Shown here one piece after another: positions 1 through 64,000 of a stretch of 64,000 nucleotides of DNA. Source of the DNA: a virus; IMG/VR virus record IMGVR_UViG_3300005531_000004, positions 1-64,000 of that record; one strand, written 5' to 3'. Made by a program: the position numbers and the translations under genes. The number at the start of each line of letters is the position of its first letter. Position 1 is the stretch's first letter. The notes beneath the pieces were generated by a model. That model was given only the letters and a program-made list of their open reading frames with translations. It had not been told where the DNA came from and ran no database searches.

Positions 1-921
1 TTCATACCACTTTATAGTTTCGTCCAAACCCTTCCATAGAGGAGTAAATGCTTCAAACTCAAATTCTCTTAGAGCTTTTGAAGTGTCTAATTGTCTTTGC
101 GGTTGACCATCAGGACCACCCACATAATTAAACGTTCCGTTAAAACCTACTAATGAAGCAATTATATGATAAAGATTGCTCAGAGGAGTCATTTCTCCTG
201 TGCCAAGATTAACAGGCTCTGGTCTATCATACTGCACTGTAGCTTTTACTATACCAACCGCCGCATCTCTTACATATAGAAATTCTCGGCTAGCTTTACC
301 AGTACCCCAAACTTCTACTGTGTTTCTTCCTTCGTTACGTGCATCAACACATTTCTTTATCATAGCCGGAATTACGTGAGACGTTTGTGGGTCGAAATTA
401 TCTCTTGGCCCATATAGGTTAACCGGAATGAGGTAGATGGCGTTGAATCCGTATTGTTGACGGTAGGCTTGCGCCATGGTAAGCAATGCTTTCTTCGCAA
501 TGCCGTAGGGCGCATTCGTTTCCTCGGGATAACCATTCCACAAGTCCTCTTCTTTAAAAGGTGTAGGGCAAAACTTAGGGTAAGAGCAAACCGTTCCTAC
601 CTGCACAAACTTACTTATTCCCAGCTTGCGTGAAGTTTCCATCAAGTTAACGCCCATCATCAAATTCTCATAAAAGAATCTTCCGGGTTCAGCTTGATTA
701 GCTCCAATACCACCACAAGTAGCTGCAAGATGTATGATTACATCAGGCTTTAACCATCCTAGGTACAAATCTACTTCTTTAGGTTTTACTAAATCACAGT
801 AATGACTACTGGAACGAATTACTTCTCCGCATTCTGCTTTATAAAGCTCTTCCACTACATGTGATCCTAGAAATCCTGAACCACCTGTAACAAGCACTTT
901 TTTATCTCTGAGTCCTGCCAT
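1..921 (-). CDS. fcl: GDP-L-fucose synthase, 3' end cut by window edge
   Basis: Reductase/epimerase of the short-chain dehydrogenase family that turns GDP-4-keto-6-deoxymannose into GDP-L-fucose using NADPH. The reading frame opens at ATG 921 and stays open to base 1. It begins [20 protein letters not shown], with the Rossmann glycine motif GGSGFLG at residues 14-20, then [12 protein letters not shown] and the catalytic YGIAK motif, then NLYGPRDNF. It overlaps the end of gmd by 20 bases, so the two are translationally linked and catalyse consecutive steps. The C-terminal end lies outside the window. A related NDP-sugar epimerase is the only realistic alternative. Confidence 0.9.
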
Positions 922-1882
922 ATTCTTCCCTTATATCGTGATCTACCATCAGACGGACAAGTTCTTTAAACTTTACTCTTGGTTCCCATCCAAATGCATT
1001 TCTTGCTTTGCTAGCATCACCTTGTAGTATATCCACTTCGGCAGGACGATAATATTTAGGATCAATCCCAACAAAGGAACTCCAATCCAAACCAACATAC
1101 TCGAAAGCTTCAGTAACAAAGTCTCTAACCGTGTGGGTTTCTCCAGTAGCCACCACGAAATCGTCTGGTTTCTCATGTTGTAACATCTTCCACATACATT
1201 CAACGTATTCTTTAGCGTATCCCCAATCCCTCTTTGCGTCGAGGTTGCCAAGTAGCAATCTGTGCTCATATCCGTGGTGGATTCGAGCAACAGCTTTAGT
1301 GATCTTGCGGGATACGAAGGTTTCCCCTCTTCGTGGCGATTCATGGTTGAACAATATGCCATTGCTGGCAAATATACCGTAACTTTCTCTGTAATTTACT
1401 GCGGTCCAATAACCAAATAACTTCGCCACTCCGTAAGGACTACGAGGGTAAAAGGGGGTTGTTTCTCTTTGGGGTACTTCCAGCGGCATACCAAACAGTT
1501 CACTAGAACTTGCCTGATACACTCTAGATTCGGGCGAATGTGCCTTTACAGCCTGCAATAAATTAAGGGTTCCAATCGCATCCACATCGGCTGTGTATCT
1601 GGGTGCATCAAAACTGACGCGCACATGAGATTGGGCACCAAGATTGTATATTTCTGTTGGTCGAATTGAGGAAACAATCTCTGCAATTGATCCAGAGTCG
1701 GTAAGATCACCATAAACGAGGTGTAATCTGTCGAATATATGGTCGATTCTGCCAGTATTGAAGCTACTAGATCGTCTGAGAATTCCATGTACAGAATATC
1801 CTTTATCTAAAAGTAATTCGGCCAAATATGATCCGTCTTGGCCCGAGATTCCAGAAACGAGGGCGACTTTACGCTCTGCCAT
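902..1882 (-). CDS. gmd: GDP-mannose 4,6-dehydratase
   Basis: Converts GDP-mannose to GDP-4-keto-6-deoxymannose, the first step to GDP-fucose. At 326 residues it is close to the usual family length. Visible motifs are the NADP-binding [15 protein letters not shown] near the N-terminus, [16 protein letters not shown] and the catalytic SPYGVAK. I chose ATG 1882 ([11 protein letters not shown]) because AGAAGG lies just upstream; eight more in-frame codons exist to 1906, but they overlap the upstream endonuclease. It is followed by fcl with a 20-base overlap. Phage copies usually serve glycan synthesis; here a fucosyltransferase lies 2 kb away. Confidence 0.93.
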
Positions 1883-2420
1883 TTTTAGCCTTCTTTTTTC
1901 TGGCAATGGACTTTTTTATGCCAGCCATACGTCTTGCTCTAATAGCTGGATTTTTCCACTGCAATTTAAGTCTGTCAGATTGTTTTTTCCTTGCTTCTGG
2001 CGTTGCATTCGCCCATCGGCCAAATGGCTTTGTTTCTAACTCGTTCAATATAGATTTGGCTTTTTCTTTTTTTATTATCAAAAAACTAACAATTTGAAAT
2101 AAAACCCAATAACATCTTGCTGAGCCTTTCAACACATAATGATACATAGGTTTTCTTCCAATATGACTTTTACCAAAAGATACCCTACGTATAGAAGAAC
2201 CACATCCTATAACTCTTCGCATTTCTTCTACAAAACTTTTATTAGTATTCCCCATTTGGATCATCACTCTACGTCCTTCTTTCCCGTAGTTATACAATCC
2301 AAAGCTTCCTTCTCCATCAATAACCGCTGCTAACCAAGCTGCTTCTGCTGTGGTAAATTGACGTATTTCCGGTTTTTTATCTATCTTTGTAATAAGTGCT
2401 GATTTCTGAGTCGTTGCCAT
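1869..2420 (-). CDS. LAGLIDADG-type homing endonuclease
   Basis: A 183-residue protein with one recognisable LAGLIDADG helix, [16 protein letters not shown], at about residues 29-44. It also has the helix [20 protein letters not shown] that usually follows in these enzymes, and a very basic C-terminus. Members act as dimers that cut a long DNA site. It sits between a glycosyltransferase and gmd, overlapping the start of gmd by 14 bases and the end of the glycosyltransferase by 40, as expected of a free-standing endonuclease inserted in an operon. Confidence 0.85.
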
Positions 2421-3040
2421 TCTAGTTTATCCTGCTCTATCACTCTATAAGCCTCTGGGTTCTGGGCTGTATTAGAAGACCATTGGTGATAGGCTGTAAA
2501 ATCATTGAGAATAACTGTCTTCCATCCAATCTGTCTTAGTATGGTAAACATGTATTCATCCCCAAACCAATGTCTTAAGCCTCTTGGTATAGGGTAAACC
2601 TGTGCTACTGCCTGTTTTGGTAGGAAAGTGAAAAACCCCGGAGTAGAAGAGGCTATAGTAACGTTGTTTATATCGGCGTTACTTACAGGTTCTCCTACTC
2701 GCGGAAGAATAATTTCGTCTGGATGCTCTGTAGCCCTGTTGATTACCAGATTGTACCAACCGGGATGAAGTTCAACATCTGAAGAGCCTAGACCTATAAG
2801 ATCATAGTCATGCTCTAATCCGTACTGCATGATTTCATTCCAGCCACCGTTACAGTACGTATTCTCTGCCATAGTTATGACTTTGATTCTATCTCCGTAT
2901 CTGTAAGCTTCCTCTTTTACATCCTGAGGAGCGCAATTATCTACCACAAGTACATCCGTTGGTGTACTTATTAATGATCTTAAACAAATTCTAGTAAGAT
3001 CAGGTATTGCAAATATAAGTACACCAGATAACACTCGCAT
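2381..3040 (-). CDS. glycosyltransferase, GT-A fold (family 2-like)
   Basis: A 219-residue protein resembling family 2 glycosyltransferases. The N-terminal strand is followed by DVLVVDNCA and NGGWNEIMQYGLEHDYDLIGLGSSDVEL, matching the nucleotide-sugar binding half with an S-D-V in the DxD position. HWFGDEYMFTILRQIGW resembles the acceptor-side acidic motif. It shares its first base with the stop of the upstream glycosyltransferase gene and belongs to the sugar operon. Donor and acceptor cannot be read from sequence. Confidence 0.75.
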   Translation of the reverse strand: MRVLSGVLIFAIPDLTRICLRSLISTPTDVLVVDNCAPQDVKEEAYRYGDRIKVITMAENTYCNGGWNEIMQYGLEHDYDLIGLGSSDVELHPGWYNLVINRATEHPDEIILPRVGEPVSNADINNVTIASSTPGFFTFLPKQAVAQVYPIPRGLRHWFGDEYMFTILRQIGWKTVILNDFTAYHQWSSNTAQNPEAYRVIEQDKLEWQRLRNQHLLQR

Positions 3041-3786
3041 TAAAACTCCTGCTTAGTATCTTTCCACTTATGTTCGTAAGCCCATTTATTAACGTCGGTT
3101 TGTTCCTGAATCTTATCGTATTCCCAATTCTCATTACGCATAAAGGTTTCAGTTCCCCTACCCGTAACTCCCTCACCCGTCTCTGGGTTTTGAACTCTAA
3201 ACACTCCATGTTGAACATACAGTTGGGGCGCTACGGCCAGTTTGTAACCAGCATTAACTACTCTTCTAGAGTAATCACAATCTTCCCAGCCGTATCCAAC
3301 AAATGTCTTATCGTCCAGATACCCTACCTTATCGACCACTTCACGCTTTATGAAAGTGCATACTAAAGCGAGGTATCGGTTAGAGTAAATTAGTTCTTTA
3401 TCAGACTCTTGCTTTTGTAAAGGATTGTCTGCCCCTCCAATTATTCTTGGGGAAAGCATTCCTATCTTAGGATCAGAATATGCCAGCCTTCTTAGCTCTT
3501 CGACTGTGTTAGGCTGCTGGAACAGTACATCATCTCCCATATACAATATGTCATTGGTGTAGGGCACATTCATCCAGCCCATCGTAGCGTTTCCAGCCAT
3601 GCTAAACTTTTGTGGGCCGTACACTACATGCCAATCATAGGGGATATGTTCTTTTAATATGCTTCCACCATCTACTACCAGCACACAGCGAGTGTCTTTA
3701 GCATAGAGGTCTTTGTATTTTACAAACTGTTCTAGTATTGTAGGATATTTACTGAGTACCACAATAGTAGTGTCTCTAGGAGTCAT
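3040..3786 (-). CDS. glycosyltransferase family 2-like
   Basis: A 248-residue GT-A protein. The DxD-type motif appears in NDILYMGDDVLF at about residues 79-90, and the acceptor-side motif FVGYGWEDCDYSRRVVNAGY is typical of family 2 enzymes. It overlaps the upstream fucosyltransferase gene by four bases and the downstream glycosyltransferase by one, giving a polycistronic, translationally coupled set. Specificity is unknown. Confidence 0.82.
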   Translation of the reverse strand: MTPRDTTIVVLSKYPTILEQFVKYKDLYAKDTRCVLVVDGGSILKEHIPYDWHVVYGPQKFSMAGNATMGWMNVPYTNDILYMGDDVLFQQPNTVEELRRLAYSDPKIGMLSPRIIGGADNPLQKQESDKELIYSNRYLALVCTFIKREVVDKVGYLDDKTFVGYGWEDCDYSRRVVNAGYKLAVAPQLYVQHGVFRVQNPETGEGVTGRGTETFMRNENWEYDKIQEQTDVNKWAYEHKWKDTKQEF

Positions 3787-4742
3787 TGTTTTCTTAATGG
3801 TCTGTATATCAAGCTCTTTTCGGCAGGCACAGACTCAACCCTCGCAGAACCTTGTGTTCGTTTCTTTTCAATCCCAGCAGTTATGTAGTTCTCAATTAAG
3901 TCCCACTGGTGTACGCCCTTTAAAGCAAGTTCATAGTTATTTTGTATAGCCAATAGTAATGAATCATATGATGTTCTAGTAAGCGTGGATAGTATCCTGT
4001 GCAATCCTTCTGTAGTAGAGAAGGTAATGATTCCATTTTCGTCAAAATGTACTCCGATATCTGGGGCTCCCCAGTAGATAGGGACGGTTTTGGCGATGAA
4101 GCAATCAATGATTTTTTCTGAGTAATATCCATTGTGTCTTGAATTCTCCGGTACTATACTGAACATGTATGGTTCTAAAACAGCCCTCTTATCAGGAATG
4201 ATAGGAGGAGAGCGATGCTTAAATACTCTAAGATCACCAATAGATTCGGGCAATACTTCATAGATTTCCTGTCTAAGTCTGTGGCCGGGAAAAAAGTTTT
4301 TAGAACTGGTAAGAAATGAAACCGCAAACTCTTTCTTGGTCACGTCACAAGGTACATAGTTCATTTCTACGGGATTTTTATGCTTTATACCGTCCCAATT
4401 CATCACACCGAATGGATCAACTGTGTCCCATTTGCGAGGTAGCCAACTACATGCGGATTCAGTAAGGAATACAGCATTAGGGCACTCTCTTAGTACTCGT
4501 TCATCCCATGCCATTATAAGGTCGTAGAATCGGTGATTAGCAATCAACTTGTCTATTATGTTTAAGGTTTCTGGCGGCTCACACTGATGCACAACTTTAA
4601 AATAAGAATCATCGTTATATTCGGGATTTAAAATGGCGTCATCCCAATATATACTTACAGATTCTTCTCTTTTCATAAAATTTTTATTTAAATCAGGTGC
4701 ATCACCTATGGCACTAGATGTATAACATTTAGGATGCTGCAT
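3783..4742 (-). CDS. fucosyltransferase-like glycosyltransferase (family GT10)
   Basis: A 319-residue protein whose middle part reads EPYMFSIVPENSRHNGYYSE, then KIIDCFIAKTVPIYWGAPDI. This is the signature of GT10 alpha-1,3/4-fucosyltransferases (F..AFENS...YVTEK...A...GTVPV..GA). GT10 enzymes transfer fucose from GDP-fucose, which matches gmd and fcl in the same operon, so I infer that the phage makes and uses its own donor. Translation could also begin at an internal ATG (MKREESVSIYWDD). The start overlaps the end of the GIY-YIG gene by 14 bases. Confidence 0.78.
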   Translation of the reverse strand: MQHPKCYTSSAIGDAPDLNKNFMKREESVSIYWDDAILNPEYNDDSYFKVVHQCEPPETLNIIDKLIANHRFYDLIMAWDERVLRECPNAVFLTESACSWLPRKWDTVDPFGVMNWDGIKHKNPVEMNYVPCDVTKKEFAVSFLTSSKNFFPGHRLRQEIYEVLPESIGDLRVFKHRSPPIIPDKRAVLEPYMFSIVPENSRHNGYYSEKIIDCFIAKTVPIYWGAPDIGVHFDENGIITFSTTEGLHRILSTLTRTSYDSLLLAIQNNYELALKGVHQWDLIENYITAGIEKKRTQGSARVESVPAEKSLIYRPLRKQ

Positions 4743-5268
4743 TTGTCTTTTTCCTTTTATAATATTCCTTAGCTATAAAAGACTTACAAACTTTGCATTC
4801 TCTATTGCCTTTGGGAGTCAAGTAAACATTACTTTCAACTAATTCATGACCTCTTTTGCAATGCGTCCTTCTTATACCTAAACGAGCTTTATTACCTTTT
4901 TTGGATTCACTTATCTTACGTCTATGTTCTTCCGAAAATATTCTGCCCCTTAAAGCTTCTGCCTGTTTTCTATGTCCTTCAGAAGTACCTGTATTTCCTT
5001 CTCCTCCATCTGTTTGATTTCTAAGAATTCCTGTCCCTAAATCTTTTCTACCATAGTAAAAAATCAAAAACTTTTCTGCTTCAAAAGCATCAGGTTCGGT
5101 AGGAAATTCTTGAATAAGAACACGATCTTTTGGAGGAGCATATTGTATTCTATTGCCAACCTTGTGTCTTTCAAAGGCTCTCTTTTTATAACTGCCTTTA
5201 CCTACATAGTAAGGAGTTCCGTCTTCTCTAAGCCACATATAAGTATAAAATGTTTTTATCTTTGGCAC
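4729..5268 (-). CDS. GIY-YIG homing endonuclease
   Basis: A 179-residue protein with an N-terminal GIY-YIG domain: FYTYMWLREDGTPYYVGKGS carries the paired YxY/YVG core, then KRAFERHK, FEAEKFLIFYYGR and a GIL-RNQTDGGEG segment. The middle EEHRRKISESKKGNKAR is a NUMOD-type DNA-binding helix. A Cys pair follows in REC-KVCK. The likely start is GTG 5268, inside the motif GACTCAGTG at the end of the upstream glycosyltransferase gene. A similar enzyme lies at 24200-24709. Confidence 0.88.
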   Translation of the reverse strand: MPKIKTFYTYMWLREDGTPYYVGKGSYKKRAFERHKVGNRIQYAPPKDRVLIQEFPTEPDAFEAEKFLIFYYGRKDLGTGILRNQTDGGEGNTGTSEGHRKQAEALRGRIFSEEHRRKISESKKGNKARLGIRRTHCKRGHELVESNVYLTPKGNRECKVCKSFIAKEYYKRKKTNAAS

Positions 5269-5951
5269 TGAGTCTTAACCTCTCGTTCATACACCCTAAT
5301 AAACTCTTGAATCAGTATCTTTCTGTCTACATTGTGATTATGCATACACCAAGAAAATATTTCTGATTCATACTTAGGCATTTCTACAGGCTTTCTGAGC
5401 GATCTACGCTCTGGCATTATTCCTAAGTTTCTGCCGTAATGCAGCATGTAGCGGTCATCGTGTTTTAGTAGTATACCATTACGATTCATCGCTCTGGATA
5501 CCCAAGCTTCATCGTTATTATCGCTGGGGAGAATATCATCGGCCACTATTTTCATAGCCTTTTTTGACAGCCAATAATTGAATCCCCATGGGGTCTGATT
5601 ATTAGGCGCACATTCGTGTCCAACAAAATCGTATTGTTCGAACCCCGAGCGAAGTATCTTACAAGGGTTTATAACCACGTCATCGTCACACTTAAGCATA
5701 TAATCATATTCATGATTTAATGCCCATTTGACAATTTCTTGAACTTTATTTGGAAGCCCTTGATAATCGTCTCTACAGTTAAGTTGCACACTAAAGTTAT
5801 CTTCTGTAGTGTGCAAATCTTCTGTACCTTTAAAGAACCGTACATCGGCTCCTTTTACCAAGGGCATCCATGTATTTCTAATTACTTCTACCCAATCTTC
5901 TCTACCGTTACAAGTAACTATTGCTATTAAAATTTTGTGTGTCATTAACAT
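5256..5951 (-). CDS. glycosyltransferase, family 31-like
   Basis: A 231-residue protein starting ILIAIVTCNGREDWVEVIRN, followed by TW and the metal-binding triplet YMLKCDDDVVI. This combination is typical of the GT31 (galactosyltransferase-like) group. GFNYWLSKKAMKIV and NDEAWVSRAM match the downstream half. It is the first gene of the sugar operon after the fibre genes and has a distant relative at 16129-16806. The sugar it transfers cannot be inferred. Confidence 0.75.
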   Translation of the reverse strand: MLMTHKILIAIVTCNGREDWVEVIRNTWMPLVKGADVRFFKGTEDLHTTEDNFSVQLNCRDDYQGLPNKVQEIVKWALNHEYDYMLKCDDDVVINPCKILRSGFEQYDFVGHECAPNNQTPWGFNYWLSKKAMKIVADDILPSDNNDEAWVSRAMNRNGILLKHDDRYMLHYGRNLGIMPERRSLRKPVEMPKYESEIFSWCMHNHNVDRKILIQEFIRVYEREVKTQCQR

Positions 5952-7112
5952 TCAAACAAGAATCTTGCAAACCCTGAGGCTGGATCAGAAATAGATGAAA
6001 TTGCTCCAAGAGTAGATGGCATAGCTCCACCAGACATGCTATTAGCAGCCTTACCTGTACGTACTTGGCTTCCGTTGACAATAGAAAAATAACCAGCAGA
6101 ACCAGATGACAAAGTAAATCCCATAGCAGATGTCATCAAGTGATTTGTGGAACTGCATCCTAACCAATAAACACCGGGGCTAAGTGTAACAGGTGTAATA
6201 CTTACAGTTACTACTGATCCTCCCGGTGTGCCGGGGAATGCATTTGCTCCAGCATCTATTAACTTTGTGTTTCCATCAAATGAATATATAGCGCAGCTAG
6301 CATTTCCATTACCACCAGCACTATTAGGTATAGCCGATATTTTTCTAATTGTGTAAGAAGCTAACAATACAAACTGATATGCCAATACTTCGTTGTCGTT
6401 GTTTGCTGGGGTGTATTGTCCAGAAGAAGAAGTGTTTGCTCCTATAATTCCCAAATCAGGGAAGAACCAACCCTGTCCAGATGTCGAAAAAGCTGTTCCG
6501 GCTGCTACCCATGTACCGTCACCTCTCCAAAAAGTTGAAGAAGATGCGCTAGTACCACTGTTCATCTGGTTAACAGAAATATTTCCTGTAAGGTTTGAAA
6601 ATCCTATGCTAGGAAGGTCTGCCAATACTAATGAACGGAAGGTAGGAGATGCAGCAGGCCCACTGGAAGGTCCAGAGAACACTTTATTAGCAGGCTCAGT
6701 AGCAAATGCAATGCTTATATTACCTGCTGAAGTTACTGGTGATCCAGTGATAGTCAAAAATCCTGAGCTATCAACTAAACCTACGCTGGTAACCGTACCG
6801 CTAGTGCCTCCTCCAGCTTGTCCTATACTTTGATCGGGGTATACTTGAGATACCTGTCCATTCAACCCTACTACAACTGTGTATGTGCCGGGAAGTACGT
6901 AAAAATCATAATGTCCAAAGCCATCCGTAAGAATAGGTTGTGTTATAGGAACTAAACCGTTAGGATCACTGTAAATAGGTGGCTAACGGAGATGGGGGAA
7001 GGAACGCAGTGTTTGCTGGCTGGGTTGCCACATATATCTGGGCTCCAGATACGGCTGCACCAGTTACTGACTTAACCCATCCATCCATTCTAAAGTAAGT
7101 TGGTACAGCCAT
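5945..7112 (-). CDS. tail-fibre-like protein interrupted by a one-base frameshift
   Basis: The N-terminal part opens at ATG 7112 with MAVPTYFRMDGWVK and runs into a stop about 48 codons later. The next frame continues the same fold (SDPNGLVPITQPILTDGFGH) and then the 306-residue body to base 5945. Compared with the paralogue ending at 7869, where PLQNIFSDPNG is continuous, there is exactly one extra T (minus strand) at about 6977. The body is rich in Gly, Ser and Thr, as fibre and appendage proteins are. It is either a broken gene, a sequencing error or a +1 recoding site. The first long in-frame ATG of the body is at 6865. Confidence 0.7.
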
Positions 7113-7116
7113 AAGA

Positions 7117-7869
7117 TTAAGCTCCTAAAATTGATCCGAAAGAAAATCCTTTTGCTGGAGGTGCTGGTTTAAACGCAGCAGCAGATGCAGCCCAATTTGC
7201 TTCAGTACCACCAGAAAATGCGGTTGCAATAGACCCTGAAGCTTGATTAAGAATATACTGCAACGATCCAAATGTAGCCACAGACATATTAATGCCGGGA
7301 GTATAACCAGTACCAGCCGAAAGATTGCCCGAATCTCCAACGAATGAACATACACATAAATCAGTGTTAGCTATTACAAGATTAGCAGTGCTTGGTGTGC
7401 TGGCTGTACCAGTATTATTATGGTTAGTCTCTTGGACAGTAAATTTGTTTCCGGCTGTTAATACACCAGTGAATACGTACACAGCAAATTCAGCAGTTAT
7501 GGTGTGAGTTACGCCAGAACCAGCAAAAATCCATGGAACAGATATTGTACTTCCTGCTGATATAGCGGGACAGTTTTGTAAGTAATATAAATAATTTCCT
7601 CTCGCAGAAATTGGAGATGCTATATTTATGGCTGTTTGTGCAGTCTGTACCCAATCCGACTGTGCCGCTCCCGGCACCGCTGGTTGCATGGTTGGAATTT
7701 CACGGTTACCTAAAGTAGATGCGGTAACGTTCGCTGCTCCATGCACTAATATAAGGCTTCCGGCTGCTACATTACTAGGAAATGTTGCACTAGTATTTAA
7801 TGTAAATGGTGTAGTATTTGTAGTGTTTCCATTCCCACCAAGAAACGATTGTGCTAATGCAATGCTCAT
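7117..7869 (-). CDS. fibre-like structural protein, Ser/Thr/Ala-rich
   Basis: A 250-residue protein of low charge, rich in Ala, Ser, Thr and Gly, with many short alternating stretches (for example TPFTLNTSATFPSNVAAGSL), suggesting a beta-rich virion appendage. No named family is recognised. Its start overlaps the stop of the upstream fibre gene and it ends 5 bases before the next fibre gene. Its position between two fibre-domain proteins supports a tail or decoration role. Confidence 0.65.
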   Translation of the reverse strand: MSIALAQSFLGGNGNTTNTTPFTLNTSATFPSNVAAGSLILVHGAANVTASTLGNREIPTMQPAVPGAAQSDWVQTAQTAINIASPISARGNYLYYLQNCPAISAGSTISVPWIFAGSGVTHTITAEFAVYVFTGVLTAGNKFTVQETNHNNTGTASTPSTANLVIANTDLCVCSFVGDSGNLSAGTGYTPGINMSVATFGSLQYILNQASGSIATAFSGGTEANWAASAAAFKPAPPAKGFSFGSILGA

Positions 7870-8600
7870 TATGGCACCGTTATATTTAAGGTAACGTTGA
7901 TTCTTGTTACCGTAGCAACTGAGTTCAAATTAAACTGTAGTTGATCCCCAGCATTAATAGCTGTAGTCCACTGTGTTAAAGTTAAGTTCTCATTCTTTTG
8001 CGCTGAAGACAGAGTTGGTTTATCGGTACCCGCTATAGAAGCAGTGGTAGGAAAACCCGCGTATGTTGAACGCAACACATCTACAACGGCTGATCCTGAT
8101 ACATCAGATGTGATCACCCAGCCTGTAATCGTACAGGCAAAAGGTATACTTAACTGGCCCTTAACACCAGTGCCGGGGGTTGATCCTCCACCGTCTATGG
8201 TGTAGTTAATAGCGGCAACTCGTGGGCTTAATGCGATGGTAGTACCGTTGATAGTAATTCCATTACCAGCAACTAACCCTCCACCCAAACCGATTGTTTG
8301 ATCTGGGTAAGATTGACTCAATAGACCATTAAGATAAACACACACTGTATAAGTGCCGGGAGTTACATAAAAATCATAGTGCCCAAAACCATCAGTTATA
8401 ATAGGCTGGGTTATAGGCACTAACCCGTTTGGATCACTAAAAATATTTTGGAGTGGGGTAGGAGTAGGATTAGCTGCGGTTAAGCTAGAAGGCACATTTG
8501 CAGGCTGCTGTACTACGAAAACTTGCGCTCCCGGTACGGCTGGTCCTAATGTTCCTTTTACAAAACCGTCATCTCTAAAAAAGGTTGGTACGTTTGCCAT
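7869..8600 (-). CDS. tail-fibre-like protein with a carbohydrate-binding/transthyretin-like N-domain
   Basis: A 243-residue protein. Residues 1-100 (VPTFFRDDGFVKG..., PNGLVPITQPIITDGFGHYD, FYVTPGTYTV) form a small beta domain like the peptidase regulatory or transthyretin-type fold. The same domain is duplicated in the frameshifted gene 5945-7112. The C-terminal half is Ser/Thr-rich, ending RINVTLNITVP. ATG 8600 is preferred over the GTG codon just upstream because GGAG precedes it. A virion appendage protein is the best inference. Confidence 0.65.
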   Translation of the reverse strand: MANVPTFFRDDGFVKGTLGPAVPGAQVFVVQQPANVPSSLTAANPTPTPLQNIFSDPNGLVPITQPIITDGFGHYDFYVTPGTYTVCVYLNGLLSQSYPDQTIGLGGGLVAGNGITINGTTIALSPRVAAINYTIDGGGSTPGTGVKGQLSIPFACTITGWVITSDVSGSAVVDVLRSTYAGFPTTASIAGTDKPTLSSAQKNENLTLTQWTTAINAGDQLQFNLNSVATVTRINVTLNITVP

Positions 8601-8609
8601 CACTAACTC

Positions 8610-9473
8610 CTATTGCCAGAATAAATTATAGGTGCCGTTCGTATAAGAATCTCCACCATTGTAACTTCCATACGGAGGCCTAGCGTAATCAATACTTTGT
8701 TGTCTGCGAGTGATTCCATTCTTCAATTGGAACATAGCATCAGCAGCCAACACTTTAAGGTCGTTCAAACCGGGACTACCCAACATCACCGCATACTTTA
8801 CTGCGGTCTTTAAAGCTACTGCGTCAGTGCAATCAATGATAGGCACGTAAGTAGAAGCAAAATCCAAGGTTTGACTAAAGAAGGTAGCAAGTGTACACCA
8901 GTAACGCATTCTAACGTCATTAGTTTGTGTAGCACCTACAAACCAGATATTATCATTTCTCCATTCCCAGTAACAAAGCTTTGGACCTTGATAGCAGGAT
9001 GGTAGACCAAACTGAGGTTGTTCCATGGGTACAAATATGTCGTTGGAACCAGTCTGTCTTTCCCATAGTCTTACAGGGTAAATCATATCGGCAGGTAATT
9101 TAAGGTTTGAATTTAAAGTCAAACCGTCAAAGTACCCGTTAAAACTTAAATACGTCTGCACATCAGGGTTAGGCCCACCTAGTCCATTCTCCAAGCTGTT
9201 AAGTGGAGTAAGACCAGATACGATCACGTTGTCTTTAAGTAAAGTAGGCTGTCCAACGTTTCTTAACTCTCTGTATAACTCTCTGATGGATGCATTAAGA
9301 AATGGTTGTGTAAAAGGTGAAATAGCAGGATTATCAGTAAATACCTGTCCTTCTCCCGGTGTGCTTGTGGCTCCAGCTTGAGAGTCGTTTACATAAGCAC
9401 GCACGAGATTCATAATGGTCAGAAGGGAAGTATCCCCTGTATTCGATGGTATATTAATTGTCGGGCTGCTCAT
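8610..9473 (-). CDS. virion structural protein, connector- or tail-like, unnamed
   Basis: A 287-residue soluble protein with a helical N-terminus (LLTIMNLVRAYVNDSQAG). Its middle is Trp/Tyr-rich (CYWEWRNDNIWFVG, RMRYWCTLATFF), and a predicted helical tail reads LKTAVKYAVMLGSPGLNDLK. I do not recognise a named family. Its place between the terminator at 9485-9539 and the fibre genes suggests a head-tail connector or tail protein. The start ATG 9473 has GGAGAG seven bases upstream. Confidence 0.55.
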   Translation of the reverse strand: MSSPTINIPSNTGDTSLLTIMNLVRAYVNDSQAGATSTPGEGQVFTDNPAISPFTQPFLNASIRELYRELRNVGQPTLLKDNVIVSGLTPLNSLENGLGGPNPDVQTYLSFNGYFDGLTLNSNLKLPADMIYPVRLWERQTGSNDIFVPMEQPQFGLPSCYQGPKLCYWEWRNDNIWFVGATQTNDVRMRYWCTLATFFSQTLDFASTYVPIIDCTDAVALKTAVKYAVMLGSPGLNDLKVLAADAMFQLKNGITRRQQSIDYARPPYGSYNGGDSYTNGTYNLFWQ

Positions 9474-9484
9474 GCGCTCTCCAT

Positions 9485-9539
9485 AAAATAGAAAAGCGCC
9501 ACCCTACCGGAAGTAATTACAACCTCGGCAGAGTGGCGC
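9485..9539 (-). terminator. strong hairpin terminator
   Basis: On the minus strand a 14-pair stem (GCGCCACTCTGCCG with CGGTAGGGTGGCGC) encloses a 16-base loop and is followed by TTTTCTATTTT. It lies just upstream of the 8610-9473 gene and would end or attenuate transcription arriving from the capsid side. The preceding stretch 9540-9624 holds one more small hairpin (CTTGGC...GCCAAG) and no gene. Confidence 0.75.
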
Positions 9540-9624
9540 AAATGTTACATGGCATCTTACGATCAGAACCGTTCAACGGACTCAGAACGCTTACTTGGCT
9601 ATGATTTTCAAATGCCAAGCTTGT

Positions 9625-10557
9625 TTACTCTGACGGAATACCAGTAGGTCTTACAACCTTAGGGGCTGCGGGTGTCTGAGGCACCTCTGCAACTGCTACT
9701 GTAGCTTCCTTAGGAGCGAACTTTGGATCACCCGTTGCTTCAAATGCCTGAGCACGAGTGCGCTTACCTGATTTCACAGTGCGTTCCCAATCAATGATAC
9801 ATAGATCACCGGACGCATCAATATGGTAAGCCATGCCCTCTTTAATACGGGCACCGCAATTAGGACAATCTGCGGGACGACTTCTCTTAGCGTGCCATTG
9901 ACGCTCTTCACCAAAGTACTCACATGCTGCGTGATGCTCTGGGGATAGAATTTCCCCGAGCTTAGCAGGAGCAGATGCTTGTACAGTGTCAGCTTGATCA
10001 ATCAGGAACTTATAATAACCTTCCATACGATCATAGGCACGATTAATTTCTTTTTCGGTGGGTTCCGCTAATAGCTCTTCACCATTAGGACCACGCTTAC
10101 CAACGTTGCCGGGACCATTCAAACTCCAGAATACACCCTTTTTACCAAGATCATGACCAACACTAAAAGAATTTCTTGCGTCAATAACTGCATCTTGGTT
10201 TAGAGTCAGGTTTTCTGAGTTGATAACGTCCATAGCAAAACGACGGGCATCTAAGGTATCAAATCCCATAGCACTCTGATCTACGCTGGTACGAGGAAGA
10301 ACCATGGGCTGTGGGAATCTACCACATACTTGAAATTTCTTACCCTTTGGTCTTCCAACTAAAATAATTTCTTTTGCAATAGGAGGTCTAGAAACCTTGT
10401 ATACTTCTTCTGAGACATTATATAGGTATACATAGTATTCTGGCGCTCTTCCTAGCAAATAATCGAACGCATTAAACTCATAACCAAGATTAAATGCTTC
10501 GTTTTTCGCCCTAGTCAAATCTGGGCGAGTTGTAATTCCGGCGTTAACATCAGCCAT
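9625..10557 (-). CDS. hypothetical late protein with a CxxC zinc-ribbon-like motif
   Basis: A 310-residue protein without a family I can name. Its C-terminal third contains RPADCPNCGARIKEGMAYH, a half zinc ribbon. It also contains KEIILVGRPKGKKFQVCGR and is hydrophilic elsewhere. ATG 10557 overlaps the end of the upstream gene (TAATG), and the ribosome site AAGGAG lies inside the last codons of that gene. It is conserved in position within the capsid-to-connector block, so a minor virion or assembly role is plausible. Confidence 0.55.
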   Translation of the reverse strand: MADVNAGITTRPDLTRAKNEAFNLGYEFNAFDYLLGRAPEYYVYLYNVSEEVYKVSRPPIAKEIILVGRPKGKKFQVCGRFPQPMVLPRTSVDQSAMGFDTLDARRFAMDVINSENLTLNQDAVIDARNSFSVGHDLGKKGVFWSLNGPGNVGKRGPNGEELLAEPTEKEINRAYDRMEGYYKFLIDQADTVQASAPAKLGEILSPEHHAACEYFGEERQWHAKRSRPADCPNCGARIKEGMAYHIDASGDLCIIDWERTVKSGKRTRAQAFEATGDPKFAPKEATVAVAEVPQTPAAPKVVRPTGIPSE

Positions 10558-11327
10558 TAAGTTTTATCTCCTTGAGTCATCCACTGTTGTCGGCCAATCT
10601 CACTGTCTACTGTATGAGCACTGAGTCCTCGACCTAGTTGTTTTGCATTGGTTACCATTTTGTTCCAGTAATGAGTCATTTCTTCTACCTTTTTATCAAT
10701 GATAGATGTACGGCAACCTTGTCTTGAATATGATACTGGACCTTTAAACGACAGAGAGGAGTCTCTCATCACGTCTTCAATCATTTGAAGGTCAGCTTTA
10801 TCTTCTTGTTCTTTTTGCTGCTTTATAGCTTCCATTTTTTTAGCATCAGATATATCTTTTGCCATCATGATAATAGGAACTATAGTTTGAATCAGGTAAG
10901 AATTCAGAGGCATAGGCTCTGTTTTCATATTACCATTCTTCATATCTCTCCACTGTAAATGGTAAAGCACTTTGTATTTACCTTGATAAGGATACTCACC
11001 TAGGGTTTGTAATCCTGTTTCGTCATCGTAGTTTCCTACATAGTAGCTTTCGGGGGTTCCATAAACTACAGCGTCTTCCCATTGCATCAGGAGCCAGCAA
11101 GGGCTACCATGACCAATAAGTAAATCTCTATAACCTTTAAAGGAGGGCTGATTCTCCGGGTGCCAATGTCCCCCTGCGCGATATAAGCACTCGTCTTCAC
11201 CGCCTTGACCCCAACGTACTATAAAATTGGGCATGTCGTAGCGGTTAAAACCACCAACTTCATTTAGCCTATCTTGAAATTCTTGGGGACATTGATAAAG
11301 TTGGTAAGTATCTTTACGATTACTCAT
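10557..11327 (-). CDS. hypothetical late protein
   Basis: A 256-residue protein, aromatic in the first half (FIVRWGQGGEDECLYRAGGH, WLLMQWEDAVVYG) and helical and charged afterwards (MMAKDISDAKKMEAIKQQKE). No family recognised. It overlaps its upstream neighbour by eight bases and couples to the downstream one through TAATG. The Trp-rich part followed by a coiled coil would fit a structural adaptor, but that is inference. Confidence 0.55.
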   Translation of the reverse strand: MSNRKDTYQLYQCPQEFQDRLNEVGGFNRYDMPNFIVRWGQGGEDECLYRAGGHWHPENQPSFKGYRDLLIGHGSPCWLLMQWEDAVVYGTPESYYVGNYDDETGLQTLGEYPYQGKYKVLYHLQWRDMKNGNMKTEPMPLNSYLIQTIVPIIMMAKDISDAKKMEAIKQQKEQEDKADLQMIEDVMRDSSLSFKGPVSYSRQGCRTSIIDKKVEEMTHYWNKMVTNAKQLGRGLSAHTVDSEIGRQQWMTQGDKT

Positions 11328-11619
11328 TTGAATTGCTCTGAGCCTTCTTTAATGCTTCTATCTGAGCCTTCTTTTTCTTTACATATTCATCCACTTCGGT
11401 ACGCAGAGCGGCTTTTTCTTCTTCTGTCTTAGCAAGTCTTTCTTCCATAATGAAATTAATCAATATAGCAGCCGTATCAGCAGCCGTGTATAAATCAGCT
11501 AAATGTTGACTTATAGCTTGTAATTGCGCTTGGAAAGCTCTACGGCTTACAGGTTGTGACCACCAATCAGGGGAAAGAGCTTGCTGTATGACATCATCTG
11601 GTCTAATGATTTCTGACAT
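11320..11619 (-). CDS. small helical hypothetical protein
   Basis: A 99-residue protein that is almost all predicted helix, ending in a charged coiled coil (ERLAKTEEEKAALRTEVDEY, then KKKKAQIEAL). It shares one base with the co-chaperonin gene upstream and eight with the gene downstream. The function is unknown; compact coiled-coil proteins in this position are often assembly factors. Confidence 0.55.
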   Translation of the reverse strand: MSEIIRPDDVIQQALSPDWWSQPVSRRAFQAQLQAISQHLADLYTAADTAAILINFIMEERLAKTEEEKAALRTEVDEYVKKKKAQIEALKKAQSNSNE

Positions 11620-12242
11620 CAGTTTTCCTTTGGACTCTCAACCATACGCACATCTTGTACCCTGATTAGACGAATGCCGTTTTCAACTTTTTCGTAGTTT
11701 ACTTTAATAGCTCTACAAAGTTGTTTTACTCGCTCTTCATCAATAGGAAACAACTCTGAGTTGTAGTCTCCATAAAAAATTCTATCTCCGGGTTTAACAA
11801 AGTCACTAGTAGGAAACTTTACTCCACCCATAACTACTGAGCCTCCAGTAGCCAAAACAATACCAGTATTAGTATGTTGTCTATAAGCCGATGAAGTGAT
11901 AATTCCTGTCTTTTTATTTCTTACGCTTCCATCTTCTAGCAGTTCTTCATCAGGATCAATAGACACTCTCATAACAAGTAGGCGATCCAGAATAGGTCTA
12001 CCTATTTCGTATTCTTTATCTGGAAATTCTTTTACAACTGTGTTTTCTGCTACTTTAACTTCCTTGAATGAATCAAGGTAATTATGTCTTTTGTCAATTA
12101 CTGTTAATGACGGTTCCTCTTGATTTTCCTGAGAAACCATAGACGGATTAATAATAATCTCGTCGTCTACAGTAGCATGACCGCCAGCGAATTGAGCACT
12201 TCTAGCGCCCTTCGCCAGCTTATCTCCACCACCTAATCCCAT
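11619..12242 (-). CDS. GroES-like co-chaperonin
   Basis: A 207-residue protein whose central part fits the chaperonin-10 fold: RPILDRLLVMRVSIDPDEE, a mobile-loop-like stretch KTGIITSSAYRQHTNTGIVL, then FVKPGDRIFYGDY. GroES-family proteins cap the GroEL cage; T4 gp31 is the known phage analogue, needed to fold the capsid protein. It is twice the length of bacterial GroES, with an extra N-terminal 80 residues and a C-terminal extension. It lies in the head gene block next to the capsid gene, which supports a role in capsid folding. Confidence 0.75.
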   Translation of the reverse strand: MGLGGGDKLAKGARSAQFAGGHATVDDEIIINPSMVSQENQEEPSLTVIDKRHNYLDSFKEVKVAENTVVKEFPDKEYEIGRPILDRLLVMRVSIDPDEELLEDGSVRNKKTGIITSSAYRQHTNTGIVLATGGSVVMGGVKFPTSDFVKPGDRIFYGDYNSELFPIDEERVKQLCRAIKVNYEKVENGIRLIRVQDVRMVESPKEN

Positions 12243-12542
12243 TTATTGCTCCTGAGTCTCGTCTACTAATATGTATGGATAATTTCTTTTGAAAGCTTTT
12301 CTTGCTTCGTCTCGGTCTAAAATTCCGGCCTTATACGCATCTACAATTTCTTGTCCAATTGTTCTCGCTTGGGCATAAGTATTGTAATAATAAGTATAAG
12401 GCTGGGGGGTATTAAATACCCATGGATCGGATGTACTACCGATATTTACTGCTGGATTATTTTGCATCTGAGTCTCCATTTGTTCCTCTAACTGGCTAAA
12501 ATTCACGGTGAAATAGCCAGAATTAGAGGGTTCCTGCCACAC
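12243..12542 (-). CDS. hypothetical small late protein
   Basis: A 99-residue protein, Gln/Asn/Tyr-rich at the start (TPQPYTYYYNTYAQARTIGQ), with a helical C-terminus (DRDEARKAFKRNYPYILVDE). No family recognised. Its last codons contain the ribosome site ACTCAGGAG for the co-chaperonin gene, which starts one base after its stop. Confidence 0.5.
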   Translation of the reverse strand: MWQEPSNSGYFTVNFSQLEEQMETQMQNNPAVNIGSTSDPWVFNTPQPYTYYYNTYAQARTIGQEIVDAYKAGILDRDEARKAFKRNYPYILVDETQEQ

Positions 12543-12554
12543 TTTTTACCGTGG

Positions 12555-13073
12555 TTAGTTGGCAGTAAGTTCGTACTGAGTCAAATATTTTAATGCCTTA
12601 GAGGTCCATGAGTCCCATCGGGCTTCATACAGACCGTATATGTCTTTCAAAATTTTTTCCAAATAGCTAAGATTAATATTACAATCGGCGCATAAAAGAC
12701 CGCGCACGCATTCTCCACAACTTTTGGTTTTAACATCACAACACTGATGATTATGATCTACCTGTAATCTTTGAATAGTACCATGATGATGACTTAAATG
12801 CTGACAAATAGCACAAAGTCCATTTTGAGCAATAAGTTTATCTCTGTACCATTCTACAGTTACACCATATTTTTTCATTTCTCGTGCAAACTCTCTGGCA
12901 CGATAAAATTCTGGGTTTTCTAAACGATCACGTCTTGCTTTTTCAGCATTGCGCTTTAAGTATTCTGGGTTTTCCGCTCTATATTTACGAGCTTTTTCTT
13001 TTAATTCTTCCTTATGTTGTTCATGCCAAGGGTAGCCTTCATAAGGTTTTGTACTTCTTCTTTTTTGTACCAA
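12555..13073 (-). CDS. HNH homing endonuclease, endonuclease VII type
   Basis: A 172-residue protein with a basic N-terminal helix and then a zinc-coordinating HNH domain like phage recombination endonuclease VII. Its motifs are NGLCAICQHLSHH, LQVDHNHQCC, KTKSCGECVRGLLCADCNIN and a final helix. The start is TTG 13073 with AGGAG upstream inside a small hairpin. It lies between the capsid gene and the 12243-12542 gene, and its leader carries the kissing-loop element at 13078-13119. Confidence 0.88.
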   Translation of the reverse strand: MVQKRRSTKPYEGYPWHEQHKEELKEKARKYRAENPEYLKRNAEKARRDRLENPEFYRAREFAREMKKYGVTVEWYRDKLIAQNGLCAICQHLSHHHGTIQRLQVDHNHQCCDVKTKSCGECVRGLLCADCNINLSYLEKILKDIYGLYEARWDSWTSKALKYLTQYELTAN

Positions 13074-13077
13074 TTTT

Positions 13078-13119
13078 CTCTCCTAATAGAGTGAGAAGGG
13101 GATAGATTAGGCTATCCCC
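13078..13119 (-). promoter_or_regulatory. kissing-loop leader element, copy C
   Basis: On the minus transcript the first hairpin is GGGGAUAG-CCUAAU-CUAUCCCC. The second hairpin is CUCU-AUUAGG-AGAG, ending five bases before the TTG start of the endonuclease. The loops CCUAAU and AUUAGG are exact complements, and the second contains the AGG of the ribosome binding site. A further hairpin (CTTTGAG...CTCAAAG, about 13127-13149) precedes them. Four similar copies occur elsewhere with different but still complementary loops. Confidence 0.75.
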
Positions 13120-13183
13120 TCCACGCTTTGAGTTCATGAGGCTCAAAGTTTCACAATCAAAAACACATCTAAGTTATTTAAAA

Positions 13184-13268
13184 TCAGATGGTCGGAACTG
13201 CTGCATTCTGGATATACAGACCTGCTCTTGGAGCAGCGTTTGCCAAATTGAAGCAGCAATTATACGCG
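13184..13268 (-). CDS. major capsid protein, exon 3 (C-terminus)
   Basis: This short open segment encodes FAYNCCFNLANAAPRAGLYI followed by QNAAVPTI and TGA at 13184-13186. The C-terminal style (GLYIxNxxVPT) is what phage coat proteins with this ending show. It has no start of its own, and the upstream frame is closed by a stop inside intron 2. The phase matches exon 2 exactly. The splice position is inferred from phase and the group I rule (exon U before, intron G last). Confidence 0.7.
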
Positions 13269-13456
13269 CATTGTTGTTACTCAGTGTATGAGGTGCAATC
13301 ATTTCTGTTGCACTCACATGGTTTTATTCCCATGTGATCGGACTATTGCATCGTCATTTAGACGTTTCTTCGCTTAGTCTCTCACGGTCCCTATTGGGTT
13401 CCGCCTCGTTGCCATTTCAGGGTTCGAGTCAATCAGAAGAAATTTATACATGTCCT
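13269..13456 (-). ncRNA. group I intron 2 of the capsid gene, no ORF
   Basis: About 188 bases between capsid exons 2 and 3. The minus strand shows group I core elements: a P4/P6-like AATGGCAACGAGGCGGAACC, then the P7 half GTGAGAGACTAAG (13372-13384) and its partner AATAGTCCGA (about 13339-13348). The proposed 5' splice is ACGTT/AGGAC and the 3' splice is CAATG/CGCG. In-frame stops inside (GTA TAA right after exon 2) mean the coat protein would be truncated without splicing. Ends are accurate only within a few bases. Confidence 0.75.
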
Positions 13457-14362
13457 AACGTAACGTTCAACATGTGTGAGGTAAGGTATGACCCGCTTGA
13501 GGTACTGTTACCGATATCAGGCACTGGAGCAACTACATTCCCGCCCCCGAAGTCATAAAGCTCAAGAGGTGAAAGTTCGCCCATGTACCAGTTGTCCATT
13601 ACCAGCAAATCCATACGGTTTGGTGAGAATGTCCAACTCTTGTGATACTTACGGCCACCAAACTCATTAGCAAAGTGCTTCTTAGACATATCGAGTGTCT
13701 TGTCGCCCTTTACTTCTTGAGCATTGATGATTTGTACGTTGTAGTACAAATTGCTCTGAGCCATTGCCTGCTCAGGAGGACCGTACCAGATACCACTTTC
13801 GATGCTATCAGCGTCTGGACCCAATGCACGACCTAGGAGCACTTCTGCTCTCTGGGCAATGTTTGGAGTCAATGCAGCACCAGCTAGGTTAATAGTTGGA
13901 GTGCTTAGACGACCGGGATAAGCGTTACGGTTCAAACCTGCAATAGTACCAGTGTTTGAGTTAACGTCCCATGCCTTGATACCAAGGATTGAGTTACCTG
14001 CTCCATAAGTTGCACCCTGAACAACTACATAGTCAGTTACCACTACGTCTGAAGGCAGAGCAGTGCTGAAATATAGAGTGTTGCTAGGTCCGTCAACGTA
14101 GGAAATCGTTGCGGAAGTGATACCACCACCAGTACGCTGTACGCCACCAGTGCTGTAGAACTTAACTACTTGCTGATCTGAAAATGCAACTGCCACGTTC
14201 ATACCAACAATGCTAGCAGTCTGTGCTGCGGGTGAACCACCACTTAGAGTGATAGTTGCGGTTGAAGGAATCTGGTCAATTGCACCAGAACCGTCTGAGT
14301 TAATCAGACCTTCAATACCCTGCATAGCAGCGTCTAGCGAATTCTTCATTTCTTGTGCTTTA
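13457..14362 (-). CDS. major capsid protein, exon 2
   Basis: This exon contributes about 302 codons, from KAQEMKNSLDAAMQGIEGLI (the segment preceding NSDGSGAIDQIP, typical of phage coat proteins) to SYLTSHMLNVT. Only the part from an internal ATG at 14349 looks like a separate gene. The 13 bases before it are open, in phase, and reach the intron 1 border. The middle contains IAQRAEVLLGRALGPDADSI and GGRKYHKSWTFSPNRMDLLV. Spliced to exons 1 and 3, the protein is 454 residues, a usual size for a major capsid protein. Confidence 0.82.
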
Positions 14363-15144
14363 CAAATATGTTACTAGCTAAAAGCTAGGTATGACATTTC
14401 TGCCACACTCTGCATATCACTATGCAGTTCGGACTATATCATCATCCACAAGGACAAAAATCTAAATCTCCAGCAGCATCACATACTTTTACATTACATC
14501 CTGTGGAAGTATGCTCTGAAACTAGATGATTACATTTTGTACACTTTGGAGTCCTGCGTGTAGTCTCTACGGGTTTAGAATCGGAAGGTAGTGTACCGTT
14601 GAGTTTTTGCATTTGCTTTCTCAACTGGTCTCTTTTCTCTACCACCGCAGAATCAAGCGGCACCCCAATCTCATTCGAATAAGTCTCAATGAATTGTAGT
14701 GCTATTTTTGCTTGTTCCTTTTTCGCAACTAGGTAAGGTAACAAACCAAGAATAAAACTCTTTTGTTTGTCTCTGTGTGTTACGTGCCATGCATACCGAG
14801 TTTTATAATGAGGCTTTCGACCTTCATTGCTTCCCGGCAGTGGCTTGCCTCCAAAATTCAAGGCTATCCATTCCATGACTTCTTTGTTGGTATTACTTAC
14901 TGAGATATTCAGTTTATATACCACGTAACGCTTCTTACTTCCATCCGGTTTTCTTTGAACCGAGAAGGTTTTGACGATAGCGAATGTTCCTTCGCCATCC
15001 ATGAAACCTGCAAGGTATGAAAACTTACTTTGCTTTGTCATTCTATCTTCCCTCGGGATTGTCTATTTCCATCTTTAGGATAACAGGTTTTCCCCGATAT
15101 AGCAAGATTATTTCTACGCCATGTATTACTACGCAGCCGCTGCT
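14363..15144 (-). ncRNA. group I intron 1 of the capsid gene, carrying a LAGLIDADG ORF
   Basis: About 782 bases separating capsid exons 1 and 2. The P7 halves are visible on the minus strand: CGTAGAGACTACACGC (around 14556-14572), inside the endonuclease reading frame, and GATGATATAGTCCGAAC (around 14428-14444) just after its stop. ACAATCCCGAGG (near 15050-15061) looks like the P4 region. Proposed junctions are ACTTT/AGCAGC and ATTTG/TAAAGC, which keep the coat frame open (VNTF-KAQEM). The endonuclease ORF lies at 14442-15041. Confidence 0.8.
14442..15041 (-). CDS. intron-encoded LAGLIDADG homing endonuclease
   Basis: A 199-residue protein with the helix FSYLAGFMDGEGTFAIVKTF at residues 7-26 and a second helix-like region KSFILGLLPYLVAKKEQAKI. 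The C-terminus adds KCTKCNHLVSEHTSTGCN...CPCG, a Cys-rich zinc-type tail unusual for the family. It would cut the intron-less capsid allele to spread the intron. Codons for ETTRRT also form the P7 strand of the intron core, so this stretch is under two constraints. Confidence 0.87.
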   Translation of the reverse strand: MTKQSKFSYLAGFMDGEGTFAIVKTFSVQRKPDGSKKRYVVYKLNISVSNTNKEVMEWIALNFGGKPLPGSNEGRKPHYKTRYAWHVTHRDKQKSFILGLLPYLVAKKEQAKIALQFIETYSNEIGVPLDSAVVEKRDQLRKQMQKLNGTLPSDSKPVETTRRTPKCTKCNHLVSEHTSTGCNVKVCDAAGDLDFCPCG

Positions 15145-15518
15145 AAAGTATTAACAGCGAACAAGCCCTTTTGCTTGCTGTCAGTTGATGCCTGTGCCAA
15201 CCATGAGATTTCACACACGTTGAACAAATATACAGGGGCAAGCGCAAATGATGCCCACTGTGAACCAGAACCACGCAGCATTGAATCAGCGTTACCAGTT
15301 CCCTGCGAAATTGCCGCACCGCTTTGTACACGGAAAGGAACACGGAATGATGGACGCTGAACGCCGCCTGCGTTAGACTGGTTGCTTACAGGAATCTTAG
15401 TTGCTTCATTCTTGAAAAGAGTGTAAGCAGTAGTGCCATGGAAAACTAGGTCGGGAATCTCTTTTGCAAACGCATCAAGTTCGACAGCTTCCACAGCCGC
15501 TTCTAGTAATGCAGCCAT
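15145..15518 (-). CDS. major capsid protein, exon 1 (N-terminus)
   Basis: The exon starts at ATG 15518 (MAALLEAAVEAVELDAFAKE) and runs through FRVPFRVQSGAAISQGTGNA to KQKGLFAVNTF. The Phe codon is completed by exon 2. Unspliced, the frame continues only five codons to a stop at 15129. Exons 1, 2 and 3 sum to 1365 bases, exactly 455 codons including the stop, with phases that match. The protein forms the head shell. It follows a minor structural gene and a leader with a tRNA-like element. Confidence 0.85.
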
Positions 15519-15698
15519 TTAATTTTTTTCCATTATTAATGTACATCCATGAAGTTTCTGTCACTTCACCAATGCCATGTGAGTCATAATGAGAACCTAT
15601 GTACTGCCTCTACTCTTTTCCCTGAGCATATTTAAGGTGTTATCGCCACCACAAGGTACTTCGAATAGGTTATAACTTATAAAGTATGGTTCTTTATA

Positions 15699-15770
15699 CT
15701 GTAAAATTGAAAGGACTTGCACCCTTCATTCTCCCCGTAGGGCGTTCTACTATTGAACCAGATTTTACAG
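15699..15770 (-). ncRNA. tRNA-like element without an anticodon arm, upstream of the capsid gene
   Basis: The minus strand folds as a tRNA with a 9-pair acceptor stem (CTGTAAAAT with ATTTTACAG), a D-arm GTTC-AATAGTA-GAAC, and a T-arm AAGGG-TGCAAGT-CCTTT. The T-loop is the same as in real tRNAs of this phage. In place of the anticodon arm is a stub CCC-TACG-GGG with a UNCG tetraloop. No CCA is encoded. It stands in the 288-base gap 15519-15806, which has further hairpins (about 15547-15566, 15636-15650, 15776-15796) and no gene. Confidence 0.55.
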
Positions 15771-15806
15771 CATAAGGAGCCACACTTAGTAGCTCCATAA
15801 AACTTT

Positions 15807-16127
15807 TTACACATTATCGACGTGTTCTATAACAATAACTCCGGTAGTAGTGCTAGCATTGTTAGTAGAAGCTGTGATATGAAAACTTATAATTCCAGAA
15901 CTATCCGGTTCTGCTAAAGCAAATACTGATGGTTGAAAACTGCCTTGGTAATATTGGTAATAAGTAGACGCTTGATCAAGACTGATGCTTGCATCACTTC
16001 CTCCACCTGTAGAAAACACAGAAATAATATAATTTCCTGTAGGTAGATTAAAACTTGCTAAAGATACGCTTGTACCAGACTGCCCTGCTCCAAATGAATG
16101 AGAAAAACTTTTTGTGATAGTTTTCAA
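15807..16127 (-). CDS. small structural protein, decoration- or fibre-like
   Basis: A 106-residue Ser/Thr/Gly-rich protein with alternating hydrophobic residues (GTSVSLASFNLPTGNYIISV, IISFHITASTNNASTTTGVI), predicted to be a beta sandwich. No family named. Its place just upstream of the capsid gene suggests a head decoration protein, by inference only. It starts one base before the end of the glycosyltransferase at 16129. Confidence 0.55.
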   Translation of the reverse strand: MKTITKSFSHSFGAGQSGTSVSLASFNLPTGNYIISVFSTGGGSDASISLDQASTYYQYYQGSFQPSVFALAEPDSSGIISFHITASTNNASTTTGVIVIEHVDNV

Positions 16128-16128
16128 T

Positions 16129-16806
16129 TTAAATCTCCTTCGATTGTTTATAGCTAGTCAACATCTTATCAGCCGTATATACTTCTGGACTAATACATAA
16201 ATGCGATGTGATCACATTGTTATTTGGTTTAGGTAACGTTGGAAAAGCTCCATATCTGGGATCAACCACTAAATCAATACCATGATTCCCCAACATGTCT
16301 CTTACCCAACCGTCATCATTCCACGATGTAACTTCTGAATTTGCAGTTATTTCAAGTGAATCTCTATTTAACCAATATCCCCCACCATTTTCTCCTCCAC
16401 AATACTTCATAGATTCATATCCAGACTGTAATAAACGTTCTACGTCTATTAACACATCACTATAAGATTGAAAGAGAAAATCATAGCCTTGATTTAAGGC
16501 CCATCTATGACTTTCTCTAGTCTTAAAAGATATGTGCTTATAATCATCCGGCACTGGAACAATAATCTCATCAAATTGGGGGGTGTAAGATATATATTCT
16601 ACATCAGTAGGTTTATCTGTGTACCTACTGCCTCTCTTTTCCCAAGAAAATTTAAATTTTTCAGATTCCTGTACTTTAGTACCGTCTCCTAAAAAAAATT
16701 TATAATCTACATCAGAAATATTTGAAAGAAAAGTGTCTCGTACCGCTTGATTAATTCCATTTCTAGCATAATCTAAACAACTTATTATGGAAATAAAAGG
16801 TTTCAT
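16129..16806 (-). CDS. glycosyltransferase, family 31-like
   Basis: A 225-residue protein laid out like the gene at 5256-5951: ISIISCLDYARNGINQAVRD with a TF near the start, VDYKFFLGDGT, SHRWALNQGYDFLFQSYSDV in the DDD position (Q-S-Y-S-D, so the metal triplet is altered), GGGYWLNRDSLEI and WNDDGWVRDMLGNHGI. It lies among head genes rather than in the sugar operon. Loss of the strict DDD motif leaves catalytic activity uncertain. Confidence 0.6.
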   Translation of the reverse strand: MKPFISIISCLDYARNGINQAVRDTFLSNISDVDYKFFLGDGTKVQESEKFKFSWEKRGSRYTDKPTDVEYISYTPQFDEIIVPVPDDYKHISFKTRESHRWALNQGYDFLFQSYSDVLIDVERLLQSGYESMKYCGGENGGGYWLNRDSLEITANSEVTSWNDDGWVRDMLGNHGIDLVVDPRYGAFPTLPKPNNNVITSHLCISPEVYTADKMLTSYKQSKEI

Positions 16807-17003
16807 TATCCGTTAGCTAAGCTGTTAGTTGTGTTGTACACATCTTGTCCCTCAACCGTTACGTTAGTTCCGGTGGTGGCAAGAGTTACTACAACAGAAC
16901 CAGTGGGACCGCTACCTGATACTGAAGCAACGGTTCCTACTACTGTGACTTGATCACCAGTGGTAACTGGCTTTCCTGCACGATTTGTTACTGGATTACT
17001 CAT
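16806..17003 (-). CDS. small structural-type protein
   Basis: A 65-residue beta-rich protein: GDQVTVVGTVASVSGSGPTG, then SVVVTLATTGTNVTVEGQ. It resembles a minimal OB or barrel domain such as head-decoration proteins, but no family is recognised. It overlaps the end of the HNH gene by four bases and shares one base with the glycosyltransferase downstream. Confidence 0.5.
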   Translation of the reverse strand: MSNPVTNRAGKPVTTGDQVTVVGTVASVSGSGPTGSVVVTLATTGTNVTVEGQDVYNTTNSLANG

Positions 17004-17506
17004 AAAATTCTCTCCTTAATGCTATCTTTGTATTTGTTTCTGAGTCGCGTCATTTCTTTCTTCATCTGGTGATTGAAGCATAAAGTTTGAAATCCTTCTG
17101 GATAACCTTCTTTCTTTAGTGTTCTGTAAAGATTAATTCCAGTACCTCTGATTTCTCTATCTATTGCTCCATCATTATTGACGTGATCCAATGACAGCAT
17201 GTCTGGATCGTCTACATTGCAGTTTTCCCAGCAACACTGCAAGCTTTTATTTTTACCATATTGAACTAGAGCTTCTACCTTTTCATCTTGACGCTTTTTA
17301 TGGTGTCTAAAAGACTCTTTAAGTCTAAACTCTGAATTCTCTTTATACTTTTTACGTTGGTATTCTATTGTATAACTTGATTCCTTGGCTCTAACTTCAG
17401 AATTTTCGGCTCTACGCTTTCTTTTATAAGCGTTTACCTTTGTCCTATTTCTTTTCTGCCAAGCTAATCTACATTCTCTATTTTTATTTGAGTCTTTGTA
17501 AGGCAT
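17000..17506 (-). CDS. HNH homing endonuclease
   Basis: A 168-residue protein with a long basic N-terminal helix. Its HNH core is CCWENCNVDDPDMLSLDHVN, then the asparagine and GFQTLCFNHQMKKEMTR. ATG 17506 follows AGGAG at five bases. It lies between the scaffold-like gene and a small structural gene, preceded by kissing-loop copy A. The HNH-type active site is clear although the outer Cys spacing differs from the endonuclease VII group. Confidence 0.85.
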   Translation of the reverse strand: MPYKDSNKNRECRLAWQKRNRTKVNAYKRKRRAENSEVRAKESSYTIEYQRKKYKENSEFRLKESFRHHKKRQDEKVEALVQYGKNKSLQCCWENCNVDDPDMLSLDHVNNDGAIDREIRGTGINLYRTLKKEGYPEGFQTLCFNHQMKKEMTRLRNKYKDSIKERIL

Positions 17507-17556
17507 ACTCTCCTCGAAAGAGTTTCATAGGGGGCTAGTTCGAGGCTAACCCCCTA
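17507..17556 (-). promoter_or_regulatory. kissing-loop leader element, copy A
   Basis: On the minus transcript hairpin 1 is UAGGGGGUUAG-CCUCGAA-CUAGCCCCCUA, an 11-pair stem. Hairpin 2 is ACUCU-UUCGAGG-AGAGU, directly before the ATG. The seven-base loops are exact complements, and the second carries the GAGG of the ribosome binding site. A third hairpin (TTTCAC...GTGAAA, about 17565-17587) precedes them after the scaffold gene. Hairpin 1 alone could also act as a terminator. Confidence 0.75.
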
Positions 17557-17591
17557 TTACTTAATTTCACCCCGCTAAGAGTGAAAATATC

Positions 17592-19049
17592 TTACACCAT
17601 CGGCTTCCGCCAAGTGATAAATTTCCAGCCGCCTCGACCGTTGGGGATATATCCTTTTCCAGCAATTTCCAGATATCCCTTAGGGTCCATTTGTCTGTTG
17701 AGATTCTTAGGCTTTACAGGCACATATTGTGGTTGTCCAGCAGAAGCCGCTGCCTTATCTACAACTGCTTGAGCTTCTTGCTTATCATTCTTTGCAGCAA
17801 TACGTCCCGCTGCACTACCACCCTTCGCATGATCTGGGTACATAGAGTTAGCTGTTTCACGAACAATACGTTCTGCGATACTTTCAACTTTTGTACGGTG
17901 GTAGTTTAAAATCTTTTCCTTGTTAGGAGTCTTTTCTCCCCACAATGCTTTCATCTGAGTTCTGTAAGCATTGTCTTTTTCCAACTCTTGTCTCAAGTTG
18001 TAAAGAATAGTGTTAGCAAGAGGACGAAGATTTTCAGTCTTAAACGCCTTGAAATAAGGAGTCTTACGAAGGTTGCCTAGGTGTGATCCAAGAGCCTTCG
18101 CACTGGTAGTATCTACTTCCTTACCAACAGCTTCTTGAAACTGTTTGGTTTGCTTACTAGTAAATTCTTCTTTTTCTTTTGCAAATTGAGCACGTTCTTC
18201 TAGAAGCTTCAATCTTTCAGGATCAGACTGGGTGCTTTTCTGTTTTTGAACAGAATTCTTTAGATCACCAAACCACGCCTGAATATCTTCAACAAGAGCC
18301 TTTGCAGTCTTAATTGAACCTTCATCACCTTTAGCAATAGCGTCTGACAAATCCTTCAATACACCGGGAAGGTTTGCCTGCTCCAAAAATGATACTTGGT
18401 GAGGAGTTAATGCTTGAACATAACCTTTTGGGTCTACTTCTTTAATCTTATCGAGAATAGGGTTTGCTAGCTGAATAAACTGAGCAGTCTTACCCTCACT
18501 CTTCATGTCTTCATAAATGTTGTTAATTAATTGAGTATGACTCTGACCACCTTCATAAAGTAGACGGTCGCTTTCTGTCACACTATTAACAATATTCTGA
18601 AGTTTATCATAACCTTCTTGACCACCAACCAAATCAATAAATGCTTTGGCTTCTTCCATGGCCTGAACACTTGGAAAGTACTGCTTAGCAGCTTCCCATC
18701 GCTCATAGTTTCCATGGATAAGCTTTACCAAAGCTGCGTTTGCTTTTGGATTAGCGTCACGGAAAGCTTTCAATGCCTTACGTACTTCGGCGGGAGTTTT
18801 AGCATTCCCCGGTAAGTCATCATCCGTTTCTGTAGAAGATGCTTCTTTAGTTTCTCCCTTAGGAGAACCTTCCGTAGTAGTTTTATCTGAGTCGGTTGCA
18901 GTAGTATCTGTACTATCTACACTAGAATCTACATTGTCTGAATCGTTAGTTGTATCCGTAGTAGAAGTTGTATCAACGCTAGCGTCTACGGTTGTAGAGC
19001 TTGAAGCGGAATCTTCTAGTCCAGCAAAATCTAAAACATCTGCTGCCAT
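17592..19049 (-). CDS. scaffolding-like protein
   Basis: A 485-residue acidic protein between portal and capsid genes, the usual place of the scaffold. Residues 1-75 are a low-complexity Ser/Thr/Asp tract. The remainder is predicted helix with charged coiled coils (RLKLLEERAQFAKEKEEFTS) and a basic C-terminus. Scaffolds share architecture rather than motifs, so the call rests on composition and position. It has an AAGGAG ribosome site after GACTCA. Confidence 0.65.
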   Translation of the reverse strand: MAADVLDFAGLEDSASSSTTVDASVDTTSTTDTTNDSDNVDSSVDSTDTTATDSDKTTTEGSPKGETKEASSTETDDDLPGNAKTPAEVRKALKAFRDANPKANAALVKLIHGNYERWEAAKQYFPSVQAMEEAKAFIDLVGGQEGYDKLQNIVNSVTESDRLLYEGGQSHTQLINNIYEDMKSEGKTAQFIQLANPILDKIKEVDPKGYVQALTPHQVSFLEQANLPGVLKDLSDAIAKGDEGSIKTAKALVEDIQAWFGDLKNSVQKQKSTQSDPERLKLLEERAQFAKEKEEFTSKQTKQFQEAVGKEVDTTSAKALGSHLGNLRKTPYFKAFKTENLRPLANTILYNLRQELEKDNAYRTQMKALWGEKTPNKEKILNYHRTKVESIAERIVRETANSMYPDHAKGGSAAGRIAAKNDKQEAQAVVDKAAASAGQPQYVPVKPKNLNRQMDPKGYLEIAGKGYIPNGRGGWKFITWRKPMV

Positions 19050-19071
19050 TTAAAGGAATCTCCTTGAGTCT

Positions 19072-19593
19072 TTATAATTGCTTGTGCTGTTTTGTAACTT
19101 CTGCACATAAAGCAATAAATTGCTTGAAAGGAAGAGTGCGTTTGGCATAGTTAATCTCTGTACAACATGGGACACAATTATGTAAAACATATCCCTGTGT
19201 GTTATCTAGACGATCTATACCATTATATTTGTAAATATCTCCACTAACTGTTGTTAGAGTTTTTGTGGGCTTTCTTCCTGTATAATAACAATTAGAGCTT
19301 GTAATATTTCTAAATTGCTCTTCTGTTAATTTAAATTCTAAGTCTTTCTTTCTTGCATTTAACTTATAAGTACGAAAGAGTAATGTAAAAGCTGCATTAT
19401 CTACTTCTCTCAAACATCCACAACTCTTAGACGTACCTTTTATCAATCTTTGTGTTGGTACAACTACTTTATTTCCACAGGTACATACACAATTCCACTG
19501 TGGACTTTTAGGAGTATTTGGTGCTCTAGATACAACCGTTAGTTTACCAAATATTTTTCCTACTAAACTCTTTGCTTTTATTCTTTTATCCAT
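19072..19593 (-). CDS. HNH homing endonuclease with an N-terminal Cys-rich domain
   Basis: A 173-residue protein. The N-terminal domain has the KIFGKLTVVSRAPNT...WNCVCTCGNK...SCGCLRE pattern found in many phage HNH proteins. The C-terminal part, with SNCYYTGRKP, GIDRLDNTQGYVLHNCVPCC and TEINYAKRTLPFKQFI, is the HNH core with a Cys-rich end. It lies between portal and scaffold genes, with kissing-loop copy B before its ATG. Confidence 0.82.
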   Translation of the reverse strand: MDKRIKAKSLVGKIFGKLTVVSRAPNTPKSPQWNCVCTCGNKVVVPTQRLIKGTSKSCGCLREVDNAAFTLLFRTYKLNARKKDLEFKLTEEQFRNITSSNCYYTGRKPTKTLTTVSGDIYKYNGIDRLDNTQGYVLHNCVPCCTEINYAKRTLPFKQFIALCAEVTKQHKQL

Positions 19594-19600
19594 TTATATA

Positions 19601-19645
19601 ACTTCCTAGAAAAGTCGGAAAGAGGATTGTTCTAGGCAACCCTCT
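19601..19645 (-). promoter_or_regulatory. kissing-loop leader element, copy B
   Basis: On the minus transcript hairpin 1 is AGAGGGUUG-CCUAGAA-CAAUCCUCU (9 pairs with one G-U) and hairpin 2 is ACUU-UUCUAGG-AAGU. The seven-base loops are exact complements. AGGAAG, the only ribosome site, spans hairpin 2 and lies about 10 bases before the ATG at 19593. Another hairpin (TTCAAAGG...CCTTTGAA, about 19658-19676) lies just after the portal stop. Confidence 0.72.
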
Positions 19646-19678
19646 TCCCTGTTCAAAGGAGCAACCCTTTGAAATATT

Positions 19679-22324
19679 TTACCCGTTATCTCTCATAGCA
19701 TCAGGAATGCTTTTAGCAGCAATTTTATCATTTAATTGTTGTTTTTGATGCTCAGCAAAATCTTCTGGAGTAGCATCTACATTCATTTTCTTCAACAATT
19801 GAATTGCCACGTTAGTTGGCATCTTGTCTACTGGGGCGCTTATGCTTTCAGAAGGTGGTTTAGTTTCTGGTTTAGCGTTAGCTGCGGCAATCTTCTTTGC
19901 CATAGCCAAATGCTCTTGCCAGTGAAGGTGTACGTTTTCGTAAGCTTCCTTCTGTTCTGGTGTACCAAATTTAAACTTCTGACCTTCATTACTATTCATC
20001 CAGCTAAAGCATACATCGGCTTCAACCGCATGATTTTCACTTTCATCTTGTGCAATAGGCACTGTGCTTACCTGAGGAGGTAGAGCTTCAATAGCCTGTT
20101 GCAATTGCTGCATCACTTGTGGAGCAGCTTGCATTTCTTGAGGTAGTGGTTGACCACTCACAGCCGCAGCTTGTTGTGCTTGCTGATAGCCTTGTTGAGC
20201 TTGTTCCATCTGTTGCTGGGCCATTAACTTTTGAGGGTTATCTGTAGGTCCACTACGCAAAAGGATTTCAAATTCATTCTTCTGCTTAGTAACAGAAATT
20301 GCTCCCGGTATCTTGAAGTCTTTCATTCTGATACCGTCAGCCAATACTGGTAGGTTCTCTGTTGAGAATAACCATTGAGCTAGTGCAGGCTGTTGCATAG
20401 CTGTATCTATCATTTCAAGAAGCTTGCGCTCTCTCTGCTGCCATGATTCAGGGAATGCAGGGTTAGATTCGGCATAACACAGAACCTTACCTTTTGATAG
20501 GTTGGCAGTGTTAACAGTAATGTTTTTGTTTTGCCCATCGGGGCCAGTTGTTACCAACTGAGAAAAACTCTTACCGTCACGGCATTCAGCCGCGCATTTA
20601 ACCGCTTGTCTAGCAGCTTCTGCAAACAAATCCTGAACCGCATTCCAAGGGCACCCTACTCTCTGTAGAGCCTGATCACGCTGAATAACTGCATTTCCTA
20701 CAGTTTCTTCACCAGTAGCAGCACCAAACAAAGAAGGAAGTGCTCCAGAAATTTCTTCTGAAACAGAGGTAATAAACCACTTAATAAAATCACCAAGAGC
20801 ATTTTGTGGTTGTGGAGTTTCTTCCACAAACATGTATTGATCACGAGATGTTAGTCCCGGCTGAACCATAAATGGCCCAGAGGTTCCCGGCGTATTAGGC
20901 GACTTCTTCATAGCTTCCATATCGAAAGCTTCTGCGTTATACCATTTCTTAGGCACTGTACGCTTGAAGAAATCATCCATCAAATCTACCCAATCATTAA
21001 TTCTCTTTTGTACAGAGATAAGAGCAGTTCCCATGGCTCTTCTGTTTTGGCCTTTGCCAGCGAAAGGATGAGCGATGGCTATATGGTCGTCCATGCTTTC
21101 GTTTCTAGAAAAGGCATATTCAGAACCTACTTTAACAAGTAAGCAACCATTTGGGAAATTCTCCAACAATTCTGCTCTTACATGGTCTTCAATGCTGTCA
21201 TCATTAAACATAGAAGGTCTGAACCAAGTATGAGTAACAGTGACATGTCTCGCAAATGAATCACCAGTAACATAGGCTCCTAAAACAGCCTGTCTAGTGT
21301 TTTCACGCGCAATTCTATCTAATTCAGATTCAGATTGATTTTTACCTGATGGCTTAATCTTATCTGCAATCCAAGGGTATCTTGCTCTTGCAATTACAAA
21401 GTCAATATCTTCAAAAATCTGAACAAACTGCATATCACATAGATTATCTACAGCAATAGGGACTTTATGATCCAACTTGCCGTATGCAGTCGTTACTTCT
21501 CGTCCTAGCGGTTTTTTGTTAATTACCGGAGTAGGCTTTAATGCTTGATCTGCATCTTGCCCTAACTTCTCTTCTACACTGATATCTGGTTGTACTAATG
21601 ATTCAGTTTGATTTAAAATCTCGTCAAGTTCTTCTTGTCCAGTAGGTGTAGCAGACGGAGGAGTGAGATGATCCTGAGGCACTGTAGGTGCGTTTGCATC
21701 ATCATCTTCAAACCCGTACTTTTGACCGTTCAACTCATATCGAGTCCACAGCAATACACGGTCTTCATTCCAAAAAATTCTAGAAACATCTACCAATAAC
21801 TGATGTAGATTATTGTTTCTTGCCCATATCATTTTAAAATTGTCTGCTTCTTCAGCAGCAATGATATCTGGGCCATAATTAGGGTTATCAGGGAAAAATT
21901 CTATCTTAGGTACTTCACGCGACAAAGCTGCAACAATAATGTCACCCTTTGGTCCGTAAACGTTAGTTTCATAAATACCATTATTCGCTAGCTGTTGTTG
22001 GGCACCATATCCGGTGTTATTTCCCGGTAATATCCACCCTCCCTGTTTCCCTCGGAACAGGTGTTGGTATCCACGATCAAAATGTATAGCTTCCCATGCC
22101 TGTTCTACTTCAAGTCTGCGTGCAGCCACGTCTGTCTTTGTAGCGACGTTATCTAGCTGCACCAACGCATTCTTAGCTTCTTCTGACAACTCTGCGAAAG
22201 GTTCAGGGCTATAGTCAAATGAAGCATAAACTCCAATAGGACTGTCTTCTGGTTTTTCTGGTTGTATAGGAGAAGCAACATCTGTGGCATTGGAAGGCAC
22301 ATCTGTGTTAAATTCTTCGGGCAT
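19679..22324 (-). CDS. portal protein
   Basis: An 881-residue protein, the only candidate for the dodecameric head vertex: it lies between terminase and scaffold/capsid genes. The N-terminal half has typical portal stretches (DNFKMIWARNNNLHQLLVDV, WTRYELNGQKYG). The central region RAMGTALISVQKRINDWVDL followed by a long helix matches the portal core. The C-terminal 200 residues are Gln/Ala-rich (MEQAQQGYQQAQQAAAVSGQ), consistent with a barrel extension. It is longer than T7-type portals (about 540) and nearer the large podovirus portals. Confidence 0.75.
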   Translation of the reverse strand: MPEEFNTDVPSNATDVASPIQPEKPEDSPIGVYASFDYSPEPFAELSEEAKNALVQLDNVATKTDVAARRLEVEQAWEAIHFDRGYQHLFRGKQGGWILPGNNTGYGAQQQLANNGIYETNVYGPKGDIIVAALSREVPKIEFFPDNPNYGPDIIAAEEADNFKMIWARNNNLHQLLVDVSRIFWNEDRVLLWTRYELNGQKYGFEDDDANAPTVPQDHLTPPSATPTGQEELDEILNQTESLVQPDISVEEKLGQDADQALKPTPVINKKPLGREVTTAYGKLDHKVPIAVDNLCDMQFVQIFEDIDFVIARARYPWIADKIKPSGKNQSESELDRIARENTRQAVLGAYVTGDSFARHVTVTHTWFRPSMFNDDSIEDHVRAELLENFPNGCLLVKVGSEYAFSRNESMDDHIAIAHPFAGKGQNRRAMGTALISVQKRINDWVDLMDDFFKRTVPKKWYNAEAFDMEAMKKSPNTPGTSGPFMVQPGLTSRDQYMFVEETPQPQNALGDFIKWFITSVSEEISGALPSLFGAATGEETVGNAVIQRDQALQRVGCPWNAVQDLFAEAARQAVKCAAECRDGKSFSQLVTTGPDGQNKNITVNTANLSKGKVLCYAESNPAFPESWQQRERKLLEMIDTAMQQPALAQWLFSTENLPVLADGIRMKDFKIPGAISVTKQKNEFEILLRSGPTDNPQKLMAQQQMEQAQQGYQQAQQAAAVSGQPLPQEMQAAPQVMQQLQQAIEALPPQVSTVPIAQDESENHAVEADVCFSWMNSNEGQKFKFGTPEQKEAYENVHLHWQEHLAMAKKIAAANAKPETKPPSESISAPVDKMPTNVAIQLLKKMNVDATPEDFAEHQKQQLNDKIAAKSIPDAMRDNG

Positions 22325-22338
22325 GTACCTTCCTTAAA

Positions 22339-22791
22339 TTATTTATTAAAATTTTCCAAGTATTTTGCGGCGTTTCTACATATAGTAGCATTGTCTTTAA
22401 AAGCTCCTAAACCTATATTGCATCCTATGTGTATTATGCCTCTAACACATTTTCCACAAGTTTTACTTTTAGGGCAACAAGAATGATCATGGTCTATATA
22501 AATCTGTACTTTGCCATCCAAAAATAAAACCAATGGAAGTTTACATATAGGACACACGCCGTTTTGTTCTTGGATTTTTCTAAGAATATCTTCCTCAGAT
22601 AATTTATAAGATAATTTCCAATGCCTAAAAGTATGATAGTTAGGATCGTGAATTTTGGCCGTTGGGTCAATGGGTCTACCACCTCCCCAATTAATATTTA
22701 GGGATTTACATTCACGACTACAATAAACTCTGTTTACACTGGGATATGTGTATATGTTTACACCACATCCCTTACATTTTACTACAACCAT
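22339..22791 (-). CDS. HNH homing endonuclease, endonuclease VII type
   Basis: A protein of 150 residues when started at ATG 22791 (MVVVKCKGCGVNI), eight bases after AGGAG. An earlier in-frame ATG would lie upstream of the hairpins and is unlikely. It has two Cys pairs at the start, then NGVCPICKLPLVLF, IYIDHDHSCCPKSKTCGKCV and IIHIGCNIGLGAFKDN, the full Cys4/HNH layout. It is located just upstream of the portal gene, with kissing-loop copy D. Confidence 0.87.
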   Translation of the reverse strand: MVVVKCKGCGVNIYTYPSVNRVYCSRECKSLNINWGGGRPIDPTAKIHDPNYHTFRHWKLSYKLSEEDILRKIQEQNGVCPICKLPLVLFLDGKVQIYIDHDHSCCPKSKTCGKCVRGIIHIGCNIGLGAFKDNATICRNAAKYLENFNK

Positions 22792-22795
22792 TACA

Positions 22796-22837
22796 ACTCT
22801 CCTTACATAGAGTTTGGGGAGTGTGTAAGCACTCCCC
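22796..22837 (-). promoter_or_regulatory. kissing-loop leader element, copy D
   Basis: On the minus transcript hairpin 1 is GGGGAGUG-CUUACA-CACUCCCC (8 perfect pairs). Hairpin 2 is ACUCU-AUGUAAGG-AGAGU, four bases before the ATG. CUUACA pairs exactly with UGUAAG in the second loop, next to the AGGAG ribosome site. Upstream is a small hairpin with the loop CCUAAUUAA (about 22846-22862); the same loop occurs in the hairpin upstream of copy E. Confidence 0.75.
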
Positions 22838-22867
22838 GCCATCAGTTAATTAGGCTGACAGCAAACT

Positions 22868-23074
22868 TTAAGCGTTAATGTTCGCGGCGAAATTCGCCTT
22901 TTTACGCATCTTACCGGAATATTCGTCTTTATGAGACTTAATATGGTGAGCATACTCTAAAGGAGAATCGTACCCTGCTGAATGTGCAGCACGAGTAAGA
23001 GAACCTTCCGTTCCCTTTTCTTTCATCTTCTTTGTTGCTTTTTGTGCCCACTTATGTCCAAGTCCAGTAGCCAT
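22868..23074 (-). CDS. small basic hypothetical protein
   Basis: A 68-residue Lys/His/Ala-rich protein (TRAAHSAGYDSPLEYAHHIK). No family recognised. It starts directly after the stop of the 55-residue gene at 23075. Three small genes lie in tandem between terminase and portal, so these are probably minor virion or packaging-related proteins. Confidence 0.5.
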   Translation of the reverse strand: MATGLGHKWAQKATKKMKEKGTEGSLTRAAHSAGYDSPLEYAHHIKSHKDEYSGKMRKKANFAANINA

Positions 23075-23242
23075 CTATTCTTCCTTTTTCTTTTTCTTGG
23101 CGTAGCTAAACTTTTTATCTTTTCTCTCTGGAAGATGGGAAAAATCGGTGGCACTATCCCATTCTTTAAGAGCAGACTCTCCACCTACCTTTTCAGGATG
23201 AGCGTGGAGATATCTTTGCTGCGCCTTCGATGCAAATGGCAT
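23075..23242 (-). CDS. short phage protein with SKAQQRYLHAHPE motif
   Basis: An unreported-size ORF of 55 residues starting MPFASKAQQRYLHAHPEKVG and ending in a Lys-rich tail. The SKAQQR motif recurs in small proteins near terminase and portal genes of many phages, from my general knowledge. Its ATG overlaps the stop of the upstream gene (TAATG) and its stop abuts the ATG of the next, which strongly supports translation. Confidence 0.65.
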   Translation of the reverse strand: MPFASKAQQRYLHAHPEKVGGESALKEWDSATDFSHLPERKDKKFSYAKKKKKEE

Positions 23243-23715
23243 TAAGCCAATCTAGGCATTCTAAAACCATCAGACTCTGGGCCTTCTGGTTCGCCGCCTA
23301 GCATAGCGTCTTCTGGATTTTGCTCAGCAGGGTTTTCTTCTGCTCCACCTAGCATACCTGCGGCTTGATGAGCATCCTTAGATGATGCATGTGAACTCTT
23401 ATGTACGTGACCATCGGCATGAGTTGAGGTTACGTGATGTTGGTTTGCACCGTGATCATGGGCTACATGAACGCTGGTTGCTTTACCATGGGCTCCTACT
23501 ACTGACTGAGGTGCCTCATTTTGATTCATCTCATCGGAACCTTCAACTTGACCTTCTTGTTCACCCGCTTCAAATTCTGGAGACTCCTGCTTTTCATGGT
23601 CAGGAGCCATTTTCTTCATTGAACCTTCTTCTTCGGCTGGGTGGTGCTGATCATACTTTTTCTGACGAAAACGTGAACCAAATGTTTTCTGCTTGTCTGC
23701 TGTTTGAAATGCCAT
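23242..23715 (-). CDS. acidic, histidine-rich hypothetical protein
   Basis: A 157-residue hydrophilic protein with a His cluster between residues 80 and 115 (VHVAHDHGANQHHVTSTHAD, then GHVHKSSHAS) and acidic stretches on both sides. The composition suggests a disordered, possibly metal-binding virion protein. No family recognised. It starts three bases after its upstream neighbour ends and is coupled to the following gene by TAATG. Confidence 0.5.
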   Translation of the reverse strand: MAFQTADKQKTFGSRFRQKKYDQHHPAEEEGSMKKMAPDHEKQESPEFEAGEQEGQVEGSDEMNQNEAPQSVVGAHGKATSVHVAHDHGANQHHVTSTHADGHVHKSSHASSKDAHQAAGMLGGAEENPAEQNPEDAMLGGEPEGPESDGFRMPRLA

Positions 23716-23718
23716 AAT

Positions 23719-24186
23719 TTATCCTTGAGAATCTTGTTTAGCAGCCTTTTCCGCTTCATCTTCTGCTTTCATCTGCTCTTCATGCTGTTGATTCAATTGC
23801 TGCCATCTAGTCATGATAGGAGGATTGGATAGAAAATCTTTAGCTGAAAAGGTAGGCTTTGTAGGCTTCTGATACGCTACCACCTCGGCACCCTGTACGG
23901 ATGCGCGGGGTAAAATGGTTAATTCATAGAGAGCAACTTTAGATATTAGCTGTTGCTTTTCTTCTCTTAGATTGGCTATAACTACGTCCTTATCTTGCAA
24001 GCGTCTTTCATAATCTTGGCGCAGCATTACGAGGTCTGTTTCTAGTCTATCTATAAGCTTTTCTGAAAATGAGTCCAAAAGGTTTGATTTTTCAACCTTT
24101 TTATTTTTGGCTTTCTTCTTAGTGGTATTTTTCATATACCATTCGCCTGTTTCTTTGTTTTTTCTCAAACCTTTTGGTCTACCCAT
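23719..24186 (-). CDS. hypothetical protein with GRPKG AT-hook-like N-terminus and coiled coil
   Basis: Taking ATG 24186 gives MGRPKGLRKNKETGEWYM, almost identical to the start of the early protein at 49807 and containing the AT-hook core GRPKG. Then follow a Lys-rich linker, a coiled coil (LVMLRQDYERRLQDKDVVIA) and a Pro-rich end. An ATG 8 codons upstream is in frame but overlaps the endonuclease and lacks homology. It might bind DNA near terminase, by inference only. Confidence 0.5.
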   Translation of the reverse strand: MGRPKGLRKNKETGEWYMKNTTKKKAKNKKVEKSNLLDSFSEKLIDRLETDLVMLRQDYERRLQDKDVVIANLREEKQQLISKVALYELTILPRASVQGAEVVAYQKPTKPTFSAKDFLSNPPIMTRWQQLNQQHEEQMKAEDEAEKAAKQDSQG

Positions 24187-24199
24187 CTTTTTCTGAGTC

Positions 24200-24709
24200 C
24201 TATTGCTCACGCATCTTACGGTTGATATAGTATCTATGCATACATCTTTTACAACGTCTTACGCCATTTAATATGTATGTATTTTGATCATCTAAAGGAT
24301 GACCATGAATGCAGTGTGTTTTTAATTCTCTCTTAGGTATTCCTGCTGTTCTTCTCCACTTGTCTTTATAGCAGAGTTGGCATAATCCTAAGGCTTTATG
24401 TTTTCTATCGGGATGACATTGCGCTTTTTTATTCTTGCCTTTATAGCGTGGAGGGTTATCACCTCCATTGGTCAAATTTCGTAATATACCCGTATTTAAA
24501 TCTAATCTTCCAAAGTATTCTATAAAGAATACCTCTGCTTCTAAAGCCTCTTCTTCCGAATTATAATATTGTATTATAATTCTAGATTTGTCTTTAGGTA
24601 CATCAGAGCAATGAAAATACTTTGTGTATGCTCGATGTCTTGTGCCCTTTCCCACATAATAAGGGGTACCATCTTCACGTAGCCAAAAATAACAATAAAA
24701 TTTATTCAT
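24200..24709 (-). CDS. GIY-YIG homing endonuclease
   Basis: A 169-residue protein with FYCYFWLREDGTPYYVGKGT, RAYTKYFH, AEVFFIEYFGRLDLNTGILR and LTNGGDNPP, the GIY-YIG core. Then come CHPDRKHKALGLCQLCY and a final CKRCMHRYY zinc-type segment. It is related to the enzyme at 4729-5268. The ATG is 24709; a TTG five codons earlier falls in the leader hairpin. It lies between terminase and the GRPKG gene, with kissing-loop copy E. Confidence 0.88.
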   Translation of the reverse strand: MNKFYCYFWLREDGTPYYVGKGTRHRAYTKYFHCSDVPKDKSRIIIQYYNSEEEALEAEVFFIEYFGRLDLNTGILRNLTNGGDNPPRYKGKNKKAQCHPDRKHKALGLCQLCYKDKWRRTAGIPKRELKTHCIHGHPLDDQNTYILNGVRRCKRCMHRYYINRKMREQ

Positions 24710-24713
24710 TTTT

Positions 24714-24754
24714 CTTTCCGACAAAAGTTAGTGAGGAGTGTGTCGGCACTCCCC
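24714..24754 (-). promoter_or_regulatory. kissing-loop leader element, copy E
   Basis: On the minus transcript hairpin 1 is GGGGAGUG-CCGACA-CACUCCUC (one G-U) and hairpin 2 is CUUU-UGUCGG-AAAG, ending four bases before the ATG. The loops CCGACA and UGUCGG are exact complements. The stem of hairpin 1 is nearly the same as in copy D although the loop differs, and the downstream gene is GIY-YIG rather than HNH. Confidence 0.72.
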
Positions 24755-24765
24755 ACCGTGTAACA

Positions 24766-24790
24766 ATCAAAAGTTAATTAGGCTTTTGAT
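24766..24790 (-). terminator. hairpin after the large terminase gene
   Basis: A perfect 8-pair stem (ATCAAAAG...CTTTTGAT) with the nine-base loop CCTAATTAA on the minus strand, 12 bases after the terminase stop. There is no clear U-run, so it may stabilise or process RNA rather than terminate. The same loop recurs upstream of kissing-loop copy D. Confidence 0.45.
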
Positions 24791-24802
24791 AAAATCATAC
24801 TA

Positions 24803-26500
24803 CTAACTATTATTTAACTTGCTTACCCACACTGGCTCTTTTGTCTGAGTGAACACTGTACTTCTGTTTGCTTGTTCCGCTGCTAATTTCATTAAATAAA
24901 AATGTTTAGCCAGAGGATCAAGAGTTTCAGCGTGTGCCATCAATAATTCTTCTCTTGGTTGTCGTTTAGACGCTAGCATTCCATAAAGACCTAGCCTAAA
25001 ACCGTCATAACAGTCGTCGCCTTTAGCACTGGTCTTCAAAACGTCATCCATCAAATCAGGATCACGCATTAATGTAGGAATTGCAGTTATAATATCTTTG
25101 CAAGTATCAAGGATTACTAACTCACCGTTCTTTAGTAAGTTATACATCAATGAGGCTGATCCGATACGATCTTGCGTGCCTCTAGTAACTGGAGGTAATC
25201 CAACTTCTCTAAGTGAACGAGAATACTCATCGGCTGGAGTATGTCCAAAACCATCCATCTGTCTATTAAACTTTTCGTGAGAGAAGTAAATAGCTTTTAA
25301 TTTTACTGGATAGCCTGTAGGATACTCAGGAGTAGAAAATGGCAACTTACAACTTTTAGCTAGCAAGTTAGCCCACTCTCTATGAGCTTTTCCGCCTGTA
25401 GTAACTATTTCTTTAAAGCATACTACTTTAGTTCTATACTCACCATTCAGAGTCTTAACATCTGCTCTTGTAAATAAATAAGCAGCGTTAGCGTGTCCCA
25501 TACCCCAGTCTTGGCTGGCCCATACGGGTTGCCATGGTTGCCATATAATAGCTTCGGGGTCTTCTCTCAGATTGATTACGTGGTAATCTTCTGACCACAC
25601 ATCAAAATACTGTCCCTCTACTGGCCCATCAAGACCAAGTAGCATTTTATCTCTCTTGGCTTTAGGGAAAGTATTAAGACGAGCAATGATGCCGGGATCA
25701 CGCTCTAATAACTTAGGATTATCTAATACGGTAGTTCTATTATAAGCCCATTCATTAGGATCATATATTAAGCGCCAATCTCCTGTTTCAAATGTCCACC
25801 AGTAGCCGTTATCATCCTTCTTGGCATCTTCTGGCTTTTGCCATGGTTCTTTTTGCACGAATACCGTGTTGTAGTATTCGTAAAAAGGACCAAGAGGGTT
25901 GGTACAACCAACCATACAGGGTAATGGCATGTGCCCATGTTTATTAGGAACACAGGATGCATTAACGGTGTTACGAGAACGTAACATCATCCACGCATCG
26001 GGAGAAAACTGACCACATTCGTCTACTAATATGCCGGGGTAAGCTTGTCCAAGATACTGTTCAATATCTCTTTCTTTGTTGTTCTGGCAATGACCAAAAA
26101 CAACACGCGAACCATTAACTAATGTAGCAACGTGTTTAGTAGAATCATAACTATAAAGTTCTTCTGGTACAAAAGCTTTAAAATCGGCAATTGCGCCTGA
26201 TTCCAATTCTTTAAATGTACGTCGAAGAATTAAAATATCACATTTTTCCCAAGCCATGCAGTAATTCATGACAAGAAACATCATCCAGCCGCTTGTCTTA
26301 CCAGAACGGATACCGCCCACGGCAAGGCACTGAGGAGCAGCCGGAACTATGTATTGAATTCCATCTCGGACCTTCAATCTCCATAGTTCCATCTGTTTAG
26401 CTTGGTGTTTAAACTTTTTACTAATATCCAGCGTGCCATCAGCAGAAATATAAGGAGATATGTCCTTTTTAGGTTCTTTAGTTGCTGTTTTTCTAGGCAT
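24803..26500 (-). CDS. terminase large subunit
   Basis: A 565-residue packaging motor. The Walker A motif GGIRSGKT is at residues 62-69, Walker B GILVDE ends at residues 160-161, and the coupling motif VGCTNP is near 198. The nuclease domain begins at WASQDWG (Asp331). The enzyme pumps DNA into the head through the portal and cuts the concatemer. A probable small subunit gene starts one base before it, and the portal lies 2.5 kb downstream. Confidence 0.92.
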   Translation of the reverse strand: MPRKTATKEPKKDISPYISADGTLDISKKFKHQAKQMELWRLKVRDGIQYIVPAAPQCLAVGGIRSGKTSGWMMFLVMNYCMAWEKCDILILRRTFKELESGAIADFKAFVPEELYSYDSTKHVATLVNGSRVVFGHCQNNKERDIEQYLGQAYPGILVDECGQFSPDAWMMLRSRNTVNASCVPNKHGHMPLPCMVGCTNPLGPFYEYYNTVFVQKEPWQKPEDAKKDDNGYWWTFETGDWRLIYDPNEWAYNRTTVLDNPKLLERDPGIIARLNTFPKAKRDKMLLGLDGPVEGQYFDVWSEDYHVINLREDPEAIIWQPWQPVWASQDWGMGHANAAYLFTRADVKTLNGEYRTKVVCFKEIVTTGGKAHREWANLLAKSCKLPFSTPEYPTGYPVKLKAIYFSHEKFNRQMDGFGHTPADEYSRSLREVGLPPVTRGTQDRIGSASLMYNLLKNGELVILDTCKDIITAIPTLMRDPDLMDDVLKTSAKGDDCYDGFRLGLYGMLASKRQPREELLMAHAETLDPLAKHFYLMKLAAEQANRSTVFTQTKEPVWVSKLNNS

Positions 26501-26501
26501 T

Positions 26502-27020
26502 TCATTCCTTATTTACTGGATTAGTCTCCACTGAAACTACTTTAGCAAAAGTAGGTTTTGAAGGTGGAACATGCTCGTCAATAACTTCTTTGTTAGGTAA
26601 TTCTGGCATCATACCAATAACAAATTGTATGCCCTGCCCCTTTTCTTCTCTGTCTTCATCCATAGGGCCGGGTTTTCCAACAAAGTAGAGCATTAACCAA
26701 TCCGCCCACTGCTTAGCTGCACCTACCATCTTGGCATCTTCACCATCATACGTGGCGTGCTTATAAGCAGTGTCTACTATCTTTCTGAGTCTTGTCTTAG
26801 AACGCTTTGTGATCTTACCAGATTCATCGGCTTCATACTCCATCAGGAATTTTCTGCCTACTTTTTTGATTTCTCTACTATCTGGCACTGATCTTGGTTT
26901 GGTTCTAACAAATTTTCCCGCTTCGTCTCTAAGCCCAGTTCTAATCTTTCCATCTCTGTTACGTATGACGATAGCTGTGGGCGTAGGAGGAGTCGCTTCC
27001 GTCTTTACGTCTTCTTCCAT
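26502..27020 (-). CDS. probable terminase small subunit or packaging accessory protein
   Basis: A 172-residue protein immediately upstream of the large terminase (one base apart). The central part RSKTRLRKIVDTAYKHATYD, followed by AKMVGAAKQWADWLMLYFVG, is helical and basic, compatible with DNA binding. There is no motif I can identify with certainty. The call rests on size and position. Confidence 0.45.
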   Translation of the reverse strand: MEEDVKTEATPPTPTAIVIRNRDGKIRTGLRDEAGKFVRTKPRSVPDSREIKKVGRKFLMEYEADESGKITKRSKTRLRKIVDTAYKHATYDGEDAKMVGAAKQWADWLMLYFVGKPGPMDEDREEKGQGIQFVIGMMPELPNKEVIDEHVPPSKPTFAKVVSVETNPVNKE

Positions 27021-27023
27021 TGC

Positions 27024-27365
27024 TTATCCCTGTGCTGGAGGTTGTGGAGGTGGGGTCTGATTCTTCATAAAAGCAGTTTCTACGGCATTGTAGAAGAATT
27101 CTTTCAAGCTGATTTCATATTTCTTTGCCAATTCTTCTAGCTTTGTAGTGTAAGCCTTGGAAACGTTCTGAGCCACTTCTCTCAAGTGCTTTGCACGAGC
27201 TTCAATTTGTTGTAGTTCTACTTGTGCCTTCAAGAAGTCATTTTCTAGTTTAGTAACAACAAACTTTTCACCATCTTCAAGATCAATTCGAACACGATCT
27301 TCAACTTTCTTAACTTCTTCTACAACTTTTTCCACTTCTGCTTTTACTTCTTCAACAACTGACAT
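27024..27365 (-). CDS. small coiled-coil hypothetical protein
   Basis: A 113-residue, nearly all-helical protein with a Val/Glu/Lys-rich N-terminal coiled coil (VEEVKAEVEKVVEEVKKVED) and a Pro/Gln tail. ATG 27365 is preceded by GACTCAGGAGACT. The function is unknown. It begins the transcription unit that includes terminase. Confidence 0.55.
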   Translation of the reverse strand: MSVVEEVKAEVEKVVEEVKKVEDRVRIDLEDGEKFVVTKLENDFLKAQVELQQIEARAKHLREVAQNVSKAYTTKLEELAKKYEISLKEFFYNAVETAFMKNQTPPPQPPAQG

Positions 27366-27383
27366 ATTTTAGTCTCCTGAGTC

Positions 27384-27755
27384 TTATAGTACGTCGTCGA
27401 AAGCTCCCTCTGCGGCAAGCCTACGAATCTCTTTCTTAAACTTTTTGCTTTTTTCGCAATTTATAATGCCCGTCTTAACATGGATCATCTCATGTAATAA
27501 AGACAGTTTTATATCGGTATAACAATTTTCTTTTTGCTTTTTTAGAGCTACTATTGCTGGCTTGTTATCGTGAAATTCTGTTGCAGCCACAGTCATTTTT
27601 CCACCCCATTTCTTTTGTTTGAAATGTTCTGGAGAAAAGAAGGCTACTTGTAAATCTGGTAGGGAATTATCAAAGTATTTTTCGTTAAGTTCTCTATACA
27701 GCTTTTTTAATTTATAATCCGATTTCACGCATGGACTCTCCAAGCTCACCGTCAT
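27384..27755 (-). CDS. SprT-like zinc metalloprotease domain protein
   Basis: A 123-residue protein with KLYRELNEKYFDNSLPDLQV near the N-terminus and the zinc-binding LLHEMIHVKTG in the middle, the layout of the SprT-like domain (HExxH). Family members include DNA-protein crosslink proteases. The likely start is ATG 27755; the in-frame ATG at 27803 lies within the terminator stem, so is less likely. It follows tRNA-Ala and precedes the terminase operon. Confidence 0.75.
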   Translation of the reverse strand: MTVSLESPCVKSDYKLKKLYRELNEKYFDNSLPDLQVAFFSPEHFKQKKWGGKMTVAATEFHDNKPAIVALKKQKENCYTDIKLSLLHEMIHVKTGIINCEKSKKFKKEIRRLAAEGAFDDVL

Positions 27756-27789
27756 AGACTTTCGAGCAAGGTGGGTCTGAGTCAAGCAA

Positions 27790-27828
27790 TAAAAAAGCCC
27801 CAAGGAGATTTTTAGTCTCCCTGAGGCG
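27790..27828 (-). terminator. terminator after tRNA-Ala
   Basis: The minus strand reads CCTCAGGGAGA-CTAAAAA-TCTCCTTGGGG followed by CTTTTTT, a stem with a U-run. It ends the tRNA and glycosyltransferase transcript before the SprT-like gene. Confidence 0.75.
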
Positions 27829-27848
27829 GTTTTCCAATCAACAAATTT

Positions 27849-27923
27849 TGGTGGACAATGGCGGCTACGCTCCGCCCTCCCTCGGGTGCAAACCGAGAGT
27901 TTTCCTGAATAAACTAATCGCCC
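27849..27923 (-). tRNA. tRNA-Ala (UGC)
   Basis: A cloverleaf with acceptor GGGCGAT/ATTGTCC containing the G3-U70 pair that marks alanine, anticodon stem CTCGG/CCGAG with loop TTTGCAC (anticodon TGC), discriminator A and encoded CCA. The T-loop is unusual (AGCGTAG). Confidence 0.85.
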
Positions 27924-27934
27924 ACATTAAAATT

Positions 27935-28945
27935 TTACTTTACAAACTGTAACCATGTATTAATACTTTTCTTATCGTATTTATTCAAGTTGTACTTGTT
28001 GATAAAGTTTGCATACATCTTATTATTCAACACAGCTTCTATTCGGTTTACTATGCTGTTCATACTAGTAGGATCGGCCTTCGATATCTTGTTAGCCCAA
28101 TGAACTTCTTCTGAGCATACTAAAGGAACATTCAGTGCAACCGATTCGGCTGCTACAATACAAAACGTTTCACTTAACGATACACACATGTTCAAATCCA
28201 TGGTTTGTAGTAAATCATGAAAATTCTTTTGATTTAACCATGAATGTTCTACCAAAAAAGTGTTAGGAGTGTATTTAAATAGTGCCCTAATATTTTCTAG
28301 CACAGGTTCACCGTTTTGTTCTACACGAGAAGCATTTATGTGAAATACCAAAAATTTATCATGCAATTCGGCATATCGGATAGCTGCCAAGGCTTGCATA
28401 AGCTGATTTTTCATTGGTCTAATTGCGCCAAAGCATCCCACATTCAAAATATGGTCAGATGTGCGCTTTTTATTTTTTTTAACATCGTGTGTTGGAAAAA
28501 AGTTAGGCAGATAAATGATTTTATCTGACTTGGTTAATTCCATAAACTCAAACTGAGCACGAAGGGAATTAAAAGCAACAAATACGTTCTTTCTTAAATA
28601 CTCTATAATCCATTTTATAGCAATACCTTCAGTAGCTAGAAAAGGAACCTCGCTATGTATTCTTACTACCCATTTAACCTTGGGATGAAGTTTTTTTAAA
28701 ATGCTAAATTTTTCTGGAATTACCCAAAGAGCTTCAATTATCACTATATCAGGTTTAAACTTAAATACTTCCCTGTCAATATCATTATTGTCAATAACAT
28801 CTACTAACTTTGCATCAACGCCGTTAGCTCGTAGCATATCTACTACGAACCTTGCTGAATTTTTTAATCCGCTTGAGCAGTGAGTATACCCATATTCCTC
28901 AGAATACTTCTGCCCTTTCTTAGTGATAAATAGTATTCTTTGCAT
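27935..28945 (-). CDS. glycosyltransferase, GT-B fold (family 4-like)
   Basis: A 336-residue protein from ATG 28945 (MQRILFITKKGQKYSEEYGY), with AGAGG eight bases upstream. Longer in-frame extensions run through two tRNA genes and are not real. The N-domain shows VVIIEALWVIPEKF. The C-domain shows HILNVGCFGAIRPMKNQLMQ and the family E-x7-E motif SETFCIVAAESVALNVPLV. It probably transfers sugar to a surface or virion glycan. It sits alone inside the tRNA array. Confidence 0.82.
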   Translation of the reverse strand: MQRILFITKKGQKYSEEYGYTHCSSGLKNSARFVVDMLRANGVDAKLVDVIDNNDIDREVFKFKPDIVIIEALWVIPEKFSILKKLHPKVKWVVRIHSEVPFLATEGIAIKWIIEYLRKNVFVAFNSLRAQFEFMELTKSDKIIYLPNFFPTHDVKKNKKRTSDHILNVGCFGAIRPMKNQLMQALAAIRYAELHDKFLVFHINASRVEQNGEPVLENIRALFKYTPNTFLVEHSWLNQKNFHDLLQTMDLNMCVSLSETFCIVAAESVALNVPLVCSEEVHWANKISKADPTSMNSIVNRIEAVLNNKMYANFINKYNLNKYDKKSINTWLQFVK

Positions 28946-29031
28946 CGGTGACCTCTGGGGAAGAGGGATTGCCGAAGTATCTGAGTCAACGCCCGTATTT
29001 TTCGGCATGGACGTTTTTAGTGGGGTTAATA

Positions 29032-29103
29032 TGGTTGCGGTCGCCAGAGTTGCACTGGTCCCAGAGCTTATGAGGCTTTGATGCTCTACTACACTACCCC
29101 GCA
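29032..29103 (-). tRNA. tRNA with CAU anticodon (Met, or Ile after lysidine change)
   Basis: The anticodon loop is CTCATAA in the stem AAAGC/GCTCT, the T-arm is CCAG-TGCAACT-CTGG, the acceptor TGCGGGG is paired over five positions, and discriminator A and CCA are encoded. Two CAU tRNAs are adjacent, so one may be the AUA-reading isoleucine type. The acceptor has two mismatches. Confidence 0.65.
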
Positions 29104-29106
29104 ATA

Positions 29107-29181
29107 TGGTCGCTGATGAGGGAATCGAACCTTCGACATTCGCGTTATGAGCGCGGCGTTCTGCCACTGAACTAATCAGCA
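29107..29181 (-). tRNA. tRNA-Met (CAU)
   Basis: Anticodon loop CTCATAA in a CCGCG/CGCGA stem, D-arm GTTC...GAAC, T-arm GAAGG-TTCGATT-CCCTC, acceptor TGCTGAT/ATCAGCG, discriminator A and CCA. It is a well-formed cloverleaf. Confidence 0.8.
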
Positions 29182-29188
29182 ATAAAAT

Positions 29189-29277
29189 TGGCGAACCGTA
29201 TGGGATTTGAACCCATGATCTGCTCTTAGACAGAGAGCCGGGGACTCCAGACTCCCCTAAAAGACCTTTAAATTCGC
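29189..29277 (-). tRNA. class II tRNA with an eight-base anticodon loop (Ser-like, uncertain)
   Basis: A long variable arm (GCTCT...AGAGC) and T-arm ATGGG-TTCAAAT-CCCAT are clear. The anticodon stem GGGGA/TCCCC encloses eight bases, GTCTGGAG, not seven. GGA (serine) or a four-base reading are both possible. The acceptor pairs as GCGAATT/GGTTCGC without a full CCA. The D-arm is poor. It may be a frameshift suppressor or a decayed gene. Confidence 0.5.
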
Positions 29278-29359
29278 AGTGCATTATCCATCACTCTCAA
29301 GCGCACTTCAGCACCGTTGGTAGGATGATAGCTTAGATGGTCCTACTGTACAATCAAAA

Positions 29360-29448
29360 TGGTCTGCGTGGGAGGACTTGCACCTCCAAGGTCATACTGA
29401 CACCTCCTTCCAAGGGAGGCTCGCTGCTATTTACGATCCTACACACAG
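29360..29448 (-). tRNA. tRNA-Pro (UGG) with an unusually long variable arm
   Basis: The anticodon stem CCTCC/GGAGG holds CTTGGAA (anticodon TGG). The C1-G72 acceptor pair and A73 fit proline. The T-arm is GGAGG-TGCAAGT-CCTCC. A GTCA-GTA-TGAC variable arm is not usual for proline. The HNH gene 29431-29772 ends 18 bases inside it. Confidence 0.6.
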
Positions 29449-29772
29449 ATTAAATTCTCGAATGCGATGGCAATTAGAACATAAAATTATGCATTTTGCT
29501 ATCTCATTCTTCAAAACTTTTTCTGAAGAAGCTATTCTACATGCATCAGAAATTTCAAAAGATTTCTCTGCTGGAAATACATGGTGAAAGTCCATGGCTA
29601 CTGGGTGGTAACAAACTCCACAATCAGTGCAAGGTTTATTTTCTTTGGCTTCTTGTATTATTTGTCTGTATTTATTTCTTCTATCAATATTACGTTGTAA
29701 ATATCTTTCTTTATTCCAACGATAATGTTTCTTTTGATACTCAGACTGTAATTCTTTTGTTGCTAAAGGCAT
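29431..29772 (-). CDS. HNH endonuclease, short form
   Basis: A 113-residue protein: a basic helix with YQKKHYRWNKERYLQRNIDR, then PCTDCGVCYHPVAMDFHHVF and CIILCSNCHRIREF, a CxxC...HH...N...CxxCH HNH active site. Its stop codon comes from the D-loop of tRNA-Pro. It is located inside the tRNA array with a GAGAAAGAGAAG leader. The gap 29773-29858 before tRNA-Trp holds nothing recognisable. Confidence 0.82.
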   Translation of the reverse strand: MPLATKELQSEYQKKHYRWNKERYLQRNIDRRNKYRQIIQEAKENKPCTDCGVCYHPVAMDFHHVFPAEKSFEISDACRIASSEKVLKNEIAKCIILCSNCHRIREFNLCVGS

Positions 29773-29858
29773 TACTACTTCTCTTTCTCAGAGTATAAAT
29801 AGTAGTAGCCCGGTTAAGAACACTTTTCGACCACTCCATTTTAAGTTTGGAGAAACTT

Positions 29859-29934
29859 TGGCAGGTCATGCAGGATTCGAACCCACACCTTACCGCTTTG
29901 GAGGCGGATATCATAGCCGTTAGACCAATGACCT
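29859..29934 (-). tRNA. tRNA-Trp (CCA)
   Basis: Perfect acceptor AGGTCAT/ATGACCT, anticodon loop CTCCAAA (anticodon CCA), T-loop TTCGAAT, discriminator G and encoded CCA. Confidence 0.85.
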
Positions 29935-29937
29935 ATT

Positions 29938-30013
29938 TGGAGCGAAGCAAGGGACTTGCACCCTTTCCCTGAGTTTGGAAGACTCACATGCTGCTGTTGA
30001 ACACCAGCCTCGC
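29938..30013 (-). tRNA. tRNA-Gly (UCC)
   Basis: Acceptor GCGAGGC/GCTTCGC, anticodon stem TGAGT/ACTCA with loop CTTCCAA (anticodon TCC), T-loop TGCAAGT, discriminator U, encoded CCA. Confidence 0.85.
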
Positions 30014-30015
30014 TT

Positions 30016-30080
30016 TGGAGCGAAGTACGAGAATTGAACTCGTCCTCAAACGTTTCTGTTAAACGAACCGCCAGTAAAAA
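30016..30080 (-). other. tRNA remnant or aberrant tRNA
   Basis: The 3' half is tRNA-like: T-arm ACGAG-TTCAATT-CTCGT, then ACTTCGC-T-CCA, sharing its end with the neighbouring tRNA-Gly. Only 65 bases remain before tRNA-Cys, and no matching 5' acceptor strand exists. A CGTTT-AACAG-AAACG hairpin stands where the anticodon arm would be. Probably a decayed gene. Confidence 0.5.
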
Positions 30081-30157
30081 TGGAGTACGTTGTAGGATTC
30101 GAACCTACGCTTAAACGGGTTGCAGCCGTTCGCGTTTAGCCACTTCGCCAAACGTAC
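30081..30157 (-). tRNA. tRNA-Cys (GCA)
   Basis: Acceptor GTACGTT/AACGTAC, anticodon stem AACGG/CCGTT with loop CTGCAAC (anticodon GCA), T-loop TTCGAAT, discriminator U, encoded CCA. Confidence 0.85.
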
Positions 30158-30161
30158 ATAA

Positions 30162-30241
30162 TGGGGTGACGAGTCGGGGATGCTCCGACAAGAGGACAGG
30201 TTCACAGTCTGCCGCAACATTCTCATAGTTGCCATCGTCAC
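30162..30241 (-). tRNA. tRNA-His (GUG)
   Basis: Acceptor GTGACGA/TCGTCAC followed by C73 and CCA as in histidine tRNAs, D-stem GCAAC/GTTGC, anticodon loop CTGTGAA (anticodon GTG). The genome has T, not G, at position -1, and the T-loop is AGCATCC. The 30242-30397 gap holds no credible gene. Confidence 0.72.
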
Positions 30242-30344
30242 AGTCTATGCGGATTATTCACGCACTTAATTGGTTAGACCCTAAGTATTCGGGAGCATTA
30301 CCTCTGATCTTAGCAGCCTCATTAGCACAGTCTAATTTACTAAT

Positions 30345-30373
30345 CACAATAAGTCAATATTAAACTTATTGTG
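30345..30373. repeat. 9-pair inverted repeat between tRNAs
   Basis: CACAATAAG and CTTATTGTG are separated by 11 A/T-rich bases in the gap between tRNA-Val and tRNA-His. There is no U-run on either side. It may be a processing hairpin. On the minus strand TTGACT and TAGACT overlap it, a weak promoter-like pair. Confidence 0.4.
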
Positions 30374-30397
30374 TACGTATGAGGACTTAGGATAAAT

Positions 30398-30473
30398 TGG
30401 TACTCCGGGTAGGACTCGAACCTACGGTAGTCTGCTTGTAGGGCAGATGATTTAGCCGCTAATCTACCAGAGT
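30398..30473 (-). tRNA. tRNA-Val (UAC)
   Basis: Acceptor ACTCTGG/CCGGAGT, T-arm GTAGG-TTCGAGT-CCTAC, anticodon stem TCTGC/GCAGA with loop CCTACAA (anticodon TAC), A73 and CCA. Position 33 is C instead of the nearly universal U. Confidence 0.72.
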
Positions 30474-30550
30474 ATAAAAATTTATTGGGCTGTGGTTAGA
30501 CGAAAGCACCACTATTTTGAAGGGCTTTATAGTCTACACCCACCCAAAAC

Positions 30551-30625
30551 TGGAGCGCAAGGAAGGATTCGGACCTTCACAGCCTCTTTACGAAAGAGGT
30601 ATTCTCGCCATTAAATTACAAGCGC
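30551..30625 (-). tRNA. tRNA-Thr (CGU)
   Basis: Anticodon stem CCTCT/AGAGG with loop TTCGTAA (anticodon CGT), acceptor GCGCTTG paired with TTGCGC, T-arm GAAGG-TCCGAAT-CCTTC, encoded CCA. Confidence 0.8.
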
Positions 30626-30638
30626 ATTTTATTTCATC

Positions 30639-30663
30639 AAAACCCCTCACAAAAGGGGGTTTT
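30639..30663. terminator. bidirectional terminator-like hairpin between threonine tRNAs
   Basis: AAAACCCC and GGGGGTTTT arms with an A/T-flanked short loop give a hairpin with a T-run on either strand. Confidence 0.6.
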
Positions 30664-30672
30664 GTTACAATT

Positions 30673-30747
30673 TGGAGCGCACGCTCAGAGTCGAACTGAG
30701 AAATGGCGGTTTACAAAACCGCTGCTGTGCCATTGAGCCACGAGCGC
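30673..30747 (-). tRNA. tRNA-Thr (UGU)
   Basis: Anticodon stem GCGGT/ACCGC with loop TTTGTAA (anticodon TGT), acceptor GCGCTCG/CGTGCGC with one mismatch, T-arm CTCAG-TTCGACT-CTGAG, encoded CCA. Confidence 0.82.
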
Positions 30748-30748
30748 A

Positions 30749-30822
30749 TGGAGGATTAGGAAGGAATCGAACCTTCGTTGCAATCTTACCAAGATTGTGT
30801 TCTGCCACTGAACTACACATCC
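30749..30822 (-). tRNA. tRNA-Thr (GGU)
   Basis: Anticodon stem CAATC/GATTG with loop TTGGTAA (anticodon GGT), D-arm GTTC...GAAC, T-arm GAAGG-TTCGATT-CCTTC, encoded CCA. The acceptor GGATGTG/CTAATCC has two mismatches. Three threonine anticodons are adjacent, which is an unusual concentration. Confidence 0.75.
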
Positions 30823-30829
30823 AAAAATT

Positions 30830-30915
30830 TGGTGCGCCTAGAGAGACTTGCACTCCCACGGTTATTCACCATAAGGGTCTAAACCTTACGTGTCTGCTTA
30901 TTCCACCATAAGCGC
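30830..30915 (-). tRNA. tRNA-Leu (UAG)
   Basis: A class II tRNA with acceptor GCGCTTA/TAGGCGC, anticodon stem TAAGG/CCTTA with loop TTTAGAC (anticodon TAG), a long variable arm, A73 and CCA. The upstream HNH gene ends 18 bases inside it. Confidence 0.82.
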
Positions 30916-31416
30916 ACTATTACTACTTCTACCACTAAAATTATTCGTTTGAGAATGGCAATTTGGACATCTAAAATTTAAATTTTCTTCTCTGTTATCC
31001 CAAAACTTACCGTTCTCATGATCTACTTGTAACTTAATAGGTTTGTCGTTATATGTATTTCCTAAGCCACAGTCAACACATTGGTATTTTCTTCCAATAG
31101 ATATTAACGCTTTTTCTAAGGATTTACCATGTGTTCTAGGATCATCATAGCTTCTCAAAACCAGAATATCTTCTGGATTAACACAAGGAAGCGTCTTTCC
31201 TTTATTCCATAATTTGCCTGTAAAATGAGACGTATCAATTCCAAGTTTTTCGATCACCTTCTTCACATGAAAGTGATTCCCACCAGATTGTCTCTTTCCT
31301 AATTTTCTAAGTACCTGAGCCATAGACAAACTTTCTTTAACTACAGGCTCTAAAATTTCTTTAGTATATTTTAGTCTCATTCCATCCACAGACGCAAATT
31401 CAAAACTATATGTCAT
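30898..31416 (-). CDS. HNH homing endonuclease
   Basis: A 172-residue protein. Its N-terminal helices (LEPVVKESLSMAQVLRKLGK, then GNHFHVKKVIEKLGID) look like a DNA-binding repeat. The C-terminal half is YQCVDCGLGNTYNDKPIKLQ, VDHENGKFWDNREENLNFRC and PNCHSQT, a complete HNH zinc active site. The stop codon lies within tRNA-Leu. Its leader carries a hairpin with the loop AGGTTTG next to the start. Confidence 0.85.
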   Translation of the reverse strand: MTYSFEFASVDGMRLKYTKEILEPVVKESLSMAQVLRKLGKRQSGGNHFHVKKVIEKLGIDTSHFTGKLWNKGKTLPCVNPEDILVLRSYDDPRTHGKSLEKALISIGRKYQCVDCGLGNTYNDKPIKLQVDHENGKFWDNREENLNFRCPNCHSQTNNFSGRSSNSALMVE

Positions 31417-31419
31417 TTT

Positions 31420-31469
31420 GGCACAAACCTTGCCCCTCTGTCAAATGTTGCAGAGGGGACCACAGGTTT
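31420..31469 (-). promoter_or_regulatory. structured leader of the HNH gene, possible variant of the kissing-loop element
   Basis: The minus transcript has the stem CCCTCTG/CAGAGGG with a ten-base loop. A second stem GGCA-AGGUUUG-UGCC follows close to the ATG. AGGUUU in that loop is complementary to AAACCU just upstream of the first stem rather than to its loop. The ribosome-site AGG is again in a paired segment. The gap 31470-31653 holds no gene. Confidence 0.4.
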
Positions 31470-31653
31470 AAATGTCGTATCTCGGGTTGGACTTACACAT
31501 ACAGGATGCCACAGCCGCAGAAAGAATACAACAAAAATCGAAATGGGGGACGATATGCGCGAGAAAGGAGTTAATAGGCACGTCCCCCATGAATGTCGAA
31601 CAATGCAAGCCCTATTTAGGGCTGATTCAATATTACCATACTCATAGAGAAAA

Positions 31654-32295
31654 TCAATAGGGTAATTTTTTTAAATTTGTCAATACCCGTTTTCTTCTGT
31701 TCCTACATTGTACATCTTGTGTTGTCCATTCCACATTACCTATTTCGTAATGTCCATTGTTATCAATGCGATTCAAGCTATATGCTGATCTTCCAGAAGG
31801 TGTTATTCCAGCAGGCTTTGGACCCAATTCCGCCATAAATTCACCAAAAGATGTAAATTTAAACTGGATTCCTCTACCACCATAACTACTATAATTTGGG
31901 TGGTCCTTATCTTGACACCTTTTTTCAGCCATCCTATACGCATTAAACTCTGCTGGATATTGTCGTTTTAAAGTTTTACGAATTACAATAGAGTCAATAC
32001 CCAAGTCTCTTTTTCTTATATACCCTACAGTAGTGGGGGATAATCCTGTCATATCAGCTACTTCTGTATCATGAAGTTCTTTGCTTTTTATTAAAGCTAA
32101 AGCTTTTTCTTTATATTGAGCAACCAAACTTCTTTTGGTGGGCAATCCTAGTGAATGATTCAATTGTCGTACACGTTCTCGTGAAATTGAAAATTTTCTT
32201 GCTATATCCGAGAGAGAAGCACCGCTTTCAATAAGCTCTTTTATCTCTTGTCTACGGGCTTTGTATTCCTCGGGAGTAAATTGGTTCTTCTCCAT
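31654..32295 (-). CDS. HNH homing endonuclease with helix-turn-helix N-terminus
   Basis: A 213-residue protein. Residues 10-45 include ASLSDIARKFSISRERVRQL, a clear helix-turn-helix, and a second HTH follows (HDTEVADMTGLSPTTVGYIR). The C-terminal part YSSYGGRGIQFKFTSFGEFM, then YSLNRIDNNGHYEIGNVEWT, matches the phage HNH group shared with 39757-40212 and 43770-44246. It has its own promoter at 32302-32329, pointing left. Confidence 0.85.
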   Translation of the reverse strand: MEKNQFTPEEYKARRQEIKELIESGASLSDIARKFSISRERVRQLNHSLGLPTKRSLVAQYKEKALALIKSKELHDTEVADMTGLSPTTVGYIRKRDLGIDSIVIRKTLKRQYPAEFNAYRMAEKRCQDKDHPNYSSYGGRGIQFKFTSFGEFMAELGPKPAGITPSGRSAYSLNRIDNNGHYEIGNVEWTTQDVQCRNRRKRVLTNLKKLPY

Positions 32296-32301
32296 ACTTT
32301 A

Positions 32302-32329
32302 ATAATAAACCCGGAAATCCATTTGTCAA
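32302..32329 (-). promoter_or_regulatory. sigma70-type promoter for the leftward HNH gene
   Basis: TTGACA (32324-32329), 16 bases, TATTAT (32302-32307). It is preceded by CCCCC, as in the second leftward promoter at 44264-44292. Confidence 0.65.
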
Positions 32330-32359
32330 GGGGGTGAATGAAAATAAATTTTAACTATG

Positions 32360-32378
32360 TGCCCCAGAGTCTGGGGCA
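32360..32378. repeat. 19-base palindrome, copy 1
   Basis: TGCCCCAGAGTCTGGGGCA is an inverted repeat with 9-base arms around a central G. It lies in the divergent region between leftward and rightward genes. An identical 19-base copy lies inside the ParB-like gene at 54824, and flanking bases match in opposite orientation. The rest of 32296-32745 is A/T-rich with no convincing gene. Confidence 0.7.
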
Positions 32379-32555
32379 GATCAGTTTTAAACAAATTAAA
32401 ATAACATGAAAAATCACACTCAAAATAAATTCTAAAAAATCGTCCTTATATATTTATGAAAATAAAAGACTTGCACCATCTTGAAAATGATTTTCAATTA
32501 CTGTTTTTCATATATTCTTTGTATCTGTATGAAAATAAAGAAAATAGTTAAAAAG

Positions 32556-32584
32556 TTGACAATTGCAAAATCACATGCTACTAT
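32556..32584 (+). promoter_or_regulatory. sigma70-type promoter for the replication genes
   Basis: TTGACA (32556-32561), 17 bases, TACTAT (32579-32584), in A/T-rich DNA about 160 bases before the first rightward gene. Confidence 0.65.
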
Positions 32585-32745
32585 TGAAAATAGATTCTCC
32601 CCCGGCACATATGTATTAGATACTATAGTATTTAAGTTGTTTATTATCAGTAGTATAGTAGATAAGTACTAGGTGCTCAGTGGTTTAGGAGTGGTAATTA
32701 GTATAAAGTGTTGATAATAAACAACTTAGTATAAGGTAGGTATTG

Positions 32746-33006
32746 ATGAAGAAGACTAGTCCCTCTATATCTAAGAAAAGACAGAGACTTAGGAATAGAA
32801 TAATAGAGATAGAGTCAAAGATAATAGAGACAAAGAGTAAGTATCATGTTGATTCTAAAGAGTATATAGAGAACATGAGTCAGTATAAAGAAGCTCTCTC
32901 CAAATTAAATGCTGCTCTAGAATACTCCTCTCGCAATGAGGGCATACAGTCAGAGGGCAGGAATACGGAGTTCTTCAATCACAGGTTTGCAACTGGTGTA
33001 TACTGA
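32746..33006 (+). CDS. small coiled-coil hypothetical protein
   Basis: An 86-residue basic protein (KKRQRLRNRIIEIESKIIET, then KYHVDSKEYIENMSQYKEAL) predicted as two helices. ATG 32746 follows AAGGTAGG. It is the first gene after the rightward promoter and precedes DNA polymerase by 30 bases. The function is unknown. Confidence 0.55.
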   Translation: MKKTSPSISKKRQRLRNRIIEIESKIIETKSKYHVDSKEYIENMSQYKEALSKLNAALEYSSRNEGIQSEGRNTEFFNHRFATGVY

Positions 33007-33035
33007 TTGTAGCCCTTTAGACTCAGAAAGGAAAG

Positions 33036-35516
33036 ATGTCAGATAACTCTAGCTTTAAACCATTGGTGATGGAAGAGCTTCAACCACCAATGAAGATCAC
33101 CTTCATCGACAAGAAGAGTGATCTGTACCTTTTGAAAGACTTCTTTGAACGCAAGCGAAAAAATAAAAGTCTATTTGTCGGATTTGATACGGAAACAAAT
33201 TGGACTGTGGACTTTTGGAACCGTCGCGTTCGCACCATGCAGTTTGGTGACAAGTTCGAACAGTTCGTAGTTGATATTCTGGGTCTACTTGATTGGGACA
33301 CAGATTTGTTGATAGACACGCAGGGGAACTACGGAGTAAACAACGGGGAGCATTACAAAGAGCTTCTAGAAATTATTGAGCCCATCCTCTGCAATAATGA
33401 ATTCTTAAAAGTAGGGCAGAACCTTTCCTTCGAATATGAAGTGATGCGTTGGAACTTCGGCCTGCGTATTTGGCACTTGTACAGTACCGATCTTGCCGAG
33501 CGTGTTATTCAAGCCGGAACAATCTCTTTAAAACAATACAGTGAGTTCTCCATGGTAGCGATTGTAAAACGCTACTTTGGTTTGATTGTTGATAAAGACG
33601 AGCAGCGTGGTTTTGATCTTGTCAACCGTTTGACAGACAAACAGATTGCATATGCGGCTCTAGATAGCAGGCTGCCAATTCCTATGCGAGACGCACAGAT
33701 GAAGCGTCTGGTAAAAGAACAGTTGTTAGTAACAACCCAAATTGAAAATGATGCAATCGGTAGTTACGTAGACATGCATCTCAATGGACAAAACCTTGAC
33801 GATACAAAATGGGTTGAGAGAATTAAAGCGTTAGAAGAGAAAAGAATTGAAGAAATAAAGCTTTTGGATCAAGCGTTCTTACCAATTGTGGGTCATAAAA
33901 ATTCCCAAGTGGATGAAGAAGAACTTCACCGTTTGGAGATGATCTGGAAGACTCAGTTTGAAGAAGCAACTCCAGAAGAAAAAGCTCAGGCCGCTTTAGT
34001 ACGCGCTGAAAAAGACAAAGAGAAAAAATCAGAACTAAAGAAAGTACTAAAAAATCTTGAGTTGTTTAGACGCATCAAGAAAGCAGAAGCCCGTTCCAAT
34101 TTTAGTGAGAAGAACAAACTAAAAACAAAGTGGGCCAGAAATGTCGAGAAGTGTGAAGGCGAGGCATACATCAATTATGATTCCTCTACACAGCTTTTAG
34201 AAGCACTTCAAAAACTTCCCGGCATGAAAGCGTTGAAGAGCACTTCTGATGAAGAATTGCTGCACTACAACGATAAAGAAGTTATTCAGACATTACGTAA
34301 ATACAAGAAGGGCAAGAAAAGCACTTCTACCTACGGAATGTCATGGATCAACCGCTGGGTTACCAAGCCTTGCAAAGAAGAAGGCTGGAGACATCCCGGC
34401 GATGGAAGACTGCACTGTGTATTTAACCAACTAGAGGCAGAAACTGGACGAAGTTCTTCATCCAAACCAAATGGGCAGAATCTTCCAAGAGAAAAAGAAG
34501 TAAGAGATTGTTTTATATGTGATCCACCAGACCCTATTACAGGGGAAGAGTTTTGTATTGTCACGGTGGACATGTCTGGTGCTGAACTTCGTATTATCGC
34601 TGACCTAGCCGACGCTAAAACTTGGATCATGGCCTTTAATAAAGGCTGGGACGTTCACTCAGTTTCTACTGAAATTCTTGAAAGAGAAAAGTGGAAAGCG
34701 GGAACTGAGGAAGGTTGTAAATATTTCAAGTTAGGTGCTGACGGTCAACCTATGAGGTTGAAGTGTTCTTGTAAAGAACATAAGAAGCTGAGAGAGAACA
34801 CGAAGGCTATTAACTTCTTGTTGTGTTACGGTGGTGGGCCTGATGCTTTGGCCGACGAATTGAATATCACTGTCAATGCAGCTAAAGAATTAATGTCACA
34901 GCACAGAGCAGCATTTCCTGATGTGTGGAATTTCTTGGAGCGTTCAGGAGAACAAGCAAAAGCTGATAAAGAAGCAAGAGATATGTACGGACGTAGAAGA
35001 GCATTTCCTACTCCTACTCCCGAAGTGGCTTCTCGCTGGATCATGGAAGAGCATCCAGAAAAGCTAGCTTTGCCTGAAGAAGAACAAGAATTAAACATTG
35101 AAGAATTCAAAGCTGTTAATTTAAGAAAGCCGACAAAAGAAGAAGAATTCAACCTCACTCACAGAGCCCCAAATCAGCAAGAGATTTTCTGGGGAATAAA
35201 AGCCTTGATGGGTTCTATCGCAAGACGTGGAAAGAACCATCGTATTCAAGGCACGAACGCTAGTATCATTAAGCGTGCTATGGGTGCAGGGATTGATAAA
35301 GAAGGTCGTCCTTATTTGTGGCATACTCTTCCTTCTCTACAAGCAAAGCTATTGAGCATGGTGCATGATGAATTGATCATCCAGTGCCCAAAGCGAAATG
35401 GAGAAGCGGTTAAGCAAATGGTAGGAGAAGCGTTTAAACGCGCTGCTGCCGAAGTAATGCATAAAGTGGTAATGGAATTCGATGGTCATGTATCGAATCG
35501 TTGGGTTAAGGAATAA
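33036..35516 (+). CDS. DNA polymerase, family A, with 3'-5' exonuclease domain
   Basis: An 826-residue replicative polymerase. The exonuclease motif GFDTETN is near residues 49-55. Polymerase motif A VDMSGAELRI lies near 511, motif B appears as ENTKAINFLLCYGGG near 588, and motif C MVHDELII near 775-782. The order and spacing fit T7-like and PolA-like phage enzymes. ATG 33036 follows GACTCAGAAAGGAAAG. Insertions between the domains are charged and helical. Confidence 0.94.
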   Translation: MSDNSSFKPLVMEELQPPMKITFIDKKSDLYLLKDFFERKRKNKSLFVGFDTETNWTVDFWNRRVRTMQFGDKFEQFVVDILGLLDWDTDLLIDTQGNYGVNNGEHYKELLEIIEPILCNNEFLKVGQNLSFEYEVMRWNFGLRIWHLYSTDLAERVIQAGTISLKQYSEFSMVAIVKRYFGLIVDKDEQRGFDLVNRLTDKQIAYAALDSRLPIPMRDAQMKRLVKEQLLVTTQIENDAIGSYVDMHLNGQNLDDTKWVERIKALEEKRIEEIKLLDQAFLPIVGHKNSQVDEEELHRLEMIWKTQFEEATPEEKAQAALVRAEKDKEKKSELKKVLKNLELFRRIKKAEARSNFSEKNKLKTKWARNVEKCEGEAYINYDSSTQLLEALQKLPGMKALKSTSDEELLHYNDKEVIQTLRKYKKGKKSTSTYGMSWINRWVTKPCKEEGWRHPGDGRLHCVFNQLEAETGRSSSSKPNGQNLPREKEVRDCFICDPPDPITGEEFCIVTVDMSGAELRIIADLADAKTWIMAFNKGWDVHSVSTEILEREKWKAGTEEGCKYFKLGADGQPMRLKCSCKEHKKLRENTKAINFLLCYGGGPDALADELNITVNAAKELMSQHRAAFPDVWNFLERSGEQAKADKEARDMYGRRRAFPTPTPEVASRWIMEEHPEKLALPEEEQELNIEEFKAVNLRKPTKEEEFNLTHRAPNQQEIFWGIKALMGSIARRGKNHRIQGTNASIIKRAMGAGIDKEGRPYLWHTLPSLQAKLLSMVHDELIIQCPKRNGEAVKQMVGEAFKRAAAEVMHKVVMEFDGHVSNRWVKE

Positions 35517-35517
35517 C

Positions 35518-35688
35518 ATGCCGACCTATTTGCAATGTCCTTTTTGTCCCGCTCAGTCTTACATCAAGAGTGAGCGGGACTCTTTGGTTTTATATGAGTG
35601 CCCAGCCAAACACAGATTTTATATTGAAAGAGAATTAAATGTCCGAGATGATGGAGATAGTAGGGTAGATGAGAGCAAAAATTTGTAA
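35518..35688 (+). CDS. small zinc-ribbon-like protein
   Basis: A 56-residue protein starting MPTYLQCPFCPAQSYIKSER, with a second Cys in LYECPAKHRFYIE, that is CPxC...C..H. The ATG follows the polymerase stop by one base. It overlaps the start of the HNH gene by 20 bases. No function assigned. Confidence 0.55.
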   Translation: MPTYLQCPFCPAQSYIKSERDSLVLYECPAKHRFYIERELNVRDDGDSRVDESKNL

Positions 35689-36190
35689 GCATGGAAAATT
35701 TCCTACTAGATCATGCAAAGAATGCAAAAATGAGTGGAATAGAAAAAACAGCCAAAAACAAAGGAAAAAATTTCCACATAAAAATTCAGAGTATTTAAAA
35801 AATTGGAGAAAAGAAAACCCAGAATATTCTGTTGAAAGAGATAGAAAAAGAGCAGAACAAGGAATTTGTTTAGAGTGTGACAACAAGCCGGAAGATGGAA
35901 ATAAACTCTGTAGTACTTGTAGAATTAAAATTACAGTATCTCGTCTAGGCATTGATGTAAATGATATACCAAAGATTGTAAAACAATATGCAATAAAAAA
36001 ATGCAGAATTTGTGATTCTGATAAAACCACCGGAAAAGGCTGGCATTTTGATCATGACCATGTAACAAAAAAATTTAGAGGTATATTATGTCACAACTGT
36101 AACCTTGGTTTGGGACAGTTCAAAGATAAAGAACTGCTCTTACTTAAAGCAATAAATTACTTACGAAAGGCTACAGTAAATGAATTATAA
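35669..36190 (+). CDS. HNH homing endonuclease, endonuclease VII type
   Basis: A 173-residue protein. A basic Cys-containing N-terminus (ICKHGKFPTRSCKECKNEW) is followed by CLECDNKPEDGNKLCSTCRI. The nuclease core is KCRICDSDKTTGKGWHFDHD, HVTKKFRGILCHNCNLGLGQ and FKDKELLLLKAINYL. It lies between polymerase and ribonucleotide reductase and overlaps the reductase start by 11 bases. Confidence 0.87.
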   Translation: MRAKICKHGKFPTRSCKECKNEWNRKNSQKQRKKFPHKNSEYLKNWRKENPEYSVERDRKRAEQGICLECDNKPEDGNKLCSTCRIKITVSRLGIDVNDIPKIVKQYAIKKCRICDSDKTTGKGWHFDHDHVTKKFRGILCHNCNLGLGQFKDKELLLLKAINYLRKATVNEL

Positions 36191-37835
36191 AGACTTTACT
36201 AAAATGTCGCCGTTCTCAAAGACAGTGATGGAGCAGAAGTATAGTCATGATCTTGGCGATGGTAGAAAAGAAACTTGGGAAGAGATAGCAAAACGACAAC
36301 GAGCAGTTCTAAAATCGGTCCATGCTAAAAAGTCCCTTATTGATCAAGTAGAGCAATTTATTATTGAGAGAAAGTTTATTCCCGGTGGTAGGTACCTGCA
36401 TAATGTTGGTAAGCCGTATCACCAAACTCAAAACTGTTTGTTATTAAGAGCCGAAGATAGTAGAGAGGGCTGGGCGGATTTAATGTCCAAAGCCACTAAT
36501 GCTCTTATGACAGGAGCAGGTATTGGAGTAGACTACTCTTTGGTACGTGGTGAAGGAAAACTAGTTAGACGTACAGGAAATTATGCTACTGGACCTGTAT
36601 ATCTAATGCAGATGGTAAATGAATCCGGTAGAGGTGTAATGCGTGGTGGACAAGGACGCTCAGCAATATGGGCAGGATTAAATTGGTCGCATCCCGATAT
36701 TTTTAAATTTATTACAGTAAAAAACTGGATACCAGAAGTTAGAGATTTAAAGTTAAAAGATTTTAGCTTCCCTGCTACTCTGGATATGACCAACATAAGT
36801 GTTCTTTTAGATGATGAATTCTTTGCGGCATATCATAATGACAAGCATCCCAAGAATAGTTTGGCACAAAATGTGTACTGGGCTACTGTGGAAAGAATGC
36901 TTAAAACAGGTGAACCCGGATTTAGCATAGACCTTGGGAAGAATTCAAAGGAAACTTTAAGAAATGCTTGTACTGAGATTACTTCCGCTGACGATAGCGA
37001 TATCTGTAATTTGGGTAGTATCAACCTTGCGCGTGTGGGCTCTGTTGAAGAGATGGGAGCGTTGGTTGAGTGTTCTACTGCCTTCCTTTTGGCTGGCACT
37101 GTTTATAGCGATGTGCCTTATCCGAAAGTAGATCAAGTTAGAACTAAGAATCGTCGTCTCGGGCTTGGATTAATGGGCATACACGAGTTCTTGATGTCTC
37201 GTGGAAAACGATACGGAGTAGATGAAGAACTAGACAAGTATTTAGGAATTTATAAAACTACTGGAAAATATGCCAATGCTTATGCTGACGAGTGGGAACT
37301 ATCAAGACCAGTTGCAACAAGAGCTATTGCACCTACAGGAAGTATTTCGATAGTAGCAGAGACTTCTTCTGGTATTGAACCTATTTTTTGTTCTGCATAT
37401 AAACGTAGATATCTTAAAGGGGACACTTGGCATTATCAGTATGTTCTTGATCCTGTAGCTAAAAATCTTGTTGACAATGGATTAAACCCAGATCAATTAG
37501 AAGATGCATACTCACTGGCTGCTGATCCAGAGCGTAGACTCTCTTTTCAAGCACACGTACAACAATACGTTGACCATGCTATATCATCCACTTTAAATTT
37601 ACCGTCATGGGGCAGTGAGTTAAACAACAAAAATACGGTACAAGATTTTGGAAAAATATTGATAAAATATTTGCCAAAACTAAGAGGGATCACAACATAT
37701 CCAGATGGAGCTAGAGCAGGACAACCATTAAACACTGTTTCTTATAAAACCGCCTCAAAACATGTTGGAGAAGTTTTTATAGAGAGTGGGGATATCTGTG
37801 ACATCTCAGGTAAAGGTGGGCCTTGTGGTAGCTAA
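36180..37835 (+). CDS. ribonucleotide reductase, class II (adenosylcobalamin-dependent) type
   Basis: A 551-residue reductase making deoxynucleotides. Visible features are QNCLLLRAED (first redox Cys), NACTE at residues 262-266 with the radical Cys264 and Glu266, DICNLGSINL (second redox Cys), ATRAIAPTGSISIVAETSSG, TYPDGARAGQP, and a C-terminal shuttle pair in CDISGKGGPCGS. No separate small subunit is seen nearby, which favours class II. The start overlaps the HNH gene. The C-terminus overlaps the next HNH gene by 50 bases at most. Confidence 0.85.
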   Translation: MNYKDFTKMSPFSKTVMEQKYSHDLGDGRKETWEEIAKRQRAVLKSVHAKKSLIDQVEQFIIERKFIPGGRYLHNVGKPYHQTQNCLLLRAEDSREGWADLMSKATNALMTGAGIGVDYSLVRGEGKLVRRTGNYATGPVYLMQMVNESGRGVMRGGQGRSAIWAGLNWSHPDIFKFITVKNWIPEVRDLKLKDFSFPATLDMTNISVLLDDEFFAAYHNDKHPKNSLAQNVYWATVERMLKTGEPGFSIDLGKNSKETLRNACTEITSADDSDICNLGSINLARVGSVEEMGALVECSTAFLLAGTVYSDVPYPKVDQVRTKNRRLGLGLMGIHEFLMSRGKRYGVDEELDKYLGIYKTTGKYANAYADEWELSRPVATRAIAPTGSISIVAETSSGIEPIFCSAYKRRYLKGDTWHYQYVLDPVAKNLVDNGLNPDQLEDAYSLAADPERRLSFQAHVQQYVDHAISSTLNLPSWGSELNNKNTVQDFGKILIKYLPKLRGITTYPDGARAGQPLNTVSYKTASKHVGEVFIESGDICDISGKGGPCGS

Positions 37836-38376
37836 TAAATGGAAAATAATTAAAGAAGTGTACAAGGATAAGAGAAGAAAATATGAAGTGCAATGTTCGT
37901 GTGGGTATATAGGTTTTCGCAGAGCGGACTGGGTTGATACTGGTAGAAGTACTTCTTGTAAATCATGTTCTGCTAAAGAGACATTAAAAAATCACCCAAA
38001 TCCCGTATTTGCTAAGCGTGCTCATTTTGGTGTAGGAGATATTACCAAAACTTATTGGTATGCCATACGTCAAGGAGCACAGAAAAGAAACATAGAATTT
38101 GATATCACTATAGAACAAGCGTGGGAACTATTTGTTAAACAAAATGGAAAATGTGCTTTGTCTGGAGTAGATATACAGCTTTCTAGTGACTTGAAAAAGT
38201 GCAACCCTGATTATTCAAAAATTACAGCTTCTTTAGATAGAATTGATTCTACGAAGGGGTACATATTAAACAATATTCAGTGGGTTCATAAAACAGTAAA
38301 CTATATAAAAAGAGACTTGGATCAAGAAGAATTTATAACTTGGTGCCAACTGATTAGTAAAAATGAGAATAATTGA
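37786..38376 (+). CDS. HNH homing endonuclease
   Basis: Up to 196 residues; the true start may be a GTG within or just after the reductase end. Cys-rich N-domain VQCSCGYIGFRRADWVDTGR ... SCKSCSAKE, then NGKCALSGVDIQLS, ITASLDRIDSTKGYILNNIQ and WVHKTVNYIKRDLDQEEFIT: the HNH layout in which Cys-type ligands are partly replaced. It overlaps GMP reductase by 14 bases. Confidence 0.8.
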   Translation: MGISVTSQVKVGLVVANKWKIIKEVYKDKRRKYEVQCSCGYIGFRRADWVDTGRSTSCKSCSAKETLKNHPNPVFAKRAHFGVGDITKTYWYAIRQGAQKRNIEFDITIEQAWELFVKQNGKCALSGVDIQLSSDLKKCNPDYSKITASLDRIDSTKGYILNNIQWVHKTVNYIKRDLDQEEFITWCQLISKNENN

Positions 38377-39331
38377 CTCAGAGAAGTTAGATTTTTCGGA
38401 TGTGTTGCTTGTGCCACATCGTTCTAGTCTAACGAGTAGAAAAGAAGTAGATATCACAAGGGAATTCCATTTCAAACATGCTTATGGAACTTGGAGTGGA
38501 ATTCCCATAGTTTCATCGAACATGTCCAGTGTTACAAACTGGGAAACTGCCTCTACTATGCATCAAAGAGGTATGCTGGCTTGTATGCCTAAAAATCTCA
38601 GTTTAGTTTCAGTCAATAGAAACTATATCAACACGTTTGGCATGGAAGGCTTAAGCACTTTTAGAGAATCTTTGTTCCCAAGAATTATTTGTTTAGATGT
38701 GGCGAATGGTTATATGGAAAGGTTTGCTGATCTTGTAAAGCGCACTAGAGAAGAAGCAAAGTTTTCTATAATTATCGCTGGTAATGTTGTAACCCCTGAG
38801 ATGACTCAAGAGTTGATTCTATCAGGAGCAGACATTGTTAAAGTTGGTATTGGTAGCGGTTCTGCTTGTGCTACTCGTAGTGTGGCTGGTGTTGGTTTCC
38901 CGCAGTTCTCCGCAGTTGTTGAATGTGCCGATGCTGCTCATGGTTTGGGTGGGCATATTATGTCTGACGGTGGTTGTACTACTCCGGGGGATGTAGCTAA
39001 GGCATTTTGCGCTGGTGCTGATTTTGTAATGCTTGGAGGAATGCTTGCTGGACACGATGAAAACGGTTCCGAATTTTACGGAGAATCCTCAGAGAGAGCA
39101 AATATTTCAAATTCTGGTGGGCTCAAAGATTATCGGGCTTCTGAGGGTTTTGAGTTGGTTCTTCCCAAAAGAGGAGGACTTAACGGAACCTTACAAACAA
39201 TTGAAGGTGGCCTTAGAAGCTGTGGTGCCTATATCGGTGCAACGAAGCTTAAAGACTTCCCCAAGTGTGCAACGTTCATAAAAGTTAGACGAATTCTAAA
39301 TGAAAGCTTAAAGGAGTATAGGACTCAGTGA
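38363..39331 (+). CDS. GMP reductase / IMP dehydrogenase family protein
   Basis: A 322-residue TIM-barrel enzyme. [16 protein letters not shown] at the start, [31 protein letters not shown] with the catalytic Cys, [12 protein letters not shown], and [20 protein letters not shown] with MLGGMLAG. The length, without a CBS insert, and the GxGSxCxTR loop favour GMP reductase (GMP to IMP, NADPH). It overlaps the MazG-like gene by four bases, in the nucleotide metabolism set. Confidence 0.85.
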
Positions 39332-39750
39332 TTCAGTTAACAGAAAAAGAATACAACGATATGGTTGAGTTTTACACCAATCGACGTGATCAAATTAATG
39401 AGATGGCTAGAGAAGTTCATAAGGCAAATGAAAAATGGTGGAAGAATATCAACACTGGAGAACCACTAGATAAATCCAATTTTGAACTTAAGGGAACAAA
39501 ACTCATGCTCATGGTTTCAGAGATTGCTGAAGCTATGGAAGGTGAGCGCAAAGAATTAATGGACGATAAGCTTCCCCATCGTAAGATGGCAGAAGTGGAA
39601 CTGGCTGATGCTGTGATTCGTATCTTCGACTATGCCGCAGCTATGGGTTACGACCTTGGTGGAGCTTACGTAGAAAAGATGGCGTATAACGCTAAGCGTG
39701 AAGATCATAAAATTGAAAACCGCTTGCTTCCCGGTGGGAAGAAATTCTAG
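39328..39750 (+). CDS. MazG-like nucleotide pyrophosphohydrolase
   Basis: A 140-residue all-helical protein with MLMVSEIAEAMEGERKELMD and AEVELADAVIRIFDYAAAMG, the ExxE...ExxD metal-binding pattern of MazG/dUTPase-like enzymes. They hydrolyse NTPs or alarmone-type nucleotides. The start is GTG 39328 in GACTCAGTG, overlapping GMP reductase. Confidence 0.85.
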   Translation: MIQLTEKEYNDMVEFYTNRRDQINEMAREVHKANEKWWKNINTGEPLDKSNFELKGTKLMLMVSEIAEAMEGERKELMDDKLPHRKMAEVELADAVIRIFDYAAAMGYDLGGAYVEKMAYNAKREDHKIENRLLPGGKKF

Positions 39751-39756
39751 TAACAC

Positions 39757-40212
39757 ATGGCGATAACAATATTAAAAGAAATTAAATCTACTAAAAGAAA
39801 AACTAAAGTAGAATGTAGGTGTGATTGTGGTCGCATATTTAAAGCCAGAAAAGATAATGTAAAATCTGGTATCACAAAAAGTTGTGGGTGTTTTAAAAGT
39901 AAGTCGGTAAGAAAAGTTTTAGATGCATATGTAGTTACTCATGGAATGTCTAGAACGCCGGAATGGTGGTCATATTCTGGAGCGAAACAAAGATGCAGTA
40001 ATCCAAAGCACATTAGTTATAAAAATTATGGTGGTAGAGGCATAAAATTTTTATTCAAATCTTTTGAAGATTTTTATAAAGAGCTAGGACCAAGACCAAA
40101 AAATAAAACTTTGGATAGGATAGACAACAATGGTCACTACGAACCCGGAAATGTTAGATGGGCAACCAAAAAAGATCAAATACTTAACAGGAGATTAGCA
40201 CAGTGCCAATAA
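39757..40212 (+). CDS. HNH homing endonuclease
   Basis: A 151-residue protein. N-terminal CRCDCGRIFKARKDNVKSGI followed by a Cys-rich SCGCF. The C-terminal half is WWSYSGAKQRCSNPKHISYK, NYGGRGIKFLFKSFEDFYKE and LDRIDNNGHYEPGNVRWATK. The same NYGGRGI/RIDNNGHYE core occurs at 31654 and 43770, so these three are one subfamily. It overlaps RNase H by 10 bases. Confidence 0.86.
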   Translation: MAITILKEIKSTKRKTKVECRCDCGRIFKARKDNVKSGITKSCGCFKSKSVRKVLDAYVVTHGMSRTPEWWSYSGAKQRCSNPKHISYKNYGGRGIKFLFKSFEDFYKELGPRPKNKTLDRIDNNGHYEPGNVRWATKKDQILNRRLAQCQ

Positions 40213-40622
40213 CTGCTTATTGTGATGCAGGGTCGAGAGGAAATCCCGGTCCTGCCGCCTGTGCTTATGTGATATACGAGAACGGGAAGAAAACTCTCTA
40301 TAGCTCATGGTACATTGGGGAACAAACGAACAACGTGGCTGAATACAGCGCACTGATTGGTTTGTTACGTGAACTGAAAGTACCCGCTGAAATTTTTTGT
40401 GACAGTGCTTTAGTAGTCAATCAGGTAATGGGCAAGTGGAAAGTAAAGCACGAGAACATGAAACCTCTTCACGCTGAAGCGCAGGCTTTACTGATTAGAG
40501 GTAAACACACTTTAACACATATAAAGGGGCATAGTGGTATCCCCGGCAATGAATTAGCTGATCAATTGGTGAATATAGAATTGAATGACTATGAAGAAAA
40601 GAGCAAAGAAAGAAAAGCTTGA
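40203..40622 (+). CDS. rnhA: ribonuclease HI
   Basis: A 139-residue enzyme that cuts RNA in RNA-DNA hybrids, useful for removing primers. Active-site residues are visible: YCDAGSRGNPGP (Asp), TNNVAEYSALIG (Glu), IFCDSALVVNQV (Asp), and IKGHSGIPGNELADQLVN (His and Asp). The GTG or ATG choice is open at the N-terminus, since the start overlaps the HNH gene. Confidence 0.93.
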   Translation: MPITAYCDAGSRGNPGPAACAYVIYENGKKTLYSSWYIGEQTNNVAEYSALIGLLRELKVPAEIFCDSALVVNQVMGKWKVKHENMKPLHAEAQALLIRGKHTLTHIKGHSGIPGNELADQLVNIELNDYEEKSKERKA

Positions 40623-40749
40623 CTTGTTAGAGTCGGCTGATATACTATATAAGCTGGCTACAAAAGTTCAAGGAGAGCCGTGGCTTATTTTGAATAACGC
40701 CATCGGGCACATTTTAGACCGTTTTTATAGAGAAGGATATTGTTTGTGA
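40585..40749 (+). CDS. small hypothetical protein
   Basis: 54 residues (MTMKKRAKKEKLDLLESADI...), overlapping the RNase H end in another frame and the HNH start. The helix LLESADILYKLATKV looks protein-like. No family recognised and no strong ribosome site. Confidence 0.4.
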   Translation: MTMKKRAKKEKLDLLESADILYKLATKVQGEPWLILNNAIGHILDRFYREGYCL

Positions 40750-41375
40750 TTGGTAAAAAGTTTGGTAAATGGTTAGTTATAGAGTTTCCAAAGAATAAAA
40801 AATATGGGACAAATTTATGGCTCTGCCGATGTGAGTGTGGTTTAGAAAAGGAAGTGAGTGAGGTTTCTTTAAACCACGGATTATCCAAAGGGTGTAGAAA
40901 GTGTTTTGAAGACACTGTAAAAATTAGGCCATACGAAGCTCTGTACAACCAGTTTGTACGCACGGTAAAAAAGTCAAAAAAACATAGCTCTATTTCATAT
41001 GAAGATTTTTTACAGTTTACCCATCAAAAGGAATGTTTTTATTGTGGTAAAAAAATTTCATGGTTAAAGTATACTACCAAAAGTTCTAGCAGAGCTTATC
41101 ATTTAGACAGAAAAGATAATAGTCTGGGGTATTCAGTAGAAAACTGTGTGGTTTGTTGTGCAATCTGTAATCGTTTAAAATCTGACATGTTTTCATTCGA
41201 CGAAATGTGTTTATTGTCTCCTGTATTAAAGAGAATACAATACAACAGAGAGGCATTAAATGAAGAGTTAAAATGGTCAGAATTGTATTTTATAAACACT
41301 GGAAATAATTTTTTTGAAACAAATCCAGTAGACAAGAAAAAGTTTATCGAGGACGGATATATAATTTCAAATTGA
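40740..41375 (+). CDS. HNH homing endonuclease
   Basis: About 211 residues from TTG 40740 or GTG 40746. IGKKFGKWLVIEFPKNKKYG and WLCRCECGLEKEVSEVSLNH are the Cys-rich front domain. KECFYCGKKISWLKYTTKSS, YHLDRKDNSLGYSVENCVVC and CAICNRLKSDMFS form a long HNH core. Its TGA stop overlaps the first base pairs of the tRNA at 41373. Confidence 0.83.
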   Translation: MFVIGKKFGKWLVIEFPKNKKYGTNLWLCRCECGLEKEVSEVSLNHGLSKGCRKCFEDTVKIRPYEALYNQFVRTVKKSKKHSSISYEDFLQFTHQKECFYCGKKISWLKYTTKSSSRAYHLDRKDNSLGYSVENCVVCCAICNRLKSDMFSFDEMCLLSPVLKRIQYNREALNEELKWSELYFINTGNNFFETNPVDKKKFIEDGYIISN

Positions 41376-41464
41376 GGTGCCTTCGGAAGGGCGCTGGCCT
41401 TATAAGCCGGAACTGACACTAGATTGGTGTTCGCAAGCTGGATCGTCACCAGCCACCTCAACCA
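41373..41464 (+). tRNA. class II tRNA with UAU anticodon (Ile-type anticodon)
   Basis: Acceptor TGAGGTG/CACCTCA, anticodon stem CTGGC/GCCGG with loop CTTATAA (TAT), variable arm ACAC...GTGT, T-arm GCTGG-ATCGTCA-CCAGC, A73 and CCA. A long variable arm is not expected with an isoleucine anticodon, and the D-arm loop is only three bases. Confidence 0.65.
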
Positions 41465-41467
41465 TAT

Positions 41468-41543
41468 GGCTGCATCGTTCAATTGAACAGGACACCCGCC
41501 TTCTAAGCGGTGAATCTAGGTTTGAGTCCTAGTGTGGCTACCA
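41468..41543 (+). tRNA. tRNA-Arg (UCU)
   Basis: Anticodon stem CCCGC/GCGGT with loop CTTCTAA (anticodon TCT), acceptor GGCTGCA/TGTGGCT rich in G-U pairs, T-arm CTAGG-TTTGAGT-CCTAG, A73 and CCA. Confidence 0.75.
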
Positions 41544-41544
41544 T

Positions 41545-41622
41545 AGCGTTGTCTTCTAACTGGAATAGGAAATCTCCCTCTCAAGGAGAAAAATGCGGGT
41601 TCGAGTCCCGTTAACGCTACCA
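41545..41622 (+). tRNA. tRNA-Glu (CUC)
   Basis: Acceptor AGCGTTG/TAACGCT, anticodon stem TCTCC/GGAGA with loop CTCTCAA (anticodon CTC), T-arm CGGG-TTCGAGT-CCCG, A73 and CCA. Confidence 0.75.
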
Positions 41623-41630
41623 ATTTTAAT

Positions 41631-42209
41631 GTGGAGTTATCGTCTAACAGGAGTATAGTGTTAATGGCAGCATATCAAACTCTTAATTTGCAAGGTGAAG
41701 GTTCAAATCCTTCTGCTCCTACCAAATTTAAAAGCCCTTCCATACATAGAACAGCTTTGTATAGGGCTAAAGCAGCTTATCGCGGCATGATAGAAAGATG
41801 TGAAAATAAGAACGGTAAAAATCCTACATATACTGATGTAAAATTGAAAATGACAATGGAGGAATGGTTAAATTGGGCAGTTTCTAAATATGAAAAGTTT
41901 CTAATAGAGAACCCAAATGAGCAGCCTTCCGTATCTAGATACAAAGATATTGGTCATTATGAAATAGGAAATTTAGAAATAATATCTTTTTCTAAAAACA
42001 GAATAGGGCAGAAAAATTCCTTATTACTAAAAGAAGATGGAACAAAATTATGTGGTCGTTGTAAATTAGTTCTAAAAGCTGACAGTAATTTTTGGAAAGA
42101 CAAAACTCGCCCCGATGGATTTAGGAAATGGTGTAAAGAATGCGTTACTAAACATAGATTAGAACGCAAGGGGAATCGTGGCGTAATCGGCAGCGTATCA
42201 GACTTTTAA
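41631..42209 (+). CDS. HNH-like endonuclease nested between two tRNA-Lys genes
   Basis: The open frame covers 41631-42209, but the protein probably begins after tRNA-Lys(CUU), near SIHRTALYRAKAAYRGMIER (from about 41735). It has the layout of the YRAKxAYxxMIxRC...NxxxYxDV...W phage family with RYKDIGHYEIGNLEIISFSK, then a Cys4 zinc tail CGRCKLVL...WCKECVTKHR. The last 13 codons lie in tRNA-Lys(UUU). The start codon is unclear. Confidence 0.65.
   Translation: MELSSNRSIVLMAAYQTLNLQGEGSNPSAPTKFKSPSIHRTALYRAKAAYRGMIERCENKNGKNPTYTDVKLKMTMEEWLNWAVSKYEKFLIENPNEQPSVSRYKDIGHYEIGNLEIISFSKNRIGQKNSLLLKEDGTKLCGRCKLVLKADSNFWKDKTRPDGFRKWCKECVTKHRLERKGNRGVIGSVSDF
41649..41724 (+). tRNA. tRNA-Lys (CUU)
   Basis: Acceptor AGGAGTA/TGCTCCT, anticodon loop CTCTTAA in the stem TCAAA/TTTGC, T-arm GAAGG-TTCAAAT-CCTTC, A73 and CCA. 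Directly upstream (41633-41648) is what looks like the 5' start of another tRNA (GGAGTTATCGTCTAAC), perhaps a remnant. Confidence 0.72.
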
Positions 42210-42247
42210 TCTGCAAGGTGGAGGATCGTGGCCTCCCGGTTCCACCA
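42172..42247 (+). tRNA. tRNA-Lys (UUU)
   Basis: Acceptor GGAATCG/CGGTTCC, anticodon stem CAGA/TCTG with loop CTTTTAA (anticodon TTT), A73 and CCA. It overlaps the 3' end of the HNH-like gene by 38 bases. Confidence 0.82.
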
Positions 42248-42279
42248 ATTTTAGAAGTAAATATGACTCAGGAGAATGT

Positions 42280-42600
42280 ATGGCAAAGAAAAAAGTAGAG
42301 AAGAAGGTAGTGAAGGTTAACGTTACAAAGAAGTATATTACGCAGGGAGAACCTTCAGATGGTTCCCATTGTCCCATCGCTTTAGCTTTAAGAGCTAAGG
42401 GATATGACGATGTTATGGTTGACAGCGAAACTGCGGAAGTATTTAAGGGAGATAAGTATTACATTGCTAATCTTCCTGCTGTAGCTAAGAAATTTGTTGA
42501 GAAATTCGACAACGTAGTTTATGACGAAGAAATGGAACTTGTTCAAGTTGAAGAAGTTAAACCTATCAAATTTGAATTGAAGTTCATTGAACTTACATAA
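42280..42600 (+). CDS. hypothetical protein with CPIALALR motif
   Basis: A 106-residue protein. The core YITQGEPSDGSHCPIALALR followed by AKGYDDVMV resembles a small family common in phages and actinobacteria with the pattern I-x-x-G-...-CPIALAL. The role is unknown. ATG 42280 follows GACTCAGGAG. Confidence 0.6.
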   Translation: MAKKKVEKKVVKVNVTKKYITQGEPSDGSHCPIALALRAKGYDDVMVDSETAEVFKGDKYYIANLPAVAKKFVEKFDNVVYDEEMELVQVEEVKPIKFELKFIELT

Positions 42601-42609
42601 ACAAAGAAA

Positions 42610-42649
42610 ACCCCGGCCATCCGAAAGGATAGTCGGGGTATTTTTTTTT
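42610..42649. terminator. terminator between conv. genes
   Basis: CCCCGGCCATCC-GAAA-GGATAGTCGGGG, an imperfect stem with a GAAA tetraloop, followed by a run of nine T. It lies between converging genes and can serve both directions. Confidence 0.85.
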
Positions 42650-42959
42650 ATACTGCCCAAGGATCACCAGTATCAAACTCGTGAGGCTTAGGACGCGCTA
42701 GTTTGTGTTCATAATCTGAGCTTTCATACGGTATGTATTTGCCGCCCACACCATCATGAAGAGTGGCCCAGTTAACAATCATGAAGTCCTCCAAAGCTGC
42801 TTTATCAGATTGCTCAGCACGCTTTGGGTCTTCCTTCATAAATTCAATCGCTGTTTTCACAGTGACGAAGTTTAGAACTGGAGCAGAAGTAGTTTTAGTG
42901 AAAGGCTCTACCCACCCCACATACACCCTGTCTTGATTCAATTCTTCAAATTTTGCCAT
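42648..42959 (-). CDS. hypothetical protein
   Basis: A 103-residue soluble protein (NQDRVYVGWVEPFTKTTSAP, VNWATLHDGVGGKYIPYESS). No family recognised. It is the last of a four-gene leftward group and stops at the bidirectional terminator. Confidence 0.5.
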   Translation of the reverse strand: MAKFEELNQDRVYVGWVEPFTKTTSAPVLNFVTVKTAIEFMKEDPKRAEQSDKAALEDFMIVNWATLHDGVGGKYIPYESSDYEHKLARPKPHEFDTGDPWAV

Positions 42960-42999
42960 TTTGTCATCTCTTCACGGAACCCCGTTTCACGCTGTCCGC

Positions 43000-43326
43000 T
43001 TAGTTTTTCTCTGCCTCTAAAGGCGGGTTTAGTTGTTCTCTTCTCAGCTTGATTAGGACATCACCATGACAGTGAAGGGATTCTCCAGTTGAAGGTGTAT
43101 CATGGCACCAGCAGCCAAGAATTTGATTGTCAATTTCGTGAAGTGCTGCCATAAGCTCAGGATGAGAACGAATATGTTGCTCATATTTATCCAAACAACC
43201 TGCTCTGTCATCCCCTATAATGCGAAAAGGGTTAGCCCATTTTGATTCAGGAAGTCCAGCCCACGCTCTCCCTATGTATAGTGTAAAATTCGGCATTTTA
43301 CGATTAACTTTTACTACAGTTGTCAA
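43000..43326 (-). CDS. DUF4326 family protein
   Basis: A 108-residue protein with FTLYIGRAWAGLPESKWANP and then FRI...YEQHIRSHPELMAALHEI and GCWCHDTPSTGESLHCHGDV. This matches DUF4326, whose pattern is YVGR...SKWGNPF...CWC...CHGDVL. The conserved Cys/His cluster suggests metal or substrate binding. The biochemical role is not established. It overlaps the neighbouring gene by 23 bases. Confidence 0.75.
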   Translation of the reverse strand: MTTVVKVNRKMPNFTLYIGRAWAGLPESKWANPFRIIGDDRAGCLDKYEQHIRSHPELMAALHEIDNQILGCWCHDTPSTGESLHCHGDVLIKLRREQLNPPLEAEKN

Positions 43327-43714
43327 TTGGTTCTCCTACTATCAGTTGAATGCTTCCCGGTTCATAAGGTCTTTGGATCACGTTTATTCCAGCTTCAATA
43401 AATAGCCTCACAATATTTCTGGCTCCCACTGGGTTGAAGCTATGTACAATCGCCAGCTTGGGGAACTTCCCAATCTTGGTTAGGTACAATGCCGCGTGGT
43501 ACCCAGTCTTTTCCTTGTAAAGGTTATAAAGAATTTTCTCTTTAGGGTTTTGTATTCCTATAGGGTAATGCTCATCTGCCAAGTCATGATCAAAAGAAAT
43601 TATATCTGGAACACCAAGGTTCTTAATGTACTCTACGAATTGTTCGTAGCTTCTTACCACATCCCAAGAGCTATCGTATGGCTTCCTCACATCGTCTAAA
43701 AACAGTTTTCTCAA
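43304..43714 (-). CDS. receiver-like protein (cyclic-phosphate-processing type)
   Basis: A 136-residue protein. LFLDDVRKPYD near the start, ISFDHDLADEHYPI, TGYHAALYLTKIG and VHSFNPVGARNIVRLFIEAG are the hallmarks of the cREC/receiver-like domain proposed to act with RNA cyclic-phosphate processing. It lacks a kinase or output domain. It is translationally coupled to the DUF4326 gene. Confidence 0.7.
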   Translation of the reverse strand: MRKLFLDDVRKPYDSSWDVVRSYEQFVEYIKNLGVPDIISFDHDLADEHYPIGIQNPKEKILYNLYKEKTGYHAALYLTKIGKFPKLAIVHSFNPVGARNIVRLFIEAGINVIQRPYEPGSIQLIVGEPIDNCSKS

Positions 43715-43769
43715 TTAATTCCCTCCACTTCTATATTACCACACTTTAAAAAAATTTTATAGTACCTCA

Positions 43770-44246
43770 CTACCTTAAAATGGTACCTAAGGGGGTGGGT
43801 GTTTGGGGCATTTCTGACTTTTTTCTACGATTAAAAAGTTGATTGGATTGGGTTGACCATTTCACATTCCCCGGCTCATAGTGACCATTGTTGTCTTTCC
43901 TATCTAAGCTGGTCCCTTCTGGTCGAGGACCGATATGCTCGTAGAATTCTAAGAAGGAAGTAAATTTAAACTCTATCCCTCTTCCTCCGTAGTTTTTATA
44001 ACCGTCAGTCTTAGGATTGTTGCATCTCATCTTGGCATGGATGTATGAACTATATTCCGGTGAATCTTTGCCATCAGGTCGATGTCGTTTATTGTGTCCA
44101 TGCAAAGGAACCTTCTCAGGTTTTGTAGGGGAGTTTGCACGTTTCTTTTCTCGGTATCTCTTTTTCTCAGCCAGTACTTTATCCCGGTTTCTTTCCTTCC
44201 AAGCTCGTTTCCAAGCCCGTTGTTTTTCAATGTCTTTGTAAGGCAA
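43770..44246 (-). CDS. HNH homing endonuclease
   Basis: A 158-residue protein from TTG 44246 with GGAGGG upstream. Basic N-terminus, then SPEYSSYIHAKMRCNNPKTD, YKNYGGRGIEFKFTSFLEFY and SLDRKDNNGHYEPGNVKWST, the subfamily of 39757-40212. It has its own leftward promoter at 44264-44292. Confidence 0.86.
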   Translation of the reverse strand: MPYKDIEKQRAWKRAWKERNRDKVLAEKKRYREKKRANSPTKPEKVPLHGHNKRHRPDGKDSPEYSSYIHAKMRCNNPKTDGYKNYGGRGIEFKFTSFLEFYEHIGPRPEGTSLDRKDNNGHYEPGNVKWSTQSNQLFNRRKKSEMPQTPTPLGTILR

Positions 44247-44263
44247 TATTCCCTCCTATTTTT

Positions 44264-44292
44264 AGAATACGATAATACTGTGGTTATGTCAA
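44264..44292 (-). promoter_or_regulatory. sigma70-type promoter, leftward
   Basis: TTGACA (44287-44292), 17 bases, TATTCT (44264-44269), preceded by CCCCC as in the promoter at 32302-32329. Confidence 0.65.
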
Positions 44293-44299
44293 GGGGGAT

Positions 44300-45104
44300 A
44301 CCACCTCGCTGACAATTAAAAATTTCTACACGTGTCCCCCGGCTTTTTGCATGGGAGTCCCTTCCGAGGGGGTATACTGGGGGTTCCTTCGCCTACCGTT
44401 CGCTTTCGCCCTGTGTTCTCCTTTCGCTTTATGTACACGTTAGCTTGGTGCTGTGCAATGTCCAACCCTCCTTAGCTGGGAGTTCCTATGGCTTAGAGTT
44501 AATCCCTACTAAACCTATAGACATTATCAAGGCTATGGACTAAGCGCACATTGTACGGCTGGCTAAATCCGGCTGGTTATGTAGCAGTCTATATAGGGGA
44601 AGCAATAGAGGCAGGGATCACAGTGCTACTGTGTAAGTCCTTTGTTTCCGTGTAACGCGAGGGATGACACTAAGGTAACCGGGGGTAATAGCAGTGGGAT
44701 TGAATAGAGTACGGTGTGAGAGGTATTAATAAGTATATTAGAATCAATAAGATACATTATTGGTAGTCCGTAAGTGTATAAGAACATGGAGTGTTTGAGT
44801 GTTGTAGTTGACTATAACACCTAGGGAAAGGTAATACTTACAGCATCCGATAGGGTGCTGGAAGCCATATAGAGGCTTATGGGCGTTTGTATGGCTTAAG
44901 ACGGGGGAAAGGTACATAAACAGGTGATCGTGCAATATGGCTCATTCTAGATGGCCTGCTGATAGGTTCTATAAACTGGTTGTAATCCTTAGGTGTGACT
45001 CAATCGTCTGCTGGGTTTGATGACCGTCTACGCATACGCTAGGCTAATAAACGCCTAAGATCGTTTTAGGCGGATTAACGCCTATTGATCATATTGTGTC
45101 AATC
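44300..45104. other. long gene-free, structured region 1 (possible large non-coding RNA)
   Basis: About 800 bases with no credible protein gene on either strand and less A/T-rich than its neighbours. Several short stems are visible, for example AGCATC/GGTGCT at about 44843-44861 and CGCCTAA/TTTAGGCG at about 45053-45072. A promoter-like TTGACT (about 44807) with TAATAC 18 bases on points rightward. The nearby tRNA cluster recalls the setting of large ornate phage RNAs such as GOLLD and ROOL; this is a guess from context. Confidence 0.4.
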
Positions 45105-45133
45105 TGGCATAATCGTCCGATTTATGTCATACT
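45105..45133 (+). promoter_or_regulatory. promoter before the VRR-NUC gene
   Basis: TGGCAT, 17 bases, CATACT, then AAAAGCAGGAGGGG leading to ATG 45157. The CATACTAAAAG end resembles TATACTAAAAG at 53952. Confidence 0.5.
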
Positions 45134-45156
45134 AAAAGCAGGAGGGGAATAGTCCA

Positions 45157-45450
45157 ATGAAAGGAGCTATAAGCTTGCGACAAAGAGAGATGCAATTACG
45201 TAATGAACTGAAGATCATACAAAAGAAACTAGCACCTAGCCGCAATTCAAATTACAGTGAGGAAAAGATTCGTAAACAATACGAAGCAAAGGGTTTTACA
45301 GTGCTTAGAGGTGGATGGCCTGATTTCCTTGCAATCAAAGATGGGCAAGTGATTGGTATAGAAGTGAAATCAGGCAATGACAAACTAAGGCCAGCACAAG
45401 AGAAAATGCACAAAGCTTTGCCGTTCTGTACCATCATTGAAAGAGTATAA
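45157..45450 (+). CDS. VRR-NUC domain nuclease
   Basis: A 97-residue minimal nuclease: EEKIRKQYEAKGFTVLRGGW, PDFLAIKDGQVIGIEVKSGN and LRPAQEKMHKAL give the PD-(D/E)xK-like fold (PD...ExK...Q) of the VRR-NUC family, which includes structure-selective phage nucleases. ATG 45157 follows AGGAGGGG. It is isolated between two structured non-coding regions. Confidence 0.85.
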   Translation: MKGAISLRQREMQLRNELKIIQKKLAPSRNSNYSEEKIRKQYEAKGFTVLRGGWPDFLAIKDGQVIGIEVKSGNDKLRPAQEKMHKALPFCTIIERV

Positions 45451-45469
45451 AAAATATTTTTTCGGGAAT

Positions 45470-45905
45470 ATTTGCTTTATTATCAAGTAATTATAAAATG
45501 TTTACTAGTTTGCTATATGCAACGATTTCCTTTTGATCTAATGTGCTTCTTGTCCGAGGGCAATAGGTCAAGAGCCCAAAGGCAGTCGGTAAGGGGAACA
45601 GGACGCGAGTTAAACTGGGTGAGTGATCTACGAACGGTCACAAGATTCTCAATCCTGAGTTAGGGCTAATAGCAGCCTGCACGACAGGGGCAACCAAACC
45701 TTACAGGCTTCAGGGCAGTTAAAGCCCGACCAGCGCGAACCGCTGGGAGCGACGAGCACACATTTAATGCTCTGTTAATCTGATGACCCAATAAGGAACG
45801 GGGAGGCTATCAGAGTTTGCCTAGCAATGGCACAGGATTAAGCTGGCTAGGTTTCACTTAAAAAACTCATAGAGCATCCGTAACCGGGGACGCGGACTAG
45901 GGGGT
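45470..45905 (+). other. gene-free structured region 2 (possible non-coding RNA)
   Basis: About 430 bases that read poorly as protein but contain a dense series of stems: CCTG-CACGA-CAGG, GGGC-AGTTAAA-GCCC, CCAGCG-CGAAC-CGCTGG, CCTAGC...GCTAGG and CCG...CGG between about 45680 and 45895. Either strand could be transcribed; neighbouring genes run rightward. It matches no RNA class I can recognise. Confidence 0.45.
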
Positions 45906-45910
45906 AGCTT

Positions 45911-46261
45911 ATGCCGTATCAAGCGATTAGTCGAAGCGGTTTTAAACCGTCGTACTTGAGGATTAACAGAGAGAGTATAAATGCTCCGTGGATTAATGGA
46001 ATGATTCGTGACAGGCATACCGTTACCACGTTAAACAATCACAAAGACCTAGAGCTTTCGAGCTTAGGCAAACATTTAAGGGCTTATAATGTGAAACCCA
46101 ATTGGGCAACCCTTACGCGAATGCTGCAATGCTTCGCGTTCTATGTGTTGGGCTGGTCTTTTCTAAATCCATTTTCATCCAGTCTAATGCATAGAGCGGG
46201 AGGCATTGCATATGAGAATCAAGGACGTTCCCACACATCCGGCGTATGTTGTTTTTCATGA
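45911..46261 (+). CDS. doubtful ORF after structured region 2
   Basis: 116 codons from ATG 45911 with a G-run upstream; reads MPYQAISRSGFKPSYLRINR and so on, without recognisable domains. It overlaps the better supported gene at 46212 by 50 bases. It could be a real early protein or part of the non-coding block. Confidence 0.25.
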   Translation: MPYQAISRSGFKPSYLRINRESINAPWINGMIRDRHTVTTLNNHKDLELSSLGKHLRAYNVKPNWATLTRMLQCFAFYVLGWSFLNPFSSSLMHRAGGIAYENQGRSHTSGVCCFS

Positions 46262-46442
46262 CAGCTACGATAACGGAGCTATGGATGTTTACGGCTGTGA
46301 GAGCTTAGAGCGTGCTCAGGCTATTGCAGCTAAGAAGCAAGCCAGCTTAGATGACAGTGGATACGATGAGGCAGGCATATGGAAAGCTTACGAAAAGCTT
46401 CCACGGATTAAAGTGTATAGTTACCATGGAGAAATTAAATGA
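46212..46442 (+). CDS. hypothetical small early protein
   Basis: A 76-residue protein (MRIKDVPTHPAYVVFHDSYD, then ESLERAQAIAAKKQASL), mixed alpha/beta. ATG 46212 follows GGGAGGC. It overlaps the next gene by four bases. No family recognised. Confidence 0.5.
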   Translation: MRIKDVPTHPAYVVFHDSYDNGAMDVYGCESLERAQAIAAKKQASLDDSGYDEAGIWKAYEKLPRIKVYSYHGEIK

Positions 46443-46627
46443 AAATCTATATCAACGAACATTTAGAAGACGGGCAGATTGTGACGTTAGAAGAGCGCAC
46501 AGACGAGCACAACTATCCCGGCTTCGCGTTTGACTTTGCACAGGAATACCGCGATAAGTTTGTAATAGACAATATGCACGTTACCTCTAACATTCACATC
46601 TATCTCAAACGGAGGGATGCAAAGTAA
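46439..46627 (+). CDS. hypothetical small early protein
   Basis: A 62-residue protein (MKIYINEHLEDGQIVTLEER), coupled by ATGA to its upstream gene and by TAATG to the next. Unknown function. Confidence 0.5.
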   Translation: MKIYINEHLEDGQIVTLEERTDEHNYPGFAFDFAQEYRDKFVIDNMHVTSNIHIYLKRRDAK

Positions 46628-46800
46628 TGTCAAATCAAGGACTGTTCAAGCGCAATAGCGACGTACAGAAGCAGCACGATAAAGCTTTTGACTATGCCTT
46701 TGCTGTAAAGCGTGAGGCTGAGCGCATCTTGGCTGCTAAGCGTGCCGCATCACAGGTACGCATTACCGTACTCGACCAGAAGCGTGATCTACCGTTCTAG
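46627..46800 (+). CDS. hypothetical small basic protein
   Basis: 57 residues (MSNQGLFKRNSDVQKQHDKA ... RDLPF), helical and basic. It starts at TAATG with GGAGGG upstream. Unknown function. Confidence 0.45.
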   Translation: MSNQGLFKRNSDVQKQHDKAFDYAFAVKREAERILAAKRAASQVRITVLDQKRDLPF

Positions 46801-46846
46801 GAGGCTTAATGCAGGGTAAGATTAGGAATCACATCGCAGAGGTAAC

Positions 46847-46978
46847 ATGGGATTTGAACTTCGAACGGCTTTTATCGCCGTTGCGCTTCCCTCTGTGCTT
46901 GTGATCCGCAAAAAGGATATCAAAGCTAAAGAGCGTAAGGGCACTGTGCCAGCACAGGGTTATGTGTGGGTGGATTAG
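46847..46978 (+). CDS. hypothetical short protein
   Basis: 43 residues, MGFELRTAFIAVALPSVLVI then KKDIKAKERKGTVPAQGYVW. The hydrophobic N-terminus may be a membrane segment. The ribosome site is weak (GCAGAGG). Confidence 0.35.
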   Translation: MGFELRTAFIAVALPSVLVIRKKDIKAKERKGTVPAQGYVWVD

Positions 46979-47088
46979 TGAGGCGCAAGGTTAGTGCCTT
47001 GCGTACATTCTCTAGAGATATCGTGATTGCAGCACGAATAGCCTGCAAGTGCATAAGCTACCTAGAGAATGTATGGAGGGCACTACCA

Positions 47089-47367
47089 ATGGCTAAGCTG
47101 AAAGCAACACCAAAGAGCTACGCTGAAGCAAAACAGACTTTAGGCAACCGTGATTCCATGCGAATTGGTAACAACACTTACCTTGAATGGGGAAAGTTTG
47201 GTACCTATATCGCTGTGCGTTTGCATGGTACAGAGATTGTTAAATTTCATGAGAACGACACGGTTACCTTGCACACTGGCGGTTATCGCACCGTAACCAC
47301 TAAAGACCTAGCTCAATTCGTTGCAGAGCTTATTAGGCAGGGCATCCGGTTTATGTGCATAACGTAG
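47089..47367 (+). CDS. phage hypothetical protein of the GGYRTVTTKD type
   Basis: A 92-residue protein from ATG 47089 with GGAGGG upstream; the frame is open further 5' but no better start exists. The core TYLEWGKFGTYIAVRLHGTE, IVKFHENDTVTLHTGGYRTV, TTKD is a recurrent small phage family of unknown function, by general knowledge. Confidence 0.6.
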   Translation: MAKLKATPKSYAEAKQTLGNRDSMRIGNNTYLEWGKFGTYIAVRLHGTEIVKFHENDTVTLHTGGYRTVTTKDLAQFVAELIRQGIRFMCIT

Positions 47368-47407
47368 GGCGCGATGCATACGAAGTAGAACTAACAGGGG
47401 GATTCTA

Positions 47408-47635
47408 ATGCTAATTGACAAGATCATGCAGTATGAAGATGGGCAAATGAACAGGGAAGAAACAATCGAATTCTTCCAAGAGCTTGTAAACAGTGGTATG
47501 GCTTGGACGCTGCAAGGGCAATACGGGCGTATGGCTATGGCACTGATTAAGGCAGGGCTTGTGACTATGCCTAAGATTCGTAAAGTAAAAAGCCACGACC
47601 CTAATCACGGACAGGCACCAGATTTTGTGCGATAA
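47408..47635 (+). CDS. small phage protein of the DUF7417-like type
   Basis: A 75-residue protein, IMQYEDGQMNREETIEFFQE then LVNSGMAWTLQGQYGRMAMA LI, a pattern (YE.GE...E...FQ.L...G..W.LQG.YGR.A..LI) widespread in phages. The C-terminal HDPNHGQAPDFVR is echoed at the end of the next gene. Confidence 0.65.
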   Translation: MLIDKIMQYEDGQMNREETIEFFQELVNSGMAWTLQGQYGRMAMALIKAGLVTMPKIRKVKSHDPNHGQAPDFVR

Positions 47636-47652
47636 AGAGAAAGGTAATTAAA

Positions 47653-48168
47653 ATGGAAGTTGATGTAGCTACACGTTTTTGGACAAAGGTTAATAAGCAT
47701 GGGTCTATTCCTGAACATAAACCAGAGCTAGGCCCATGCTGGGAATGGATTGCAGGAAAATTTCGTTACGGTTATGGACAGTTTACTTTTCAAGGAAGGA
47801 ACATGTTGGCTCATAGAGTTTCATGGTTTCTTAAGTATGGTAAATTTCCTCAACCTATGGGACTTCATAAATGTGACAACCCTTCCTGTGTTCGACCTAC
47901 TCATTTATTTGAGGGAACGAAAGATGACAACATGAAAGATCAGGTTTCAAAGAATAGAAGTTTAAAAGGTGAGAAACATCCAAGAGCTAAGCTTACATCT
48001 AAAGCTGTTGGAAAACTTCGTGAGAAATACAATGGCAGTATCTCAACCAAAAATGCCAAAGATGAAGCTATTAAGTACCGTGTTCATGAAGCCACAATAA
48101 AAGACATAGTATATGGCTACAGTTGGCATGATCCTAACATGGGACAATCACCGGAATTCACTCGATAA
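47653..48168 (+). CDS. HNH homing endonuclease
   Basis: A 171-residue protein with PCWEWIAGKFRYGYGQFTFQ, RVSWFLKYGKFPQPMGLHKC and DNPSCVRPTHLFEGTKDDNM, the HNH_3-type core. An HTH tail follows (NAKDEAIKYRVHEATIKDIV). It ends HDPNMGQSPEFTR, similar to the end of the preceding gene, suggesting the insertion carried or copied that terminus. Confidence 0.87.
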   Translation: MEVDVATRFWTKVNKHGSIPEHKPELGPCWEWIAGKFRYGYGQFTFQGRNMLAHRVSWFLKYGKFPQPMGLHKCDNPSCVRPTHLFEGTKDDNMKDQVSKNRSLKGEKHPRAKLTSKAVGKLREKYNGSISTKNAKDEAIKYRVHEATIKDIVYGYSWHDPNMGQSPEFTR

Positions 48169-48182
48169 GGAGATTAAGCAAT

Positions 48183-48287
48183 ATGACAAACCGAAAGCGT
48201 AAACAAGCACGCAAGCGATTCGCTAAGATGCCACATTCCACCCGCCCATTTACGTCCGCTGATTACGCGGCACTGCCTAAGGAGTAA
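48183..48287 (+). CDS. short basic hypothetical protein
   Basis: 34 residues (MTNRKRKQARKRFAKMPHST ...), with AGGAG upstream. Unknown function. Confidence 0.4.
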   Translation: MTNRKRKQARKRFAKMPHSTRPFTSADYAALPKE

Positions 48288-48289
48288 TT

Positions 48290-48490
48290 ATGAAAGAGTT
48301 TTATGTAGTGAAATTCTCTATAGGGACCATGCAATACGAATACCTCGCTAAGCTAACTACAGAAGAGTATGCAGAAATTGTAAAGCTTTTACAGAAACAT
48401 GCAGACTCTTTCGAAGTGGTACAGGGAATAGACGAGGAGGTTATGGAGGCAACGCATCTCAAGAAAGCAATCGAAAGTATCCTAACCTAG
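48290..48490 (+). CDS. small hypothetical protein
   Basis: A 66-residue protein (MKEFYVVKFSIGTMQYEYLA ... ATHLKKAIESILT), mixed alpha/beta. It starts two bases after the previous stop with AAGGAG upstream. A run of nine or more G follows its stop. Confidence 0.5.
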   Translation: MKEFYVVKFSIGTMQYEYLAKLTTEEYAEIVKLLQKHADSFEVVQGIDEEVMEATHLKKAIESILT

Positions 48491-48504
48491 GGGGGGGGGC
48501 CACT

Positions 48505-48693
48505 GTGCAAGCGTTCGAGAAGTTTATGTTTGATTGGCAAAACAAGAATGTAACCGTATTCAGTGATGCTGATACCCGTTTGCGTGAGCATGTGCGGAGG
48601 ACTCAGGTGGATGAAACCCACGCTAGTGATTGCTCATATTGGGTAGATGAAACGTGCGACTGCTACATTAACCCTGATTATCCCGAGGACTAA
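48505..48693 (+). CDS. small hypothetical protein
   Basis: A 62-residue protein from GTG 48505 (AFEKFMFDWQNKNVTVFSDA). The C-terminus is Cys/Asp-rich (DCSYWVDETCDCYINPDYPE). The poly-G tract acts as upstream ribosome-site region. Confidence 0.45.
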   Translation: MQAFEKFMFDWQNKNVTVFSDADTRLREHVRRTQVDETHASDCSYWVDETCDCYINPDYPED

Positions 48694-48694
48694 C

Positions 48695-49132
48695 ATGCAA
48701 AGACATTACCCAGCGAGAAAGCTTAATAATGGTAACGTGGAAGTTAGAACATGGTGGGGCTTGTGGGAACTGCCTAAAGATGGAGAAGTAGACGAAGATG
48801 TTATCGAGGCATTTACTACAGGCCATTGCCACTCATTCGCGCTAGCTATGCATGAGAAAACAGGCTGGGATATGTATGCATGTAGCTATGACCCCGGTTA
48901 CGATACTCCTGCTCATGTGTTTATCAGGCATCCTAAGGGTAAGTTTGTGGACATTACAGGCTTCATTCCCAAGGGATCACGCTGGTTTCGTGATGGTGTA
49001 GTGCGAGTAAGCAAGGAAGATATTTATGAATTCTTTGACTACCTTAGGCCACAGCCTAAGTTAGCGGCCCCGTTTGTAAAATCAGTATTGAAACAAATTG
49101 GCTATAAGCCTCAAATTAAAAAGGCGGCATAA
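48695..49132 (+). CDS. hypothetical protein, papain-like Cys-His-Asp pattern
   Basis: A 145-residue protein. TTGHCHSFALAMHEKTGWDM, then TPAHVFIRHPKGKFVDITGF show an ordered Cys, His and Asp at positions that recall papain-fold cysteine hydrolases of small size. That is a weak structural inference. ATG 48695 follows GAGGAC. Confidence 0.5.
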   Translation: MQRHYPARKLNNGNVEVRTWWGLWELPKDGEVDEDVIEAFTTGHCHSFALAMHEKTGWDMYACSYDPGYDTPAHVFIRHPKGKFVDITGFIPKGSRWFRDGVVRVSKEDIYEFFDYLRPQPKLAAPFVKSVLKQIGYKPQIKKAA

Positions 49133-49133
49133 C

Positions 49134-49646
49134 ATGGAACTGCCCTTCTATAAGGTAATGACTAAGATGGGTGAAATAAGCATTAAGCCCACAGATGGAG
49201 AGCACATCTATATTGACTTCGGAGGCCAATATAGTCATTCCCCCTCTATGATTGTTCGCGGCAAGCCTTACAATGGTTCTGTCCACTTCTATAAGTGGAA
49301 TGATGGAACATGGAATATCGGCCCTGAGTTTGATAGCGATGGTAAGCCTACCACTGAGTATTCTAGACGTTCTCAGTTATATCTCACCCGCAATGATTGG
49401 ATGGAAATGGGTGGGAGGCCGGGAGATGTGTCTGAACCTGCACGCAAGACTATCAAACTGGCGCTAGAGCTTGCTGTCAGAGAATGGTTGCAAACTGAGC
49501 TAGGACAGGAAGCTGTTTATGTTGCAGCAGAGTCTAAGCGCATCAGTGACATTGCCAAGCTAGAGGATGAGATTGCTAACCTAGAAGGTGAGATTACGAA
49601 ACGCAAGGCTCGTATAGCTTCGTTGAAAGGTGAGAAGGGACTATGA
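49134..49646 (+). CDS. hypothetical protein with C-terminal coiled coil
   Basis: A 170-residue protein. The first 100 residues are beta-rich (GEISIKPTDGEHIYIDFGGQ, SVHFYKWNDGTWNIGPEFDS), followed by helices and a coiled coil (AKLEDEIANLEGEITKRKAR). Unknown function; coupled to the next gene by four bases. Confidence 0.5.
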   Translation: MELPFYKVMTKMGEISIKPTDGEHIYIDFGGQYSHSPSMIVRGKPYNGSVHFYKWNDGTWNIGPEFDSDGKPTTEYSRRSQLYLTRNDWMEMGGRPGDVSEPARKTIKLALELAVREWLQTELGQEAVYVAAESKRISDIAKLEDEIANLEGEITKRKARIASLKGEKGL

Positions 49647-49804
49647 GCAAGCATGATGACAATGGTAGTGCATTAGTCGCTAGGCTATTTCGCGCACTGC
49701 AACGTGTAGCTGAAGAGCTTGAAGGTATAGATGAAGACGAGATGACTAGGGCTGAGCGTAACATCTATCTAATCGTGCATGATGCTATTGACACGGAGGA
49801 TTAA
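49643..49804 (+). CDS. small acidic helical protein
   Basis: A 53-residue protein (ALVARLFRALQRVAEELEGI, DEDEMTRAERNIYLIVHDAI). ATG 49643 overlaps the previous gene. Unknown function. Confidence 0.45.
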   Translation: MSKHDDNGSALVARLFRALQRVAEELEGIDEDEMTRAERNIYLIVHDAIDTED

Positions 49805-49806
49805 GC

Positions 49807-50154
49807 ATGGGAAGACCGAAGGGATTACGCAAGGATAAAGCTACAGGCCAGTGGTATATGTCTAACGATGTAGTACAAGCCAGCAAGCAAAAGATTCCTG
49901 TAAAAGAGAAGGTTAAAAAGGAGAAGTTGCCTAAGCCCGTCGCGCCCAAGCCCCCAGCCGAATTGCCAGCGTATCAGATGCCAGTAGTTGAATCCACGTT
50001 CAAGCCTAGCAAGGGTGGTTATACACGTAATCAGCTAGTGCATATAGGTTCTAGGCCGGGATTAGTGCTAGGTATGGAGAAGGGTAAGATAGTAGTGCAA
50101 ATGATTTACGAGAACAACGTCCGACAATACGTTACAGAAAAGGAGATTAACTAG
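49807..50154 (+). CDS. hypothetical protein with GRPKG N-terminus
   Basis: A 115-residue protein starting MGRPKGLRKDKATGQWYM, nearly the same first 18 residues as the late protein at 23719-24186. A Lys/Pro linker follows, then a beta domain RNQLVHIGSRPGLVLGMEKG...VVQMIYENNVRQYV. Two unlike proteins sharing this leader suggest a common DNA or partner-binding tag. Confidence 0.5.
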   Translation: MGRPKGLRKDKATGQWYMSNDVVQASKQKIPVKEKVKKEKLPKPVAPKPPAELPAYQMPVVESTFKPSKGGYTRNQLVHIGSRPGLVLGMEKGKIVVQMIYENNVRQYVTEKEIN

Positions 50155-50156
50155 CC

Positions 50157-50438
50157 ATGTGCTTGAATGAGGTAACTAAAACTAACGAGGTTGGTTCACC
50201 GGAATACAGTAAGGTTAGGACCGCATGGAAATTTGTGGAGATGTACAGGGGAAGATACACGGCTCCTTTCATGGCTTATACTTATGATCCTAACGAATGG
50301 AACGAAGCTCGTATATATAATAAAGTGTATACTATTCCAGCTTTAGGAGGTGTTCATTATCATCAAGGGTTCTATGTGTTTGCTACTCGCGCAGATGCAC
50401 GCAAAGACAAGATGCGCTTTATTGCGAGGGCACGATGA
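50157..50438 (+). CDS. hypothetical protein
   Basis: A 93-residue protein with the motif VYTIPALGGVHYHQGFYVFA, similar in style to a recurrent phage domain (G.HYHxGFHAF...A). Unknown function. It overlaps the next gene by four bases. Confidence 0.5.
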   Translation: MCLNEVTKTNEVGSPEYSKVRTAWKFVEMYRGRYTAPFMAYTYDPNEWNEARIYNKVYTIPALGGVHYHQGFYVFATRADARKDKMRFIARAR

Positions 50439-50677
50439 GGGGATACTACGAACGAGGCTATGACCGCTATGCATTCCAGCAGGACCGACAGAACAGAGGG
50501 CTATGCTGTAGTGATTGCTTAGCCCTTGCAGGGCATTACAGTGTCTGCCTCTGTATTCGAGCTAATGAAGATACCATGCTAGAAGAGGCTAAGAAAGCTA
50601 AGCCGTATCTTGATATCGTACCTATGTTTAGTGAGACTGATAAAATTCACTTGAGGGGCATGGGAGTAAAAAGCTAA
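50435..50677 (+). CDS. Cys-containing hypothetical protein
   Basis: An 80-residue protein with LCCSDCLALAGHYSVCLCIR, a possible zinc cluster (CC..C...C.C). It overlaps both neighbours by one to four bases. Unknown function. Confidence 0.45.
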   Translation: MRGYYERGYDRYAFQQDRQNRGLCCSDCLALAGHYSVCLCIRANEDTMLEEAKKAKPYLDIVPMFSETDKIHLRGMGVKS

Positions 50678-51120
50678 TGCACCAAGACTATGAGGATGGA
50701 CAACACGAGAGGGTAACAGAAGGCCGCAAAACATGGGAAGAATGGACAGAACAAGAACGGTTAAACTTTTTAACCGTTAATGAATTTGGTCCTTCATTCG
50801 CTGTGTTTGCTTGGCCCATGTTGCCCTATACTATCAAAGAAGCTGTACTTTTCTTAAACGAAAAAGAAGGCTGCTCATACAACGTATTCGCTAAATGTGG
50901 GCATTGCAAATACATCTACTGCATGGAAGAGCAGGTCGTATTTAAATGCCCCAAGTGTACGTCTAAGAGCGTAGCATGGGTATACCAAAGCCCTACAAGC
51001 CATGATGACGCTATTAAAACGCTAGAACGGCTGAGAGCTACAGGAGAAGAGCCTGAGGCAGAACTTACAGAAGGTGACAAGAAGGACATTGCAGAACTAG
51101 AAAAGTTATACAAACTATGA
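50677..51120 (+). CDS. zinc-ribbon hypothetical protein
   Basis: A 147-residue protein with a complete ribbon CGHCKYIYCMEEQVVFKCPK CT (CxxC...CxxC) in the centre and acidic ends. A tiny 16-codon ORF (51117-51167) overlaps its stop. Unknown role. Confidence 0.5.
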   Translation: MHQDYEDGQHERVTEGRKTWEEWTEQERLNFLTVNEFGPSFAVFAWPMLPYTIKEAVLFLNEKEGCSYNVFAKCGHCKYIYCMEEQVVFKCPKCTSKSVAWVYQSPTSHDDAIKTLERLRATGEEPEAELTEGDKKDIAELEKLYKL

Positions 51121-51218
51121 CAAAACGACCACACTATAGGCCCAAGCTTAAGGATATCATAAAATAACAGGGGCACTGCAACCACAGTGCTCCTATTATT
51201 GTGCCAGAAAGGAGGTAA

Positions 51219-51401
51219 ATGAAGGATGAAGTGATTGAAGCCGCACAGTTGTATGGTGAGCATCATGATCAATGCCCCATCTGTTCTCAAGATGGAATGA
51301 GCTTATGTTTCAAAGGCGAAGTACTAATGCAGAGATTTTATGATGCTCTTAAAGACATGCTTAACCGTGGAGCGATAGAACGATCTAAACCAGCAGCGTA
51401 A
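51219..51401 (+). CDS. small hypothetical protein with CPIC motif
   Basis: A 60-residue protein (EHHDQCPICSQDGMSLCFKG, then helix). ATG 51219 follows AGGAGG. Unknown function. Confidence 0.45.
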   Translation: MKDEVIEAAQLYGEHHDQCPICSQDGMSLCFKGEVLMQRFYDALKDMLNRGAIERSKPAA

Positions 51402-51600
51402 AGGACTACCCTATGACCCCCGAGCATAGACTGTTCGCGTCATCAGTTTAGCTTTGTATGTGTTTTGGCTAGCGCATTCTGGCATACAAAGAACCCCCGC
51501 AAAAAGAAAGCCTAGAGCCATCAAAACCTCCCGTTCTGTGGCGATTATATACTCAGGGAAACATGAAAGGAACTTGATTGAAAACTTCGGCCCTTCAAGA

Positions 51601-51671
51601 AAAGGGGGCGATGAGTTTGATTGCATAGTATGGATTGTGTTATACTGTGAAACCAAGCTCATCCCCCTTTT
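51601..51671 (+). terminator. long-stem hairpin enclosing a promoter
   Basis: AAAGGGGGCGATGAGTTTG pairs with CAAGCTCATCCCCCTTT (one bulge) and is followed by TTCT. The 34-base loop holds TTGATT, 18 bases, TATACT (51617-51646). The stretch 51402-51720 has no convincing gene. Confidence 0.5.
51617..51646 (+). promoter_or_regulatory. promoter inside the terminator-like loop
   Basis: TTGATT (51617-51622), 18 bases, TATACT (51641-51646). It would start transcripts near 51653, towards the gene at 51721. Confidence 0.5.
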
Positions 51672-51720
51672 TCTATTTACATACACGTCTAAATACTTTA
51701 TTTATCATAATGATACAAGG

Positions 51721-52146
51721 ATGCTTACTGTGGCATTTAATAAAAAAGAATACAATCGAGAATACTGGTTGAAAAATAAAGAAAAACTTAAAGAGCATAA
51801 ACGAAAATACTACTTAAAGAACAAAGAAAAAGAGAAAGAACGTGTACGAAAATACTGGTTGAAAAATAAAGAAAAACTTAAAGAGCATAAACGAAAATAC
51901 CAATGGAAGTGGAAACAAAAAAATAAAGAAAAACTTAAAGAGCATAAACGAAAATACTACTTAAAGAACAAAGAAAAGTGTGTAGAAAGAGCGAAAGGAT
52001 GGCAATTAAAAAATCCAGAGCGTTATGCATTTCTAGATATTAGAGGCCAAGTTAAAAGGTCTTGTAAACCCAACACATCAAAAGAAGATATTAATCAGAT
52101 AGCTATGCTCATAATGTTAAGAAGGGAGAAAAAGCGTGTCATATAA
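51721..52146 (+). CDS. Lys-rich repeat protein, possible endonuclease remnant
   Basis: A 141-residue, very basic protein. Residues 8-100 repeat a unit YWLKNKEKLKEHKRKY / YYLKNKEK about six times. The C-terminal 45 residues (YAFLDIRGQVKRSCKPNTSK) lack HNH residues. Basic YxxKNKEK helices precede the catalytic domain in several HNH enzymes of this genome, so it may be an expanded DNA-binding arm that lost its nuclease. The repeat unit is also repeated at the DNA level. Confidence 0.5.
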   Translation: MLTVAFNKKEYNREYWLKNKEKLKEHKRKYYLKNKEKEKERVRKYWLKNKEKLKEHKRKYQWKWKQKNKEKLKEHKRKYYLKNKEKCVERAKGWQLKNPERYAFLDIRGQVKRSCKPNTSKEDINQIAMLIMLRREKKRVI

Positions 52147-52399
52147 TTTTGAGGAAGTATGGGAAAAGATTAATAACAAGTTTGAATTTGCAGATAAACT
52201 TGCCTCAGGAAAAAATCCTAATGCTGATTTGGTGAGAGAAGTAGGTCTAAACGCACTTCGTTACTTAGAAGCAGCGATTGCATATAAACATGAACCACTC
52301 AAACATGATCATTTAAAAGAGGATGTAAGTGCTCTGAAAAATCAGAATGAGTTTGCTAGGAAGGTAGCTGAACAAGATTTGAAAAAGGGGAAGAAATAA
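52136..52399 (+). CDS. hypothetical helical protein
   Basis: An 87-residue protein from GTG 52136 (FEEVWEKINNKFEFADKLAS ...). It is helical and charged, overlapping the repeat protein by 11 bases. Unknown function. Confidence 0.5.
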   Translation: MSYNFEEVWEKINNKFEFADKLASGKNPNADLVREVGLNALRYLEAAIAYKHEPLKHDHLKEDVSALKNQNEFARKVAEQDLKKGKK

Positions 52400-52402
52400 C
52401 CT

Positions 52403-52654
52403 GTGTCAAACATCTATGACATGTATCGCCAGTCTCTTGTACGTGGTAAAGATGGCAAAGCACACCGTATGAGTCTCAATCGTAAATCGGCTCCCGGCGT
52501 AGGTCAATTCTCGGATGTGACCAAGTTTATGACCATGGACCGCTTATTGTACGTGCGTATGCGTGCCAAGAAAACACGTTATGAAGCTCAGCAACGAGAG
52601 TTTATTTTGCATAACCCCTATCGTATGATCCGTGAATTGATTGTGAAACGATAA
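52403..52654 (+). CDS. small basic hypothetical protein
   Basis: An 83-residue protein from GTG 52403 (MSNIYDMYRQSLVRGKDGKA, then RLLYVRMRAKKTRYEAQQRE), rich in Arg and Met. Unknown function. Confidence 0.5.
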   Translation: MSNIYDMYRQSLVRGKDGKAHRMSLNRKSAPGVGQFSDVTKFMTMDRLLYVRMRAKKTRYEAQQREFILHNPYRMIRELIVKR

Positions 52655-52664
52655 AGGAGAATAA

Positions 52665-52808
52665 ATGGCAAAGCCAGAAGGTGTCAGTAAAGGTAAGAAA
52701 AATAATAGTCATAAACATCCATACGAAAGGGAAAAGTGGATGAAGGCTAAAAAGGTAGGCAGACCTAAGCAAATTTGGGTAGATGGGCACTGGGAAAAGC
52801 AAAATTGA
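52665..52808 (+). CDS. short Lys-rich protein with GRPKQ motif
   Basis: 47 residues (MAKPEGVSKGKKNNSHKHPY ... KKVGRPKQIWVDGHWEKQN). It contains GRPK again, as in 49807 and 23719. AAAGGAG lies upstream of ATG 52665. Unknown function. Confidence 0.5.
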   Translation: MAKPEGVSKGKKNNSHKHPYEREKWMKAKKVGRPKQIWVDGHWEKQN

Positions 52809-52828
52809 ATAACGGAAGGAGTATCCCT

Positions 52829-52981
52829 ATGTTTTGGACTTGGCTGGTTCGAACGCTGTGCTGGCATGAGTATGTGAGACGGTGGGAGAAAGGCCGCTTG
52901 TTCGTAATGTGCTTGAAGTGTGGGCACGAATCAAAAGGAATTCAAACAGGAGGATTTAAATATGGCTCAAATAGTAGATAA
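52829..52981 (+). CDS. short CxxCGH protein
   Basis: 50 residues (MFWTWLVRTLCWHEYVRRWE, then FVMCLKCGHESKGI). The ATG at 52829 follows GGAAGGAG. Similar short 'LCWHEYVRR...C..CG' proteins occur in phages, by general knowledge. It overlaps the next gene by 20 bases. Confidence 0.5.
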   Translation: MFWTWLVRTLCWHEYVRRWEKGRLFVMCLKCGHESKGIQTGGFKYGSNSR

Positions 52982-53219
52982 GCAAATGATCACCGTTCCA
53001 CGGCTTAAGGAAGCAACCATTGTAATCAGCGGGGATGAAGCCCAATTTTTACGCGATGTTCTCTATCAAATTGGTGGTTCTCCAGAAAAATCCAGACGTA
53101 GATATGCTGACTCTCTGCTAAAAATGTTTCATGAAGATTTGGGGATTAAAACTGATGGACAAGCTGAAGACATTGATCCAAAATATCGTGCGATTTATTT
53201 CAAAAACGAGGAAAATTAA
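52962..53219 (+). CDS. hypothetical protein
   Basis: An 85-residue protein (TIVISGDEAQFLRDVLYQIG, GSPEKSRRRYADSLLKMFHE), mixed fold. ATG 52962 has AGGAGG upstream. Unknown function. Confidence 0.5.
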   Translation: MAQIVDKQMITVPRLKEATIVISGDEAQFLRDVLYQIGGSPEKSRRRYADSLLKMFHEDLGIKTDGQAEDIDPKYRAIYFKNEEN

Positions 53220-53220
53220 C

Positions 53221-53571
53221 ATGCCAGATGTGAGATTTCTATACCTGCGTAATCGCAAGGGTGTTCCTGTGGCTACAGTGGCTACTCGCGTAGTTCGAGG
53301 GCACGAGGGTGAAGTGTACAGGGTTCACTATGCCATCGCTACCCATAACCCGCGTGATCCTTTCAACCGTCAGGTGGGAATGCAAGTTGCTGAAGGCCGC
53401 TTGAACCGTAGGCCAGAAGTGCTCAACGTGACCGCAAACTATACGGTAGCTCATTCTGTGGTTAACGATATTCTTACCTTGATGAAGATTGGATATAAGG
53501 CTGAGTACGTATACCCTGAGCGTGCTCGTAAGGCTGCAAAGCTGTGGCTTGAGAATCACCCGGAGGACTAA
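53221..53571 (+). CDS. hypothetical protein
   Basis: A 116-residue Val/Arg-rich protein (FLYLRNRKGVPVATVATRVV, HYAIATHNPRDPFNRQVGMQ VAEGRL). The motif YAIATHNPxDxFxRxxGRxxAxGRL is a recurrent small phage domain in my memory, with no known role. It starts one base after the previous stop. Confidence 0.55.
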   Translation: MPDVRFLYLRNRKGVPVATVATRVVRGHEGEVYRVHYAIATHNPRDPFNRQVGMQVAEGRLNRRPEVLNVTANYTVAHSVVNDILTLMKIGYKAEYVYPERARKAAKLWLENHPED

Positions 53572-53808
53572 TTGAAACTAGCTGGCATAGCACTTCTGTT
53601 GTCTCTCACCCTTCCACAAAGCAGAGTAAGCCCCAAGACCCCTCAGGGTGGTGCGTGGTGCTGTCTCTGTATGTGCAACTCACATGATGAAACCAAATGC
53701 TCCCGATATTGCATTATCCGACAGAATGGTAAGCGCATTATCGAAGAGCCTGAAATGATTGTCTGCACACGCAAGTGTGAAATGAAATTTAAAAAGGAGA
53801 TTAAGTAA
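53572..53808 (+). CDS. Cys-rich, possibly exported small protein
   Basis: A 78-residue protein from TTG 53572. The first 16 residues (MKLAGIALLLSLTLPQ) look like a weak signal or membrane segment. A Cys-rich body follows (WCCLCMCNSHDETKCSRYC, CTRKCEM). It shares its last base with the next ATG (TAATG). Unknown function. Confidence 0.45.
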   Translation: MKLAGIALLLSLTLPQSRVSPKTPQGGAWCCLCMCNSHDETKCSRYCIIRQNGKRIIEEPEMIVCTRKCEMKFKKEIK

Positions 53809-53927
53809 TGCCTTTTAATGAATATCTGGATGAAGAACTGGGAGAGGACATCGACTGGTTGGATGAAGAAGACGAAGACTCATTTGAGGATGAAGAGTCT
53901 GAAGATGAAAACGATATTCTTCAGTAA
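53808..53927 (+). CDS. 39-residue extremely acidic protein
   Basis: MPFNEYLDEELGEDIDWLDE continues with EDEDSFEDEESEDENDILQ: more than half of the residues are Asp or Glu. It is translationally coupled to the upstream gene and ends at the promoter for the next unit. Acidic DNA mimics are one possibility, an acidic partner-binding peptide another. Confidence 0.55.
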   Translation: MPFNEYLDEELGEDIDWLDEEDEDSFEDEESEDENDILQ

Positions 53928-53957
53928 TTGACAAATTGGCACAAACCACGGTATACT
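53928..53957 (+). promoter_or_regulatory. strong sigma70-type promoter
   Basis: TTGACA (53928-53933), 18 bases, TATACT (53952-53957), then AAAAGGAT and the ATG at 53966, giving a nearly leaderless or very short leader transcript. Confidence 0.72.
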
Positions 53958-53965
53958 AAAAGGAT

Positions 53966-54187
53966 ATGCCCAAAGAGATAAAAGTAGTCACCATAAGCGC
54001 ACACTTTCCTGAACTGAAAGGGCCAAAGATGTATCAGCAAGGCCGAGGGCGGGGAAGTAGTGTAAAGGTTGCGGCTGCTAATGCGGTGAGAAACCTGCTG
54101 AAACAGCCGGGACTTAAAAGCCAACGATACTCTATGTTTAAAGCCACAATTGCAGTGGGAAGTGAAGCAGTTAATACGGAGGTTTAA
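53966..54187 (+). CDS. small basic hypothetical protein
   Basis: A 73-residue protein (KVVTISAHFPELKGPKMYQQ, GRGRGSSVKVAAANAVRNLL), in which GRGRGSS...AAANAVRNLL could be a nucleic-acid binding strand and helix. Directly behind a strong promoter. It overlaps the next gene by one base. Confidence 0.5.
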   Translation: MPKEIKVVTISAHFPELKGPKMYQQGRGRGSSVKVAAANAVRNLLKQPGLKSQRYSMFKATIAVGSEAVNTEV

Positions 54188-54378
54188 TGTCAGAATTTGA
54201 AGTGGTATGTAGGGATGGAACCATTATTCCTTTTGAACAAGTGATTAGAGAGAACGCCGAATACAGACCAAAAGAACTGGCGTTTATTGAATCAAGTAAA
54301 CGTTCCGCTTTATACTTCGATAGTAAACCGAAGCATTTTTTAGACTGGCACATAGACTTAGAGAGCGATAAACCCTAA
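54187..54378 (+). CDS. hypothetical protein
   Basis: A 63-residue protein (MSEFEVVCRDGTIIPFEQVI ... HFLDWHIDLESDKP). No family recognised; it precedes the ParB-like gene by 14 bases. Confidence 0.45.
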   Translation: MSEFEVVCRDGTIIPFEQVIRENAEYRPKELAFIESSKRSALYFDSKPKHFLDWHIDLESDKP

Positions 54379-54392
54379 GAAAGGAGAACATC

Positions 54393-55934
54393 TTGGAAAT
54401 TTCATTAAAAGATATTTTGCCTAATCCTAACCGTAATTTTACCATTAACCCTCTTGATGAAGTCCGCATTGAAAAGCTTGTAGAATCTATTAATGCTACT
54501 GGTTTCTGGGAAAATGTTGCCGTTCGTAAGAATTCGGCAGGTAAGTACGAAATTGTTTATGGGCACCATCGAATTAAAGCCGCGCAAATCGCCGGATTAA
54601 AAACCGTAGATGTTAAGGTTTTAAATCTGAATGACACTGAGATGTTGGAGCGCATGTCGCGTGATAATGACCCGGCATATGATTCAACATTTCTTCATGT
54701 CATTGAAACAGTTTATGCGGCTGTACAAGGTTTGGCAAATGGTACTCAGAAACCGTTTGTATTGCCTGAAAAAACAAAACTTGAATATATTATGTATGCC
54801 CCTTCTTTTGTGCCGGGGGTATCTGCCCCAGAGTCTGGGGCACATCCTTACACTGCTATTGCTCTCGCGCAAAGACTGGGATATACTAGAAAGCAAGGAA
54901 AAGAAGGAGTACAACCAAATCTTGCAGCAGAGACAGCCCTAGATATTCTCATGCTTGTGGAACTAGGCAAACTCAAGGATTTTAGTGCTTTTCGTGCAAA
55001 AGGCATGACAGCCAATGCTGCCGCTGAAATTATTAAAGCTAAATTAGCCCTTCTCAAAGAAGAAGCTAAAAATAAAAAAGAAGAAGCTCTTAAAGCTAAG
55101 GCAGAAGCCGTTCGAGCTAAGATTGAAGCGGAGCAGAAGGCTTTTCGTGAAGCTGAGAAGGCTAAGGCTCTTGAAGCTTTTAACAAGCGTGAAGCTTTAA
55201 AGAAGGCCGAGCGTGAAGCTAAGCGCAAAGAAGAAGAAGCTGAAGCTGCGCGTATTGCTGAACAGCGTGCGCGTATGGAAGAAGCGGAAAAGCTGCGTGC
55301 TCTAAAGGCTAACGTTAAGATGGCTGAAGCAGCCATGAGCAAGTACAGTGTGGGCCTCGATCCTAAAGAGGGCGCAACTGTTGAGAAGACTCTTAAAGAA
55401 GCCAAGGACATCTTGGATTCGAAATCTTCAAAGGAAGCCGATGCTGTAGCTGAGAAGCTTCTTAAGGTAGCAAAGAAAATCACTGACACCTATCTTGTTC
55501 ATCAAAAGCAAGAACAACGTAAGGTGGAAGAAGAGCGTACAGTTAACGCTGCACATCAGCACACTGATGCTCTTATCAATCGAATCATGGGGCTTTCACT
55601 GGGTAAGAATACTCTGTGGAAAGAACTTGATTCTCTCTCACGTAACTCTCACTTGGACACAAACGATAGAGAGCGAGTACGTCAAGCTCTTCTCACTGTG
55701 TCTGAAACTTTTCGAGAGGTTTCATCTAAGTTCCTGCCCCCCGTTAAAGAAAACACGTTGGATAACGAAGCAAAGAGGTCTAGCAAGACTCCGAGCTTAG
55801 TAGAAGATAAAGAGCGTGCTCAGCGTGCTAAGAAGGTTCAAAATGAACTGGAGAAAGCAGCCGAGGAGCGTGCTCAACAACGTGCTAAGGAAAATGAAGA
55901 AATCTCAAAAGAAAAGAAGGGTAAGAAGAAATGA
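54393..55934 (+). CDS. ParB/Srx-fold protein with long coiled coil
   Basis: A 513-residue protein. Residues 1-90 are a ParB-type nuclease/CTPase-like fold: LKDILPNPNRNFTINPLDEV, RIEKLVESINATGFWENVAV, EIVYGHHRIKAAQIAGL. A helical segment follows (AIALAQRLGYTRKQGKEG) like a DNA-binding HTH. From residue 200 it is a very long charged coiled coil (KEEALKAKAEAVRAKIEAEQ). The gene carries one copy of the 19-base palindrome at 54824, encoding SAPESGAH. Confidence 0.78.
   Translation: MEISLKDILPNPNRNFTINPLDEVRIEKLVESINATGFWENVAVRKNSAGKYEIVYGHHRIKAAQIAGLKTVDVKVLNLNDTEMLERMSRDNDPAYDSTFLHVIETVYAAVQGLANGTQKPFVLPEKTKLEYIMYAPSFVPGVSAPESGAHPYTAIALAQRLGYTRKQGKEGVQPNLAAETALDILMLVELGKLKDFSAFRAKGMTANAAAEIIKAKLALLKEEAKNKKEEALKAKAEAVRAKIEAEQKAFREAEKAKALEAFNKREALKKAEREAKRKEEEAEAARIAEQRARMEEAEKLRALKANVKMAEAAMSKYSVGLDPKEGATVEKTLKEAKDILDSKSSKEADAVAEKLLKVAKKITDTYLVHQKQEQRKVEEERTVNAAHQHTDALINRIMGLSLGKNTLWKELDSLSRNSHLDTNDRERVRQALLTVSETFREVSSKFLPPVKENTLDNEAKRSSKTPSLVEDKERAQRAKKVQNELEKAAEERAQQRAKENEEISKEKKGKKK
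54824..54842. repeat. 19-base palindrome, copy 2, inside the ParB-like gene
   Basis: TGCCCCAGAGTCTGGGGCA, identical to 32360-32378. Three bases on each side continue the match in inverted orientation. Location inside a parB-like gene resembles parS sites in bacterial parB loci. Confidence 0.7.
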
Positions 55935-56287
55935 CTCGGGAACAATCAATTGCTCAGGAAGTAGAACAGCGAGAATCATATCGACGTATGCGCTACGGTA
56001 ATATGGTTAAAGGGCCGTTCGCTCCCGTTAAAAACAACTTGATTGTTCCTTATCTTTCATCGGATAAGGAACAGTTGCTTAAGGAACACCTTTTTTACTC
56101 AGATGGGATGGGAGCTTCAGCGCATAACGATGACATCAGTGAAAGCGCAGTGGGTATTTTCTTTTCAAATGGAACCATAGAAGGTCTACCTATTCGAGCG
56201 TGGTATGTTGAGAAGTCTTTAGACAGGTTGAATAAGAATCGAGAAGACATCATTTATCATAATAAAAATAAGAGGAAGGTTCAGTGA
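55931..56287 (+). CDS. hypothetical protein
   Basis: A 118-residue protein (SYRRMRYGNMVKGPFAPVKN, VGIFFSNGTIEGLPIRAWYV). No family recognised. ATGA overlaps on both sides link it to its neighbours. Confidence 0.5.
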   Translation: MTREQSIAQEVEQRESYRRMRYGNMVKGPFAPVKNNLIVPYLSSDKEQLLKEHLFYSDGMGASAHNDDISESAVGIFFSNGTIEGLPIRAWYVEKSLDRLNKNREDIIYHNKNKRKVQ

Positions 56288-56490
56288 AATACCCATATCG
56301 CTCAGATGAACAGCAGGCAGCATTGGAACGTCTTCCTAACAGCCCATATGCATTCGATGATCATCCATATCTAAACACGGCTCGATATTCGTTGTCTGGA
56401 TATGAACCTTATCATATCGAGGCAAAAGCACTTGTGGATAAACAAAATACTCACGATAATTACTGGTGGAGATTCTATGGAACTAATTGA
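56284..56490 (+). CDS. small hypothetical protein
   Basis: A 68-residue protein (YPYRSDEQQAALERLPNSPY AFDDH...), Tyr/His-rich. It overlaps the following gene by 14 bases. Unknown function. Confidence 0.45.
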   Translation: MKYPYRSDEQQAALERLPNSPYAFDDHPYLNTARYSLSGYEPYHIEAKALVDKQNTHDNYWWRFYGTN

Positions 56491-56860
56491 ATCATTTAAA
56501 GAATACTGGGCTTATCGCATTGAAGTTCGTTTCCGTGATTCAAAAGACAAGTGGGGTAGGCCAGATATTTATTCTAATCTTTATACGTCTAGCACTGCTG
56601 ATGCCATTGTTAAGAAGTCTAATGAAACTTCTGTATGTGGATTGCAGTTCCGTAAGGTTGCTGACACTAAAGTGCTGGTTATGGAACCTGAATTTAAACC
56701 TGAGCCTGAACCTAAGAAATATAAAATTGAGTGTCTTTTTCAGTATACTGGCTGGGAGCGTTCCAATGATTTCCCCAATACTTATACTAAAGAAGAAGCC
56801 GAGCGGCTTTTGTACGCTCGTCATGATGGGATAGAAAGACGTATAGTTGAGTTACAATGA
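56477..56860 (+). CDS. hypothetical protein
   Basis: A 127-residue protein with a duplicated-looking architecture: two similar halves (AYRIEVRFRDSKDKWGRPD and YKIECLFQYTGWERSNDFPN) separated by a Pro/Glu/Lys linker. Unknown function. GGAG lies upstream of ATG 56477. Confidence 0.5.
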   Translation: MELIESFKEYWAYRIEVRFRDSKDKWGRPDIYSNLYTSSTADAIVKKSNETSVCGLQFRKVADTKVLVMEPEFKPEPEPKKYKIECLFQYTGWERSNDFPNTYTKEEAERLLYARHDGIERRIVELQ

Positions 56861-58127
56861 TTTCCTTGGTAAGTTTGGAGGGACTTCACAAGAAGACTCT
56901 TCACTTACCCCCGCCTATGCTCCAGATGCATTAGGCAAGTTTTTAGGGATGTTCGCTAAAGAAATGCCCTCCTACTGGTTCTACAATGACACAGTAGAGC
57001 TAAGGTTTGATAAGGCAGACCATATATACTACCTTGTCGAAGCTTTGGGTAACCTTAAACCTGTAGAAGGTGTGACTACTGTTTGTCACATCATAGATCG
57101 TTCGCATTCTCTCACTCCATGGGCAGCTAAGAAAGTAGCCGATAAACTAATACAAATTATTCCAACAGTGGAATTATCTGGTGAAATCTGGCTGCAACCC
57201 ATGTCTCTTGCGCTTTTCACTCAGTATGTGATGGAAGCTAAAAAAGCTCCCCAAGAAGAGAAGTTAGAAGCCGGGGATGTGGGCCATATGGCTCACGAGT
57301 GCTTAGAGAAATCTATTCAATTCGCAATTGAAAACAATGCTGGAGTAGTAGAAGAGTTAAAGGAGATTCCTGAGAATGAACAAGCTGCTACGGCTGCTAA
57401 GTCTGCATTGGCTTGGATGCAAGCGCACAACGTTCGTTGGGTAGAAACAGAATCTAAGATTTATTCTAAGGAACACGGTTATGCTGGCACCATGGATGGT
57501 CTTGCTCATGTTGATAGCTGTAATGATCGTACTTGCTGTAGAAGTTCTTTTCAGAATCATTTATCACTTATTGATTGGAAGTCTAGCAATTATCTCTACA
57601 TTGAATTCCTTTTTCAAACGGCGAGTTATCAACATGCGAAACAAGAAGAATCCAACATAAAGATTGAAGACCGTTGGGTTTTAAGACTCGGTAAAAACGA
57701 AGATGAAGCTGGTAAGTTCGAACCATGGTACATGGGACCAGATGAGTTTGAAGAAGATTTAAATGGGTTCCTAGCCTGCTTGAGACTTACTAGACTAGTG
57801 CAATCCGTTAATGATAGAATGAGGGATCAAAAGAAAATACGCAAGGAGATTAAGAAAGAAGAAAAAGCTCTTAAAAAGATTGCTGAGAAAGCCGAGAAAA
57901 AGGCTGAGAAAGCTCGTATACGTGCTGAAGAAAAAGCTGAAAAAGAACGCTTAGCTAAGGAACGTAAAGAAGCTGAGCGTGTAGCTAAAGAGGCTGAGAA
58001 AGAACGTATCAAAGAAGAAGCACGCAAAAACAGAGAGAGTATTACAAAGACTGTTGTTGCAAGTGAGGTACCTCTTGTACCCACTATTACAGGTATTAAA
58101 ATGTTCGCAATTCCAGAGGAAAATTAA
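56847..58127 (+). CDS. PD-(D/E)XK superfamily nuclease (RecB/Cas4-like) with coiled-coil tail
   Basis: A 426-residue protein from TTG 56847. HMAHECLEKSIQFA (His), HGYAGTMDGLAHVD (Asp) and HLSLIDWKSSNYLYIEFLFQ (D-x-K) then TASYQHAK (Q/Y motif) fit the RecB-like nuclease layout. NDRTCCRSS adds a Cys pair. A highly charged tail follows from residue 325 (KKIAEKAEKKAEKARIRAEE). It probably processes phage DNA in replication or recombination. It lies beside the ParB-like gene. Confidence 0.75.
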   Translation: MSYNDFLGKFGGTSQEDSSLTPAYAPDALGKFLGMFAKEMPSYWFYNDTVELRFDKADHIYYLVEALGNLKPVEGVTTVCHIIDRSHSLTPWAAKKVADKLIQIIPTVELSGEIWLQPMSLALFTQYVMEAKKAPQEEKLEAGDVGHMAHECLEKSIQFAIENNAGVVEELKEIPENEQAATAAKSALAWMQAHNVRWVETESKIYSKEHGYAGTMDGLAHVDSCNDRTCCRSSFQNHLSLIDWKSSNYLYIEFLFQTASYQHAKQEESNIKIEDRWVLRLGKNEDEAGKFEPWYMGPDEFEEDLNGFLACLRLTRLVQSVNDRMRDQKKIRKEIKKEEKALKKIAEKAEKKAEKARIRAEEKAEKERLAKERKEAERVAKEAEKERIKEEARKNRESITKTVVASEVPLVPTITGIKMFAIPEEN

Positions 58128-58130
58128 TGA

Positions 58131-58544
58131 GTGAAGACGAAGGTTTGTTGTAAATGTGATAAGCGTAAGCCCATTACTTCCTTTTATAAAAGAAAAGATC
58201 GTAAAATAGGAATAATGTATTGTTGTAAGTTGTGTCAAGATAACAAGACTAAAAGCTGGGCTTCTCGCAATCCTAAAAAGTACAAAGACAAAAATAAAAA
58301 CGGCCATTTAAAGCACTATCATGGATTTTCCTTAGAAGACTTTAAAGAACTCTCAAAGAAACAAAAACATCGTTGTGCTATCTGTAAAAAGAAAACTAAG
58401 CTGTTTGTAGACCATAAACATAAAAGCAAACCAAGAAAAATAAGAGGACTACTTTGCCCCAATTGTAATTTTGCCATTGGACAATTTAAAGACAGTGTAG
58501 TTTCTCTAAAAAATGCAATAAAATACATTCAGGAGAATGCATGA
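58131..58544 (+). CDS. HNH homing endonuclease, endonuclease VII type
   Basis: A 137-residue protein from GTG 58131. KVCCKCDKRKPITSFYKRKD, YCCKLCQDNK, HRCAICKKKTKLFVDHKHKS, IRGLLCPNCNFAIGQFKDSV: two Cys pairs plus the HNH core and its final helix. It overlaps the next gene by four bases. Confidence 0.88.
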   Translation: MKTKVCCKCDKRKPITSFYKRKDRKIGIMYCCKLCQDNKTKSWASRNPKKYKDKNKNGHLKHYHGFSLEDFKELSKKQKHRCAICKKKTKLFVDHKHKSKPRKIRGLLCPNCNFAIGQFKDSVVSLKNAIKYIQENA

Positions 58545-59512
58545 GCGAAGAATTAACAGTGTTAAAACCTCAAAGCTTGGCTGTTATGGGAGGTGTAGGT
58601 TTAGGAAGTGCTATCTTCAAGACCCGTCCTGCTACTATCGAGCTTGTACCTCGTACCACTAGGCAGACAGGAGCAATCCCCGGTACCTTCCGTAATATGA
58701 TGACCAACGAAGTCATCGGCATTACAGATGAGGAAGGGAAGGTAGTAAAGAACGAATTCAAAGCTGTGTTGCTTGCTGTACCGCAACCTCAGCGTGAATG
58801 GTATAAGAATGATGGCAAGACGTTCAGCGCCGATATGAAGCAATGCTTCTCATTGGACAACGTTCAGCCACATCCTAAGGCGAAGAATCCTCCAGCCATG
58901 TTCTGCGCTACTTGTCCCAAGGGTGATATCAACTGGCAGAAGTGGCGCGATGGTGGACGTACACCTGATCTGTTGCCTCAGTGCCAAATGTACTATCACT
59001 TGGTATTGGCTGAGCGTAATTCCCAGCAACGTTATTACATGAACGTAAAGGGTAAGAGCGTGAAGCAGTTTAGGGACGCCATGGAAATGCAGATGGGTCC
59101 GCTGCTTGAAAAGATGGCTGCTAACGTAGTGATGATTAATCGCAGCCGTGGCTACAAGCTGAATAAGAATACAGGGCAGTTTGACTTTGTTGGTTTGCCT
59201 GAGGGAGTTACTGAAAAGCTTCCTGCTGAACCAATGCCTAACATCTTCGACATCTCCTTTACGGTTTATGCAACTGAGGACAAAGATAAGAACCTCATCA
59301 TGGGCTTTAAAGATTTTGCTCGTATGAAGCCCGAGGATCGTAAGGAGTTTGGTGCGCTGTATCAAGAGTACATGGAACAGCGTCAACAGTTCCAAGAAGC
59401 CGCTACACAAGCAGCCGTTACCGAGCAGAAACAAGCTGATGATGCTGTTAGTGAAGTGGTTGACGCTGAATATATTGCGAGTGATGGAAAAGACGCCCCT
59501 ATCACCCTGTAA
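58541..59512 (+). CDS. hypothetical early protein, possibly single-strand DNA-binding-like
   Basis: A 323-residue protein. Central motif MFCATCPKGDINWQKWRDGG ... PQCQMYYHLVLAERNSQQRY gives a possible zinc cluster and the remainder looks like an OB-type beta region (YYMNVKGKSVKQFRDAMEMQ). A very acidic, Gln/Ala-rich C-terminus (EQKQADDAVSEVVDAEYIAS) is common in single-strand binding proteins. Sequence identity is not recognised, so this is an inference from layout. Confidence 0.5.
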   Translation: MSEELTVLKPQSLAVMGGVGLGSAIFKTRPATIELVPRTTRQTGAIPGTFRNMMTNEVIGITDEEGKVVKNEFKAVLLAVPQPQREWYKNDGKTFSADMKQCFSLDNVQPHPKAKNPPAMFCATCPKGDINWQKWRDGGRTPDLLPQCQMYYHLVLAERNSQQRYYMNVKGKSVKQFRDAMEMQMGPLLEKMAANVVMINRSRGYKLNKNTGQFDFVGLPEGVTEKLPAEPMPNIFDISFTVYATEDKDKNLIMGFKDFARMKPEDRKEFGALYQEYMEQRQQFQEAATQAAVTEQKQADDAVSEVVDAEYIASDGKDAPITL

Positions 59513-59514
59513 GT

Positions 59515-59907
59515 ATGGCCTCAGAACATAGGAAAAAATATCAAAGAGAATGGATTGCTGAACGCAGGGAAAATTGGTTTAAAATCAATGGACCCTGCGT
59601 TAAATGTGGTTCTTGGGAAAACCTAGAAATACACCATAGAAATCCAGAAGAAAAAGTATGTCATAGAGTTTTTTCTTGGTCTAAAGCAAGAAGAGATGAA
59701 GAATTAAAAAAGTGTGATGTACTTTGTGAAAAATGTCATTTAGAAGTTACTAAAACTCAAATCAAAAGAACACGCCCCATACATCATATACATGGGACAA
59801 ATACTGAATATCGTCGTGGTTGTAGGTGTGAATTGTGTAAAGAAGCTAAACGTAAGGAAATAACTTTATACAGACTACGACAACAAGCTATGAGTGTAAG
59901 AAACTAA
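59515..59907 (+). CDS. HNH endonuclease adjoining the tmRNA
   Basis: A 130-residue protein. NGPCVKCGSWENLEIHHRNP, LKKCDVLCEKCHLEVTKTQI are the HNH core; a second Cys pair RRGCRCELCKEAKRK follows. Its TAA stop lies in the first bases of the tmRNA acceptor piece. It starts two bases after the previous stop. Confidence 0.85.
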   Translation: MASEHRKKYQREWIAERRENWFKINGPCVKCGSWENLEIHHRNPEEKVCHRVFSWSKARRDEELKKCDVLCEKCHLEVTKTQIKRTRPIHHIHGTNTEYRRGCRCELCKEAKRKEITLYRLRQQAMSVRN

Positions 59908-60210
59908 AACATAAGTAGATCAGACATGGGTGCGAATCCCATCACCTCCACCATAGACCTTCTGAACGCTGTAAGGAATGGTAACCTTAGCTAGTCTCTA
60001 ACCAAGATGAAGCAGAAGGTCTATAGAGGGGGTGTCATAGAATCGATGAATACTTTATGGTTAGTGGACACTTCGTTATAGCAAGCCGTTCGATATACGG
60101 AATGCAAAACAATAAACGCTAAGAATAACAAGCGTGCTGCTTTCAAGACCTTTGCTCCTAAGGCAATGGCTGTAGCAGCCTAAAGGATAGGGGCTAGCAA
60201 TAGCCCCTTA
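59904..60210 (+). ncRNA. ssrA: circularly permuted (two-piece) tmRNA
   Basis: The 3' acceptor piece comes first: T-arm ATGGG-TGCGAAT-CCCAT, then CACCTCC-A-CCA ending at 59953. A 74-base spacer follows, closed by an 11-pair stem (TAGACCTTCTG / CAGAAGGTCTA). The 5' piece starts GGGGGTG at 60028. GGGGGTG pairs with CACCTCC and includes G3-U70, the alanine mark. It then has TAGAATCGATG, the tag frame at 60118-60183 (GCT resume codon, 21 codons, ending AVAA then TAA) and a GGGGCTA-GCAA-TAGCCCC hairpin. Pairing of CTAA/CATAA upstream of the T-arm with TTATG/TTAG supports helix P2. Confidence 0.85.
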
Positions 60211-60232
60211 CCGACTCAGAAAAGAGGATTTA

Positions 60233-60652
60233 ATGGGAAGTCATTACGATACATGGCACAATGAACACCCGGAATTAAAACAAGATACTCAGCAAGCAAA
60301 TTCAGCAAGCAAACAAGTTCCACAAGAAGAACAAGTTCAATACCAAAAAGCATACGTTGGTGAGCCAAAGGCAGATTTTGATGCTTTAGTACGACGTTTA
60401 AACAACCTAGATAATCGGGTTAATAATTTAGAACAACCTGCATCGACTTCCGAATCCCTGTCTGTGCATGGTTTCACATTTCATTTTAAGCCACTGCCTA
60501 AACAAGACGTTATGATCAGTGGTGTGAATTCGCCGGGACGTGAAGGTTTGATGGTAGTTGTTAACGATGGGTTGAATGATTTCAGTGTGGCTAAGCTGGA
60601 ATGGGACCATCAGAAACAAGGGTTTGTTCTCTTTACTGGCAGAGGAGTCTAA
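60233..60652 (+). CDS. hypothetical protein
   Basis: A 139-residue protein. Gln-rich N-terminus, a short coiled coil (FDALVRRLNNLDNRVNNLEQ), then a beta domain (TFHFKPLPKQDVMISGVNSP). ATG 60233 follows GACTCAGAAAAGAGG. No family recognised. Confidence 0.5.
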   Translation: MGSHYDTWHNEHPELKQDTQQANSASKQVPQEEQVQYQKAYVGEPKADFDALVRRLNNLDNRVNNLEQPASTSESLSVHGFTFHFKPLPKQDVMISGVNSPGREGLMVVVNDGLNDFSVAKLEWDHQKQGFVLFTGRGV

Positions 60653-60655
60653 GTT

Positions 60656-60808
60656 ATGTTAGTGAATTTTATGGATAGCATTGCATTAATTTTAGCTCTT
60701 GGTGGAGCTTTTATGTATGCTTATGTCCAAAATGACACAGGCGTAATATGGGCTGCATCATGTGCAGTGTGGGTAGTAATAGCTATGTCAAGGAATAGGA
60801 GTAAATAA
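60656..60808 (+). CDS. small membrane protein, two TM segments
   Basis: 50 residues with SIALILALGGAFMYAYVQ and GVIWAASCAVWVVIAM as likely membrane helices and a basic end. Size and topology are those of a class II holin, but nothing else supports lysis function here. Confidence 0.5.
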   Translation: MLVNFMDSIALILALGGAFMYAYVQNDTGVIWAASCAVWVVIAMSRNRSK

Positions 60809-60813
60809 TACAA

Positions 60814-61041
60814 ATGGATGGATTTTTGAAGGGTGTTGGAACAGTGATAGTTTTTGTTTTGATTGTAACTGTTCTTAGTTTCATATTTGCTTTTCCTACC
60901 AAGTGGGCAGTGAATTATGTGTTTGCTCCCTCAGTGCTAACCACAATCTTCGGTGGACCACTGACCGTATGGAAAGCGTGGGCTTTTAATTATCTCTTTG
61001 TTAGCTTGTTTGGAAAAGCTAGCAATAGTTCAAAGGATTAG
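60814..61041 (+). CDS. small membrane protein
   Basis: A 75-residue protein with GTVIVFVLIVTVLSFIFAF and a second hydrophobic stretch LTVWKAWAFNYLFVSLF. Together with its neighbour it could form a membrane or lysis pair. Unknown function. Confidence 0.5.
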   Translation: MDGFLKGVGTVIVFVLIVTVLSFIFAFPTKWAVNYVFAPSVLTTIFGGPLTVWKAWAFNYLFVSLFGKASNSSKD

Positions 61042-61044
61042 TTT

Positions 61045-61239
61045 ATGTCGTTAGGAGCAATTGTTAACCAGATTGTTAGAAAACGTCTGAAAGAATATAA
61101 TCAAATGCACGATGCAGATGTGGTTTCTATGGCTAACCTCATTGCTCGTGATGTAGTAAAAGTGTTGCGCCCTACTCCAGAGCATGAATTGTTTGGTGTA
61201 AATGAGGGTTTGAATGGAAGAATGCCGACAAAACTGTAA
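61045..61239 (+). CDS. small hypothetical protein
   Basis: A 64-residue protein (IVNQIVRKRLKEYNQMHDAD, VVSMANLIARDVVKVLRPTP), helical. Shares one base with the next start. Unknown function. Confidence 0.45.
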   Translation: MSLGAIVNQIVRKRLKEYNQMHDADVVSMANLIARDVVKVLRPTPEHELFGVNEGLNGRMPTKL

Positions 61240-61943
61240 TGGACATATTTGAACAGCTAAGCCCTCCAGCAATACACGGTGAACTGGAGGCTGGAAGAGC
61301 CGCTTCGGTTAGAAAAGAACTAGTACGCCTTGCTAAATCAATCCAAGTTAGTACTTTCGACCAAGCCACGCTCTTCCATGAGGTACAGACCAACTCTTAT
61401 TTTCTAAAGTGGGGCTATGCGTCACTTGGGGAGTACGCCACTAAAGAGCTTGGCATTAAAGAACGCAAGGCACAATATCTTGCTAAGATCGTTAAAGTTT
61501 GTACAGACTTAGGATTAAACAGAGAAGCATATGAACCCGCTGGCATATCAAAGCTACGCGAGATAGTCACGCTCGATCCTAAAGGATTCCACTTCGACAA
61601 CGAGGAAAATAAAAATTATCCTCTAGATGAATTAATGGTTGACTTGATCCTAGATGCGCCTGAGATGACTTTACAACAAGTTAAAGACAAGGTAGCAGAA
61701 TATAAAGGTCAAGTCGGTAAAGAACGTATTGTAATGCGTAACTTTGGCATTACAGAGTCTTGCTGGGAACACACCATAGCCCCAGCGTTGGAGCTTGCTG
61801 CACGTAAACTAGGAAGTGCTGGCAGAGATGAAGCAGGTAACGCTGTTGAATATTCAATGGGCGCTAAGCTTGAAATCATCTGCGCTTCCTTTATGCAAGA
61901 CCCAAATAATTTTATGGAAGACTCAGAAATTCCAAACGAATAG
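61239..61943 (+). CDS. hypothetical helical protein
   Basis: A 234-residue protein. The first half (TFDQATLFHEVQTNSYFLKW, GYASLGEYATKELGIKERKA QYLAKIVKV) recalls a helical DNA-binding region of ParB/DUF3102-type proteins. The rest is unclassified. It precedes the secreted protein by eight bases. Confidence 0.5.
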   Translation: MDIFEQLSPPAIHGELEAGRAASVRKELVRLAKSIQVSTFDQATLFHEVQTNSYFLKWGYASLGEYATKELGIKERKAQYLAKIVKVCTDLGLNREAYEPAGISKLREIVTLDPKGFHFDNEENKNYPLDELMVDLILDAPEMTLQQVKDKVAEYKGQVGKERIVMRNFGITESCWEHTIAPALELAARKLGSAGRDEAGNAVEYSMGAKLEIICASFMQDPNNFMEDSEIPNE

Positions 61944-61951
61944 GAAAGTAC

Positions 61952-63637
61952 ATGAAAAAATTTTTATCCCCACTAGCAATTATTTTGTTTGCTATTTCCT
62001 CATTTGCTCAGTCATTTGATGGACCAGCAAAGCTCCCTGCTCCACCCATGGAAACAAGGATGAGCTTTACTCCTTCTTCCAATTATCCTAAATACGTTGG
62101 TCCTACTGGTTCTTTGCTGGCTACATGGCAAAGCGCAGTGCCGGGAGATACGATCCTAGTTGATCCTGCAATCACGTTAACCCTTACATCTAACTTAGCT
62201 TTACCTAATGGTAATTGTAGTACGGGACAGTGGATTACAATTCGTACCGCATCAAACATGATTCCTGATGAGTTTACTAGAATTAATTCTAGTTATTATC
62301 AGTACATGCCTAAGATTATTATTGCTTCCCAAAGTGCCTCTATTACGGGAGGTTCTTGTACAAGGTTGATTGGTATTGATGTTGGGGCTAGTCCTAATTC
62401 CCCAATCGTATATAACCTGTTTAAGGGTTTGGGAACAAACATCATCATAGATCGTTCACATATTCACGGTACTCCTACTACTGAAGTAAATCGTGGAGTG
62501 TCCCTATCAGATTCACATAACGTGGCTGTTATTCATTCAGTATTTGATGAATTTCATTGTCGATCTGTTTCAGGTGCTTGTACAGATTCTCAAGCAATTG
62601 CTGGTGGTACTGATGCTGTTGGTGGTGGTAACTATTTCATCTTTGAAAATACCCTCTCAGCCGCTGGACAAGAAATTTTGTTTGGTGGTGGAGCATCGGT
62701 AGACGTTCCTAGCAACATTGTTATCAAACGTAATTATCTATATAAACCTACACGTTGGAATCCATCTAGCCCTGATTTTGATGGAGGTACAGCAGGCAGT
62801 AATGGCATTAAGCATCCATGGTTAGTAAAGAATCACATTGAATTTAAGAATGCTGATTCCGTACTGGTTGAAGGGAACGTATACGAGAACGTATGGGGAG
62901 GATTCTCTCAGGTAGGAGCAGCTAACCTAGTAACAGCTAAGAACCAAGCAGGACCAAATGGAACTAATATTTGCCCTGTATGTGCTGTGACTAACGTTAC
63001 GATCCGCCTGAACAGCATTTCTTATGAAGCTCAAGGTTTCCAAATTGCTTGTGCTGCTTCTGATAACGGTGGGCTTCCTGCTGCTTGTGGAAATTATTCG
63101 ATCCACGATAATGCTGTAGCTCATCTAGGATACCCTACTTGCTATAATTGCAGTAGCTTTACCAATCAGCTAGGGCTTGGCAGTACGGTGATTATGCAAC
63201 ACGTTCTGTTTAGTCATAACTCATTTCAGAACGATACGATCCTAGCGCCACCAGCAGACCCAGCAGCTTCAACAGCTAGTGCCGTACTGCTTGTTTCAGC
63301 TATACCCCCTGCCGTTGGTAGTGCAGGTTACGATATTCACTTTGATTATAACTTGTACGATCCCGGCAATTACGGAATCTACAATTCTGGTCCTATAGCC
63401 CCCGGAGGAATTGCTAATTGCTTTAGTGGTACCTATCCTCCAATGGCTATCAAGAGTAAGATTGCACTATGTTGGGGTTCTAACAGTTCATTCGTAGGCA
63501 ACCAGATTAACCCCACAATTAAGTGGGCGGGTTATCTACCTTGGCCTGATGGAAACTTCGTGGCACCTAGCGTGGCTCCTAGTGCTGGTGCAAATATGAC
63601 AGCAGTTAACGCAGCTACAGCAGGAGTAAAGCAATAA
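61952..63637 (+). CDS. secreted right-handed beta-helix protein
   Basis: A 561-residue protein with a clear signal peptide (MKKFLSPLAIILFAISSFAQ, cleaved after about residue 20). Then GDTILVDPAITLTLTSNLAL and WITIRTASNM mark a beta-helix of the pectate-lyase-like superfamily. Later repeats include RGVSLSDSHNVAVIHSVFDE, FIFENTLSAAGQ and NVTIRLNSISYEAQGF. Similar secreted proteins are common in Acidobacteriota, by memory. An exported polysaccharide-binding or degrading function is plausible; its presence as an exported protein in a phage is odd. Confidence 0.7.
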   Translation: MKKFLSPLAIILFAISSFAQSFDGPAKLPAPPMETRMSFTPSSNYPKYVGPTGSLLATWQSAVPGDTILVDPAITLTLTSNLALPNGNCSTGQWITIRTASNMIPDEFTRINSSYYQYMPKIIIASQSASITGGSCTRLIGIDVGASPNSPIVYNLFKGLGTNIIIDRSHIHGTPTTEVNRGVSLSDSHNVAVIHSVFDEFHCRSVSGACTDSQAIAGGTDAVGGGNYFIFENTLSAAGQEILFGGGASVDVPSNIVIKRNYLYKPTRWNPSSPDFDGGTAGSNGIKHPWLVKNHIEFKNADSVLVEGNVYENVWGGFSQVGAANLVTAKNQAGPNGTNICPVCAVTNVTIRLNSISYEAQGFQIACAASDNGGLPAACGNYSIHDNAVAHLGYPTCYNCSSFTNQLGLGSTVIMQHVLFSHNSFQNDTILAPPADPAASTASAVLLVSAIPPAVGSAGYDIHFDYNLYDPGNYGIYNSGPIAPGGIANCFSGTYPPMAIKSKIALCWGSNSSFVGNQINPTIKWAGYLPWPDGNFVAPSVAPSAGANMTAVNAATAGVKQ

Positions 63638-63638
63638 G

Positions 63639-63929
63639 ATGTCGTTCGATAGATTACCTCCCGAAGAATATCATGCTTTATGCTTGGTAGTATTCGGAAG
63701 GGATCATTATCGCTGTAGGCACTGTAAGTATAGACAGAACCTTACAGCACATCATATAATATTTAGATCAGAGGGAGGGCCAGATGCCACATGGAATCTG
63801 GTCACCCTCTGTGATAGATGCCACTCAGCCGTTCATCGTTATGAGTTAGAGATATACTCAGACAATGAAGAGGTAGGGGCAGACGGTATTTTAAAGTTTG
63901 AACGGGTTAATGGATGGAGGCCCACTTGA
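63639..63929 (+). CDS. HNH endonuclease, short form
   Basis: A 96-residue minimal HNH protein: VVFGRDHYRCRHCKYRQNLT, AHHIIFRSEGGPDATWNLVT and LCDRCHSAVHR form CxxC...HH...N...CxxCH. This compact form (HNH, ParE-terminase neighbour type) also occurs beside terminases, but no terminase follows here. ATG starts one base after the previous stop. Confidence 0.87.
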   Translation: MSFDRLPPEEYHALCLVVFGRDHYRCRHCKYRQNLTAHHIIFRSEGGPDATWNLVTLCDRCHSAVHRYELEIYSDNEEVGADGILKFERVNGWRPT

Positions 63930-64000
63930 ATTTCCCTGATACAGTATACGCAACTAAAGCCGCGTACATTGACCCTATAGAGTGTGGGTCAACCGTCGCA
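63926..64000 (+). CDS. start of a gene cut by the window edge
   Basis: TTG 63926 (MNFPDTVYATKAAYIDPIEC) or ATG 63914 opens a frame to the end. GGAGG precedes the TTG by six bases. Too short to classify. Confidence 0.35.
   Translation, partial: MNFPDTVYATKAAYIDPIECGSTVA

Follow-up and report, generated by a model that had tools for sequence, protein, structure and literature searches.

A circularly permuted tmRNA gene in a phage lineage linked to Acidobacteriota

The stretch of viral DNA analyzed here, called the window, belongs to a soil phage and covers 64 kb of a linear virus record with a length of 73,336 bp; it carries a circularly permuted tmRNA gene, with a match that is far beyond chance in Rfam, in ARAGORN, and in a geometric scan. 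As judged from sequence comparison, this gene quite probably encodes a functional phage-borne two-piece tmRNA of the alpha-like type, which would have been inherited within a phage lineage that has phages of Acidobacteriota among its members. An earlier note, made from the letters of the window alone, had read a permuted tmRNA of a phage from this region and had suggested a check with ARAGORN and with Rfam models including the permuted forms; both called the permuted tmRNA, independently of each other, in what is indeed part of a virus record.

The permuted tmRNA gene and its surroundings

The Rfam model RF04321 (tmRNA_permuted) matched positions 59892-60183 with 102.6 bits (cut-off 47, E 7.1e-19), and RF01849 (alpha_tmRNA) reached 60 bits versus a cut-off of 50. 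The beta and cyanobacterial tmRNA models remained below cut-off in the window, and no riboswitch was reported by Rfam at the tmRNA. The geometric scan for the same arrangement, which has a recall of 22/30 on known cases, gave 0 false matches in 1.13 Mb of other sequence with both strands counted.

The arrangement of the gene is listed in Table 1. All parts of the acceptor end described before were found base by base, the 3' strand CACCTCC at 59943-59949, the discriminator A at 59950, and the CCA at 59951-59953, and the seven bases of the 5' strand GGGGGTG all pair with CACCTCC, including the alanine identity pair G3-U70. The stem that closes the spacer has the 11 bp counted before, or 12 when the A of the CCA is included, and the spacer itself would be expected to be excised by analogy with known permuted tmRNAs. 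A resume codon, an open frame, and a stop are all present, and the tag of 21 codons has the AVAA end that had been predicted and a net charge of +5. The gene bounds needed a correction, with the start about 12 bases upstream of the one given before (59892 instead of 59904) and the end probably at the terminal hairpin near 60208.

Table 1 Features at the tmRNA locus of the window
Feature	Position	Strand	Basis or remark
Flanking gene	58541..59512	+	61% identical to a gene that precedes the tmRNA in the relative G001
HNH endonuclease ORF (phrog_4234)	59515..59907	+	Final codons overlap the tmRNA start
Acceptor piece: 5' strand of long helix P2, T arm (59926-59942), acceptor 3' strand, A, CCA	59892..59953	+	RF04321 alignment, predicted pairing with the coding piece
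Intervening segment, 74 nt; 11-bp stem 59954-59964 with 60013-60023	59954..60027	+	
Coding piece: acceptor 5' strand GGGGGTG (60028-60034), P2 3' strand, resume site, tag, terminal hairpin	60028..60208, 3' end approximate	+	
Tag reading frame: resume codon GCT, AKNNKRAAFKTFAPKAMAVAA, stop TAA	60118..60183	+	ARAGORN, frame candidates
Terminal hairpin AGGGGCTAGCAATAGCCCCT	60189..60208	+	AACAGAA hairpin occupies the same place in other permuted tmRNAs
Flanking gene	60233..60652	+	56% identity over 71 aa to the sequence downstream of the G001 tmRNA

Besides the tmRNA, the record encodes a terminase, a DNA polymerase, a ribonucleotide reductase, and 15 tRNA genes. A nucleotide-sugar epimerase at 902-1906 (phrog_540) and a dehydrogenase at 38363-39331 (phrog_9582) of the window are possible auxiliary metabolic genes. 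The tmRNA gene lies within a run of co-directional genes, the next ORF starting at 60233, and since no convincing promoter or terminator adjoined it in the window, it is likely co-transcribed with its neighbors. The HNH endonuclease ORF is probably not part of the tmRNA system and may possibly represent a homing endonuclease insertion. Neighbor genes are common to the window and G001 on both sides of the tmRNA, and to the window and the phage Tunturi_4 downstream of it; a search with the gene at 58541-59512 found no viral relatives. The record G002 (IMGVR_UViG_3300005533_000009) is 99.99-100% identical to positions 1-42649 of the window (42.6 kb) and continues the same phage leftwards, and it appears to be without a tmRNA because this overlap stops before the tmRNA gene. 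When 14 kb of the window was compared with the phage collection at high identity, no match was obtained.

The permuted tmRNA in the phage lineage

The DNA polymerase of the window is about 40% identical to the polymerases of Tunturi_3 and Tunturi_4, which come from tundra soil and had been isolated with Tunturiibacter (Acidobacteriota) as the host (PMC11924767). From this identity and the shared neighbor genes, we infer that the window phage would also have an acidobacterial host. Both isolates contain a permuted tmRNA above the Rfam cut-off, with 79.2 and 63.3 bits, which is missing from the feature table of the records, and the text of the isolate paper does not mention a tmRNA (PMC11924767). 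About 60 viral relatives were found via the DNA polymerase, and no relatives of this polymerase were found in bacterial genomes. A permuted tmRNA was present in 25 of the 50 surveyed relative records, and in 15 of the 17 of those longer than 80 kb. The records G046 and G054 were rescanned by the geometric search (recall 22/30), still without a permuted tmRNA. No one-piece tmRNA exceeded the cut-off in the lineage phages. Adding the window, the isolates Tunturi_3 and Tunturi_4, and three further records to the 25 surveyed cases gives a lineage set of 31 genes, 26 of them distinct, and each of the 31 shares its strand with the DNA polymerase.

The acceptor stems show covariation between the two halves. 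All 31 genes have seven of seven pairs with G3-U70, using 13 different stem sequences, and when the halves were swapped between different stems, just 12 of 156 combinations were fully paired. The spacer between the halves varies from 11 to 219 nt across the lineage, and the distance from G1 to the resume site of the open tag frame is similar among the relatives. The tmRNA of G006 (L078, 1501-1849, minus strand) has the acceptor end ACCC, not ACCA, which leaves the terminal A of the CCA unencoded. At the locus L006, an abiF RNA (RF03085, 54.3 bits) at 7820-7857 is located directly upstream of the phage permuted tmRNA at 7863-8128.

The tags are diverse. The 25 complete distinct lineage tags, the frames of which were picked by eye from the candidates according to resume position and place of the stop, are 10-36 aa long with net charges from −5 to +6, so that the basic tag of the window is near one extreme of the charge range. 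The resume codon is apparently a valine codon in Tunturi_3 and G024. An AA at the end of a tag belongs to the signal recognized by ClpXP. Such an end occurs in 13 of the 25 tags, including the AVAA of the window, and the remaining ends are AAAGR or ACGR (four tags), LVMA (three), AAAGV, AAAGA, FVKV, and LATA or YASA. A viral pattern scan yielded 49 stretches, 33 of which were called permuted tmRNAs by ARAGORN, and the tags of all 33 ended with AA; a tag-anchored pattern scan delivered 0 permuted cases and two tmRNAs that were one-piece according to ARAGORN. Because many relatives of the window phage have tags without the usual AA end, the tag may not act as it does in bacteria.

Within the AAAGR group, most of the nucleotide differences fall on third codon positions. 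The tags of G004 and G013 differ by 8 nt but 1 aa and those of G004 and G010 by 5 nt and 0 aa, both with a P of 0.0006 in a simulation of neutral change, although these P values are descriptive because the comparisons are few, short, and in regions chosen after the alignment had been viewed. Other pairs of this group have a weaker synonymous bias. Read in this descriptive sense, the pattern suggests that the AAAGR tags of one subgroup of relatives are under constraint at the peptide level.

Proposed function and origin

No SmpB gene was present in 36 lineage phage records, so a working phage tmRNA would have to borrow SmpB, AlaRS, and ribosomes from the host. According to the proposed mechanism, the tmRNA would be transcribed together with its co-directional neighbors, and RNase P and 3' processing of the host would remove the 74-nt spacer while both pieces remain paired. 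Host AlaRS could then charge the G3-U70 acceptor, and host SmpB would bring the charged tmRNA to ribosomes that have stalled because their mRNA is broken. From the GCT at 60118 onwards, translation would continue on the tmRNA, and the 21-aa tag would be added before the stop codon frees the ribosome. The benefit for the phage would probably be a continued supply of free ribosomes at a time when mRNAs are cleaved. In 4 of the 36 lineage records there is a gene for a small RF-1-domain protein that has a GGQ motif and resembles ribosome-rescue hydrolases; the one in Tunturi_4 (L321 1947-2294, which is PP885687.1 43946-44293) lies on the strand of the tmRNA match, with its end 4 nt upstream of that match. 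The occurrence of these genes, one of them adjoining the tmRNA, is a hint that ribosome rescue matters to the lineage.

Degradation of the tagged proteins is plausible for the window phage from its AVAA end and doubtful for the relatives with AAAGR ends, which means that it probably differs among members of the lineage. It is conceivable, as a tentative proposal that goes further, that the lineage adds a two-piece tmRNA to the one-piece tmRNA of its hosts during infection, with a tag that often is no degron (AAAGR) and is under selection at the peptide level, allowing rescue without marking for destruction.

A different use of the same molecule would be that of a decoy or inhibitor, in which the phage tmRNA titrates SmpB or ribosomes of the host and blocks host trans-translation, with its own tag being of little weight. 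The element of mycobacteriophage DS6A, which is little beyond a tRNA-like domain, is a precedent, and a molecule that resembles it is a strong inhibitor of tmRNA (PMC4131195); moreover, a phage without SmpB has to compete for that of the host, and many lineage tags have no AA end. For a decoy, an open tag frame, a resume site, and a stop would be dispensable, yet these are kept throughout the lineage, and the AAAGR tags show signs of constraint at the peptide level, so that a pure decoy appears unlikely compared to a functional tmRNA that tags.

Concerning the origin, a one-piece tmRNA with 160-195 bits was present in all eight Acidobacteriota genomes checked, which included relatives of Tunturiibacter, Granulicella, Edaphobacter, and Terriglobus and strain X5P2, the host of Tunturi_3. 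The host tags given by ARAGORN were AEPQFALAA (five genomes), ANDNLALAA, ANTEFALAA, and ANNNLALAA. When the permuted model was run against 396 genomes of Acidobacteriota, it gave 13 matches, which were judged to be artifacts: at 12 of these 13 loci, ARAGORN finds a one-piece tmRNA of the ordinary kind, genes for tRNA-Val and tRNA-Asp are beside it in 11 of these 12, and the thirteenth locus, L310, contains the same pair of tRNA genes near the end of the stretch and is cut short. Surveys with RF04321 may thus encounter apparently spurious matches of up to 72 bits where tRNA-Val and tRNA-Asp precede a one-piece tmRNA (L302-L314). Since the survey of the 396 genomes ran with stricter filters that lose weak matches, the result for Acidobacteriota is given as no permuted tmRNA found. 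The earlier note had considered that the gene might come from the host, and this is unlikely for the present form of the gene because the acidobacterial hosts of the related phages use a one-piece tmRNA.

The sequence features fit best with a proteobacterial, alpha-like type of tmRNA that would have come from proteobacteria and then descended with the phages. That an acidobacterial one-piece tmRNA was newly permuted inside the phages, giving an independent lineage beside the alpha, beta, and cyanobacterial ones, agrees with the one-piece form as the only one in the hosts checked but has a low probability in view of the terminal hairpin and the model scores. The exact AACAGAA hairpin follows the tag in 11 of 25 lineage members, and among the other viral tmRNAs checked, two of three of the alpha type and both of the beta type have it as well, whereas the word occurs anywhere in the sequence in just one of the eight host tmRNAs; the window carries a shortened GCTAGCAATAGC compared to the CNNGNAACAGAA of the alpha type. 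In addition, the alpha model exceeded its cut-off in four members of the lineage, the window, G027, G029, and G021, with most others below, while the beta and cyanobacterial models did so in none. Finally, a non-functional relic or a passenger, carried for instance with the HNH endonuclease ORF, the end of which reaches into the tmRNA gene of the window, is highly improbable given the compensated acceptor stems in every member, the presence of the tmRNA in nearly all records above 80 kb, the fixed orientation, and the other neighbors in the relatives.

Comparison with known tmRNA systems

The alphaproteobacterial two-piece tmRNA (RF01849) shares with that of the window the permuted order, the tRNA-like domain with G3-U70, the spacer, and the open tag frame. 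The gene of the window differs in being located in a phage and in its basic tag of 21 aa, compared to the acidic ANDNYAPAMAIAA in an alpha-type viral contig. The tmRNA of the Acidobacteriota hosts (RF00023) serves the same pathway and has an alanine-type tRNA-like domain as does that of the phage, but it is not permuted, has a length of about 354 nt, and uses tags of 9 aa that end with ALAA, e.g., AEPQFALAA. The tmRNAs of Bxz1 and other mycobacteriophages and of Bacillus phage G are not known to have any but the one-piece form. They are likewise phage-borne (PMC4131195). The two-piece tmRNA of methylophage Melnitz and of SAR11 myophages resembles that of the window in being phage-encoded, permuted, and alpha-like, in a phage whose host is not alphaproteobacterial; Melnitz differs in being marine, in a glutamine riboswitch in the gene, and in a gammaproteobacterial host in the GTDB sense (PMC9004378). 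The isolates related to the window phage infect Acidobacteriota with a one-piece tmRNA.

Counting every form, 79 tmRNA sequences of phages have been described (PMC11915505), and in a survey of 2021, reported in 2022, 53 of 133 unique phage tmRNAs were two-piece (PMC9004378). A two-piece tmRNA of a phage is therefore not new in kind, and the gene of the window, which had been called notable for being in a phage, is real but less surprising than assumed. Among open-licence papers, no description was found of a near-constant two-piece tmRNA in an Acidobacteriota-linked phage lineage, the hosts of which have the one-piece form, with tags that do not end with AA. Within that scope, what is new is the near-constant presence of a permuted tmRNA in the large records of such a lineage, with many tags lacking the AA end, and AAAGR tags would be a natural case in which ribosomes are rescued without proteolysis. 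Because two phages of the lineage and their hosts are in culture, the gene form is unlike that of the host, and the tags can be distinguished from those of the host by mass spectrometry, phage-run trans-translation and the purpose of the tagging are directly testable.
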